A DNA stretch of 44,764 nucleotides, from NCBI GenBank assembly GCA_017403285.1, contig JAFQOI010000082.1:1-44764 (forward strand). The letters are read 5' to 3'. The notes beneath the pieces are model-generated. The model ran no database searches. It was not told the origin of the DNA and saw nothing but the letters and a program-made list of their open reading frames with translations. The position numbers and the translations under genes were made by a program. Source of the stretch: a bacterium. Its GTDB lineage: Bacteria; Cyanobacteriota; Vampirovibrionia; Gastranaerophilales; Gastranaerophilaceae. Positions 1 through 44,764 of the stretch are shown one piece after another (positions within the stretch are counted from its first letter, which is position 1; each line of letters starts with the position of its first letter).

Positions 1-2
1 GT

Positions 3-86
3 TTCATAAGAGAACTTGACTGCAAAGAAAAGAAATTAAATCATACAAAAACAATTGCTTCAATTTTTTCTAAAATACGAAAATAA
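3..86 (+). CDS. C-terminal tail of a gene cut by the window edge, possibly a third radical SAM paralogue
   Basis: An open frame enters from the left edge and stops with TAA at 84-86, giving 27 residues (FIRELDCKEKKLNH then a basic tail). The pattern L-x-C-x(2,3)-K-L-N-H resembles the C-terminal region of the next gene, which reads KLKCDRKLNH. The next gene starts 84 bases later in the same direction. I infer that this is the end of an upstream copy of the same B12-type radical SAM family, so the tandem array would have at least three members. The fragment is too short for a firm call and could be a chance open frame. Confidence 0.4.
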   Translation, partial: FIRELDCKEKKLNHTKTIASIFSKIRK

Positions 87-170
87 GTATAAAGAATATA
101 CAAATTGCACGTAAGTATTTTAAGAAGTATAATAAAAAAATCTTTTACACCCCTTTTTAAGGAAATTAGT

Positions 171-1745
171 ATGTCATCTGACAAAAAGAGAAACAAAGTA
201 TTACTTATTGTTGCATACAGCGAAAGAAATTTGGGAATACGATTTATATCAAACAACCTATTAAAGAACGGTTTCGAGCCTACTATTGTATTTTTTAAGA
301 CATTTGAAACATTATACAATTCTCCCATTGTTACAGAAGAAGAACTTAACCTTCTAAAAGGACTAATAGAAAAAGAAAATTATTTATTTGTAGGTTTAAA
401 CTTACACTCATCTTCAATTATCCAATCAGTAGATAAAGTAATAAATCTTTTACAGAATGTGAATAATTTACCATTCATCATAGGAGGGGCATACCCTACA
501 GTAAATCCAAAATACTGCGCAACAAAAGCAGATATGGTTCTTCGAGGAGATGGGGAAAAAACGATTATAGAATTAGCAAAAGCACTTCAGGAAAATAAAG
601 ATTGGAGAAATATTCCAGGTGCTTGCTTTTTCAACGAAAAAGATGAATATGTCGAAATACAAACGGAAGATTTAGTTACAAATTTAGATTCAATTGCATA
701 TCCTGTTATAGGTTATGAAAAAATGTATCTAATAAATTACGATAGTATAACGCAAATAGATCCACAATTAACAACAGATTTTTATGAAACAAGTACATCA
801 AGAGGATGTCCATTTCATTGTTCATACTGTTGCAATGATGCTCTCTCTAACATATACAAAAAAGGGACTTTTCTACGTTATAGGAGCGTAGATAGTGTAA
901 TAAAGGAACTAACTGAAGCAATACAAAAAAACCCAAATATAAAAGAAATAAGATTTTGGGACGAGGTTTTTCCTTCAGATGAAAAATGGATTAAAGAATT
1001 TTCAAGTCGTTTCAAAAAAGAAATAGGATTGAAGTTCCATATTTTTGGACATCCATTGATGATAAAAGAAAACAATATAAAAACACTGGTAGATGCAGGG
1101 TTGTATGTTATAGCAGTAGGATTTCAATCTGGTTCACCTAATATTAGAAACAATATTTTTAATAGAGCAGAAACAAACGAACAAATTATAAACGCAAGTA
1201 AAATACTTTCAAAGTGTAAAGTACCGAAAGTTTATTATGATTTGATGATTGGACATGCATTAGAGAGTTTGGACGAAATAAAAGAAACATTTGAACTCTG
1301 CCTGCAATTAGAACATCCCTTTAAACTACAATTGCATGGATTGGGAATCTTACCTGGTGCAAAAATTATAAATACTCTAGTTAAAAATGGCATTTATACA
1401 AAAAATGAAATAAATAAAATAACAACATCATCATTTGAAGAACAAGATGCCTTCTTATTAGGTCCATATAAAAATAACTTTTGGGGAGACGAAAGAAAAA
1501 GTATATGGGCAAGTTTGATTTATCTGACTCAATTCCCAGAAATACGAGAAGAAGTTTTACATTTATCACTTAATCCATATAAAAATAAATCTAAAATCAA
1601 TAAATTAAAATGTGACAGAAAGCTTAATCATCCATATATAAAGAGAGTATTATTCTGCGACTATGAAAATTTGTATGACAGACCGATGAATATCGTAAAA
1701 AAGTTTACGAAATCTGTTTTTGATAAAATATTAAAAAAAGACTAA
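171..1745 (+). CDS. B12-binding-domain radical SAM protein (copy 1)
   Basis: This 524-residue protein has an N-terminal Rossmann-like cobalamin-binding-type domain (about residues 8-145, with the G-G-A-Y-P-T segment and the R-G-D-G-E segment typical of this class) followed by a radical SAM core with CPFHCSYC, a CX3CX2C cluster at Cys213, Cys217 and Cys220. The usual cobalamin DxHxxG signature is not recognisable, so cobalamin binding is uncertain. An upstream ATG at 105 is in frame, but 171 is preferred: AAGGA lies 7 bases before it, and the resulting N terminus aligns with the next gene. The family includes methyltransferases and other C-C or C-S bond-forming enzymes; the substrate is unknown. 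It is followed after 14 bases by a close paralogue, probably in one operon. Confidence 0.85.
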   Translation: MSSDKKRNKVLLIVAYSERNLGIRFISNNLLKNGFEPTIVFFKTFETLYNSPIVTEEELNLLKGLIEKENYLFVGLNLHSSSIIQSVDKVINLLQNVNNLPFIIGGAYPTVNPKYCATKADMVLRGDGEKTIIELAKALQENKDWRNIPGACFFNEKDEYVEIQTEDLVTNLDSIAYPVIGYEKMYLINYDSITQIDPQLTTDFYETSTSRGCPFHCSYCCNDALSNIYKKGTFLRYRSVDSVIKELTEAIQKNPNIKEIRFWDEVFPSDEKWIKEFSSRFKKEIGLKFHIFGHPLMIKENNIKTLVDAGLYVIAVGFQSGSPNIRNNIFNRAETNEQIINASKILSKCKVPKVYYDLMIGHALESLDEIKETFELCLQLEHPFKLQLHGLGILPGAKIINTLVKNGIYTKNEINKITTSSFEEQDAFLLGPYKNNFWGDERKSIWASLIYLTQFPEIREEVLHLSLNPYKNKSKINKLKCDRKLNHPYIKRVLFCDYENLYDRPMNIVKKFTKSVFDKILKKD

Positions 1746-1759
1746 AGGACATAAAAAAT

Positions 1760-3316
1760 ATGACTACAAAACGTAGCAATAAAATTCTTTTATTAGCCTT
1801 TTATTTAGAAAAGGCTCCAGGCATTAGGTATCTAGCAAATTACCTTTTAAAAAACGGATTTGAACCTACTATTTGTTTTGTAAAAACATCACCAACAAAT
1901 CCTTCATCCATTTCAAAAAAAGAAAAAGAACTATTAAAAGAACTTATAGAAAAAAACGATTTCTTGTTTATTGGTCTAAGTATACTTTCTTCGTACACAC
2001 TATCTGAAGTTATAAAAGTAAATAATATGATTCGTGAGCACTATAATATTCCAGTTGTTTGGGGTGGAGTATATCCATCTTTAATGCCAGAAGATTGCGC
2101 AAAATATTGCGATATTCTCATAAAAGGAGAAGGAGAACTAGCATTATTAGAATTGGCTAACACAATAAGAAATGGTCAAGATTGGAAAAATATACAAAAT
2201 GTGTGCTACTACGATGAAAATGGCAATTATCATGAAAATAAATTACGTCCTTTAGTTGAAAACCTAGATGAAATTGGATATCCTCTCATATCTGATAAAC
2301 ATATGTATCTTATAGAGGGGAATAAAATTTTTAATGAGGATCCACAACTGAATAGTAACTTCCCTCAAAACTGGGAAAGCTACGAACTAACAACTACGAG
2401 GGGGTGTCCTTTTGGTTGTTCTTATTGTTCATCATCAAAAATAAGAGAAATATACAAAGGAAACGGTAAATTCTTTCGTTTCAGAAGTGTTGATAACGTA
2501 ATAAAAGAATTGACGGAAGCAATAGAAAAGAATCCAAATATAAAAGAAATAAGATTTTGGGATGAAGTTTTTACCACAAACAAAGAATGGATCGAAGAAT
2601 TTTCAAAAAAATACAAAGAAAAAATTGGGCTCAGATTTGTAACTTGGGGACATCCATTACTTATAGAAAAAGAAACAATGGAAATGCTTGTCGATGCAGG
2701 TTTGAGAAGAATAATTGTAGGATTCCAATCTGGTTCTCCGCACGTTAGAAATGAAATTTTTAAACGTCCAGAATCAAACGAACAAATAATAGAAGCAAGC
2801 AAGATATTGAGTTCTTTTCCTGAATTAGAAGTTTATTATGATCTCATAATTTGCCATATTTTAGAAAACATTTCTGAATTAAAAGAAACTTTCGATTTAT
2901 GTATGAAGCTAAGTGCTCCATTTGGATTACAAATTCACGGACTTTCTTTTCTCCCCAAAACAGACATAATCCAAACAATGATAAATGATGGATTATATAC
3001 TGAAGACGAACTTAATAATATATTCAATGCACCTTTCGAAGAAAATTATAGACAATGGAATGGACCTCGTTCTGATTATTATGCTGATAACCCCGAAAAA
3101 GAAATGTGGGCAAATTTAATATATCTAACACAATATAAATCAATTAGAAAAAAATTGATAAATTTTATAAAAAGCCCTAAGAAAAATGAAAAAAGAATAA
3201 AAGAATTAAAACGAAAAATGGAAAATTTAACATACGAAGAACAAGAAAATGCAAAAAAAGGAAAAACTAACAATAATATAATAAAAAACATTAAATTGAT
3301 TTTTAAAATCAGATAA
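1760..3316 (+). CDS. B12-binding-domain radical SAM protein (copy 2)
   Basis: This 518-residue paralogue of the preceding gene has the same architecture: an N-terminal B12-binding-type domain (G-G-V-Y-P-S near residue 98, K-G-E-G-E near 120) and a radical SAM core with CPFGCSYC at Cys216, Cys220 and Cys223. A central block (N-P-N-I-K-E-I-R-F-W-D-E-V-F) is identical in both proteins, and 29 bases are identical at the DNA level (933-961 and 2534-2562). AAAGGA before the ATG is a good ribosome-binding site. The extreme C terminus is lysine-rich and not conserved between the copies, so the copies may differ in partner or substrate. No precursor peptide or sugar/lipid pathway gene sits next to them to reveal the substrate. 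Confidence 0.85.
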   Translation: MTTKRSNKILLLAFYLEKAPGIRYLANYLLKNGFEPTICFVKTSPTNPSSISKKEKELLKELIEKNDFLFIGLSILSSYTLSEVIKVNNMIREHYNIPVVWGGVYPSLMPEDCAKYCDILIKGEGELALLELANTIRNGQDWKNIQNVCYYDENGNYHENKLRPLVENLDEIGYPLISDKHMYLIEGNKIFNEDPQLNSNFPQNWESYELTTTRGCPFGCSYCSSSKIREIYKGNGKFFRFRSVDNVIKELTEAIEKNPNIKEIRFWDEVFTTNKEWIEEFSKKYKEKIGLRFVTWGHPLLIEKETMEMLVDAGLRRIIVGFQSGSPHVRNEIFKRPESNEQIIEASKILSSFPELEVYYDLIICHILENISELKETFDLCMKLSAPFGLQIHGLSFLPKTDIIQTMINDGLYTEDELNNIFNAPFEENYRQWNGPRSDYYADNPEKEMWANLIYLTQYKSIRKKLINFIKSPKKNEKRIKELKRKMENLTYEEQENAKKGKTNNNIIKNIKLIFKIR

Positions 3317-3320
3317 AAAA

Positions 3321-3345
3321 GAAGCAAAAGTATAACTTTTGCTTC
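3321..3345. terminator. Intrinsic terminator between convergent transcripts
   Basis: A perfect 10-bp stem, GAAGCAAAAG with CTTTTGCTTC, closes a TATAA loop. On the minus strand it is followed by TTTTTTATC, so it works best as the terminator of the 41-residue membrane peptide gene. On the plus strand it also follows directly after the second radical SAM gene, though its U-tract there is poor. Confidence 0.75.
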
Positions 3346-3350
3346 TTGCA

Positions 3351-3476
3351 TTATTGTTCTTTTGTTTCTACTTCGTCTTCATGTTTTTCTTGTGAAGTCA
3401 TTTCTTTTTTCTTAAGAAATTTTCCAACAACAAGTCCAATCATAAAAGTTGCACCCGTTAATAAAAATTTGTACAT
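3351..3476 (-). CDS. Small single-pass membrane protein, 41 residues
   Basis: The protein starts MYKFLLTGATFMIGLVVG, one hydrophobic segment (about residues 4-18), followed by a lysine cluster (KFLKKK) and a very polar, acidic tail ending in K-E-Q. The ATG has a near-consensus AAGGAGG (3484-3490) with 7 bases of spacing, and the frame ends just before a terminator, which argues strongly that it is expressed. By the positive-inside rule the basic tail probably faces the cytoplasm. The family is not recognised. YtxH-like small proteins have a similar layout (glycine-rich membrane segment followed by a charged helix), but this one is shorter. Confidence 0.75.
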   Translation of the reverse strand: MYKFLLTGATFMIGLVVGKFLKKKEMTSQEKHEDEVETKEQ

Positions 3477-3648
3477 TAATTTCCCTCCTTAAACACAAAT
3501 AAATTTAAAATATATTAGTAAGTTTTTCTATATTTATTTGTCTAAAATTTATGCTACTTATAATTTAAAGAAAATATAAATTAAAATTATAAAAAGTTAA
3601 TTTTAGAATTTTTATAAAGGTAAATTTATTGTTCATTTCTATTTTTTG

Positions 3649-5406
3649 TTACTCATCATTACCTGTAGCAAAAACATAACCATTTATGCCTTTCTTTTTA
3701 TCTTTTGAAACACCTTTTTTTAAATAAAATTCAATGTCTGATTTGTCTATTCCAAGTATAGAAGATGCCTGGTCAATATCTTTAAATTCACGTAAATTTC
3801 CATACGCATCGAGAGCATAAACAATTTTAGATCTAGGTCTTTTATCTTGATACTTAAATTCATATCCATTTGTGGTTTTTTGTGAGCCATTTAGACACTT
3901 AGTTATTTTAGAAGTATCAATACCAAGTGCTATAGCTGCTCTTTTTTTATTCTTAAATACTCTTTTCTTGCCATTTTTATCAATTGCAACAATAGGAAGC
4001 TGAACCAATTCTTCAGCCTGACGAGCAAATTTATTTATTAAATCTTGATTTCTTATAAGTTTGCCATCTTTTATAGAATCAATATATATCGCTCTAACAA
4101 GCGCTTTTTCATTAATACCTCTTATTACTCCATTAACGCAAAAAAGAACATCTCCTTGTGAAACATTAAGTGCATCAGCTGCTTTTTGTGCATTGTCATA
4201 TCTTACATATTTGCCGTCTGCATCAATAACATAGATAGCATTTTTTATAACTTGTTTAAATTTACCATCAATTTTTTTAGTATCTAACAATGTCTTACCA
4301 AGCCAATCTCCAACTTCTAGTTCTTCTGCTTTTATATAAGCAAATCCGCCAGCAGAATCTCTTTCACCTTTTAAACAAGCATCAATATTCCTTCTTGGAA
4401 CAGAAAGTTTTTTCGCCGCCTCCCCCATACTCATAAATTTAACAACTTTACCATTTTGCCCAATTGCATAAAGAGGAACTGGTGTTCTCTTCCCAAACAA
4501 ATCATCTGCCATTTCGAAGTTAACACTGATTTTACCTTGTTCATCAATATACTCAACTTCATCAGCATAAAAGAAAGCATAACCTGCTGTTGTACTTCTT
4601 TCTTTATTCAAACATTGATTAATATGAGTTGTATCAATTCCAAGCACATTTCCGGCTTCTGAGCGTTGTTCAAATTTAATGTATTTTCCTTCTTCATCAA
4701 CTGAATAAAATGGTCTAATTTTTGGTTGAGAATCAAATACCGCAGAAAGTTCTTTTACTTTTGCATTTAATTTCCATTTATTGATAGAAATTTTACCATT
4801 TGTCCCGACTCTTTCAAGATCATCTGCGTACATAAAGCCGACACCACAAGAGGTTTTTTGGTTACCTTTCAAGCATTTAACAATATTTGTCCCAGAACCA
4901 CCAAGAGCCCTAGCAGCAGCAGAAACACTCATATATTTTTGATAATTACCATCTCTATCTATAGAATAAATTGGTCTTTTATTTACTTCATTTGGGTCTT
5001 TTGCTTTTAGTTCTCTTATTGCAATAATTTTGTCATTCAGCTTTTTTTCATCAACGGTAACATTACCATTTTTATCAACAGTTTCAATTTCATCAGCAGA
5101 AACAAACATATAACCACCTGCAGTACATCTTTTTCCAGACAAACATGCACCAATACTTGCAGCATCTGCCCCAACTGTTCTGCCTGCTTCTTTTAAGCTT
5201 AAATGTTTATTGTAATTACCCTCATTGTCTATTGAGTACAAAGGTTTTCTTGCTGCACAGAATGATAAATTATATCCTCCTGTAATATGCATATAATTCA
5301 AAATATTTGCAGAACTTACATCTCCTGTTATATTATTTTTCGCAGAAGAATGTTTAGACCTATAATCTTTTGAAAAAAGATTAATATTCAATGGATGCAG
5401 TTTCAT
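3649..5406 (-). CDS. Tandem IENR1/NUMOD1-like repeat protein A (7 repeats)
   Basis: This 585-residue protein is a leader of about 52 residues plus seven repeats beginning near residues 54, 144, 231, 310, 389, 470 and 528. Each repeat reads roughly I-Y-x-I-D-x-x-G-x-Y-x-(K/R)-F, then S-x-x-E-A-A-x-x-L-G-I, four variable residues, I-x-x-C-L-x-G, and G-Y-x-F. That matches the intron-encoded nuclease repeat (IENR1/NUMOD1), a DNA-binding helix-turn-helix module of homing nucleases. No HNH, GIY-YIG or other catalytic domain is present. Linkers of 25-35 residues between repeats are acidic then basic. The start at 5406 (not the longer frame from 5496) is chosen because its first 51 residues align with the divergent paralogue; no clear Shine-Dalgarno is seen. 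Residues 35-50 carry the YNLSF motif shared with other proteins here. DNA binding is inferred, not shown. Confidence 0.8.
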   Translation of the reverse strand: MKLHPLNINLFSKDYRSKHSSAKNNITGDVSSANILNYMHITGGYNLSFCAARKPLYSIDNEGNYNKHLSLKEAGRTVGADAASIGACLSGKRCTAGGYMFVSADEIETVDKNGNVTVDEKKLNDKIIAIRELKAKDPNEVNKRPIYSIDRDGNYQKYMSVSAAARALGGSGTNIVKCLKGNQKTSCGVGFMYADDLERVGTNGKISINKWKLNAKVKELSAVFDSQPKIRPFYSVDEEGKYIKFEQRSEAGNVLGIDTTHINQCLNKERSTTAGYAFFYADEVEYIDEQGKISVNFEMADDLFGKRTPVPLYAIGQNGKVVKFMSMGEAAKKLSVPRRNIDACLKGERDSAGGFAYIKAEELEVGDWLGKTLLDTKKIDGKFKQVIKNAIYVIDADGKYVRYDNAQKAADALNVSQGDVLFCVNGVIRGINEKALVRAIYIDSIKDGKLIRNQDLINKFARQAEELVQLPIVAIDKNGKKRVFKNKKRAAIALGIDTSKITKCLNGSQKTTNGYEFKYQDKRPRSKIVYALDAYGNLREFKDIDQASSILGIDKSDIEFYLKKGVSKDKKKGINGYVFATGNDE

Positions 5407-5484
5407 ATTAATTGAAAAACAAAATATAAAAATTTTTGTTAAATTATTTCTGCAAAAAAAATTTTTAGAAGTTTTCATAAAAAT
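5407..5484. promoter_or_regulatory. Divergent intergenic control region of repeat genes A and B
   Basis: Only 78 bases separate the two divergent start codons, so the promoters must overlap here. The stretch is almost pure A/T. Each start codon lies inside a small inverted repeat: TTTCA-N7-TGAAA at 5401-5417 for gene A and TTTCATA-N4-TATGAAA at 5473-5490 for gene B. Part of each is dictated by the shared Met-Lys start, so they may be chance. No confident -35/-10 pair could be chosen. Confidence 0.4.
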
Positions 5485-7341
5485 ATGAAAGTGCATCCCT
5501 CTAATTTTTGTTGTTTAAACGATAATGAATATTCATCAGATAAAACAACAAAAAATCCTATAGTTTCACATAAAAATCCAAATATTGTTTTTAATTACTT
5601 AAGTGCAATTGGGAATTATAACATAACATTTTCTGCTGCAAAAAATCCATTTTATTCTATAGATGAGAATGGAAATTATATAAGATTTACTGACAGAAAA
5701 GTTGCAGAAGAAACTCTATCTTTAGCAAAGAGCAACATTGCTGAATGTCTTCAAGGAAAAAGGACAGCAACTCATGGATATAGTTTTTGCTATGCAAGTG
5801 AGATTGAAACAACAGATGAAACAGGTAACATAAAAATTGACGAAGAAAAATTAAATAAAAAGATAGAAGAAACAAAACTTGCACTTCAATCAAGGGATAT
5901 TCCTATTCCAATTTACGCAATAAGCCCAAATGGAACTTATAAAAAATTCCCTAGCAAATATCAAGCTGGTAAACAACTTGGAATTTCTGTTCCTCACTTA
6001 TTAAAATGCTTAAATGGAGAATTAAACAAAACAGGTGGATATACTTTTGTCTTTCCAGAAGAAATAGAAGAAAAAGATAAAGATGGAAATATTTTTGTAA
6101 GCAGAAGAAAAGTGGATGATATAGCAAGTACTTCATTTTTAAATACAAAAGCAACACCATTGTATGCAATTGATAAATATGGCAATCATAGAAGATTTGC
6201 AGGTATTAGAATTGCCGCAAGAGAATTATCATTAGAATGCGCTAATATTTCAAGATGCTTACAAGGTGGGCAAAAAAGAGTTGGAGAATATACGTTCGTA
6301 AGAGCGCAAGATGTAGAAAAAAAAGATAAGAACAACAGGTTAACTCTTGATACTGAAAAGATGGAAGAAATAAATCAAACATCATTAGAAATGAAAAATT
6401 ATGTCCCAGTATACACAATAAGATATGACGGCAAAATAACAAAACACGCAAACCAAAATAGGGCAGCAAGAGCAATTGGAGTAAAAGCAGACGCACTAAG
6501 ACACTGTCTGGGCGGCAGATATAGTGTTATAAACGGACACTCAGTTGCTTATGCAAAAGATATTGAAAAAATAAATGATGAAGGGAAAACAGAATTAAAT
6601 TTTGAATTGCTTGAAGAAAAATATAATGAAGCAAATAAAAATGCAATATATGCAATTTATCCAGATGGAACACATAAAAAATATGTGACACAAGCACAAG
6701 CAGCGGAAGAACTTGGAATAAGAAGAACAAAAATAGCACAGTGTTTAACTGGTGAAAGTAATATGACAGCAGGGAGAACTTTTGTTAAAGCAAGTGATGT
6801 TGAAACTTTTTCAAAAGGTCATATAATACTCAATCGCAATTTAATAAAGAAATTTTCAGTTAGTTTACTATCTACATCTAAACTTCGTGCAATATATGCA
6901 TTTGATGAAAAAGGAAATTATGTAAGATATGGAAGCATAAAACAGGCAACAGATGGCTTATCAATTGGAAAAACAAATATTGCACTTTGCTTAAATGGAC
7001 AACAAAAATCAAGCAAAGGTTATCATTTTATATATGCTTCAGATGTTGAACAATATGACGAAAATGGAATATTAATTATAGATTATGACAAAATTGATGA
7101 AATAAGAGAAGAAATAAATCCTGCAATAAGAAAACGAAATAAAAAATATGGCAAAATATATGCCTTGTCAGGTGTAAATATAAAAGAATTTGAAAATATT
7201 TCAATTGCAGCAAGAGAATTGAATATAGACGCAAATGATATTGAACATTTATTGAAAACAGGAAGAAACAGAAATAATGGAGCATCTTCAATTAATGGCT
7301 ATGTATTTACATGTGAAAATGACGAAAAAGAAACAAAATAA
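5485..7341 (+). CDS. Tandem IENR1/NUMOD1-like repeat protein B (7 repeats)
   Basis: This 618-residue paralogue of the divergent gene has the same layout: a leader whose residues 36-50 end in NYNITFSAA, then seven IENR1-like repeats (first repeat from about residue 54, e.g. F-Y-S-I-D-E-N-G-N-Y, ending C-L-Q-G-K-R-T-A-T-H-G-Y-S-F). The final repeat ends in GYVFTCENDE, matching the C termini of both paralogues. Repeats match position by position between the proteins (repeat 5 begins N-A-I-Y in A and B), so the gene duplicated as a whole. The four residues before I-x-x-C-L differ in every repeat (AKSN, SVPH, ECAN, KADA, RRTK, GKTN, DAND). No enzyme domain, signal peptide or membrane segment is seen. 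Probably a cytoplasmic modular nucleic-acid-binding protein. Confidence 0.8.
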   Translation: MKVHPSNFCCLNDNEYSSDKTTKNPIVSHKNPNIVFNYLSAIGNYNITFSAAKNPFYSIDENGNYIRFTDRKVAEETLSLAKSNIAECLQGKRTATHGYSFCYASEIETTDETGNIKIDEEKLNKKIEETKLALQSRDIPIPIYAISPNGTYKKFPSKYQAGKQLGISVPHLLKCLNGELNKTGGYTFVFPEEIEEKDKDGNIFVSRRKVDDIASTSFLNTKATPLYAIDKYGNHRRFAGIRIAARELSLECANISRCLQGGQKRVGEYTFVRAQDVEKKDKNNRLTLDTEKMEEINQTSLEMKNYVPVYTIRYDGKITKHANQNRAARAIGVKADALRHCLGGRYSVINGHSVAYAKDIEKINDEGKTELNFELLEEKYNEANKNAIYAIYPDGTHKKYVTQAQAAEELGIRRTKIAQCLTGESNMTAGRTFVKASDVETFSKGHIILNRNLIKKFSVSLLSTSKLRAIYAFDEKGNYVRYGSIKQATDGLSIGKTNIALCLNGQQKSSKGYHFIYASDVEQYDENGILIIDYDKIDEIREEINPAIRKRNKKYGKIYALSGVNIKEFENISIAARELNIDANDIEHLLKTGRNRNNGASSINGYVFTCENDEKETK

Positions 7342-7467
7342 GAATTTTTGTAAAAAATAAGTTAATTCGGCAATAAAAAAAAGATAAAAGATAATTTATA
7401 AATAAATTTAAAGTTACTTTTTATTAAAAGAGCAACAATTTTTTTTAGGAGTGTTGAAATAAACAAG

Positions 7468-8004
7468 ATGAGAGTTAACACGCCAAAATTCAATCAATAT
7501 CTAGCGAATTCGTTAGAAAAGTTCTCTAATAATGGTGGAGAAAAAGTTTCTAACTACGTTAATGCTGCTGGAAAAATGGTTATAGCACCACTAGTAATAA
7601 TGCATAACCCATTTACGCATGAGGACAAAGATAATAGAAAATGGGCTGCAATAAAACAACCAGTTGAAGCAGTAATAACAATTGGAATGCAATTGGCAAG
7701 CCTAGCATTTCTATTCAAAGGAATAGACTCATTGATAAAAAAAGGGAAAATCAATTTCAAATTCGTAGAAGAAGCCACAAAAGATGCAAGTAAAATACCT
7801 ACAAAAATACTAGAAGCTTGTGGAAACGACAAAGAAAAAGCCGTAAAAATGTATAGAGAACAGTTTAATGAAATATTCAAAGATAGAGTAGGTGCTGTTC
7901 TATCTGCCTTGATTTATGTACCAGTCCTTGCAGTATCAAATAAAATTTACCCAAAAATAGCAAAAAAGTTGGTTAACAAAGATGAAAATAAATCCACTAA
8001 ATAA
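7468..8004 (+). CDS. Unknown protein with two hydrophobic segments (first of a pair)
   Basis: This 178-residue protein has hydrophobic stretches at about residues 65-85 and 141-157, separated by a charged segment of about 50 residues. A conserved-looking block (H-N-P-F-T-H-E-D-K, then R-K-W-A-A-I-K-Q-P) precedes the first one. I recognise the style as a family of unknown function from Gastranaerophilales-like genomes, but no function is known to me. AGGAG lies about 15 bases before the ATG, a long spacing. It opens a same-strand cluster: its end overlaps the next gene by 23 bases, and that gene is followed closely by two more, the last a metallophosphatase. The hydrophobic segments may be membrane helices or a buried helical hairpin. 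Confidence 0.65.
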   Translation: MRVNTPKFNQYLANSLEKFSNNGGEKVSNYVNAAGKMVIAPLVIMHNPFTHEDKDNRKWAAIKQPVEAVITIGMQLASLAFLFKGIDSLIKKGKINFKFVEEATKDASKIPTKILEACGNDKEKAVKMYREQFNEIFKDRVGAVLSALIYVPVLAVSNKIYPKIAKKLVNKDENKSTK

Positions 8005-8527
8005 AATAACCAACTCAGAGTTGGTAAATAAGCATATAAAAAAGGTAATACAAGATGATACATTTGCCGCAAAAACTCTTGTTGCAATAAATGTGGCAAA
8101 AGATGTATTTGCATATGCTACAAGATTTGAGACAACTATGAAAAATAAAGCTATTCCTGAGGAAAAACGTCCATTTGTAGCATCCATGGATTTGATGTCG
8201 GGAGTAGTAACAGCAGCGCTTCAAATTGGAGTTGGTTTTAGTTTGGCAAACCCAAAAATACAAAACAAATTATGGGATAAATTATTTAAAAATTGCCAAT
8301 TTAAAGATATAGTAAAAGCAAAAAAAGGATTCAGCCAAGTACTAGCATTAATAGGATCCACAGTTCTCGCCGAAAGAATACTTGTACCTCTAATCGCAAC
8401 TCCATGCGCAGAACAAGTTGAAAAAAGGTTTTTTAAACATCCAGAAAAACAAAAAAATAAAATGTTTCATAACTTCGTATCATTCGAAACATTTGAAAAA
8501 AATATAGCAAATAGAACGGAGAAATAA
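7982..8527 (+). CDS. Unknown protein with two hydrophobic segments (second of a pair)
   Basis: This 181-residue protein has hydrophobic segments at about residues 68-89 and 118-142. It resembles its upstream neighbour in layout: a charged helix with R/K-P/W-x-A before the first hydrophobic segment, a polar loop of about 30-50 residues, then a second hydrophobic segment and a basic tail. The two are probably distant paralogues that act as a pair. The 23-base overlap with the upstream gene and the lack of a strong Shine-Dalgarno suggest translational coupling. Function unknown. Confidence 0.65.
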   Translation: MKINPLNKITNSELVNKHIKKVIQDDTFAAKTLVAINVAKDVFAYATRFETTMKNKAIPEEKRPFVASMDLMSGVVTAALQIGVGFSLANPKIQNKLWDKLFKNCQFKDIVKAKKGFSQVLALIGSTVLAERILVPLIATPCAEQVEKRFFKHPEKQKNKMFHNFVSFETFEKNIANRTEK

Positions 8528-8529
8528 TT

Positions 8530-8967
8530 ATGATAAAGTTCCCTTTTATTAATATATGTAATACGCCACAGACAAATAACAAATATGGAGAAAGACATCC
8601 TCATCAGGCACAAAAACATCATATTTCTTTTGAAAGAAATATCGATATATTTGAAAAAGAAGATATTGCACAAGAAACCGCTAGAGATTTTAGAAAAAGA
8701 GTTATTTTGGCATTTAGTGACTGGTATGAGCCCGTACCTGACGAAGGACATAAAGATAATATTCAATTAAAAAAATTGTTATCACCATATATTGATGCTA
8801 TTGAACACATGAACCAACATGATGCGGAATGTTTTGCAAGACTAGCATTAGGAGAAGAACAAATAAAAGAAATCGAAGAAGGTTCACTCATAAATCCAGA
8901 CCTAAAACATTTTAAAGATGCGCTAGAAAATAAAATGGGAAAACCTTTAAACAAATTAATAAAATAG
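8530..8967 (+). CDS. Unknown 145-residue protein
   Basis: The N terminus (to about residue 40) is polar and contains HHISFERNIDIF, a form of the recurrent I-S-F motif found near the start of several proteins in this window. The rest looks like a small helical domain: a central D-W-Y-E-P segment, then H-M-N-Q-H-D-A-E-C-F-A-R and a lysine-rich end. GGAG at 8518-8521 sits 8 bases before the ATG, and only 2 bases separate it from the gene upstream, so it belongs to the same operon. No family was recognised; no signal peptide or membrane segment. Confidence 0.6.
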   Translation: MIKFPFINICNTPQTNNKYGERHPHQAQKHHISFERNIDIFEKEDIAQETARDFRKRVILAFSDWYEPVPDEGHKDNIQLKKLLSPYIDAIEHMNQHDAECFARLALGEEQIKEIEEGSLINPDLKHFKDALENKMGKPLNKLIK

Positions 8968-9016
8968 CAAAAAAACTTTTGTTCAGACTTAAAACCAGTA
9001 ATATGGAGTTTATATT

Positions 9017-10717
9017 ATGAAAATAATGTCTGCACAAAGTGGTATGAATAATGTTAATTTTAGAGCAGCGCAAGTAAATATACTTGCAACATCAGATAAT
9101 CACGGAAATGTTCATTCTCTTCCTAAATTTGTAAAAACAATAGAATCTAATGAAGCGGAAATTTTCCAAAAAGGAAAAGAGCCAAGCACGCTTAATATTT
9201 TCGCGATAGCAGGTGATTGGTTTATTAACCCATCAAAAAAAGGTTTTATAACAAAAGAAAAAATGAAAAACGGAGATATACAACTTCGATTTTTGAAAAA
9301 AACTATTGACTGTGTAAACAAGCTACTAGGAAAAGAAAGTAATTTTGACACTGTCTTTACAATGGGAAACCATGACCTAGATGGTGGAGACCGATTTATT
9401 TATAAGGCAATAACTGTTGCGCCAATGAAGACATTGGTAACTAATGTTGATTTGGAAAAATCACCTGTAATTAACGGAATGATGCAAAAAGTTAATCCAA
9501 ATGTAGCAAAATCTATAGTATATGAAATTCCTGATGATAAGAATCCTGATCTAAAACACAAAGTTTTATTTGTTGGAGCAACAATTCCCACAATGGGATT
9601 CTATAACCCTGGTCTTCTTGAAAAAATGAGTTTTTATGATGATGGAAATGTAAAAGACTCAAACTTAAACGAAGAAGACATACAAGGAACAATTAATGCA
9701 GTAAAAGAAGAAGTCGAAAAATTCAAAAAAGAGAATCCAAAAGGTGCAGTTATTTTACTATCACACATGGGCGCAAGACTATCACAAATGATTAGAGATA
9801 ACGTTCCGCAAATAAACGTAATTTTAAATGGCCACGACCATAAATACTTAACATCATTGAGAGGGAAAACGAACATAAACTCTCTAGGACAAGACAATGA
9901 AATGATTAAATCACTAAACCTACGTTTCAATGATGATGGTGATTTAGAAACAACAGACATGAATATGTTCTTTACAGGATTAACTCTTGTTGATGACATA
10001 GAAAATCATCCACTACAACTATTCTTAAACGAAAACTTTGCAAGAGACAGGGAACCACTAGTTTCTGTAAAAGATTTAGGAGGAAAAGAAGTAGAACTCG
10101 ACTACGGAACAGAGATAAGATACTCTAATAGCCATCTTGCAAACTATTTAACAAGTGCCATAAAACGTAGTGTAAGAAATAGCAATCCTGATGTTTTCGC
10201 TGTTGCTATTCAATCATCTATTATTAGAGGCGGAATAAAAGATGGTTCATCTAATCTTGATTTAATGAAAGTATTTGATGGTGTAAGTGAAGACCTATCA
10301 AATCTTCAGATTGGTGAGGTAAAAGGTAAAGAACTTGTTGGATTAATCACAGAAAACATCCTAGCAAACTTAGATGCACCAACAAGAAACACTATTATTC
10401 ACTGGTCAGATATACAAATTGATAGAACATTAATGTCAAAAATAAGAAGTGGTGAATCTAAAAAGCAATATAAAGATGCAATTAAGGTAAGAAACAATAT
10501 AACAAAGAAATTTGAACCTATTAACTTATCAGCGGGCTATAAGATAGTTCTTCCTGAAAAATACTTAGTTAAAGACGATATTAAATGGCCTGGAAAAATA
10601 AGAGATAGATTTGTATCATTAAACCAAACATATGATGAACTATTCAAACAATACTTATATGAAATAGACCATCAAATCAAAGTTACGCCAAAAACAAAAG
10701 AACAAAGAATATTATAA
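9017..10717 (+). CDS. UshA/5'-nucleotidase-like metallophosphatase without a signal peptide
   Basis: This 566-residue protein is a two-domain 5'-nucleotidase-family enzyme. The N-terminal calcineurin-like metallophosphatase domain shows the metal ligands in order: D27 and H29 (SDNHG), D67 (AGDWF), N118-H119-D120 (MGNHDLDGG), H250 (LLSHMG) and H273/H275 (NGHDH). The C-terminal 5'-nucleotidase domain spans about 345-530, including R-G-G-I-K-D-G and a nucleotide-binding-type region. Family members hydrolyse nucleotides, UDP-sugars or cyclic phosphates, normally in the periplasm. Here no Sec signal peptide is visible; the N terminus instead carries NNVNFRAA (11-18), the recurrent F-motif. GGAG lies 8 bases before the ATG. 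The gene closes a four-gene cluster. Substrate not predictable. Confidence 0.85.
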   Translation: MKIMSAQSGMNNVNFRAAQVNILATSDNHGNVHSLPKFVKTIESNEAEIFQKGKEPSTLNIFAIAGDWFINPSKKGFITKEKMKNGDIQLRFLKKTIDCVNKLLGKESNFDTVFTMGNHDLDGGDRFIYKAITVAPMKTLVTNVDLEKSPVINGMMQKVNPNVAKSIVYEIPDDKNPDLKHKVLFVGATIPTMGFYNPGLLEKMSFYDDGNVKDSNLNEEDIQGTINAVKEEVEKFKKENPKGAVILLSHMGARLSQMIRDNVPQINVILNGHDHKYLTSLRGKTNINSLGQDNEMIKSLNLRFNDDGDLETTDMNMFFTGLTLVDDIENHPLQLFLNENFARDREPLVSVKDLGGKEVELDYGTEIRYSNSHLANYLTSAIKRSVRNSNPDVFAVAIQSSIIRGGIKDGSSNLDLMKVFDGVSEDLSNLQIGEVKGKELVGLITENILANLDAPTRNTIIHWSDIQIDRTLMSKIRSGESKKQYKDAIKVRNNITKKFEPINLSAGYKIVLPEKYLVKDDIKWPGKIRDRFVSLNQTYDELFKQYLYEIDHQIKVTPKTKEQRIL

Positions 10718-10725
10718 GAAAAAAG

Positions 10726-10750
10726 AAAAAGAGCCAAATTGGCTCTTTTT
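10726..10750. terminator. Bidirectional terminator between convergent genes
   Basis: A stem AAAAAGAGCC/GGCTCTTTTT with an AAATT loop and T-runs on both strands sits between the metallophosphatase gene (plus) and the unknown gene ending at 10775 (minus). Confidence 0.85.
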
Positions 10751-10774
10751 TATTTTTATAATAAGTAGTGAAAA

Positions 10775-11329
10775 TTATTCTTTTACAAATTTTGCACCTA
10801 CATATTGAAAATGTTTAAATTGGTTTTTCTTGCCATAAACTGGATCAAAGAATACACGTAGAGTTAAATCATCTTTTTCTGGTGATTTAAGTCTTCTACA
10901 CGTATTTTTAATAAATCTTTGAACATTTCTGTAAAACTCATGTCCTGTTTGGTAAACTTCAAAAGAATGAGCGTGACCAAATTCATCTATAGAATCAGAT
11001 TTTGCTCTACCAATTGGCTTCGCCATTTCTCTAACTGTATCAACATCGCGACCTGTAACCATGTATACAATAGGATGTTCATGGTCATAGACAGAATGAA
11101 CTTGAGGCAATGAAGCATAATCCTTATCATACTGTTTATACCATTTAACAAATTCTTCATTTTTATTATTTTTTGCTGTTCCATTTAAATTACGAACAAC
11201 AAAACCTTGACATCTTTTTATATTTTCCATTTTTTGTACTGGACCATATTTCCCATTTGCAGGATTTTTCGCATAAAATTGTACAGGCACATAACCTTTA
11301 AAAGATGGGGATTGAACACTTGATATCAT
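10775..11329 (-). CDS. Unknown 184-residue protein with N-terminal SPSFKGY motif
   Basis: The protein begins MISSVQSPSFKGYVPVQF, the clearest example here of the short N-terminal motif. The body has a conserved-looking region with H-S-V-Y-D-H-E-H-P-I-V-Y-M-V-T-G-R-D, then a helix E-M-A-K-P-I-G-R-A-K, and ends with a positively charged F-K-H-F-Q-Y-V-G-A-K-F segment. I know no function for this family; it looks like a lineage-restricted soluble protein. GAGGTGAAAT directly before the ATG is a good Shine-Dalgarno. It is convergent with the metallophosphatase gene and shares the terminator at 10726-10750. Confidence 0.65.
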   Translation of the reverse strand: MISSVQSPSFKGYVPVQFYAKNPANGKYGPVQKMENIKRCQGFVVRNLNGTAKNNKNEEFVKWYKQYDKDYASLPQVHSVYDHEHPIVYMVTGRDVDTVREMAKPIGRAKSDSIDEFGHAHSFEVYQTGHEFYRNVQRFIKNTCRRLKSPEKDDLTLRVFFDPVYGKKNQFKHFQYVGAKFVKE

Positions 11330-11409
11330 ATTTCACCTCTATTTATTAAGCATAAAAAACGAAAAAATTTTTTTTGCTAGATACATAACAAACATTTTAC
11401 AGAACTTAT

Positions 11410-12162
11410 TTATTTCTCGCAAGATTTAAAGCTCGCAAAAAGTTCATCTTTTTGTTTTATTCCGTAGCCCCATAAAGTTTGTCGTTTCATATTAGGATAC
11501 TCAATAACTTTTTGCATGCCAGAAGATGCAATATCAATACTATTTTTATAGACATACTCAATTGGTCTACCCTCTTCTATATATTTTTTTGCATCAACAG
11601 GACTATATCCTTGAACTAAATTTTGAGGAAGTTCAAATTTATAATTAAAAACTCCACCTTTTTCCGCATAAACTTGATGTAAATTTCTAAAATGGTCACT
11701 AGCAATAAAAGGAAGAACTTCATCTTGTACTCTTATAACAAAATCTAAAGGATTAAGATTCTTAGTAGATATTCTTATAAGAACCAACCCTTGTTCTCCT
11801 TTTAAGGCCTGTTCTGTAAGTTCAGCCGCCAAAGATTGTGATTTTCTCATATTTGGAGTTTTTCTCCAATTATTCTGAAAATCATCCATATCAAAAAAGA
11901 AAACACCATCTATAATATCCTTAGATGGATTAATGACACCAGTTCTAATTATTTTTTTATAGTTTTCTTTATTAGTTAAATGATATAAATATTCAGGTAA
12001 AGCAGATTTAATTGCTTCTTTATCAGAAATATTTGAAGATAGATTTGCCTGTTTAACAAAAACATCTAAATCTTCCGTCTGTCTGAACGACGGAGAAAAA
12101 TTACGAACAAAAAAAGGCTTGCTAAAATATGGACTATTTAACTCAATCTTAGAAATATTCAT
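11410..12162 (-). CDS. Possible ADP-ribosyltransferase-like protein (YHLT motif)
   Basis: After a leader of about 30 residues containing NFSPSFRQ (the recurrent motif), this 250-residue protein has the segment YLYHLTNKENYKKIIRTGVI (about residues 58-77) and then G-V-F-F-F-D. The pattern Y-H-x-T followed by a helix, I-x-x-x-G-(L/V)-I, and a hydrophobic V-(F/Y)-x-(F/T) strand occurs in the ADP-ribosyltransferase-like superfamily, where the first His binds NAD (DarT, Tpt1 and effector families). A later catalytic Glu could not be assigned with confidence. The assignment is based on motif only and is tentative; it could be an inactive relative. AGGGGG lies about 12 bases before the start. No signal peptide. 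Confidence 0.55.
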   Translation of the reverse strand: MNISKIELNSPYFSKPFFVRNFSPSFRQTEDLDVFVKQANLSSNISDKEAIKSALPEYLYHLTNKENYKKIIRTGVINPSKDIIDGVFFFDMDDFQNNWRKTPNMRKSQSLAAELTEQALKGEQGLVLIRISTKNLNPLDFVIRVQDEVLPFIASDHFRNLHQVYAEKGGVFNYKFELPQNLVQGYSPVDAKKYIEEGRPIEYVYKNSIDIASSGMQKVIEYPNMKRQTLWGYGIKQKDELFASFKSCEK

Positions 12163-12205
12163 ATAAAAAACAAACCCCCTAAAATATTTTTTTGACAGAT
12201 AAACA

Positions 12206-12239
12206 AAGAATAACTGCCATATTAATAGCAGTTATTCTT
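12206..12239. terminator. Hairpin terminator downstream of the nucleotidyltransferase-like gene
   Basis: A perfect 12-bp stem, AAGAATAACTGC with GCAGTTATTCTT, closes a 10-base loop. It lies just past the stop codon of the minus-strand gene at 12267. In that direction it is followed by a broken U-tract (TTTGTTTATC), so efficiency may be moderate. Confidence 0.6.
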
Positions 12240-12266
12240 GGGGATTGAGATTGGGATTTGGATTTA

Positions 12267-14276
12267 TTATATTTGACGTTCATTTACTGTTATTAAGCCA
12301 TTATTGATGTAATCATCAACGATACTAGCATCAATTTTTTCTGCTCTAGGAACAACCATTACTTCTCCAGCAATATCGTATTTTTGTTCGATAAGTTTTT
12401 TCTGATCAGGAGTTGAAGCAATAAGTCCAGTTTGAGTATTAATTGAATCTAAAACATGCTTTCTTTCAAAGTCTTCTAATTCAAAGCAGTTGCTAGCAAT
12501 TTCCATTGTTGTATGATAAAGGTTATTTAAAGAACCGCAATCTGCCCATGGTTCAGATGTTGGAACAGCAACAACTTTTTGATTACCCAAAACTTCTTTT
12601 GCATCGTAAACAGCAGTTAATGGAATTTGGTCTCCTGTTGCTCCAACTACAGCAGAAATTGCATCTCTAATTTCAACTATATTATCCTTTTGTGATAAAG
12701 CCATAATAATTGGTACATATGTTTTAGACCAATCCCTAGGTTCTTTACCCTCACCAGCAGGGAAGAATTCTTCTAAAATTGCTAAAGCATTAAATGCTTC
12801 TTTTGAAACAGAGAATTGGAATGTATTCGTTAAACATTTTCCATTTTTTTCGTATCCAGCAGGAATTTCCAATGGTTTTTCAGCGAATTCAAGAATTTCA
12901 TTATTTTCACCAAGTCTCATTATACCAAAGTTACCTTTTGCGGCTTCAGAATCAACTTCTTTTGCAATCATAACAATTGCAGCATTACCAGAATTCATAA
13001 TATCTGCCATTGTTTTTGAAGCATTTGTCAATCTAGACATTGAGTCATTAGGGAATAGTGTTAAACTATTTCTTCCTTCTCTTTCCATTTTATTGTACAA
13101 ATCAACAGTAAAGCCACCATTACCTTTATTTACGCCTGATTGATTTAAATAAAATTTAATGTTACCACCAATTTTTAATTTACCTTTTGAACAATCTAGT
13201 AAACCAGCGTTATGTAAAGAAATAAAAGTAGTTTCCATTGGCGTTAAACCAGTAGCAGTTCTAAATACACCCTTTGTAGATTGAGCTCCATCTTCTACAC
13301 CATGGAAAATACCATCAGACGAAGCATTTGTATATTCTGCTCTTGAACCAAATCCACCAGCAAGCATTGCTAATTGTGTATTTTTAGCATTTGGATTAGC
13401 AACAAATTGATCAAGAACAATATCACCTTTATTTACTTTTTTAGCAAATTCTTCAATACTAGCAATGATTTCAGGAACAAAACGTCCTTCTTCCATACCT
13501 ATTACAATTTCAGTACCATCACCAATTGAAGGCATTTGAACTCTTTCTTTTACATTTTGAGCAGATGTTGTGAATGGAATAAAATGATTATTGGCTTGTT
13601 CTGTTCTAACATTTAATCTATTTTTTGTTCCAGTTCCTTTTTTTGTAATTTGTCCAGCGTTAGTTAAAAGAACGTTTTTTCCATCTTCAACAACTGCCAT
13701 TAAATTACCTTTTGTATTTAATACATATGTATTTTCGTCAAGAGAGGGGTCTTGTGTTATTTGTATTAATTGTTTTAAATCTTTTGTTCTATCTGCGACA
13801 GTACCAATTGGTCTTGGTTGTCTAACTGCCATTTCATATAAAATACCATTTTCTGTTCTCTTTAATTGAGTTCTTGAATCAACAAAAGTGCCTTTTTTAT
13901 CATCTTGAGAAACTAAAACATTTGTTTTAATAGCATCTTCATTTTGAGGTAAATCATCATGATATTTATTAACCAATCCAGAAACAGAAACTCTTGAACC
14001 TACATTTTCACCTTTTTTACCTTTTGATAAATCCTGACAAGTAACCATTGATTTATTTAATTCATTAAATGCTTCAGACAAACCTTGTCCAAAACTAATG
14101 GTTTTAGCAGTATTAATACCATAAAAAGCCTGATAAGCATTTACTAAACTTGTTGCAGTATAATTACCAGCAAAAGAAGGTGCTGTTGCCATATTTTTTG
14201 AAGCAGTTTGCATAGGTTTTGCTTGGATTTTTTGTGGTTGAATAAAGATTGAACCACTGTTTAATTTTTGAATCAT
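12267..14276 (-). CDS. Large nucleotidyltransferase-fold protein with lineage-specific N-terminal half
   Basis: This 669-residue protein has two parts. Residues 305-312 (LAGGFGSR) match the nucleotide-binding signature of GT-A-fold sugar-1-phosphate nucleotidyltransferases (GlgC/RfbA/GlmU type), and FPNDSMSR (408-415) and F-G-I-M-R-L-G-E-N followed by E-F-A-E-K-P fit later motifs of that fold. The N-terminal ~300 residues are not recognised; they hold two copies of the recurrent motif (PSFAGNY at 33-39 and ISFGQG at 60-65). The family usually has 290-430 residues, so this is a long variant or fusion. The usual activating lysine and metal-binding aspartate positions were not confirmed, so activity is uncertain. 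CGGAGGG before the ATG is a strong Shine-Dalgarno. Monocistronic, with its own terminator. Confidence 0.65.
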   Translation of the reverse strand: MIQKLNSGSIFIQPQKIQAKPMQTASKNMATAPSFAGNYTATSLVNAYQAFYGINTAKTISFGQGLSEAFNELNKSMVTCQDLSKGKKGENVGSRVSVSGLVNKYHDDLPQNEDAIKTNVLVSQDDKKGTFVDSRTQLKRTENGILYEMAVRQPRPIGTVADRTKDLKQLIQITQDPSLDENTYVLNTKGNLMAVVEDGKNVLLTNAGQITKKGTGTKNRLNVRTEQANNHFIPFTTSAQNVKERVQMPSIGDGTEIVIGMEEGRFVPEIIASIEEFAKKVNKGDIVLDQFVANPNAKNTQLAMLAGGFGSRAEYTNASSDGIFHGVEDGAQSTKGVFRTATGLTPMETTFISLHNAGLLDCSKGKLKIGGNIKFYLNQSGVNKGNGGFTVDLYNKMEREGRNSLTLFPNDSMSRLTNASKTMADIMNSGNAAIVMIAKEVDSEAAKGNFGIMRLGENNEILEFAEKPLEIPAGYEKNGKCLTNTFQFSVSKEAFNALAILEEFFPAGEGKEPRDWSKTYVPIIMALSQKDNIVEIRDAISAVVGATGDQIPLTAVYDAKEVLGNQKVVAVPTSEPWADCGSLNNLYHTTMEIASNCFELEDFERKHVLDSINTQTGLIASTPDQKKLIEQKYDIAGEVMVVPRAEKIDASIVDDYINNGLITVNERQI

Positions 14277-14445
14277 TTATACCCTCCGAAATAATATTTT
14301 TTACTCTGATGATATAAAATCGATAAAAAAATTTTTTGCTATTTGTTCTAACAATTATTATTTACAAACTATATTAAATTTGATTTATTTTGCATTTTTT
14401 GAGAATATTAACATAATAAAAAGCGGAACAATAGGGGCATCAAGG

Positions 14446-15321
14446 ATGAACATAGACATACATTTTAATTTAAAAACAAAAATTATATTACTACTTGTAT
14501 GCATAACTACAATTGTTTTTTGTAGTTTTAAATTTTTTGAATGTTTAAATATTCAAAAAGCATTAAATTCAAATACGGAATATAATCAAACTTGGTTAAA
14601 AATATCAGATAATTTAGATAAAGAGAAAAGAAGTAATTTTTCAAATTATCTAAATAACAACCTTAATTTAACATACGGAGAGAATGTTCTAGTTAGTATT
14701 CCTACTAACAACAAAATGGTTGTATATTCAATTTTTAAAACAGAAAGCAATAACATTATAGATATGATTAAGTCTTTATCTTCTTCTCAAATAAATTTTA
14801 GAACGAACAAAAATGGAGAAAAATGGCACCCAACTAATTTCTCAATAGAAGACATTAAAGAAGCGAATGTTACAACAAGTCAAGGATATTGGGCTATAGA
14901 ATTAAAACTTACTAAAAAAGGCACGAAAAAATTTGCAGATTTAACAAAATCAATAATTGGAGAACACTTAGGAATATTTCATGACAATATCTTATTAACA
15001 GCTCCCATTGTAAGAGAAGAAATCAAAAGTGGAACTATTTTAATTTCTAATGACGGAGGAATTTCAAATAATGAAGCACTAAACATTGTTTCTTCAATAA
15101 ATTCATCAAATTTATCTTATAAAACAATTAGTGTGGACAGATTTAATATTTTAACTTTATGTGCATCAATAATACTTATAATTACGGCTTTAAGCATACT
15201 CGTTTTGCTAACAATATCAACAATACAAGGATTTTTAAACAAATTTAAATGCAAAAAATGTGGGTACACAAATAAAATTGGTCAAAAATTTTGCAGTAAA
15301 TGTGGCGAAAAATTAAAATAA
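14446..15321 (+). CDS. SecD-head-like domain protein with two membrane segments and a zinc ribbon
   Basis: This 291-residue protein has a membrane segment at about 12-31, an extracytoplasmic domain, a second membrane segment at about 230-255 and a C-terminal zinc ribbon (Cys269, Cys272, Cys283, Cys286: CKKCGY ... CSKCGE). The middle domain matches the SecD P1-head region: G-Y-W-A-I-E-L-K-L-T-K-K-G-T-K-K-F-A-D-L-T, then A-P-I-V-R-E-E-I-K-S-G and a loop before N-N-E-A-L. In SecDF this domain helps proton-driven export. Here it stands alone without the RND membrane domain, so it is not SecD. The start is the ATG at 14446 (AGGGG 8 bases upstream); an in-frame TTG at 14380 has no ribosome site. 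Function unknown. Confidence 0.7.
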   Translation: MNIDIHFNLKTKIILLLVCITTIVFCSFKFFECLNIQKALNSNTEYNQTWLKISDNLDKEKRSNFSNYLNNNLNLTYGENVLVSIPTNNKMVVYSIFKTESNNIIDMIKSLSSSQINFRTNKNGEKWHPTNFSIEDIKEANVTTSQGYWAIELKLTKKGTKKFADLTKSIIGEHLGIFHDNILLTAPIVREEIKSGTILISNDGGISNNEALNIVSSINSSNLSYKTISVDRFNILTLCASIILIITALSILVLLTISTIQGFLNKFKCKKCGYTNKIGQKFCSKCGEKLK

Positions 15322-15447
15322 TAAAGCATTTATGAATTATCCAAATTTTAAAAAACAAACAGAAATCAACACTTACTTATAATACTATATTCATAATGCA
15401 TATAAATTTAAAAAAATACACAACTATAATGCTTTGCATTGTCACAT

Positions 15448-15468
15448 TCTCATCTCAAATGAGAATAA
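15448..15468. other. Small inverted repeat downstream of tRNA-Arg
   Basis: An 8-bp perfect stem, ATTCTCAT with ATGAGAAT, closes a CTCAA loop. It lies about 15 bases past the 3' end of the minus-strand tRNA-Arg and past the end of the SecD-head gene. No U-tract follows on either strand, so it is not a convincing intrinsic terminator; it may be a processing or 3'-stabilising hairpin. Confidence 0.35.
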
Positions 15469-15482
15469 AAAACGAATAAAAA

Positions 15483-15556
15483 TACCCCCGACACGATTCG
15501 AACGTGCGACGCCCTCCTTAGGACGGAGGCGCTCTATCCAGCTGAGCTACGGAGGC
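15483..15556 (-). tRNA. tRNA-Arg (anticodon CCT)
   Basis: The minus strand folds as a cloverleaf: acceptor GCCTCCG, T8-A9, D-arm with AGCTCAGCTGG, anticodon stem CCTCC/GGAGG around the loop GTCCTAA (anticodon CCT, reading AGG), T-arm loop TTCGAAT, and discriminator A. The 1:72 pair is a G-U. CCA is not encoded. Length 74. Confidence 0.93.
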
Positions 15557-15564
15557 ATATCAGA

Positions 15565-15570
15565 ATTATA
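15565..15570 (-). promoter_or_regulatory. -10 box of the tRNA-Arg promoter
   Basis: A perfect TATAAT on the minus strand lies 8 bases upstream of the mature tRNA 5' end, at the right distance for a very short leader. No good -35 hexamer is visible at 16-18 bases spacing. Confidence 0.45.
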
Positions 15571-15638
15571 CAATAAAAAAAGAATATTTCATTGAAAAAT
15601 ACTAATTATTATTTTAGTATGTAATCAAGGAAAACACT

Positions 15639-16985
15639 ATGCCACAAGAAAAAGACTTAACACAAGGAAATTTAATTTCTACACTGCTGTTGTTCGCATT
15701 TCCTTATATTATTGCAAATTTTTTACAAGCATTATATGGAGCAGCAGACCTTATCATTGTTGGAAAATTTTGTGATAGCACAGTTGTTTCTGCTGTTGCA
15801 ACAGGCTCACAACTTCTTCAAACACTAATTTTTTTCATTACTGGTTTAACTGTTAGCGCCACAGTTTTGATTGGCAAAGCATTCGGCGCAAAAGAATTTG
15901 AGAAAATTGGAAAAATCATAAACACAATGAATGTTTGCTTCATTGTTGCGGCAATAATTATGAGCATTCTTGTCATATTCTTTGATAACAATCTTTTAAA
16001 ACTTTTAAAAACACCTCTAGAAGCATTTAACGATACTCGTGATTATATATTTATATGTGCCATTGGCTTAATTTTTATTTTTGGATATAACGCAATAAGC
16101 GCAATTTTGAGAGGACTAGGCAATTCCATTGCTCCAATGTATTTTGTTGCAATATCGTGCATAGTAAATATAGTTTTGGATTTACTACTAGTTGGCAAAT
16201 ACAATTTGGGAGCACAAGGGGCTGCAATCGCTACAGTAGTTTCACAAGCTGTAAGTGTTATTATTGGGTACATTTATTTGAAGAAAGGAAATTTTGTATT
16301 TAAATTCAAATTTAGAAATATAAAATTTGATATTAAAACAGCGAAAGAACTTTTTAAAATAGGATTACCTCTATCATTGCAAGATACTCTAATCCCTTTA
16401 TCATTTTTATTTTTATTTTCAATTGCAAATGCGATGGGAGTTGCATCATCAGCGGCATATGGTTCAGTTGTAAGATTAAACGCATTTTTAATGTTACCCG
16501 CAGGCTCATTTGCAATGGCACTTACTGCACTAACAGCACAAAATCTTGGTGCAAAAAATTCAAAAAGAGCATTTAAAGCACTGGTATTTTCAATATTTTT
16601 TGCTTTTATTTTTGGAATTATTTTCTTTATTTGGCAACAATTATACCCAAAAACTGCAATCGCAATTTTTACAACAGACGAAAACGTACTAGAAGCAGGT
16701 AGCCAATATTTAAAAACATTTAGTTATGATTACCTTCTTGTTCCAATAGTATTTTGTATAAACGGATTTTTATTCGGATGTGGAAGAACAATATTTGCAG
16801 CAATAAACTCTATTTGCGCAGCATTTTTAATTAGAGTTCCTGTTGGTTTTATTCTTTGCTCATATATATCTGGCGCAACTCTTTATGAATTAGGAATCGC
16901 AGCACCTACAGCATCTGTTGCTACGTCTATTGTAGGCATTATTTACCTTTCCTATCTTTATAAACACAACAAATTAACAACATAA
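15639..16985 (+). CDS. MATE family multidrug/cation exporter
   Basis: This 448-residue protein is almost entirely hydrophobic, with about 12 predicted transmembrane helices. It carries MATE/NorM features, for example the opening L-A-x-P-x-I-I-x-N-x-L-Q-x-L-Y-(G/S)-A-A-D and the V-A-T-G-S-Q repeat region, matched halfway through by I-G-L-P-L-S-L-Q-D and A-L-T-A-L-T-A-Q-N. Length fits the family (440-460). MATE proteins use Na+ or H+ gradients to export cationic drugs or metabolites; the substrate cannot be predicted. AAGGA lies about 8 bases before the ATG. It is followed by glmS on the same strand after 81 bases. Confidence 0.9.
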   Translation: MPQEKDLTQGNLISTLLLFAFPYIIANFLQALYGAADLIIVGKFCDSTVVSAVATGSQLLQTLIFFITGLTVSATVLIGKAFGAKEFEKIGKIINTMNVCFIVAAIIMSILVIFFDNNLLKLLKTPLEAFNDTRDYIFICAIGLIFIFGYNAISAILRGLGNSIAPMYFVAISCIVNIVLDLLLVGKYNLGAQGAAIATVVSQAVSVIIGYIYLKKGNFVFKFKFRNIKFDIKTAKELFKIGLPLSLQDTLIPLSFLFLFSIANAMGVASSAAYGSVVRLNAFLMLPAGSFAMALTALTAQNLGAKNSKRAFKALVFSIFFAFIFGIIFFIWQQLYPKTAIAIFTTDENVLEAGSQYLKTFSYDYLLVPIVFCINGFLFGCGRTIFAAINSICAAFLIRVPVGFILCSYISGATLYELGIAAPTASVATSIVGIIYLSYLYKHNKLTT

Positions 16986-17066
16986 TAAATTTTATAAAAA
17001 TTTAATATCTTTTGCTTTTTTATAATGTATTATACTTATATTGAAAGATTATTAAGGAAAATATAG

Positions 17067-18914
17067 ATGTGCGGAATTGTTGGTTATATTGGTTATAGAA
17101 ATGTTGTAGATGTTATATTTAGAGGTCTAACTAATCTTGAATATAGAGGATACGATTCTGCTGGAATTGCGCTTCGTGATGAAGGTAAAATCAAAATTTT
17201 TAAAAGCCTTGGTAAACTTGGGAATTTGAAAGAAGAATTAATAAATCATAAATCAAATTTAGTGAACCCCATTGCAGGTATAGGACATATCAGATGGGCA
17301 ACGCATGGTTCACCCTCACTTGTTAATGCACATCCTCACACTTGCACTTGTGGAAAGCTAACAGTTGTTCACAATGGCATTATTGAAAATTACAAAGTGT
17401 TAAGAGAAGAATTAATAAAAAAAGGATGTGAATTCCGCTCTCAAACAGATACGGAAACGATTGCTCACCTTGTTGCAAATGAATACTCAAATACAAAAGA
17501 TTTGGAATTAGCAATTAGGAACGCAGTTCAAAAATTGCAAGGTGCTTATGCTATATGTGTTATGCATAAAGATGTTCCAGACGTAATTATTGGAGCAAGA
17601 AAACACGCACCCATGCTTGTTGGGGTTGGAGAAAATGAAAATTTTATTGCAAGCGACACTCCCGCAATAATTGAATACACAAAAAAAGCAATATATTTAG
17701 ATGACAACGAAATAGCAATTGTTACAAAAGATTCAATAAAAATAACAGACATTAATGGAAATACAATAAATAAAAAAGTTGAAATATTGCCTTGGGAACC
17801 AGTTGCTCTGAGCAAACTTGGCTATAAGCACTTTATGCTTAAAGAAATCCACGAACAACCAGACATTATTCGAAATATCCTAAACGGTAAAATTTATGAT
17901 ATAGATTCTCCTGTTGTTTTAAATGAAGTAAAAATAGATATAGAAACACTAAAAAAATTAAACAAAATCCAAATTATTGCCTGTGGCACATCATTACATG
18001 CAGCAATGATTGGGAAATATTTAATTGAAGATTTTGCAGGTATTGCTGTTGATGTTGAACCATCAAGCGAATACATATATCGAAAAACAACAACAGATGC
18101 TTCAACCCTTGTAATTGGAGTATCTCAATCAGGCGAAACTGCTGATACAATAACTGCAATAAAACAAGCGAAAGAAAAAGGCTCTCACATTCTTATTATA
18201 ACAAATAGACCAGACTCAAATATGGCAAGGATGGCAAATAGTCTAATCCCAGTAAATGCAGGAATAGAAGTAAGCGTTGCAGCAACTAAATCATACACGG
18301 CTCAACTTATATCATTCTACCTACTAGCGCTACACCTTGCAGAAATTAAAGGTGCAATGGATAAAAACGTAATTAAGAATATCAAACATGAACTTATACA
18401 ATTGCCAATCAAAATAGAAGAAATTCTTTCAAACACCTCAACAATTCAAGAATGTGCAAAAAACTTTTCTTCGTTTAAAAATTTCATATATATTGCAAGG
18501 GGAATAAACCTTGCAACAGCATTTGAAGGCGCATTAAAATTAAAAGAAATTAGTTATATTAATGCTACTGGATATGCCGCAGGAGAATTAAAACATGGAC
18601 CAATTGCAATGTTAGATGAAACAATGCCAGTTCTTTCAATACTTGTTCCAGGTGGCATCACATACGAAAAAATCCTTTCAAATAGCGAAGAAGCAAAAGC
18701 AAGAAATGCAAAGTTAATTGCTCTAACATCTTCTTCTGACCCAAATATTGATAAACTGTTTGATGTCGTTATAAGAATACCTCACGTTAGTGAAATATTA
18801 TCACCTGCAATATGCTGTGTTCCGCTTCAATTATTAGCATATTATATTGCAGAATTTTTAGGGAAAGATGTTGACCAGCCAAGAAATTTAGCAAAATCTG
18901 TTACGGTTGAATAA
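17067..18914 (+). CDS. glmS: Glutamine--fructose-6-phosphate aminotransferase (isomerising)
   Basis: GlmS converts fructose-6-phosphate and glutamine to glucosamine-6-phosphate, the first step to UDP-GlcNAc for peptidoglycan and LPS. The 615-residue protein starts MCGIVGYIGYRN, giving the catalytic N-terminal cysteine of the class II glutamine amidotransferase domain (about 1-220), with the H-G-x-P-S-x-x-N-A-H-P-H segment. Two SIS sugar-isomerase domains follow (about 290-420 and 465-600), with C-G-T-S, S-Q-S-G-E-T and the C-terminal A-K-S-V-T-V-E end typical of the family. AAGGA precedes the ATG. No glmS ribozyme was recognised upstream. Its stop codon overlaps the start of a small ORF by one base. 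Confidence 0.97.
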   Translation: MCGIVGYIGYRNVVDVIFRGLTNLEYRGYDSAGIALRDEGKIKIFKSLGKLGNLKEELINHKSNLVNPIAGIGHIRWATHGSPSLVNAHPHTCTCGKLTVVHNGIIENYKVLREELIKKGCEFRSQTDTETIAHLVANEYSNTKDLELAIRNAVQKLQGAYAICVMHKDVPDVIIGARKHAPMLVGVGENENFIASDTPAIIEYTKKAIYLDDNEIAIVTKDSIKITDINGNTINKKVEILPWEPVALSKLGYKHFMLKEIHEQPDIIRNILNGKIYDIDSPVVLNEVKIDIETLKKLNKIQIIACGTSLHAAMIGKYLIEDFAGIAVDVEPSSEYIYRKTTTDASTLVIGVSQSGETADTITAIKQAKEKGSHILIITNRPDSNMARMANSLIPVNAGIEVSVAATKSYTAQLISFYLLALHLAEIKGAMDKNVIKNIKHELIQLPIKIEEILSNTSTIQECAKNFSSFKNFIYIARGINLATAFEGALKLKEISYINATGYAAGELKHGPIAMLDETMPVLSILVPGGITYEKILSNSEEAKARNAKLIALTSSSDPNIDKLFDVVIRIPHVSEILSPAICCVPLQLLAYYIAEFLGKDVDQPRNLAKSVTVE

Positions 18915-19072
18915 TGATAAGTACAAAAGAAGTAAAAGTTAAAATCACAAGTAATTTAACATCAGAATACATTGAAAATGAATTAAAAAAACAGAATCTA
19001 GATGTATTAAGATGGGCTATAGTAAACACAGACGATTGCTATTACTACATAAATATTGCTTATGTGGATTAG
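18914..19072 (+). CDS. Small 52-residue protein translationally coupled to glmS
   Basis: The ATG overlaps the glmS TAA (TAATG), typical of coupling by ribosome re-initiation; there is no separate Shine-Dalgarno. The protein begins MISTKEVKVKITSNL and ends W-A-I-V-N-T-D-D-C-Y-Y-Y-I-N-I-A-Y-V-D. The alternation (a beta strand, an E-N-E-L-K-K helix, then strands) looks like a small folded alpha/beta domain, with good coding character. Not recognised; soluble. Its last codons overlap the convergent serB stop by four bases. Confidence 0.65.
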   Translation: MISTKEVKVKITSNLTSEYIENELKKQNLDVLRWAIVNTDDCYYYINIAYVD

Positions 19073-19689
19073 ATATGATTTAAAATTTCTCTTAAATCTT
19101 TTGTATCAACGATAATATTGGCTTTTTCTTTCAATACTGGTTTTGCGCAAAAAGCGACCCTTTTACCGGCGTATTGAAACATACTTAAATCATTTGCACC
19201 ATCACCAACAGTTAAAGTATCATCTTGAGAAACATTCAGTAAAGATTGTAATCTCTTCAGCATTTTTCCTTTACTATCAGAAAACATCATTTCACCACCA
19301 ACAAGACCAGTCATTTCGCCATTTTTAAAGTGAAGAATATTTGCGAATTGAGCATCAAAACCTAAAGCATGCTGAGCAGGTAATGTTGCAGTTTCATAAC
19401 CACCAGAAAAACAAACTACTTTATAACCTATTTTTTTTAATTCAGAAATTGTTTCACTTGCACCAACAGTATAAGGTAGTTCTTTGCAAATTTTCACAAT
19501 TTTTTCTTCTTTAGCGCCTTTTAACAATGCAACTCTCTTTATTAAACTTTCAAAAAAATCTATTTTCCCTTGCATTGCATCGGTAGTTATTTGTTTCATC
19601 AAAGGCTCAATACCATATTCTTTAGCAATGAATTCTAGGGTTTCACCTTGCATCAGTGTTGAATCAAAATCAAAAACGGCTAACTTCAT
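19069..19689 (-). CDS. serB: Phosphoserine phosphatase (HAD superfamily)
   Basis: SerB dephosphorylates phosphoserine, the last step of serine synthesis. The 206-residue protein shows all HAD motifs: motif I DFDSTL (nucleophile D7 and acid D9), motif II CFSGG (about 94-98), a lysine in the S-K-G-K-M-L segment, and motif IV GDGANDL. It also has the four-helix cap segment between motifs I and II, as in SerB. Length matches bacterial SerB catalytic domains (about 205-225); there is no N-terminal ACT domain. GAGAGGAT before the ATG is a good ribosome site. Related HAD phosphatases with other substrates cannot be excluded. Confidence 0.9.
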   Translation of the reverse strand: MKLAVFDFDSTLMQGETLEFIAKEYGIEPLMKQITTDAMQGKIDFFESLIKRVALLKGAKEEKIVKICKELPYTVGASETISELKKIGYKVVCFSGGYETATLPAQHALGFDAQFANILHFKNGEMTGLVGGEMMFSDSKGKMLKRLQSLLNVSQDDTLTVGDGANDLSMFQYAGKRVAFCAKPVLKEKANIIVDTKDLREILNHI

Positions 19690-19864
19690 GTTTATCCTCT
19701 CAAATCGTTTACTTAATCTTATACAATAAAGCCTGTAAATACAATACTTTTAATTACTTTAGAAATTTTATGTAAAAATTTCATGGCTAAAAAGTTGCAT
19801 TTTTGTTATCTTATTGATATAAAAGATTTGATAGTAAAATGTTCAGAATATAAAAGGAGAAACA

Positions 19865-21553
19865 ATGGGACTACCAAATGTAGCGTATTTCTCAATGGAA
19901 ATAGCAATTGATCAATCTATCGCAACATATTCAGGCGGTTTAGGATTCTTGGCAGGTTCACACATGTTATCAGCAGGCTATCTTCAAATGCCTATGGTCG
20001 GTGTTACAATGCTTTGGTCATATGGTTATTACAATCAGAGAATTAACCATGAAGGTAATGTAGAAGTTGCTTACATTAGAAAAAATTATGACTTTTTAAC
20101 AGATATTAACGAATCAGTAGTAATCGATGTATACGGAGAAAAAGTTACAGTAAAAGCATTTAAACTTGAACCTGAAATTTTTGACACATGTCCCGTTTAC
20201 TACTTAACAACAGATGTTGAAGAAAACTCAGAATGGGCTCGTTCAATATCTCATAAACTCTATGATGGTAATGAAAAAATCAGAATCGCTCAAGAAACAG
20301 TTCTTGGTATCGCTGGTATAAGACTTCTTCAAAAAATTGGATACAACTTTGATTGTGTACACTTAAATGAAGGTCATGGTTTACCTGCTGCATTTGAACT
20401 TCTAAATCAATATAAAGGCGATTTACAAAAAGTAAGAGAAAAAGTTGTATTTACTACTCATACTCCAGTATCTGCTGGTAATGAAGTTCACTGGGTAGAC
20501 AACTTACTTCAAGGTGGTTTCTTTGCAGGGGCATCAAGAGAAGCTGCTGTTCAACTTGGTGGGGAACAATTCTCATTAACAGTTGCAGCACTAAGAATGG
20601 CAAGACTAGCAAACGCTGTTTCTCAACTTCATGGTCTTGTTGCAAATAGAATGTGGAAATGGGTTGAAGGCAGATGTCCAATCCGTGCTATCACAAACGC
20701 TGTTAACTTACATTATTGGCAAGATAACAGAATGAAGACAAACAATCTAGAAGCATTATTAGAATCTAAAAAAGAAATGAAAGCAGAAGTGTTTGAATAC
20801 ATTGCAAATACTACTGGTAAGAGATTTGACAAGAACGTATTAACAATCACTTGGGCAAGAAGATTTGCAGATTACAAACGTGCTTGGCTTATTTTCATGG
20901 ATGAAAACAGAATAATGAAACTTCTTAATGAAAATAAAATCCAACTTATTTTCGCAGGTAAATTCCATCCAGATGATGTTATCGGAAAGGAAATGTTCAA
21001 TAAAATCCTAAGAAATTCATATACAATGAAGAACGTTGTAGTTCTTACAGGTTATGAACTTGACTTAAGTGGAAAATTAAAGAGAGCTTCTGATATTTGG
21101 TTAAACACTCCATTAAGACCATTTGAAGCATCAGGTACTTCTGGCATGTCTGCTAATGCTAATGGTGCTCTTCACTTATCAACTTTTGATGGTTGGACTG
21201 TTGAAGGTACTTTCCCAGGCATTAATGGTTGGACAATTGAATATCCTGGCCTTGACGACAACATTCCTTGGGAAGAACGCCACAAAAAAGACTATGAATG
21301 CATGATGGATATTATTGAAAATCAAATCATTCCAATTTACTATAACGACAAAGTAAAATGGGCAACATTGATGAGACAAGCAATCAGAACTGCTGATGCA
21401 TACTTCAATTCTGACAGAATGGTTATTGAATATTATAATAGATTGTATAAACCAATCGCACATGGCAGTGATGAAGGTGGAGTATCTGATGCTGATTATC
21501 AAGCAGCAACAACTCCTGTTTCAGATGCTTGGACATTCTCAAATATTAAATAG
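19865..21553 (+). CDS. glgP: Short-form alpha-glucan phosphorylase-like protein (GT35 fold) lacking the PLP lysine
   Basis: The 562-residue protein matches the short alpha-glucan phosphorylase family: Y-S-G-G-L-G-x-L-A near the start, H-L-N-E-G-H, T-H-T-P-V-x-A-G, R-R-F-A-D-Y-K-R-A and S-G-T-S-G-M-x-A-x-x-N-G. In glycogen phosphorylases the residue after S-G-T-(S/G)-(N/G)-M is the lysine that binds pyridoxal phosphate. Here it is Ser429 (TCT at 21149-21151). Without this lysine ordinary phosphorolysis is unlikely, so the protein may be a PLP-independent glycosyltransferase, a regulatory paralogue, or an enzyme with a changed mechanism. A strong GGAGA site precedes the ATG, and a strong terminator follows. 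The symbol marks the family only. Confidence 0.75.
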   Translation: MGLPNVAYFSMEIAIDQSIATYSGGLGFLAGSHMLSAGYLQMPMVGVTMLWSYGYYNQRINHEGNVEVAYIRKNYDFLTDINESVVIDVYGEKVTVKAFKLEPEIFDTCPVYYLTTDVEENSEWARSISHKLYDGNEKIRIAQETVLGIAGIRLLQKIGYNFDCVHLNEGHGLPAAFELLNQYKGDLQKVREKVVFTTHTPVSAGNEVHWVDNLLQGGFFAGASREAAVQLGGEQFSLTVAALRMARLANAVSQLHGLVANRMWKWVEGRCPIRAITNAVNLHYWQDNRMKTNNLEALLESKKEMKAEVFEYIANTTGKRFDKNVLTITWARRFADYKRAWLIFMDENRIMKLLNENKIQLIFAGKFHPDDVIGKEMFNKILRNSYTMKNVVVLTGYELDLSGKLKRASDIWLNTPLRPFEASGTSGMSANANGALHLSTFDGWTVEGTFPGINGWTIEYPGLDDNIPWEERHKKDYECMMDIIENQIIPIYYNDKVKWATLMRQAIRTADAYFNSDRMVIEYYNRLYKPIAHGSDEGGVSDADYQAATTPVSDAWTFSNIK

Positions 21554-21573
21554 TTTATTTAGTAATAAAAAAA

Positions 21574-21599
21574 GGGCTTTTAATTAAGCCCTTTTTTTT
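21574..21599 (+). terminator. Intrinsic terminator of the glucan phosphorylase-like gene
   Basis: GGGCTT (21574-21579) pairs with AAGCCC (21586-21591) around a TTAATT loop, followed by eight T residues. An A-run upstream extends the stem. It separates the gene from the downstream folate gene. Confidence 0.9.
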
Positions 21600-21612
21600 G
21601 TTTAATTATTTT

Positions 21613-22158
21613 ATGAAATATTCAACAAAAAAAGAAATTAGAATCTTTGCTAAAAACATTAGAGAAACTTTAGATTATGAAAAATTAAGTTCTTTAATAC
21701 AAAACAATTTGTTTTCACTTGGACAATGGAAGAAAGCAAAAAATATTTTTTGTTATTACTCTGTAAAAAAAGAAATTATAACAAACAACTTATTTTCGAT
21801 AAAAGAGAAGAATTGGTTTCTACCAAGAATAGAAGATAAAAATTTACTCGCTTGTCCGATTGATGAAAAAGAGTTGATTTGTAACAAATATGGAATACCA
21901 GAACCAAACACACATAACATCGACACAAAAGAACTTGATTTAATAATTATTCCTGCTCTAGCAGCAGATAAAAAAGGATACAGAATTGGATATGGAGGCG
22001 GTTATTATGACAGATTTATTTCTAGCTTAAAACACAATCCCATAAAAATTGTTCTAGCCTATTCAAATTTGATTTTTGACACAACATATCCTGATGAATT
22101 TGATCAAAAGTGCGACATTATTGTTACAGATAAAGAGATATATAAAATTAATTGTTAA
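21613..22158 (+). CDS. 5-formyltetrahydrofolate cyclo-ligase
   Basis: This 181-residue protein belongs to the 5-formyl-THF cyclo-ligase (YgfA/MTHFS) family, which converts 5-formyl-THF to 5,10-methenyl-THF with ATP. The signature G-Y-R-I-G-Y-G-G-G-Y-Y-D-R-F (about residues 122-135), preceded by I-I-P-A-L-A-A-D-K, is clear, as are the N-terminal basic helix K-K-E-I-R and the F-L-P-R segment. The frame is open from a TTG inside the upstream terminator, but the ATG at 21613 fits the family length. No Shine-Dalgarno is visible, unusual for this region. Confidence 0.9.
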   Translation: MKYSTKKEIRIFAKNIRETLDYEKLSSLIQNNLFSLGQWKKAKNIFCYYSVKKEIITNNLFSIKEKNWFLPRIEDKNLLACPIDEKELICNKYGIPEPNTHNIDTKELDLIIIPALAADKKGYRIGYGGGYYDRFISSLKHNPIKIVLAYSNLIFDTTYPDEFDQKCDIIVTDKEIYKINC

Positions 22159-22175
22159 CAAAGTGTGTAAATTAT

Positions 22176-22203
22176 TTGTCTAGTTTGATTTTTAGAGTAA
22201 AAT
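22176..22203 (+). promoter_or_regulatory. Candidate promoter for the small-peptide/M23/LptD gene set
   Basis: TTGTCT (22176-22181) and TAAAAT (22198-22203) are separated by 16 bases. The expected start near 22210 falls inside an 11-base palindrome GTAGAGTCTAC (22211-22221), a possible operator, and the first ATG follows at 22236. The boxes are only moderate matches. Confidence 0.45.
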
Positions 22204-22235
22204 TATATTAGTAGAGTCTACATTGGGGATATATT

Positions 22236-22343
22236 ATGGAATTTTTTAGAGAAAATAGAAAAATAATAATATCAATAATTATCGTTTGCTTTTTATTATG
22301 GACCGCTGGTTCATTAATGTTACCATTTTTCATGCAAGGCTAA
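22236..22343 (+). CDS. Small 35-residue membrane protein
   Basis: The sequence MEFFRENRKIIISIIIVCFL continues with a short hydrophobic stretch and ends P-F-F-M-Q-G. It has a basic N terminus and one membrane segment (about 10-31). The arrangement (short basic start, then I/V-rich helix with L-W) is like the membrane anchor of PpiD/SurA-type chaperones, but no catalytic part follows. GGGGAT precedes the ATG, and the stop is 15 bases before the ATG of the M23 peptidase gene, so they are co-transcribed. A signal anchor or small envelope regulator is possible. Confidence 0.6.
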   Translation: MEFFRENRKIIISIIIVCFLLWTAGSLMLPFFMQG

Positions 22344-22358
22344 TTTTTGAGAAATAAA

Positions 22359-23489
22359 ATGACGTTTAAGAGAGTGCTAGCAATATTTTTATGTTCACTT
22401 TTCCTATATTGCAATATAGGAGAAATTTCTTATGCTGCAAACAGCAGTACAGATGCAAAAAAAGTTGAACAAGAAAGACGAGCAATAAGACAAAAAATTG
22501 ACTCTCTTGCAAAATTAGAAAGAAAAGAATCTAACAAATTAAGCAGAAACCAACAAAAACTGGAAAAAAACCAAATAGCACTTCAAAAATCGAAAAATCA
22601 ATATACAAAAAAGCAAGAATCTATTTCAAAATTACAAAAGGAACTTGATTCTTATTTGGGTGAATATAACAAAAGGAATAAGGCTTCTGCTGAAAGAATA
22701 AGATGTATTTATAAAAACCAACATCCACTTATTTTAGATTTATTGCTTACAACTACTACAGTAAGCGAATTTATGGATAGAATTTATTATCAAAATTTAA
22801 TTATACAGTCAGATAAAGCAAAGATGAACAATCTAAAAGATGAAGCAACAAGGATTGCATCATTAAAACAAAGATTGGAGAGAGAAAGAAGACAACTTTC
22901 TGGAATTATAAAAAATATAAATTCTGAAAATGCGAACATTTCAAAAACAATCAAACAAAACAAAGCAATGATTGCAAAAATCCAAAATGACAAAAAAGCA
23001 TATGAACGTTCCGAAAGAGAATTGCAACGTTTATCTGACAACTTAACAACAATAATTTCAAAACAAACAAAAGACAGTGGAGTTGTTGTTGGCGGTGGAT
23101 TTATTCTTCCAGTAAACGGAGCAAGAGTTTCTTCCCCATACGGAACAAGAATTCACCCAATATTCAAAACAAAAACATTCCATTCAGGAATAGACTTCGC
23201 AGCACCATACGGAACCCCAATAAAAGCATCAAATGCTGGGAAGGTTATATATTCTGGCTGGTATGGCGGTTATGGAAAAGTTGTAATTTTAGACCATGGT
23301 TCTTGCACTGGCGCTCCAACAACGACATTATATGCTCATATGTCAAGACAAAATGTTTCTGTTGGTGATACAGTAACAAGAGGGCAAACAATTGGGTTTA
23401 TTGGTTCGACCGGATATTCAACAGGACCTCATGTTCACTTTGAACTGCGTATAAACGGTAAACATGTAAATCCAAATAGATACTTGTAG
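22359..23489 (+). CDS. EnvC/NlpD-like M23 peptidase with N-terminal coiled coil
   Basis: This 376-residue protein has a signal peptide (about 1-27, cut near Ala-Asn), a long coiled coil rich in K, Q, E and R (about 30-225), and a C-terminal LytM/M23 domain (about 245-376). In the peptidase domain S-S-P-Y-G-T-R-I-H-P, H-S-G-I-D-F-A-A and H-V-H-F-E supply the zinc-binding His, Asp and HxH residues, so it looks catalytically competent, unlike E. coli EnvC, which has a degenerate site. It probably cleaves or regulates cleavage of peptidoglycan in the periplasm during division. The ATG at 22359 is preferred over an in-frame TTG at 22347. It is followed after 10 bases by the LptD-like gene. Confidence 0.88.
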   Translation: MTFKRVLAIFLCSLFLYCNIGEISYAANSSTDAKKVEQERRAIRQKIDSLAKLERKESNKLSRNQQKLEKNQIALQKSKNQYTKKQESISKLQKELDSYLGEYNKRNKASAERIRCIYKNQHPLILDLLLTTTTVSEFMDRIYYQNLIIQSDKAKMNNLKDEATRIASLKQRLERERRQLSGIIKNINSENANISKTIKQNKAMIAKIQNDKKAYERSERELQRLSDNLTTIISKQTKDSGVVVGGGFILPVNGARVSSPYGTRIHPIFKTKTFHSGIDFAAPYGTPIKASNAGKVIYSGWYGGYGKVVILDHGSCTGAPTTTLYAHMSRQNVSVGDTVTRGQTIGFIGSTGYSTGPHVHFELRINGKHVNPNRYL

Positions 23490-23499
23490 GGATAGAAAA

Positions 23500-25614
23500 G
23501 TGAAGAAATTAAAATATAAGTTAATTTTAATATCGATACTTATATGGCAGGTGCCAACACTTGCTATGGACTTTTATCCTGAACTTGGAGCAGACCCTTT
23601 TTATTCTGCTCTAAACCCTGCTTATGTAGATACAAGTGAAACAGTTGAAGAAGTGGATTCTTCACTGGTTAACATGATAAAAACAAGATATCAAGAAAGA
23701 AAACTAAAGAAACAAATAGAAAAACAACAAAAAGATGCTGCGAAAGCAGAAGAAAAAGATAAAAAAATCATAGAAGAAAAAGAACAAAAAATAGAAGAAA
23801 CTCAAAAAGAAAGAAAAAGAGTTACAGTAAGAGAACTTGAAAAAGAAGAGAGAGAAAAAGAAAAAGCACTTCAGCCAAAGAAGACTTGGAAAGAAAGACT
23901 AAATTTCGGATTTATTCAATCAAAGAAACCTTTGGACCATAAAGATGTACCACAAGACCCACAACTTCAAGTTTCTGCTGATTTTATGGAATATTATCCG
24001 GAAAGATACGAAGTTGAAGCAATTGGAAATGCAAAAATTGTATTCACAAAGGGGAATTTAACACTATCTGCGAAAAAAATAGTATACAACTATGATAGAA
24101 ACATTATAAAAGCACACGAAGACGTTGTTTTAACTACAAAAGATTCTGTTACTGAAGGTGACTTTATTAGAATTGATTTAAGTGAACCAAAAGGTTTAAT
24201 TGAAAATCCAATAACAAAAACAGAAGATATTAAATTAACGGCTAAAGAAGCGAACATATTTTCTGATCGAATTGAAGAATATGATGGTGTTGCAAAAATA
24301 TTAAAGAATGAAGTTTTAGCACTTAGAGCAAACTCTTTTGCAAGTTATGTTGACCAAGGAGGAATAACAACTCAAGACGATAAAAACTCAAAGAAATCTT
24401 CACCTGCTGGGGTATATTCTTTAAAGGCAAAAACAATATATATTGATGCGAAACAGGACCACGAAATAATAACAATTAAAAATGCTGACTTATTATTAAA
24501 AAATCGTAAAATCGCAGTTATTCCATCAGCAAGAATTGTATCAAATAAGAAAAATACTGTTATAGAATCAAATCTTCCTGAATTTGGATCTCAAAGTTTG
24601 TTGGGTATGCACTTTGGTCCATCTGTTGTATTAAACGTCCCTGGTGGATCAACGTTGAAACTTTCACCAATAGTTACATATTCAAACGATAAACTAGGAA
24701 TTGGTGGTATAGCGAAATACAGACATCCATATAATGTAACAGAAGTAGCGTATGGGACATCAAAAGACGAACTATTAATTAAAGGTAAACAAAAAATCGC
24801 ACCAGGGCTAAACTTAAACTATTCAAGATTAATGAATAGAAGTGAATGGTTCTTTGGATATAGAAAACCAAAATATGGAGCAAGTTTAGATTACTCAAGA
24901 AGTAGTTATATAAAAGATTTAGGACTTACATTCTCTCAAATGTATTCTGCTGGTGTTTTCATAGACAACAGAAGAGGAGTAAGAACAAAAGATGCGGAAG
25001 GAAGATTCCGCTGGATGACACAATCATACAAACCTATATATATGTATAAAAATGAAGAAGGCAACATCAAATTTAATGTAGGTCTTGTTGCTCAAACTGC
25101 GGCGTCTGTGTATACATCTGGCGACGTTGCAGGATTATTTAGAATTGGTCCAGCAATCAACACAAATGTTGGACCTTGGAAACAATCATTAATATATTAC
25201 CAAACAGCATCTGCTGGTCAATCACCATTTGATTTTGACAGATATAGATATGGTCGTTCAAATGTTGTTTTAATTGAAAGTTTGAAAGTATGCAGATGGT
25301 TGACTGTGGGATATTTAGCATCTATGGCTATGAATAGAGACTATCCTTCTGACGATTTGTTCCAAGAAAACAGATTATTATTAAGCATTGGTCCAGATTA
25401 TGCAAGATTAACATTTGGATATGACTCAATTCGTCACAATACAATGGTAATTCTTTCTATGTTAGTTGGAAGCCAAGATTCTGAAATAACATTTAAGAAA
25501 ACAGTAATAAAGAATCCTCAACAACTAGGAAAAACGGCAAAAAAGAAAAAAGTTAAAAAGAAAAACTACAAAAGATTTTTAAAAGAAAAGATAACACCAT
25601 CTACTGTTTTATAA
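23500..25614 (+). CDS. lptD: LptD/OstA-like outer-membrane LPS assembly protein
   Basis: This 704-residue protein has a signal peptide (about 1-22), a charged K/E/R-rich region predicted as coiled coil (about 60-130), then a beta-jellyroll with the OstA pattern (V-S-A-D-F-M-E-Y-Y, A-I-G-N-A-K-I-V-F, L-S-A-K-K-I-V-Y-N) from about 155 to 350, and a C-terminal part with alternating strands suited to a beta-barrel. It fits the LptD family, which inserts LPS into the outer membrane with LptE. The usual LptD is longer (about 750-850) and lacks the coiled region, and no conserved cysteine pairs were found, so this is a divergent member. It starts with GTG after TAGGGAT. LptC and LptA, its partners, lie at 39.9-41.4 kb. 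Confidence 0.75.
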   Translation: MKKLKYKLILISILIWQVPTLAMDFYPELGADPFYSALNPAYVDTSETVEEVDSSLVNMIKTRYQERKLKKQIEKQQKDAAKAEEKDKKIIEEKEQKIEETQKERKRVTVRELEKEEREKEKALQPKKTWKERLNFGFIQSKKPLDHKDVPQDPQLQVSADFMEYYPERYEVEAIGNAKIVFTKGNLTLSAKKIVYNYDRNIIKAHEDVVLTTKDSVTEGDFIRIDLSEPKGLIENPITKTEDIKLTAKEANIFSDRIEEYDGVAKILKNEVLALRANSFASYVDQGGITTQDDKNSKKSSPAGVYSLKAKTIYIDAKQDHEIITIKNADLLLKNRKIAVIPSARIVSNKKNTVIESNLPEFGSQSLLGMHFGPSVVLNVPGGSTLKLSPIVTYSNDKLGIGGIAKYRHPYNVTEVAYGTSKDELLIKGKQKIAPGLNLNYSRLMNRSEWFFGYRKPKYGASLDYSRSSYIKDLGLTFSQMYSAGVFIDNRRGVRTKDAEGRFRWMTQSYKPIYMYKNEEGNIKFNVGLVAQTAASVYTSGDVAGLFRIGPAINTNVGPWKQSLIYYQTASAGQSPFDFDRYRYGRSNVVLIESLKVCRWLTVGYLASMAMNRDYPSDDLFQENRLLLSIGPDYARLTFGYDSIRHNTMVILSMLVGSQDSEITFKKTVIKNPQQLGKTAKKKKVKKKNYKRFLKEKITPSTVL

Positions 25615-27304
25615 AACAACCTTCATCTTTTTTATCAACTTTATCATCAAAATCATTATCTATTCCATCAAAACAGGAACCTATAGATTCAAGTGATTCT
25701 GCCATTGGATCATAATATAAATACTTATTTTGTATTTTATCCCATAAATATAAAAAATTCTTTTTTAAATATTTCGAAATTTCTACACTTTCGATTATCA
25801 AAACATTTTCGTCATTTCTTTTATTGCCACTAGATGTAAAATTCATTGAGCCAATAATCGAATATTTATCATCAATAACAATTGATTTCATGTGCATCTT
25901 TCCTGCATAATTTTCTGTTTTAACTGCTATATTATTTGCTCTAAGATTTTTATGTACAGTATATTTTGATTTTGCATTAGTTGCATCATTAATTACTCTA
26001 ACATCAACTCCTTTATGTTTAGCAGAAATAAGCGCGGTTTGAATATTTTTGTCAGTAATTAAAAAAGCAGGAATGTATATATAATTATTTGCCATATTAA
26101 TAAGGTCAACTACGTAATTATCAATTATCAAATCCTGAGGCGAAAACAGAATTGTAATTTTGGTATTATTCCCCAAATCAATAAAATTAGAAATTTGTCG
26201 TTTTTTTGCCTTACTAAACTTACCATTAAACATTTGTTCAAATTCATTTTTATAAATATTGGCAATTTCTTTAGATGTTATAAGAACAGCATAATTCGCA
26301 TTAAAACCAGATAAATCTGTTGTAGTAATGTTTGCAGAACCAGTAAATACTTTTTCATTATCAAAAACAAAAAACTTGTTATGCATTAAGCCATTCTTTT
26401 TATTTTCATTAGTAGATTTGTTTGAACTATATAGAGGCAAAACAGATTTAAGCTTTGCTATTTCAGGATAGTAAGCATTTTCACTATCCTCATAGTTCGT
26501 TACCCAGCGAATTTTCACTCCTCTATTTTTAGCATTTATAAGTGCAGAAAATATTTGAGGTTGATTATTAAATCCATATATTGCAAAATCTATTGTTCTT
26601 TTTGCATTATCAATTTCAGAAACTAGCGTTTTACAAGCATCAGTCGAACAAGTATTTAAGGGTTTCATTGTTGAATTCAGGTCCAGAAAAAACACGTTTA
26701 TGTCGCCTTTAGACAAATAAGTATTTTGTTCCAATTTTAGTTCAATATTGTCATTTTTATGACAACATTTCGCTGGCAAAATATATGAATTTTTTTCACG
26801 TTTATGAATAATTTTAAAATTGGATGTTTTATAAACATTAGCACAAGATACTTTATGATATTTTTTATTGACTACAACAACAAAATTATCAATATCTATT
26901 TCATTTAATTTTGTCAAAAAATTTTCTTTTGATTCTTGTGTCGTATCAAAAAAGAAACCACTATCGAGAAGTAATTTTTTATATTTTTTTCCATTTACAA
27001 ACAAATCTCCATCTTTAATAGATACAAAATTATTTTTTAAAATATTGCTAGCCGTAGAAAAAGCGAAATAGGAAAAAACAACTTTTTTTTGATTATCAAC
27101 CATTTCCTTGACATCGGAAATATCAAAAAGATTATTTACCAAGAAAGGTTTCTTTTCATCTAAAATAAAGTTTCTATTAAAATCAATGTATATTTCTCGT
27201 GGCGATACAACCTTCATCACTTTATATGATGATGATTTAATGTAATCAACATAAATGCAAATAATAAACGAAAAGAAGACAAACAGAATAACAATTTTTT
27301 TCAT
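25601..27304 (-). CDS. Phospholipase D family protein with two HKD motifs and a MopE-like tail
   Basis: This 567-residue protein has an N-terminal membrane segment (about 2-20), a poorly conserved N-terminal part, and two PLD catalytic motifs: H308-x-K310 ... D315 (MHNKFFVFDNEKVFTGSANI) and H471-x-K473 ... D478 (MHMKSIVIDD). Such enzymes act on phosphodiester bonds in phospholipids, nucleic acids (Nuc) or as cardiolipin synthase. The C terminus carries C-F-D-G-I-D-N-D-F-D-D-K-V-D-K-K-D-E-G-C (about 544-563), like the calcium/copper-binding MopE repeat. The ATG at 27304 has no ribosome site but a TATAAT at 27311-27316, so it may be leaderless. The gene's 3' end overlaps the convergent lptD-like gene by 14 bases. 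Confidence 0.85.
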   Translation of the reverse strand: MKKIVILFVFFSFIICIYVDYIKSSSYKVMKVVSPREIYIDFNRNFILDEKKPFLVNNLFDISDVKEMVDNQKKVVFSYFAFSTASNILKNNFVSIKDGDLFVNGKKYKKLLLDSGFFFDTTQESKENFLTKLNEIDIDNFVVVVNKKYHKVSCANVYKTSNFKIIHKREKNSYILPAKCCHKNDNIELKLEQNTYLSKGDINVFFLDLNSTMKPLNTCSTDACKTLVSEIDNAKRTIDFAIYGFNNQPQIFSALINAKNRGVKIRWVTNYEDSENAYYPEIAKLKSVLPLYSSNKSTNENKKNGLMHNKFFVFDNEKVFTGSANITTTDLSGFNANYAVLITSKEIANIYKNEFEQMFNGKFSKAKKRQISNFIDLGNNTKITILFSPQDLIIDNYVVDLINMANNYIYIPAFLITDKNIQTALISAKHKGVDVRVINDATNAKSKYTVHKNLRANNIAVKTENYAGKMHMKSIVIDDKYSIIGSMNFTSSGNKRNDENVLIIESVEISKYLKKNFLYLWDKIQNKYLYYDPMAESLESIGSCFDGIDNDFDDKVDKKDEGCFIKQ

Positions 27305-27310
27305 AAAACA

Positions 27311-27316
27311 ATTATA
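27311..27316 (-). promoter_or_regulatory. -10 box of the phospholipase D gene, possibly leaderless
   Basis: TATAAT on the minus strand ends 6 bases before the ATG at 27304. Transcription would start at about the start codon, giving a leaderless mRNA. No -35 match was found. Confidence 0.45.
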
Positions 27317-27384
27317 CAAGTAAAAGAAAATTTACGATACATCTTATTAATTCTATCAAAATTTTATTGAAAAATATAAAAATA

Positions 27385-27413
27385 TTGAAGCGCTAATGTT
27401 TATATGATATAAC
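27385..27413 (+). promoter_or_regulatory. Promoter of tRNA-Ser
   Basis: TTGAAG (27385-27390) and TATAAC (27408-27413) are 17 bases apart. Transcription would start near 27420, about 11 bases before the mature tRNA. Confidence 0.7.
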
Positions 27414-27430
27414 TACTTTATAAAATCAAT

Positions 27431-27517
27431 GGAGAGGTGTCCGAGAGGTTTAAGGTGCAAACCTGGAACGTTTGTGCAGGGGTAACTCTGCCGGGGGTTC
27501 GAATCCCCCCTTCTCCG
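27431..27517 (+). tRNA. tRNA-Ser (anticodon GGA)
   Basis: The 87-base cloverleaf has acceptor GGAGAGG paired with CTTCTCC, class II D-arm with long variable arm, anticodon stem CAAAC/GTTTG around the loop CTGGAAC (anticodon GGA, reading TCC/TCT), and T-arm GGGGG-TTCGAAT-CCCCC, discriminator G. CCA is not encoded. Confidence 0.95.
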
Positions 27518-27552
27518 TTTTTTATTTGACACCTAATGATAAGGTTAAACAT

Positions 27553-28716
27553 ATGCAATATAAAAAAATAACTAACCTCCAAGTGTGTGGGGGGGGGGAT
27601 GGAATACGCACACAAAAACCTGTTTTAGATTTTATAAACTATTACAGAGCTTTAGTTATTTTATGGGTTGTATCAGGACATACAATGATTTGGGGCAGAG
27701 ATACAATATATGCTTCTAATTTCTATTTTTTCACTGGGGCAACATATTTATTTGTTTTTATATCAGGATTTTTATTTCAATACTTATCTCACAAATATGA
27801 TTATTTAACATACATAAAGAAAAAGTTAACGAATGTAATAATGCCATTTATTATAATAACAATACCTGTAGCACTTGCTTATACTTTTTCAGACCCAAAT
27901 ATTTCAACATATTGTGACGGAGCACCAAAACTTTTCAGATTTTTAATTTGCTTTTTACAAGGGTCAATTATTAATCAACCAATGTGGTATATGGGAATGA
28001 TAACTGTTTTCTTCTTATTAGCACCTCTCTTTATAAAAATCCAAAAGAATAAAATGATATTAATAGCAGTTACCTTCTGTTCTATCATATACACACTAAA
28101 AACAAATAGATTACCAGTTCCATTTCCAGAATTGGATACAGGAATTGCAAATATTGTATTAACAAACATAATTTTTTACATAAAACAATTCCTCTATTTT
28201 GCATCTGCATACCTTATAGGAATGCTATCTTGCTACTTAATAGAGGAATACGGAGAGATAATAAAATCAAAAGCGAAACCTATCTTCTACATTTTACTAA
28301 CTTGTTTCTCATTTGATTTTATTTTTCATATATATTTTTTAAAATTAAGTTTTCTGAATGTGAGTTTACAAAAAATCATAGAAAGTTTGCTTTTATTATT
28401 CTTCTTTATAGCATTTGAAAGAGAAATAAAGAATAATAAAATAATAGATAAAACATTAAATTTTTTAGCAGACTATTCTTTTGGAATATTTTTTGTGCAC
28501 TCGTTATTTCTAAACATAATATACTGTAAAACAATATATATGCCTCTTGCATTTGGTGTACCAGAGTTTGTACATTACAACACACTAAAAGCTTTCTTAT
28601 TCTGCACTGGTCTATATTTTAGCGTTTTATTTCTTAGTGTTTTTTATTTATGGCTAATGAAAAAAATACTTAAATTGTTAAGAATAAAAAATACAAGAAT
28701 GTTTATAGGAGTATAA
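27553..28716 (+). CDS. Acyltransferase 3 family membrane protein, possible phase-variable gene
   Basis: This 387-residue protein belongs to acyltransferase family 3: the N-terminal Y-R-A-L-V-I-L-W-V-V-S-G-H segment (about 34-46) contains the catalytic-type His, followed by about 10 transmembrane helices. These proteins add O-acetyl or similar groups to LPS, capsule or other surface sugars. The start is the ATG at 27553 (AAGG about 8 bases before), not the longer frame that begins inside the tRNA. A run of 10 G at 27589-27598 encodes Gly-Gly-Gly at residues 13-15; a gain or loss of one G would shift the frame and abolish the whole protein, which makes it a candidate for phase variation. Confidence 0.85.
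   Translation: MQYKKITNLQVCGGGDGIRTQKPVLDFINYYRALVILWVVSGHTMIWGRDTIYASNFYFFTGATYLFVFISGFLFQYLSHKYDYLTYIKKKLTNVIMPFIIITIPVALAYTFSDPNISTYCDGAPKLFRFLICFLQGSIINQPMWYMGMITVFFLLAPLFIKIQKNKMILIAVTFCSIIYTLKTNRLPVPFPELDTGIANIVLTNIIFYIKQFLYFASAYLIGMLSCYLIEEYGEIIKSKAKPIFYILLTCFSFDFIFHIYFLKLSFLNVSLQKIIESLLLLFFFIAFEREIKNNKIIDKTLNFLADYSFGIFFVHSLFLNIIYCKTIYMPLAFGVPEFVHYNTLKAFLFCTGLYFSVLFLSVFYLWLMKKILKLLRIKNTRMFIGV
27589..27598 (+). repeat. Poly-G tract of 10 near the acyltransferase start
   Basis: Ten consecutive G in an AT-rich window, within codons 13-15 of the acyltransferase. It is the only such G-run seen. As read, the gene is in frame (ON). The preceding GTGTGT dinucleotide run adds to the slippery context. 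Confidence 0.9.
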
Positions 28717-28749
28717 AAAAGAGCGAAAAGTTGATTTTCACTCTTTTTT
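28715..28749. terminator. Bidirectional terminator between acyltransferase and AsmA-like genes
   Basis: AAAAAAGAG and CTCTTTTTT flank an inner stem GAAAA/TTTTC with one C-A mismatch and a GTTGA loop. T-runs lie on both strands, and the acyltransferase stop codon overlaps the 5' arm. Confidence 0.75.
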
Positions 28750-28767
28750 CAAACTTAATTAAACAGA

Positions 28768-31700
28768 TTAATTTTCCTTTTTTAATAATTCTTTTACTGC
28801 AGGAGCAGTAGTATCAATATGAAGGACCTTTTGAACTCCAACTTTTATTTTGTGATCTGCTTCATATTCCTTTTGAAGTTTATTTATTTGCTCCTGTCTC
28901 GCCAATTCTTCTTGCTCTTGAATGTAGTTTTCGCTAAATTCATGTGCCCTATCAATATCAGATTGAAGAGCAAGCCACTTAAACGATTTAACTAACGTCA
29001 ATGGACGCGCAACATCACCTGCTAAAACAATTTGAAATTTAGTAGCATTAGAATCACTATGATTTTTCGCAAAGTCAGGAATTTCATTATATTCATCTTG
29101 CGTAACAACTTGAGAGAAAACAGAAAATAATTTTGCGGTAGCAACATTTAAGCCTGGTGTTTTCTTTACTAGATTAATTGGGTTAGCGACAGCAATTGGT
29201 CCCAATAAATCAGATACAGCGGAAGCCAAACGAACTCTTACTTTTGAATCAATTATATTTGTTAAAAGATTCATATCGCCATTAATTAAAATACAAAGAA
29301 TATCACCTTGCGATTTAATGGAATTTAATCCTACAACTCCATTATTAAAAGATACACTTCCAACTAATTTATCAAAGTGCGTAGAATCAATCGTTGTAAG
29401 AGGTGTTAATATTAATCCAATTGTATTTTTAAACACAATATTTTCTCTTATATTTTCAGCCAAAAAGAAATTCTCTAATTTGGCAAAAGGACCGTATTGT
29501 CCATCAGTTAATTCAAAATCAACATTTCCCTTTAATGATTGAACTTGTTCTTCGTAGGTAGAACCTTTTAAACTAATATCCGTTTTAAAATCCAAATCAC
29601 CAGAAATTGTATCTTTCATATTAGCAGCATCAACTAAAGCCCTATTTGCATCTAAGCCTTCACCATTCAATTTTATAGTCAAAAGACTTGTTAAAAGGTT
29701 CATTATTACATCACCTTTTATATTTCCCTTAAAGGCATTACAATTAAGGTCTGAAATAATCAAATCATTATTATCAACCCCTAATTGTCCTTTTATATTT
29801 TCAACTACTATAGCACCTGTTACTAATTTCTTTATATCAAAATTTCCATCTACGACCAATGGAATATCTGCGGGCTGTGTTGATTTTGTACTAGTAGATG
29901 ATGTCACTGGGATATATTTCATCAATTTATCAACAGAAACAAGTATATTATCAACATTAATCAAGTCTGATTTTACGTCAATATCTGAAATTTTAACAAG
30001 GTTTGAAGAAGTCAAGTCAGCCTTCAAATCAGCATTTATAATTGAGCCATTAATATTGACATCTTGTGCTTTTAAATTGAAGCCGTTGAAAATGAAATCT
30101 AAGTCAATCAAATCAGTACTAAATAATATTTCAGGAATATTCAAATCACTTAATTTAAAATCACCTCCAAAATTCAAATCATCTAATTTGCCAGTTAAAA
30201 CAATCTTGCCTTGTGCATCAAAAAGAGAATTTTCAAACAACGCAATGTGTCCTCTTTCTTTTTTAGGAAGATTAATTCTAAATAAATTAATGTGATTATT
30301 TTCAATAATTGTTGTCAATTCAATAATTTGTTCCGCATCTAAAATAGGGGGTTCCTCAGAATTATCGATAGCATTTTTTAGTTTAAATACACCAGAATCT
30401 TTAATTCTTAACTTATGTCCTTTCATCTTGAAGTCTAATTGAGTCAATGTTTTAGAACCAATCAAAGAATCAAGACTAATTGGGGTCAAATAGTTATCTT
30501 TATCAGCAAAAATTTGTGCAATAAAACCTAATTCTTTAGAATCTCCTTTCATAGAAACTTTTATAGGCAAAGTACCTTTCGACGCTATAAAATTAACAAC
30601 ATCACGACCAAGAGTCTTATTAATATCTTGTGTTGATATTTTTCCATCAACTAGAACTTCAAGTTCCGGTTCTTTGAGATAACTTAAAACTTCACCTTTA
30701 ACACCAATCGTAGAAAAATCGTTATATAGAATATTAAAAGGATTAACCATAATAGAATCATTATTAAAGTCCACTTTCAAATCATTGATTTTTGCAATTG
30801 TATTCATAGAAGGAAGGCTTACACTTAAACCATTATTTGAAATCAAACCATTTATTGTTTTTGGATTTAAAGCAAAATTAACATTTAATGCATCATTTTT
30901 TATGATAAAAGTATCTTTTGCATCAGATAAAATTAAATCATTCAATTTTAGTGCTAAAGTTGCATCAAGTTTTGCTAATTTACCCTTAACATCAATATTT
31001 GAAGTTAAAAATGCAGAATTTATTTTTATAATATTTTTAAGTTCATTTGAAGCAAAAGCATTGTACAATTCCGGCAAAGATAGATTATCTACATTTATTT
31101 TGATATTAGCATTTGATTTTGTATCAATATAACCATCTACATTTAAATCTGAGCCATTGATAGATAAAGAAGTGTCTTTAATATTTAAAGTATTATTATC
31201 TAAAATAATATTTGCAATAATATCATTAATTCCAATACTTGTTCTTTGATTAATAAAAGAACCATCTTTTATCAAAATAGAACCTTTTGATTTTAATTTT
31301 TTAAAATTAGTCCATACAGAGGCATCTGCGACCAAATAACCAGCAGATTTTATTTCCTTTAAATTATTTTTTACATTTAAACTATCTAATAATCCTACAA
31401 GTAAGTCCATAAGGTTTGAAAAATGTATTTTATCTGTTAAAATTTGAGTTTCAATTTTAGGATTTTTACCATATTTTAGATTCGCTAAAAGAGCAATTTT
31501 TTCATTGTCTTTAGAATACAAATTAGAATCTAATTTAATAGTCTTACCGCGCATTTTAGCATGTATAAAACTATTTGGAAGGCGAATATCAGACAATTTT
31601 AAATTAAAATCATCAATATTAAAGTGTCCGTAGCAAACAAATGAATCCTTAACATTTTTAACTCTAAGTTTTGAATTAATAATTGCATTTAAATCGTATG

Positions 31701-32484
31701 TTTGATATACAGTTACAGGATTTACAAACGGAATTGCTATTCTTTCATCAGGATCAACTTGTTCTTTTTCTGCTTTTACTTTTGGAAGTGATACTTTTAT
31801 ATTTAGATTTGCAGATATATTTTCTTTTTCATCAGATAATAATTTCGCATTGGTTTTAACTTTAAACGAATTTCTTGCGCCATTGTATCCTACTATAAGT
31901 TTATCACCATTTAACTTAAGATTGTGATTAGATTTCAAATCATTTATAAGAACATTGAAATTGGTTATTTTAACAAAAGGGACTTTTATCCTAATTTTTT
32001 CAACTATTCCATTTATAAATTTTTGTTGTTTAGTTAATTCTAATTTTGGTTTTGCATTGTTTTCATTGATAATATTTTCAACAATTCTTACTATTTTATA
32101 TTGTTCATCATTAACTATTTCAAGATTAATAAATGGATTAACAATATCACATTTTGCTGTTTTAACCGTCAATGTAAGAAGAGAAGGCAAGGCAATCCCT
32201 GCTTTTATTTTTGATGATTTCAACAAAGTAGAATTATCATCAAAATATACATTTACATCATCAACTATAACACCTGCTGATAAAAATGGAGTTGTATAAA
32301 TTTTTATACTTGAATAATCTAAATTTAATTTAGAACTATCTTTAACAATTTTTTGTATGTCTGTTTTATATTTCTCAAAATCAAAAGTAGCATTGAATAT
32401 TGGAGGAAAGACCAAAAACACAATATATAAAAATGCAATTATTGAAGAAAAAACAATTAAAAATATTTTTAAATTTTTATTCAT
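28768..32484 (-). CDS. AsmA-like envelope protein, 1238 residues
   Basis: The protein has an N-terminal membrane anchor (about 5-27), then a long, repeat-rich extracytoplasmic region dominated by beta-strand patterns. The N-terminal part resembles AsmA-family proteins: an I-x-P/T-x-F-L-S-A-G-V-x-V-D-x-V-x-V-Y-F pattern near residues 68-86, and the C-terminal region has D-L-D-F-K-T-D-I-S-L-K-G and F-x-L-x-D-G followed by S-x-x-F-D-K-L-V-G-S-V-S-F-N-N-G, typical of the AsmA C-terminal domain. AsmA-clan proteins (AsmA, TamB, YhdP) form bridges for phospholipid traffic to the outer membrane. Length is between AsmA (about 620) and YhdP/TamB (about 1260). The ATG at 32484 is preferred; an in-frame ATG at 32499 is possible. 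Confidence 0.85.
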   Translation of the reverse strand: MNKNLKIFLIVFSSIIAFLYIVFLVFPPIFNATFDFEKYKTDIQKIVKDSSKLNLDYSSIKIYTTPFLSAGVIVDDVNVYFDDNSTLLKSSKIKAGIALPSLLTLTVKTAKCDIVNPFINLEIVNDEQYKIVRIVENIINENNAKPKLELTKQQKFINGIVEKIRIKVPFVKITNFNVLINDLKSNHNLKLNGDKLIVGYNGARNSFKVKTNAKLLSDEKENISANLNIKVSLPKVKAEKEQVDPDERIAIPFVNPVTVYQTYDLNAIINSKLRVKNVKDSFVCYGHFNIDDFNLKLSDIRLPNSFIHAKMRGKTIKLDSNLYSKDNEKIALLANLKYGKNPKIETQILTDKIHFSNLMDLLVGLLDSLNVKNNLKEIKSAGYLVADASVWTNFKKLKSKGSILIKDGSFINQRTSIGINDIIANIILDNNTLNIKDTSLSINGSDLNVDGYIDTKSNANIKINVDNLSLPELYNAFASNELKNIIKINSAFLTSNIDVKGKLAKLDATLALKLNDLILSDAKDTFIIKNDALNVNFALNPKTINGLISNNGLSVSLPSMNTIAKINDLKVDFNNDSIMVNPFNILYNDFSTIGVKGEVLSYLKEPELEVLVDGKISTQDINKTLGRDVVNFIASKGTLPIKVSMKGDSKELGFIAQIFADKDNYLTPISLDSLIGSKTLTQLDFKMKGHKLRIKDSGVFKLKNAIDNSEEPPILDAEQIIELTTIIENNHINLFRINLPKKERGHIALFENSLFDAQGKIVLTGKLDDLNFGGDFKLSDLNIPEILFSTDLIDLDFIFNGFNLKAQDVNINGSIINADLKADLTSSNLVKISDIDVKSDLINVDNILVSVDKLMKYIPVTSSTSTKSTQPADIPLVVDGNFDIKKLVTGAIVVENIKGQLGVDNNDLIISDLNCNAFKGNIKGDVIMNLLTSLLTIKLNGEGLDANRALVDAANMKDTISGDLDFKTDISLKGSTYEEQVQSLKGNVDFELTDGQYGPFAKLENFFLAENIRENIVFKNTIGLILTPLTTIDSTHFDKLVGSVSFNNGVVGLNSIKSQGDILCILINGDMNLLTNIIDSKVRVRLASAVSDLLGPIAVANPINLVKKTPGLNVATAKLFSVFSQVVTQDEYNEIPDFAKNHSDSNATKFQIVLAGDVARPLTLVKSFKWLALQSDIDRAHEFSENYIQEQEELARQEQINKLQKEYEADHKIKVGVQKVLHIDTTAPAVKELLKKEN

Positions 32485-32561
32485 AAAAACAAGTCCCATT
32501 TATCTTACATGAAAAATATAAGACAAAAACACTAGCAGAACCTTAATTTAAAAGAAAATTT

Positions 32562-32903
32562 TTACATTCCTTTTCGTACTTTTATTTCTTCAATTTTTGC
32601 ACGAACATCATCTGCCATTTTCAACTGTAATTTTTTAATCTGGGCAAATATATGCTTCATAGTCTCATTTACATACAAATTGTTTATATTAGAACCAATT
32701 AATAAATCTTTTTGCTCTTGAATTTTTCCTTCTGCTAAAGTTATAACATTTAAAACTTCATCGACTTCTTCTTGCGTAAAGCCAATACTTTTAAGGTTAT
32801 TTTCCATAGAATTTTTCATTTCAAAATGTTTGTTATTAATTTCATCTGTTTTATTTTTGGGAGCTATCCCAAGTGCTTGCCCTAATTTTTTAAAAAAACT
32901 CAT
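32562..32903 (-). CDS. Unknown 113-residue helical protein
   Basis: The N terminus MSFFKKLGQALGI is amphipathic and could touch a membrane, followed by a helical region with E/K/Q-rich stretches (about 50-113). No signal peptide, cysteine motif or enzyme motif is present. AGGGG about 9 bases before the ATG is an acceptable ribosome site. It lies just upstream of, and in the same direction as, the AsmA-like gene (77 bases apart), so the two may be co-transcribed. Not recognised. Confidence 0.6.
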   Translation of the reverse strand: MSFFKKLGQALGIAPKNKTDEINNKHFEMKNSMENNLKSIGFTQEEVDEVLNVITLAEGKIQEQKDLLIGSNINNLYVNETMKHIFAQIKKLQLKMADDVRAKIEEIKVRKGM

Positions 32904-33131
32904 ACTAATAACCCCTATTTTCTGTTATATCAAAGTTTTTAACCCTGCAACTTCGATATTTTTTAAGTAAAAAGAAAACCACTAATTTTTATAAACAACT
33001 ATATTGAATTTTACAATATATAAGTATTTTTCACAAATAGTTTATTCCGTAGGATTTCACAAGCACAAAATTAAAAGACAAACAAATAAACACGTCTTCT
33101 TGTTTTTAAGAATACTATCGCAAAAATATTT

Positions 33132-33158
33132 TTTATAAGGTTTATAAAAAATATGAAA
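33132..33158 (+). promoter_or_regulatory. Start-region element shared by repeat genes B and C
   Basis: The 27 bases around the start of gene C (33132-33158) match those around gene B (5464-5490) at 22 positions, including TTTA-N-AAG, TTT and A-run-TATGAAA. Only six of these bases code for protein, so the upstream part may be a conserved regulatory or ribosome-recruiting element, or a relic of duplication. Confidence 0.35.
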
Positions 33159-35186
33159 ATTTCTGGCATCACAAACTACTATTTGCCCAAAACAGATACA
33201 AAAAAAAACACATCATTACAAATACAAAATAATGACGTACAAAGTAATGCTGTTTTTGAATACCTTAGTGCAATTGGAAACTACAATATAACTTTTGGCG
33301 ATACGAAGATAGCAATTTATAAAATAGAAAAAGATGGAACATATGAAAAATTTTCTGGAGTAAATGACGCTGCACGAAAATTAAATATTGATGCATCTAA
33401 AATTTCAAATAGTCTAAAAGGAGGAAATCCTAGAACACTTGATTGTACATTTATGAAAGCAAGTGAAATAGAAATTTCTTCCCAAGATGGCAAAACAATT
33501 TTAGATAAAGAAAAAATAGATGCAAAGTTTAAAGAATTGGAAGAAAAAACACCAAATAAAAATAAAAGAAAAGCAATATATCAAGTTTTCAAAAATGGAA
33601 GTTACAGAAAATTTGATAGCCTTGTAACCGCAGGAAAAGAACTAGGAATGACAGAATCTAAAATATCAAACTGTCTAAAAGGAGCAAATGCTAAAACCCT
33701 AGATTTTACTTTTATGCTGGCAAGTGACATTGAAACAATAAACGAAGATGGAGACATCATCATTGACGAAAATGTTGTAGCGACAAGGCTAAAGGAACTT
33801 GAAGAAAAAGACCCTTATAGATCAAAAAAGAAATCAATATATAGAATAGATAAAAATGGGAACTATAAAAGATATAATAGCCTTTCTGAGGCATCACAAG
33901 AATTAGGAATAGAAGATTCAAATATATCAGACTGTCTATATGGGAAACAAAAAAGTAGCGGTGGCTACACTTTTGTACTTGCAAGTGATGTTGAGAGAAT
34001 AGACAATAATGGAAATTTAAAAATTCAGAAAAAGAAAATTAAAAAGATTGCAGAAGAACTAAAAAACCACCTTTCTTCACATTTTATCTTAAAACCATTT
34101 TATGCAGTTGATAAAGATGGGAATTATACTAGATTTGAAAGCCATACAGAGGCTTGCCACGCTCTCAACTTAGACAACCCTGATATAAGAAAATGTCTTG
34201 AGGGTAATCGCTTCACGACAAATGGGTATGCCTTTATTTATGCGGATAGAGTTGAAGAAACTGACGAAAATGGCAATACCATTGTGAAAATCAATTTTCC
34301 ACAAGAAATTTTTGAACATAGAAATCCTATACAAATATATTCAATTAATAGCAAAGCGGAAGTTAAAAAATTTCCAAGCATTAATGATGCGGCTAACTAT
34401 TATGAAATATCAAAAAGGCACATTCACTCTTGTCTAGATGGTAAAAAAGAAACTACCGCAGGAATGGCTTTTATAAGAGCAGATGAATTTGAGATTAAAA
34501 CAGCAGATAAAAAGAAGGGGCTTAATGAAGAAAAATTCAATAAATTATTCCAGCAAATAATAAAAAATGCCGTTTATGTTGTAGATAGAAATGGTAATTA
34601 TAAAAGATACAATTCAAATGCAGAAGCAGCAAAAGATTATGATGTAACCCCAGAACAAATCAAAGGTTGCTCAATGAACCATATAAAGGGGCTAAAGAGT
34701 GGACACAGTGTTGTAAAAGCTCGTTTGGTAGAATCTATAAAAGACGGTAAAATAGTTATAAACAAAGAGATTATTGACGAATATGCGAAAAAGGCCGAAC
34801 AAGTAAGAGACCGAGCGATTTGGGCAAAAGATGCAGAGGGTAAAAAAAGAAAATTTAAAAGCGTTGAAAATGCTTCAACAGAACTAGGCATTCCTGTAAA
34901 AGCAATCAACAGATGTCTTTCTGGAAAGAGTCAAACTACAAGAGATTACCATTTTGAATATGTAAAAGAATCCCCATCTATACCTATAGAAAGGAAAAAG
35001 AGAGATAAAACCATTTTTGCGATGGATTGCGAGGGTAATATAAAAACATTTGCAGATATTGATACTGCAGCAAGAGTTCTTGATGTTGAAAAGGAAGATA
35101 TCCAACAATTATTAAAAATTGGTTCTTTAAAAGGGAAAAGAACCTCATTAAAAGGATATGTTTTCTCTACAGCAAATGACGAATAG
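33153..35186 (+). CDS. Tandem IENR1/NUMOD1-like repeat protein C (8 repeats)
   Basis: This 677-residue protein is the third paralogue of the genes at 3.6-7.3 kb, about 26 kb away. The leader ends EYLSAIGNYNITFG (36-49) and eight IENR1-like repeats follow. Repeats 1 and 2 are most alike (both K-I-S-N-(S/C)-L-K-G and T-L-D-(C/F)-T-F-M), indicating a local duplication that makes eight from seven. Later repeats align one-to-one with those of protein A; for example repeat 6 here and repeat 5 of A both start N-A-(V/I)-Y-V and end S-I-K-D-G-K. The last repeat ends G-Y-V-F-S-T-A-N-D-E. No catalytic domain is seen. It is convergent with cstA, one base apart. The DNA-binding role is inferred from the repeat family. 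Confidence 0.8.
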   Translation: MKISGITNYYLPKTDTKKNTSLQIQNNDVQSNAVFEYLSAIGNYNITFGDTKIAIYKIEKDGTYEKFSGVNDAARKLNIDASKISNSLKGGNPRTLDCTFMKASEIEISSQDGKTILDKEKIDAKFKELEEKTPNKNKRKAIYQVFKNGSYRKFDSLVTAGKELGMTESKISNCLKGANAKTLDFTFMLASDIETINEDGDIIIDENVVATRLKELEEKDPYRSKKKSIYRIDKNGNYKRYNSLSEASQELGIEDSNISDCLYGKQKSSGGYTFVLASDVERIDNNGNLKIQKKKIKKIAEELKNHLSSHFILKPFYAVDKDGNYTRFESHTEACHALNLDNPDIRKCLEGNRFTTNGYAFIYADRVEETDENGNTIVKINFPQEIFEHRNPIQIYSINSKAEVKKFPSINDAANYYEISKRHIHSCLDGKKETTAGMAFIRADEFEIKTADKKKGLNEEKFNKLFQQIIKNAVYVVDRNGNYKRYNSNAEAAKDYDVTPEQIKGCSMNHIKGLKSGHSVVKARLVESIKDGKIVINKEIIDEYAKKAEQVRDRAIWAKDAEGKKRKFKSVENASTELGIPVKAINRCLSGKSQTTRDYHFEYVKESPSIPIERKKRDKTIFAMDCEGNIKTFADIDTAARVLDVEKEDIQQLLKIGSLKGKRTSLKGYVFSTANDE

Positions 35187-35187
35187 A

Positions 35188-36618
35188 CTAATCCTTTTTC
35201 ATCTTTATCAATAAAAGAACTAAAACAATCAGAGATATTATGACTGCAACAATTTCAGCGCTTTGAAGAGACAATCCAAATCCTATTTTGGCATTAAAAA
35301 TAAATGCCATTGTTATAAAGATATAAAACAAAGCAGGAAGGAGTGTCACATAGAAATTTTTCTTATTTTTATACAGATAAATCGTTGCATATAAGAATGT
35401 TGGTACCGCTATTAATTGATTAAAGAAAGTAAAATATCTCCATATAAAAGAGAAACTACCAGCGTTCATTTTTGCCCATACTAAAACTGATAAAATACAT
35501 AAAACAAGAGGAATAACAATTATAAGTCTATTCAAAATTTTCTTTTGCTCAAGATGAAAAGCATCTGCAAGTGTTATTCTAAGACCGCGAAGAGCAGTAT
35601 CGCCTGATGTAATAGGAAGAACAATCACAGCAATTGTTACTAAAAATGCCAAATTAAATGGTACAAATTTATTAGCAATTATATTTACAACATTAGCAGT
35701 TCCTATTAAATTTTGAGGGACCAAATTGAGAGAATAAACATCCATTGCTGCAGCCGCCCATATAATAGCAATTAAAGACTCTAGGCACATCATTCCATAA
35801 AAAACAACTTTTCCATCATATTCACTTTTTACAGTTCTTGAAATAATTGTTGCTTGCGTAGAATGAAAACCTGACAACAAACCACAACTAACAGTCATAA
35901 AGAACATAGGAATTAATGGAATATTATCTGGATGTATATTAAAAGATTTAAAACTTAAATTTTGCAAATTTACTCCATTTATGAAGAAACCAACCAATAT
36001 AAGTCCAGTTCCAAATATCAAAAGAGCACCTAATAGAGGATAAAACTTCCCAATAATTCTATCAATGGGGAACAAAGTAGCAACAATAAAATAAGCTAAA
36101 ATTACAATATAAGATATTAAAACACTGGGATTAGTGATAGAAAAATCTTTAACATTAAAAAATCTTTCAACAAAAATATCACCTGAAGTATAAACAAACA
36201 CAGTTGTTAAAAGCAATAACATAACAGAAACAATAACAATAAACACTCTGAACGTATTTTTTCCGAGATATTTTTCAATCAATCCAGTAATTTGCATTCC
36301 TTTGTTTTTTATTGACAACATGCCAGCAAAGTAGTCATGAACACCGCCAGCAATAATACATCCAATTGGAATTAATAAAAATGCTATAGGTCCAAAAAGA
36401 ATGCCTTGAACTGCTCCTATTATTGGTCCCATTCCTGCGATATTTAACAAATGAATTAGTGCATTTCTTCCTTTCGCCATCGGGATATAATCAACTCCAT
36501 CATTCATTGTCTGTGCTGGGGTTTCATTATCACTAGGACCAATTATTTTTTCTATAAACTTAGAATAAAAAAGATAGCCAAAAAATAAAATAAAAATACC
36601 AATTATAAACGTCTGCAT
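35188..36618 (-). CDS. cstA: Carbon starvation protein A family transporter
   Basis: This 476-residue, highly hydrophobic protein matches the CstA family: N-terminal F-x-x-G-Y-x-(F/Y)-Y-S-K-F-I, then P-S-D-x-x-T-P-A and a D-Y-x-P-M segment, H-L-L-N-I-A-G-x-G-P-I-I-G-A and G-G-V-H-D-Y-F-A-G-M-L-S. About 14 membrane segments. CstA homologues import pyruvate or peptides. E. coli CstA has about 700 residues; this is the shorter type. The start is ATG at 36618 (TTAGG just upstream), not the GTG at 36624. Confidence 0.9.
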   Translation of the reverse strand: MQTFIIGIFILFFGYLFYSKFIEKIIGPSDNETPAQTMNDGVDYIPMAKGRNALIHLLNIAGMGPIIGAVQGILFGPIAFLLIPIGCIIAGGVHDYFAGMLSIKNKGMQITGLIEKYLGKNTFRVFIVIVSVMLLLLTTVFVYTSGDIFVERFFNVKDFSITNPSVLISYIVILAYFIVATLFPIDRIIGKFYPLLGALLIFGTGLILVGFFINGVNLQNLSFKSFNIHPDNIPLIPMFFMTVSCGLLSGFHSTQATIISRTVKSEYDGKVVFYGMMCLESLIAIIWAAAAMDVYSLNLVPQNLIGTANVVNIIANKFVPFNLAFLVTIAVIVLPITSGDTALRGLRITLADAFHLEQKKILNRLIIVIPLVLCILSVLVWAKMNAGSFSFIWRYFTFFNQLIAVPTFLYATIYLYKNKKNFYVTLLPALFYIFITMAFIFNAKIGFGLSLQSAEIVAVIISLIVLVLLLIKMKKD

Positions 36619-36699
36619 ACACACCTAACAAGTATATAGAAACATATATTCAAAATCTAGAAAATATATTACAATAAAAAAAATAAAAAGGGGAACAAG

Positions 36700-38445
36700 A
36701 TGCCAATTTTAGATAAAATAAATTCGCCAAAAGACGTCAAAACACTTTCTTTAACAGAAATGGCAATACTTGCACAAGATATTAGAAATGGAATAATAAA
36801 CAGAGTAAACACAATAGGTGGACATCTTGGTCCAGACTTAGGCATTGTAGAAACAACAATTGCTATGCATTATGTTTTTAATGCACCAGAAGATAAATTT
36901 GTTTTTGATGTTTCACATCAAGTTTACCCACATAAAATGCTTACAGGAAGGAAACAAGGATTTATTGATAAAAATTATTTTTCAAAGATTTCAGGCTACT
37001 CAAATTTTGAAGAAAGTGAATTTGATCATTTCATAATTGGACACACTTCAACATCTATAAGTTTAGCTTGTGGATTAGCGAAAGCAAGAGATATAAAAAA
37101 GGAAAAATACAATGTAATTGCATTAATTGGCGATGGTTCTTTAAGTGGAGGACAAGCCTTTGAAGGATTTAACAATGCAGCAACTTTAAATAGTAATATT
37201 ATAATAATAGTAAACGATAATGAAATGTCCATTGCTCCAAACGAAGGTGGATTATATAAAAATCTTGCAGAACTAAGAAAGTCAAATGGGGAAGCAACAA
37301 ACAACATATTTAAGTCACTCGGTTTTGAATATTACTATCTTGAAGAAGGAAATAATACGGAAAAACTGATCGAATTATTTAAAAAAGTTAAAGACATTGA
37401 AAAACCGACTGTAGTCCACATACATACATTAAAAGGGAAAGGCTATAAACCAGCAGAAGAAAACAAAGAGCCATTTCACTGGACACTTCCAAATTTTTTG
37501 GATAAAAAAAATAATAGCATTGAATGTGAAACTTACGAATCTATTACAAAAGACTATGTAATTAGGAAAAGAGATGAAAATGATCCCATTGTTTTAATCA
37601 ATGCAGCAACTCCTGGAGTTTTTGGTTTCACTCCAGACTATAGAAAAGAACTAGGAAACCATTATACAGATGTTGGTATCGCCGAAGAACACGCAATTGC
37701 GTATGCCTCAGGACTAGCAAAAAATGGTGCTAAGCCAATTCTTGCATTGGTTAGTTCTTTTGTACAACGAACTTATGACCAAATATCACAAGATTTAGCA
37801 TTAAATAACTCTCCAGCGACTATATTGATATATTGGGGAGGCATTTCCAATGCAGATATGACACATCTTTGCACCTTTGACATCCCTTTAATTTCAAACA
37901 TTCCAAATGTTGTATATCTCGCACCTACAAACAAAGAAGAATATATCACTATGCTAGATTGGGCATATAACCAAAATGTATATCCTGTATTCATAAGAGT
38001 TCCATCAAACAATCTTATTTCTACTGGAGAAAAAGATAATACAGATTATTCACAATTAAATAAATATAAAATTGTTTCAAAAGGAGAAAAGATTGCAATT
38101 ATTGCAGCAGGAAGTTTCTTCCCTCTTGGAAAAAATGTACAATCATACATTAAAGAAACAATGGGTATTGATGCAACATTAATTAACCCAAGATTTTTGA
38201 CCGGTGTAGATAAAGAATTATTGGAAGATCTAAAACAAACCCACTCTATTATTATAACCCTTGAAGATGGGGAAATAGATGGTGGTTTTGGTGAAAAAAT
38301 AACAAGATTTTATGGCAATTCTAATATGAAAGTATTAAACTATGGTTCAACAAAAGAATTCACAGATAGAGTACCAATAAAAGAACTTTATGCTCGATAC
38401 CATTTGACAAAAGAACTCATTGTTGAAGATATAAAAAACATCTAA
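36700..38445 (+). CDS. DXS-like transketolase-family enzyme with altered acceptor-site motif
   Basis: The 581-residue protein resembles 1-deoxy-D-xylulose-5-phosphate synthase, the first isoprenoid (MEP) enzyme. It has the N-terminal L-D-K-I-N-S-P-K-D, G-G-H-L-G, S-H-Q-V-Y-P-H-K, the ThDP motif GDG(SLSGGQAFEGFNNAATL)NDN, and the catalytic Glu in D-V-G-I-A-E-E-H-A (Glu329). It differs in the region that is D-R-A-G...G-P-T-H-x-G in DXS: here Y378-W-G-G and M-T-H-L-C, keeping His389. Length is 581 versus about 620-640. A DXS paralogue with another substrate, or a divergent DXS, are both possible. A GGGGA ribosome site precedes the ATG. Other MEP-pathway genes are not in the window. Confidence 0.75.
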   Translation: MPILDKINSPKDVKTLSLTEMAILAQDIRNGIINRVNTIGGHLGPDLGIVETTIAMHYVFNAPEDKFVFDVSHQVYPHKMLTGRKQGFIDKNYFSKISGYSNFEESEFDHFIIGHTSTSISLACGLAKARDIKKEKYNVIALIGDGSLSGGQAFEGFNNAATLNSNIIIIVNDNEMSIAPNEGGLYKNLAELRKSNGEATNNIFKSLGFEYYYLEEGNNTEKLIELFKKVKDIEKPTVVHIHTLKGKGYKPAEENKEPFHWTLPNFLDKKNNSIECETYESITKDYVIRKRDENDPIVLINAATPGVFGFTPDYRKELGNHYTDVGIAEEHAIAYASGLAKNGAKPILALVSSFVQRTYDQISQDLALNNSPATILIYWGGISNADMTHLCTFDIPLISNIPNVVYLAPTNKEEYITMLDWAYNQNVYPVFIRVPSNNLISTGEKDNTDYSQLNKYKIVSKGEKIAIIAAGSFFPLGKNVQSYIKETMGIDATLINPRFLTGVDKELLEDLKQTHSIIITLEDGEIDGGFGEKITRFYGNSNMKVLNYGSTKEFTDRVPIKELYARYHLTKELIVEDIKNI

Positions 38446-38550
38446 CAAAGCCACTGTTCACTCTGTCGAACAAAAGGTGACTAAATGTCACGTTTTGTGA
38501 GAGGGGAGAACCCTGATTTGTGGAACAAATCTGCGTGAGATTCCGAGACA
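38446..38550 (+). other. Structured, GC-richer intergenic stretch
   Basis: The stretch has a near-perfect 12-bp stem (ACAAAAGGTGAC with GTCACGTTTTGT, one mismatch, loop TAAAT), a short GGG/CCC stem, and a 7-bp stem GATTTGT/ACAAATC (loop GGA). It looks visibly less AT-rich than its surroundings. Nothing codes convincingly. It may be a 3'-UTR structure of the upstream gene, a small RNA or a degenerate element. Confidence 0.4.
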
Positions 38551-38599
38551 TAAAAAAAGAGGCTTATCGCCTCTTTAAATGGTGCCACGTCTCGGAATC
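38539..38599. repeat. 11-bp inverted repeat shared with the tRNA-Phe 3' end
   Basis: GATTCCGAGAC (38539-38549) is the exact reverse complement of 38589-38599, which lies in the T-arm and acceptor of tRNA-Phe. The terminator hairpin lies between the two arms. Confidence 0.6.
38556..38576 (-). terminator. Intrinsic terminator of tRNA-Phe
   Basis: AAAGAGGC and GCCTCTTT pair around a 5-base loop. On the minus strand the hairpin continues into an uninterrupted T-run, just after the tRNA-Phe CCA end. Confidence 0.9.
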
Positions 38600-38655
38600 G
38601 AACCAAGGACACAGGGATTTTCAGTCCCTTGCTCTACCAACTGAGCTAACGTGGC
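38580..38655 (-). tRNA. tRNA-Phe (anticodon GAA)
   Basis: A 76-base cloverleaf on the minus strand: acceptor GCCACGT paired with ACGTGGC, D-arm AGCTCAGTTGGTAGAGC, anticodon stem AGGGA/TCCCT around CTGAAAA (anticodon GAA), T-loop TTCGATT, discriminator A and an encoded CCA. Of the three tRNAs in the window it alone encodes CCA. Confidence 0.97.
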
Positions 38656-38670
38656 TCAACCTATGATTTA

Positions 38671-38698
38671 ATAATATCAATTCAAGATTATTAGTCAA
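38671..38698 (-). promoter_or_regulatory. Promoter of tRNA-Phe
   Basis: On the minus strand TTGACT (38698-38693) and TATTAT (38676-38671) are 16 bases apart. Transcription would begin near 38664, about 9 bases before the mature 5' end. Confidence 0.7.
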
Positions 38699-38712
38699 CT
38701 TATTTTTTAGTT

Positions 38713-39837
38713 TTACTTTGAAACATACTCAGAATAAGACATTACAGTGGTTTTTATCCCTTTAATTTTTAGAGACTTGATAAGCCCTATCCGAGATAAC
38801 TGGCATGAAGAAAATAAAATTTTATCACTAATTTCATCATCGACATAAAAAGAGTTATTTATTATTTCTTTAGCAATTTTGGGATATTTAAGAATAAAGA
38901 AATTTTCCATTGAAGAGCAAAGTCCTTTTTTCTTAATTACTTTAGAATTATGAGGGATATAACACTCTGATGTTCTCAATAATGGTTTAAAATATACTGC
39001 TTCAGGGATATTTTCAAAATTAAAGTTATTAATTTTTAAAAATTCGTCAAGAGTAATAAGTTTCGATAAAAAAACATTTGAATTTTGAAATGATTTTATT
39101 GCCTTTTTAAGAGTATCAAAACAACTATCGCAAGAACAAACAATATAATTTACATCAGATGGAATTTTATATAAAATTCTATTCATATTAGAATTTAATT
39201 TTTTAAAATTGCCTTCATTTATATATGGATAGCCACAACAATCAGAAATAATTTTTTCAACAGAAAACCCTAATTTTTCAATTAAATTTAAAGATGCAAT
39301 TTTATCGTTTTTATTTATAAATTTATTTATACACCCTTCAAAATAAACAACTTTTCCTTTTTCCTTTCCTTCCCCAATTTCTCTGCGCTTATTTCTTAAA
39401 ACTTTTTCAGCAAAAAAATCATCAACTAATGTTCCAAGGAACAAAGATTTAAAAGGAAAAATTTTGTATAAAAAGCGAAAAATTCTAAAAAGATTCAGCC
39501 AAACTTTATAGAAGAAAGAGAAATCTAATATTGAATATTTATAATTAAATTTATCTTTTATATTAGAAAAAATATTATACGAATCAATATTGCTAGGGCA
39601 AAAATTTTTACAAGCATTACAGTTCAAACACACATCTAAATTTTTAATAAAATCTTTAGTTATTTTTTTTGAAGAATTATAAAAAGCATTAAGAACAATA
39701 AATCTACCTCTAGAAAGAAACATTTCATTTTTAGTAGCAATAAACACAGGACAAACACTTTTGCACAGCCCACATTTTGAACATTTATAGATTTCTTCTT
39801 TTAAAACAGATTCTTTATTCATAAAATTATTATCCAT
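38713..39837 (-). CDS. GlcF/LutA-like ferredoxin-type Fe-S oxidoreductase subunit
   Basis: This 374-residue protein has two N-terminal [4Fe-4S] ferredoxin motifs, C19-x2-C22-x2-C25-x3-C29 and C70-x2-C73-x2-C76-x3-C80, followed by a CCG-type cysteine-rich domain (F-E-G-C ... D-C-C-G-Y-P-Y ... C-S-C-D-S-C) and a degenerate second one. This is the layout of GlcF (glycolate oxidase) and related Fe-S subunits that pass electrons to quinone. The usual FAD-binding partner (GlcD/LldD type) is not next to it. ATG at 39837 (a second in-frame ATG is at 39822); no ribosome site is visible. It is divergent from lptC. Confidence 0.85.
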   Translation of the reverse strand: MDNNFMNKESVLKEEIYKCSKCGLCKSVCPVFIATKNEMFLSRGRFIVLNAFYNSSKKITKDFIKNLDVCLNCNACKNFCPSNIDSYNIFSNIKDKFNYKYSILDFSFFYKVWLNLFRIFRFLYKIFPFKSLFLGTLVDDFFAEKVLRNKRREIGEGKEKGKVVYFEGCINKFINKNDKIASLNLIEKLGFSVEKIISDCCGYPYINEGNFKKLNSNMNRILYKIPSDVNYIVCSCDSCFDTLKKAIKSFQNSNVFLSKLITLDEFLKINNFNFENIPEAVYFKPLLRTSECYIPHNSKVIKKKGLCSSMENFFILKYPKIAKEIINNSFYVDDEISDKILFSSCQLSRIGLIKSLKIKGIKTTVMSYSEYVSK

Positions 39838-39857
39838 TAAAATAAATGATATAACAA

Positions 39858-39886
39858 TTGCATTTTAGTAATAATTATATGATAAT
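39858..39886 (+). promoter_or_regulatory. Promoter of lptC, probably leaderless
   Basis: TTGCAT (39858-39863) and GATAAT (39881-39886) are 17 bases apart. Transcription would begin about 2 bases before the ATG at 39895, where no Shine-Dalgarno is present. Confidence 0.55.
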
Positions 39887-39890
39887 TATT
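39870..39890. promoter_or_regulatory. Candidate operator: perfect 9-bp inverted repeat
   Basis: AATAATTAT, 3-base spacer ATG, ATAATTATT. It overlaps the -10 box of lptC and lies between divergent genes. Its A/T-only content means it may be chance. Confidence 0.35.
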
Positions 39891-39894
39891 AGTT

Positions 39895-40473
39895 ATGGCA
39901 CTAAAAAAAATATTAACAGATAAAAAAAATCTAGCATATATAATTTTATTTTCAGTAATAACAATTGCTTGTTTATGGGCATTTGTTTCTGCTGGAATGT
40001 TAACAAAATCGTTCAAAAACAAACTTATCGACCAAACATATAAAAATAAAGAAGCAAATGTTGAGAGTTTACTTTTTACTGAAACAAAAGATGGCAAAAA
40101 GTTATGGGAACTATATGCAGATACAGGAACATATAGTGATTTAAGCAATGTTGTTCTACTTGAAGATATCATCGGAAATTTTTACGAAGAAAACAAAGTA
40201 AAAGCCAGCTTCAAAGCAAAAAGAGGAACATACAATACAACAAAAAAAGAAATCATTCTTTATGAGGACATCTTAATTGTATATACAGATGGAACAAACA
40301 TAAGAGCAGAAAAAATAATATATGCAGGGAAAGAAAAAGATATTCTTGCACAAGGGAATGTAAGGATTGAAAAACCTGATGAAGCAGTTATTATGGGTAC
40401 AAAAGCAATATTAAAGGGAGATTTTTCTGATTTTAATATAGAAGGAAGAACTCAATCACAATTTTACATGTAA
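39895..40473 (+). CDS. lptC: LptC, LPS export bridge component
   Basis: This 192-residue protein has a single N-terminal membrane helix (about 15-35) and a periplasmic beta-jellyroll. The pattern W-E-L-Y-A-D-T-G-T-Y, then L-E-D-I-I-G-N-F-Y-E, A-K-R-G-T-Y-N-T-T-K-K-E-I-I-L, and I-R-A-E-K-I-I-Y with D-I-L-A-Q-G-N-V is characteristic of LptC. LptC links the LptBFG ABC transporter to LptA and carries LPS through the periplasm. LptA follows 11 bases later in the same direction. LptBFG are not in the window. Confidence 0.85.
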   Translation: MALKKILTDKKNLAYIILFSVITIACLWAFVSAGMLTKSFKNKLIDQTYKNKEANVESLLFTETKDGKKLWELYADTGTYSDLSNVVLLEDIIGNFYEENKVKASFKAKRGTYNTTKKEIILYEDILIVYTDGTNIRAEKIIYAGKEKDILAQGNVRIEKPDEAVIMGTKAILKGDFSDFNIEGRTQSQFYM

Positions 40474-40484
40474 GAAGGAACGAT

Positions 40485-41435
40485 ATGAAAAAGAAAACAA
40501 GTATATTAGTTGCAAGTTTATTAATAATGTCATTAAGCGCATATGCAAATTCATTAACTGTTGAGTCTGACACACAAGAATTTAATGACACAGAACATAA
40601 AATATACTTGGAGGGTAATGTAAAGGTTAAAACTGGAGACATTAATGTTTTAAGCCCTCGTGCAGTTGTTGATATTGACCCAAAGAACAATAAAGTAAAC
40701 AATGTAAAATTCAAAGATAATGCTTATACATATCAAATGCAAGATGGGAAAATGCACGAGATAAAAGCACAAATACTCGAAATGTCTCTTCTAAAAAAAC
40801 AATTTTCAGCAGATGGAAACACCATTTCAACAATAACAGAGAAAGGGAAACCTGTTGTAATCATTACTGCAGATAAACAAGAATACAATAAGAATACTGG
40901 AGTAATGAAAGCAAATGGAAATGTAAATATTGTTTATAAAGACGTAGAAACATTTTCACAAAGTGCCCTTGTTGACCTTACAAAAGAAAATGATGTAAAA
41001 AGAATACAATTAATTGGGAATGCTCAATTACATCAATCAGGAAGCAAAATCAGTGCAAACAAATTAGATTATGACAACATGAAACAAGAAGCAGTAGCAA
41101 CTGGCAACGTGTTTACGGACATTACAACAGATGACAATAAAAAAATTAAAGTTTGGTCAGATTATCAATCATACGATAAAAAAGCAAACTATATGAGTGC
41201 TTCTGGCTCAACAAAAATTCAATATGAAGACTACACCGCAACTGGACCAAAATTAAATGTTTATCCAGACAAAATTACTAAAAAATTGAATGAAGCAGTT
41301 TTTGTTGGTCGTTCAAAAATAGAAACAAAAGGAAGAACTATAGAAGCAGACAGGATTGTAATTACAATGAATCCTAAAGATTTCAAAGCAGAAGGCAATG
41401 TAAAATCAGTAATACCAAATATTGGCGGAATGTAA
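40485..41435 (+). CDS. lptA: LptA/OstA-like periplasmic LPS transport protein
   Basis: This 316-residue protein has a signal peptide (about 1-21, cut after A-Y-A) and OstA-type beta-jellyroll repeats: L-E-G-N-V-K-V-K-T-G, A-N-G-N-V-N-I-V-Y, A-T-G-N-V-F-T-D and S-A-S-G-S-T-K-I-Q-Y. LptA forms the periplasmic filament between LptC and LptD. It is longer than E. coli LptA (185 residues), so it may contain two OstA-like units and give a longer bridge or hold two positions. A GAAGGA-type site precedes the ATG. It is followed by a strong terminator. Confidence 0.85.
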   Translation: MKKKTSILVASLLIMSLSAYANSLTVESDTQEFNDTEHKIYLEGNVKVKTGDINVLSPRAVVDIDPKNNKVNNVKFKDNAYTYQMQDGKMHEIKAQILEMSLLKKQFSADGNTISTITEKGKPVVIITADKQEYNKNTGVMKANGNVNIVYKDVETFSQSALVDLTKENDVKRIQLIGNAQLHQSGSKISANKLDYDNMKQEAVATGNVFTDITTDDNKKIKVWSDYQSYDKKANYMSASGSTKIQYEDYTATGPKLNVYPDKITKKLNEAVFVGRSKIETKGRTIEADRIVITMNPKDFKAEGNVKSVIPNIGGM

Positions 41436-41447
41436 TAAAATCAAAAT

Positions 41448-41485
41448 AAAGAAATAGCGGATGATCAATCATCCGCTATTTCTTT
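41448..41485. terminator. Strong bidirectional terminator
   Basis: A perfect 17-bp stem, AAAGAAATAGCGGATGA with its reverse complement, and a TCAA loop lies between lptA (plus) and the transporter gene (minus). Confidence 0.85.
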
Positions 41486-41490
41486 ATCAA

Positions 41491-42816
41491 TTACATAAAA
41501 TGTCTTAAATAAATATAAACTGAAGATAGTGCTAAGGAAATAAATACAACAACACATCCATATTTCATAAATTTTAAGAATGGTATTTGATATCCATGTT
41601 TAGCAGCATTTTCTGAAACAATAACATTGGCTGCAGCACCAATTATTGTCAAGTTGCCACCAAGACAAGCACCTAAAGACAAACTCCACCACATGGGAAG
41701 AACAAACTCTCTACTTTGTTGAAGTTCAATTTCATGAATCATAGGTGCCATAGTTGCAGTATAAGGAATATTATCAATTACTCCGGACAATATACCTGAT
41801 GCCCAAAGAATAACAAAAGATGCAATTTCTTGAGAACCTGCGGTAACTTTCAACAACCAATCTGCCATCAATTTAATTCCATCTGCCGCTTCAAAAGCAC
41901 CAATTATAATAAACAAACCAATGAAGAAGAAAATTGTATTCCATTCAACATCTCGAAATGTTTCTTCTGGCTTTTCAAACAATAATAATATTGCAGCACC
42001 AATAAAAGCAATTATAGATGTTGAAATGTGTGTTATATCGTGTGTTAAAAAACCAAGTATAACAAGACCTAAAACGAATAAACTACGTTTCATTAGTTTA
42101 AAATCGGTAATAGTTTTTGAATTATCTATTGTTGCAATACTATCCATTTTTTCCTTTGTTGTTTGCAATTGTTGTTTAAAGCATAGAAATAAAAATGCAA
42201 TTACTGCAACCATAATAACCAAACAAATTAAAGCAAGTTCACGGATAAAGTCCATAAAAGAAAATCCAGCAACACTGCCTATAATAATATTTGGCGGATC
42301 GCCAATTAAAGTTGTAGTTCCACCAATGTTAGAAGAAAAAATTTCAGAAACCAAAAGTGGTATAGGATTTAAATCTAGTTGTTTTGCAACAACAAAAGTA
42401 ATTGGCATAACAAGTATAACAGTTGTTACATTATCTAAGAAAGCAGATAAAATCGCTGTAAAGAAAGAAAGGGCGATAAACACAAATAATGGCTTACCTT
42501 TAGTTAACTTTAAAAGTTCAATTGCAAGCCAAGTAAAGACTCCACTTCTTGTTGTTATATTCACAATAATCATCATTGAAACAAGTAAGAATATAACATT
42601 AAAATCGACAAAATTTATAAAATAAAGTTCATTTAAACCTTCTTCTGCAATTTTATCTTGACTTACAAGACCAGAAAAAATGACAATTGCAGCACCTAAT
42701 AGTGCAATTGTTACTTTTGGTATTTTTTCAATAGCGATGAAAACATACGCCAAAATTAAGATAAACGCAGAAAGAAAGATTGCATGGTTTTGAACTAATT
42801 CATAGAAATTCACCAT
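41491..42816 (-). CDS. ArsB/NhaD-type ion transporter (CitMHS family)
   Basis: This 441-residue membrane protein has about 11-12 transmembrane segments in two pseudo-repeats, with the hallmark S-A-F-L-D-N-V-T-T-V (first half) and G-x-I-D-N-I-P-Y-T-A-T (second half), which place an Asp and Asn in the ion-binding region of NhaD/ArsB-type transporters, and F-S-S-N-I-G-G-T-T-T-L-I-G-D-P-P-N. The G-D-P-P-N motif is shared by Na+/H+ antiporters of the NhaD type. Substrate could be Na+/H+, arsenite or citrate-like ions. The start is ATG at 42816 (AGGAGAG about 10 bases upstream), rather than the longer frame from 42846. No arsR neighbour. Confidence 0.85.
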   Translation of the reverse strand: MVNFYELVQNHAIFLSAFILILAYVFIAIEKIPKVTIALLGAAIVIFSGLVSQDKIAEEGLNELYFINFVDFNVIFLLVSMMIIVNITTRSGVFTWLAIELLKLTKGKPLFVFIALSFFTAILSAFLDNVTTVILVMPITFVVAKQLDLNPIPLLVSEIFSSNIGGTTTLIGDPPNIIIGSVAGFSFMDFIRELALICLVIMVAVIAFLFLCFKQQLQTTKEKMDSIATIDNSKTITDFKLMKRSLFVLGLVILGFLTHDITHISTSIIAFIGAAILLLFEKPEETFRDVEWNTIFFFIGLFIIIGAFEAADGIKLMADWLLKVTAGSQEIASFVILWASGILSGVIDNIPYTATMAPMIHEIELQQSREFVLPMWWSLSLGACLGGNLTIIGAAANVIVSENAAKHGYQIPFLKFMKYGCVVVFISLALSSVYIYLRHFM

Positions 42817-42887
42817 AATAATTCTCTCTCCTAGTGTAATAATCAAAACAATGATAACAAAAACAAAAAATTATTTCATTCACAAAA

Positions 42888-42917
42888 AAGAAGAGGAAAC
42901 TTTCGTTTCCTCTTCTT
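42888..42917 (-). terminator. Terminator of the coiled-coil gene
   Basis: A 13-bp perfect stem, AAGAAGAGGAAAC with GTTTCCTCTTCTT, loop TTTC, followed on the minus strand by TTTTTTGTG. It lies just after the 42934 stop codon. Confidence 0.85.
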
Positions 42918-42933
42918 GCTACCAAATCTGTTC

Positions 42934-43377
42934 CTAGCCCAAACCACTGTATTTTGGATTTGCTCTTTGAATGCCGTCTTGTTCTGCTTTTTCGACTGCC
43001 TCCAACTCTTGTGAAATTTTTGTAATTTGAGTTTCTAGTCTTTTCTTTTGCATTTCTATCATATTTTCTTTTTGAGAAAGTTCATAGTTTTCTTGGTTAA
43101 TTTCTTCTGTCCAAGTAGCATATTTATTCTTAACTTCTTCTATTTGTGCTCTGATATCATCTTTCGCATCATCATTATCCGCATTTGTAAGAGATTTATA
43201 CAAATCAGACAATTCAGTAGATTGAGCCTGATTTATTGATGACAACTGCATATCCAAATCAGTTCCATCTGTTGCAAGTGCAAATTGTCTGTCATCCATT
43301 TGCATTAATTGTAACTGATAAGAATTTAACCTTGAGGTTAATACAACTTTACGTTGAGCAAATACTGCGTATCCCAT
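42934..43377 (-). CDS. Unknown coiled-coil protein, 147 residues
   Basis: MGYAVFAQRKVVLTSRLNSY then Q-rich sequence leads into a long helix (about 80-130) with heptad-like Q-K-K-R-L-E-T-Q-I and A-V-E-K-A-E repeats, and the C terminus N-P-K-Y-S-G-L-G. It is soluble, without a signal peptide. The tail is a fixed-looking motif, possibly a binding tag. I recognise the family as a hypothetical one of this bacterial group. The ribosome site is unclear: AGGAGA abuts the ATG while GGGGA lies at about 10 bases. Confidence 0.55.
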   Translation of the reverse strand: MGYAVFAQRKVVLTSRLNSYQLQLMQMDDRQFALATDGTDLDMQLSSINQAQSTELSDLYKSLTNADNDDAKDDIRAQIEEVKNKYATWTEEINQENYELSQKENMIEMQKKRLETQITKISQELEAVEKAEQDGIQRANPKYSGLG

Positions 43378-43511
43378 TCTCCTGAATCCCCTAATTTATT
43401 CCCCGTACTTTAATAAAAACTTTTTGCGAAGAATTCATGCCTTTTTGAAAGAACTTTTGTAATATTTCTTAACAAAGAACGTCGAAACGCAGTTATAGTT
43501 TGATTTTTATT

Positions 43512-44369
43512 TTAAATGTTTTTGAACGAAAAAAGAAAACCATTGTGAGAAATACACTGTGAACAAAATGGAGTTTCTACATAACTTTTCTTTGAAAAAT
43601 CCCCAAAATCGCTACCACATTTGCCTCTATTATCAAATGATAACAATGGACATAAGAATATACCATTAATAGTTAACGTTCTACTATTTAAACATTCTAA
43701 ATTTAAATTATCAAAATTTGTTTCTTTAGATATTTCAACCATTTTGTTTTTATCAAGGAGTGGAATAATCTTAAAATTGATATCTGTTGTTTCAAAACCA
43801 AAAGAAGAACATAATGCTTTAAATTTTTCCTTTAATTCAGTTTCATCAATATCAAAATGATTTACAATTGACATAATGGGATTAAAATCATATTTAATTA
43901 GGCTCTGCATTGCGTGTAATGCTTTTCTAAAAGAACCCCTACCTCTAAGGGCATCATTTTCTTTCTCAATAAAATGGTCAATACTAATCATAAATATTAT
44001 TTCATTACCAAAGTTATTTTCTTCTTCAACTTTTCGTAAAAATCTTGCTTTTTTATCATTTATATTATGTGCATTTGTATGAATAACAACGGAAGAATAT
44101 TTTAAACAAAGTCTTAATATGTGGTTAAAATCAGGATGTAGCATTGGTTCTGCACCTGTTAAGTGAATATATTGTAATTTATTTTTATCGATTAAAGATA
44201 AATTCTGCTTAACTTTTTCTATAGGAATATAATCTTTAATTTTTTTATCTTTAAAATCAATATAACAATGTTTGCAAGATAAATTACAATTATGTGCTGT
44301 CATTTCAATATAGATTTCTTCTAAATTAGAAAGGTTCACACAAGGTGCTTTGATAATAGCGTTACTCAT
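43512..44369 (-). CDS. Radical SAM protein with SPASM-like C-terminal cysteines
   Basis: This 285-residue protein has the canonical radical SAM motif CNLSCKHC (Cys28, Cys32, Cys35), the G-A-E-P segment (H-L-T-G-A-E-P-M-L-H-P-D) and a C-terminal set of cysteines (E-C-L-N, L-C-P-L, K-C-G-S, F-C-S-Q-C) that could bind auxiliary clusters as in SPASM/Twitch proteins. SPASM members modify peptides or build cofactors. No precursor peptide or typical partner is adjacent. GAGGAT before the ATG is a clear ribosome site. The substrate is unknown. Confidence 0.8.
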   Translation of the reverse strand: MSNAIIKAPCVNLSNLEEIYIEMTAHNCNLSCKHCYIDFKDKKIKDYIPIEKVKQNLSLIDKNKLQYIHLTGAEPMLHPDFNHILRLCLKYSSVVIHTNAHNINDKKARFLRKVEEENNFGNEIIFMISIDHFIEKENDALRGRGSFRKALHAMQSLIKYDFNPIMSIVNHFDIDETELKEKFKALCSSFGFETTDINFKIIPLLDKNKMVEISKETNFDNLNLECLNSRTLTINGIFLCPLLSFDNRGKCGSDFGDFSKKSYVETPFCSQCISHNGFLFSFKNI

Positions 44370-44530
44370 TTTTTAATCCTCATAAATCTCAATATGAATA
44401 TTTCTAGCACCTATGTTTTTTTTATTAAATTAGACACTTGTATAAAATAGTAATAGCCAAAAATACAACAAAAAGATTAATTTTTTAAAGTAAAAAAGCT
44501 GATTTCCGAATTAAGAAGAAGGAGGAAATT

Positions 44531-44698
44531 ATGGCAAAAATCATTGAAAACAAAAAAGGAAGACGACAAATTAGATTAAATACAGATGACATTATTAATA
44601 TTGTAAGGGAATATCAAAACATAACTGCGAAATCAATATGTTATGAACACGCAAGAGAATTATTAGATAAATTTGATTTATATATTCCAGAAGATTAA
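44531..44698 (+). CDS. Small conserved 55-residue protein
   Basis: The protein starts MAKIIENKKGRRQIRLNTDD and ends L-D-L-Y-I-P-E-D-like (D-L-Y-I-P-E-D). It is basic at the start and acidic at the end, with predicted helices (D-I-I-N-I-V-R-E-Y and C-Y-E-H-A-R-E-L-L-D-K). A strong AAGGAGGAAA site lies 5-8 bases before the ATG. I recall similar small proteins in this bacterial group but no function. Possibly a regulator or ribosome-associated protein; this is speculation. Confidence 0.7.
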   Translation: MAKIIENKKGRRQIRLNTDDIINIVREYQNITAKSICYEHARELLDKFDLYIPED

Positions 44699-44764
44699 AT
44701 GAAAAGTGTACCTATATAGATAATTTAGTTTATAATTGCATAATGTAATGTTTTATCAAAAGGA

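What the first reader, a model, noticed from the sequence alone, without database searches (positions are those of the whole stretch)
3649..7341. Divergent pair of nuclease-free tandem IENR1/NUMOD1 repeat proteins
Both proteins consist of seven copies of a helix-turn-helix module normally found singly or in short runs beside homing nuclease domains. Here seven copies make up nearly the whole protein and no HNH, GIY-YIG or other enzyme domain exists. They are divergent, share a 78-base control region, and use almost the same leader length. Long arrays of small DNA-binding modules recall programmable DNA-recognition proteins (TALE-like), but this is inference from repeat structure; an architectural, regulatory or anti-phage role is equally open.
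Basis: partly seen in the sequence, partly recalled or inferred. Interest (0 to 1): 0.85.

Follow-up and report, generated by a model that had tools for sequence, protein, structure and literature searches.

The report
Nuclease-free arrays of DNA-binding modules
Gut bacteria of the order Gastranaerophilales carry chromosomal genes whose proteins are little else than six to nine copies of a DNA-binding module otherwise known from selfish DNA-cutting enzymes, kept by selection with the cutting part gone, so they may be a natural DNA-reading repeat family unrelated to TALEs.

Summary
The two divergent genes (3649-5406 -, 5485-7341 +; 78 bp apart) each encode a 53-residue leader plus seven NUMOD/IENR1-type modules (Pfam PF22083, E 2.6e-62 and 4.7e-56) and no nuclease domain. 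A two-module unit folds confidently (pLDDT 93) into the helix-turn-helix of the homing endonuclease I-HmuI (Z 9.8, 0.9 A); the other good matches include two more DNA-binding domains. Relatives with 3-9 modules occur in 11 of 41 genomes of the genus and in two further genera of one bacterial family. No array was found elsewhere among 386 genomes of the phylum, in plasmids or in phages. The genes are chromosomal, partly syntenic, under purifying selection (Ka/Ks 0.14-0.36) and old: 60 of 64 modules resemble a module in another protein more than any in their own. This is a new variant of a known kind: homing-endonuclease DNA-binding modules turned into stand-alone array proteins. DNA binding is well supported by homology and fold; sequence-specific, TALE-like reading is possible but not shown. 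An N-terminal leader, also seen on unrelated proteins, hints at common sorting of unknown destination.

The parts
3649..5406 (-). array gene A, 585 aa: 53-aa leader + 7 modules
   Evidence: Pfam PF22083 x7, E 2.6e-62; aligned start
5485..7341 (+). array gene B, 618 aa: 53-aa leader + 7 modules
   Evidence: Pfam PF22083 x7, E 4.7e-56
5407..5484 (.). 78-bp AT-rich spacer between the two start codons; presumed divergent promoters
   Evidence: sequence; promoter-like hits in 3300-7600 no more frequent than in shuffles
5248..5406 (-). leader of A ending ...GGYNLSF-CAAR
5485..5643 (+). leader of B ending ...YLSAIGNYNITF-SAAK
33153..33308 (+). leader of C ending ...YLSAIGNYNITF-GDTK
5104..5247 (-). 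A module 1
4834..4977 (-). A module 2
4573..4716 (-). A module 3
4336..4479 (-). A module 4
4099..4242 (-). A module 5
3856..3999 (-). A module 6
3670..3828 (-). A module 7 (divergent terminal module)
5644..5787 (+). B module 1
5905..6048 (+). B module 2
6154..6297 (+). B module 3
6403..6546 (+). B module 4
6640..6783 (+). B module 5
6886..7029 (+). B module 6
7153..7308 (+). B module 7 (divergent terminal module)
33309..33452 (+). C module 1
33570..33713 (+). C module 2
33831..33974 (+). C module 3
34092..34235 (+). C module 4
34329..34472 (+). C module 5
34566..34700 (+). C module 6
34812..34955 (+). C module 7
35007..35165 (+). C module 8 (divergent terminal module)

Best explanation
A bacterial family of stand-alone DNA-binding array proteins. 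Each ~80-residue unit is a 48-residue beta-beta-HTH-beta module of the I-HmuI/NUMOD1 type followed by a beta-beta-alpha spacer; typically six to nine units lie like beads along the protein behind a flexible leader. The most likely action is that the modules dock one after another on double-stranded DNA, each through its own recognition helix, so that one protein occupies a long composite site without cutting it and acts as a regulator or architectural protein of the cell's own chromosome. Shown here: module identity, absence of a nuclease, predicted fold, chromosomal setting, age and selection. Inferred: DNA binding, sequence specificity, site length, regulatory role.
For: Seven to eight significant modules per protein, no enzyme domain. 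Two-unit AlphaFold model pLDDT 92.9; matches I-HmuI HTH Z 9.8 at 0.9 A, sCTP-23166 Z 7.4, AcrVA3 Z 6.1, I-TevI DNA-binding domain Z 5.7; sequence profile to 1u3e at E 4.8e-9. The DNA-binding sCTP family binds double-stranded DNA (PMC12176269), and I-HmuI, I-TevI and relatives use such loosely tethered modules to contact sites of up to 30 bp (PMC3943268). Basic proteins, pI 8.7-9.6, positive charge mainly on modules. Exposed recognition-helix positions (28-31, 33, 34) are among the most variable across 136 modules (entropy 3.3-3.8 bits). Purifying selection, positional orthology of modules, syntenic chromosomal loci, host-like G+C.
Against: No binding data. Fold similarity does not prove binding. 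The full-length model has low inter-module confidence (pTM 0.38), so no DNA-compatible superhelix is predicted with confidence. Some modules carry zero or negative net charge. Recognition-helix residues are not specially conserved between distant orthologues.
Confidence: 0.5

Rival explanations
1. Exported, TALE-like effectors: the leader is a sorting signal and the arrays act on DNA of another cell (gut eukaryote or neighbouring bacterium).
For: Nearly all arrays carry a leader ending in a xSFx-like motif. Unrelated proteins of the same bacteria carry similar leaders: strict motif in residues 3-70 versus 105-172, 23/643 versus 7/517 (p 0.013) in random stretches, 12/238 versus 1/182 (p 0.006) beside arrays, 4/147 versus 3/114 (p 0.64) outside the family. 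Carriers include a metallophosphoesterase distantly like exported nucleotidases and a weak ART-toxin match. TALEs also combine an N-terminal secretion signal with a repeat array (PMC11261895).
Against: Other leader carriers look like cytosolic enzymes (4-alpha-glucanotransferase, GAPDH-like). Looser leader definitions gave no enrichment. No secretion system or nuclear-localisation signal was tested.
Confidence: 0.15
2. Domesticated homing-endonuclease DNA-binding parts that shield chromosomal or phage target sites from homing nucleases or mobile elements (immunity by occupancy).
For: The module is the DNA-binding part of such nucleases; an ordinary phage-type nuclease with one module lies in this genome (C36, L024).
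Against: Ordinary homing nucleases with this module are rare in the phylum; no defence genes among the neighbours scanned.
Confidence: 0.12
3. Modules repurposed for binding something other than double-stranded DNA (RNA, protein or a repetitive polymer).
For: Shared fold does not fix the ligand; AcrVA3, an anti-CRISPR protein, has a similar fold.
Against: Three of the four good structural matches are DNA-binding domains; basic pI.
Confidence: 0.15
4. Decaying remnants of mobile elements without function.
For: Patchy occurrence (11/41 genomes); some copies look broken or split (G031; G210).
Against: Full-length open frames, Ka/Ks 0.14-0.36, positional orthology, conserved neighbourhoods, leader kept.
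Confidence: 0.05

Closest known systems
Homing endonuclease NUMOD/IENR1 modules (I-HmuI, PDB 1u3e; Pfam PF22083, PF07453)
   Same: Same module by profile, sequence and fold.
   Different: There one or a few modules serve an HNH or GIY-YIG nuclease in a mobile element; here six to nine form the protein, without nuclease, in the chromosome.
Paulinella chromatophore-targeted DNA-binding sCTPs (PDB 8b6e)
   Same: Same fold class (Z 7.4), nuclease-free, expanded family, binds double-stranded DNA.
   Different: Single-domain proteins under 90 residues of a eukaryote, imported into an organelle; no array.
TALE / RipTAL / Btl / MOrTL repeat proteins
   Same: Modular array in which repeats differ at exposed positions; N-terminal leader (PMC11261895).
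   Different: 33-35-residue repeats, near identical except for two residues; here 48 + ~35-residue HTH units about 30-50% identical to one another, with no defined code.
NUMOD1-rich proteins of giant viruses (e.g. Pithovirus LCPAC406 'NUMOD1 domain protein')
   Same: Foldseek matches over the two-unit model, some in long proteins.
   Different: Mostly annotated as HNH endonucleases; their module number and nuclease content could not be read here.

Membership tests
NUMOD / IENR1 DNA-binding module family (PF22083, PF07453) | Profile match above curated cut-off | tested here: met
   206.6 and 186.6 bits versus cut-off 27; NUMOD1 52.4 and 33.4 versus 22.8
NUMOD / IENR1 DNA-binding module family (PF22083, PF07453) | I-HmuI-type HTH fold | tested here: met
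   Predicted model: Z 9.8, 0.9 A over 53 residues
NUMOD / IENR1 DNA-binding module family (PF22083, PF07453) | Binds DNA | not testable with these tools
   needs EMSA or SELEX
Homing endonuclease | Nuclease catalytic domain (HNH, GIY-YIG, LAGLIDADG, EDxHD) | tested here: not met
   No such Pfam family at E <= 1; NCBIfam intron endonuclease match limited to the non-catalytic part
Homing endonuclease | Carried in intron, intein or mobile element | tested here: not met
   Stand-alone chromosomal genes between housekeeping genes, syntenic in related species; no Rfam intron in the window
TALE family | 33-35-residue repeats with a two-residue specificity code | tested here: not met
   ~80-residue units, 48-residue HTH module, many variable positions
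TALE family | Each repeat reads DNA in a modular code | tested here: inconclusive
   Recognition positions vary between modules, but orthologue conservation is weak evidence only
TALE family | Secretion into a host cell | not testable with these tools
   Leader is shared with unrelated proteins; destination unknown

The most novel reading that the evidence does not exclude
A second, independent natural family of modular sequence-reading DNA-binding arrays, evolved from homing-endonuclease HTH modules in gut relatives of cyanobacteria, in which each module reads its own short DNA segment and which may be exported by a lineage-specific leader to act on another cell's DNA.
Probability: 0.2. Interest if true: 0.9.

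Novelty: new variant of a known kind. Interest (0 to 1): 0.62.

Why it matters
Nuclease-associated DNA-binding modules are known as helpers of selfish nucleases. Here they form whole proteins, fixed and selected in bacterial chromosomes, in up to four copies per genome. If each module reads its own piece of DNA, this is a new natural scaffold for DNA recognition unrelated to TALEs and zinc fingers, and a test case of how selfish-element parts become cellular DNA-binding proteins. The shared leader makes an unstudied protein-sorting question in Gastranaerophilales testable.

Tried and rejected
Viral scans with the full-array alignment found no relative and with a two-module unit one short 30% match; an alignment of two-module units had no stretch conserved enough to scan with. 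Phages gave only weak matches (24-31% identity, 14-40% of the query), mostly annotated as homing nucleases; plasmids nothing. A single-protein scan of named genomes found nothing. Looser leader motifs were not enriched; only the strict motif was. Recognition-helix conservation was significant in 2 of 7 comparisons only. Synteny around the CstA gene next to array C could not be compared: the fetched loci were too short and the flanking genes were not found in them. Promoter-like sites were at chance level; no Rfam element other than tRNAs. A published TALE-inspired repeat screen allowed at most 5 differences between adjacent repeats and so would not have seen these arrays (PMC5472282). The Paulinella sCTP primary paper was not held.

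Full report
Observation. The window holds two divergent genes, A (3649-5406, -) and B (5485-7341, +), separated by 78 bp. Pfam finds seven PF22083 (I-HmuI NUMOD-like) modules in each, E 2.6e-62 and 4.7e-56, plus NUMOD1, and no enzyme domain at E <= 1. NCBIfam's intron endonuclease model matches only beyond its catalytic part. A third array, C (33153-35186, +, eight modules), lies in the same window and a fourth, D (six modules), on another contig of the genome. An ordinary GIY-YIG-like phage nuclease with one module lies on a phage-like contig, C36 (nuclease type read from sequence).

Architecture. Each unit is a 48-residue module and a spacer of usually 31-42 residues. AlphaFold of B with A and C gives pLDDT 77 and pTM 0.38: confident modules, undefined mutual arrangement. 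A two-unit fragment folds at pLDDT 92.9: strand-strand-HTH-strand, then strand-strand-helix. It matches the I-HmuI HTH at Z 9.8 and 0.9 A, the Paulinella DNA-binding sCTP-23166 at Z 7.4, AcrVA3 at Z 6.1 and the I-TevI DNA-binding domain at Z 5.7; a sequence profile finds 1u3e at E 4.8e-9. Proteins are basic, pI 8.7-9.6.

Distribution. Named records of three same-genus genomes are Candidatus Gastranaerophilales MAGs. Array matches occur in 11 of 41 genomes of the genus, one of them marginal at E 9e-4, and in two more genera of the same family. In 386 genomes across the phylum the only other match was a single-module, phage-type gene. PF22083 itself appears outside the family only once in 292 genomes, as a single module in a short frame, and in none of 14 control genomes. 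Phages hold only weak matches, mostly homing nucleases, plasmids none. Module number mostly varies from three to nine; some other hits hold one or two modules.

Evolution. Array loci are chromosomal and partly syntenic: D and the G031 array share kdsA, dapA and asd neighbours, and four species share one locus with a common block of neighbours; G244 and G008 arrays both sit beside a NifS/NifU-like pair, and G244 and array C lie near an AsmA-like gene (gene names from sequence reading, not from a profile search). Ka/Ks between orthologues is 0.14-0.36. Of 64 modules, 60 resemble a module of another protein more than any in their own, mostly in corresponding positions, so the arrays are old and not products of recent tandem duplication. 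G+C matches the surroundings.

Do the modules read DNA? Across 136 modules the exposed recognition-helix positions 28-31, 33 and 34 are among the most variable. Within one protein they share 9-14% identity, yet close orthologues keep 86-94%. Compared with equally variable columns the excess is p 0.03 and 0.04 in two close pairs, but absent in the five more distant comparisons. This fits module-specific reading whose targets drift, and also plain surface drift; it is not proof of a code.

Leader. A to D and most relatives begin with a flexible leader ending in a block like F-YLNAIGNYNITF or another xSFx motif. Similar leaders occur on unrelated proteins of the family, weakly but significantly enriched at N-termini by a strict motif, not by a loose one. 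Carriers range from unknown proteins to phosphatase-like, glucanotransferase and GAPDH-like enzymes, so the leader cannot be called a secretion signal; it is a lead.

Conclusion. Best reading: selfish-nuclease DNA-binding modules turned into stand-alone, chromosomal DNA-binding arrays. Module identity, lack of nuclease, predicted fold, age and selection are shown; binding, specificity and role are inferred. TALE membership fails on repeat type; a TALE-like mode of action stays open.

Noticed in passing
window 8530-8967, 9017-10717, 10775-11329 (-), 11410-12162 (-), 12267-14276 (-): Cluster of unrelated genes beside the arrays whose proteins start with a short leader ending in xSFx/xNFx (HHISFER, NVNFRAA, SPSFKG, SPSFRQ, APSFAG), including a metallophosphoesterase without an obvious Sec signal.
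   Followed up: partly
L051:3255-4496 (-), L061:11744-13603 (-): GAPDH-like and 4-alpha-glucanotransferase proteins of related species also begin with a leader-like MKV/MKI...SFxx segment.
   Followed up: partly
L024:720-1532 (G000:C36): Ordinary GIY-YIG-like homing nuclease with one module, beside phage tail-like and integrase-like genes, in the same genome.
   Followed up: partly
L052:6887-8778 (-), L221:1025-2461 (-): Array genes that look split or interrupted (G031, G210), suggesting turnover of the family.
   Followed up: no
window 3319-3347: Perfect 13-bp inverted repeat downstream of the radical SAM gene, likely an intrinsic terminator.
   Followed up: no
window 105-3316: Two tandem B12-binding radical SAM genes of unassigned function next to the array pair.
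   Followed up: no
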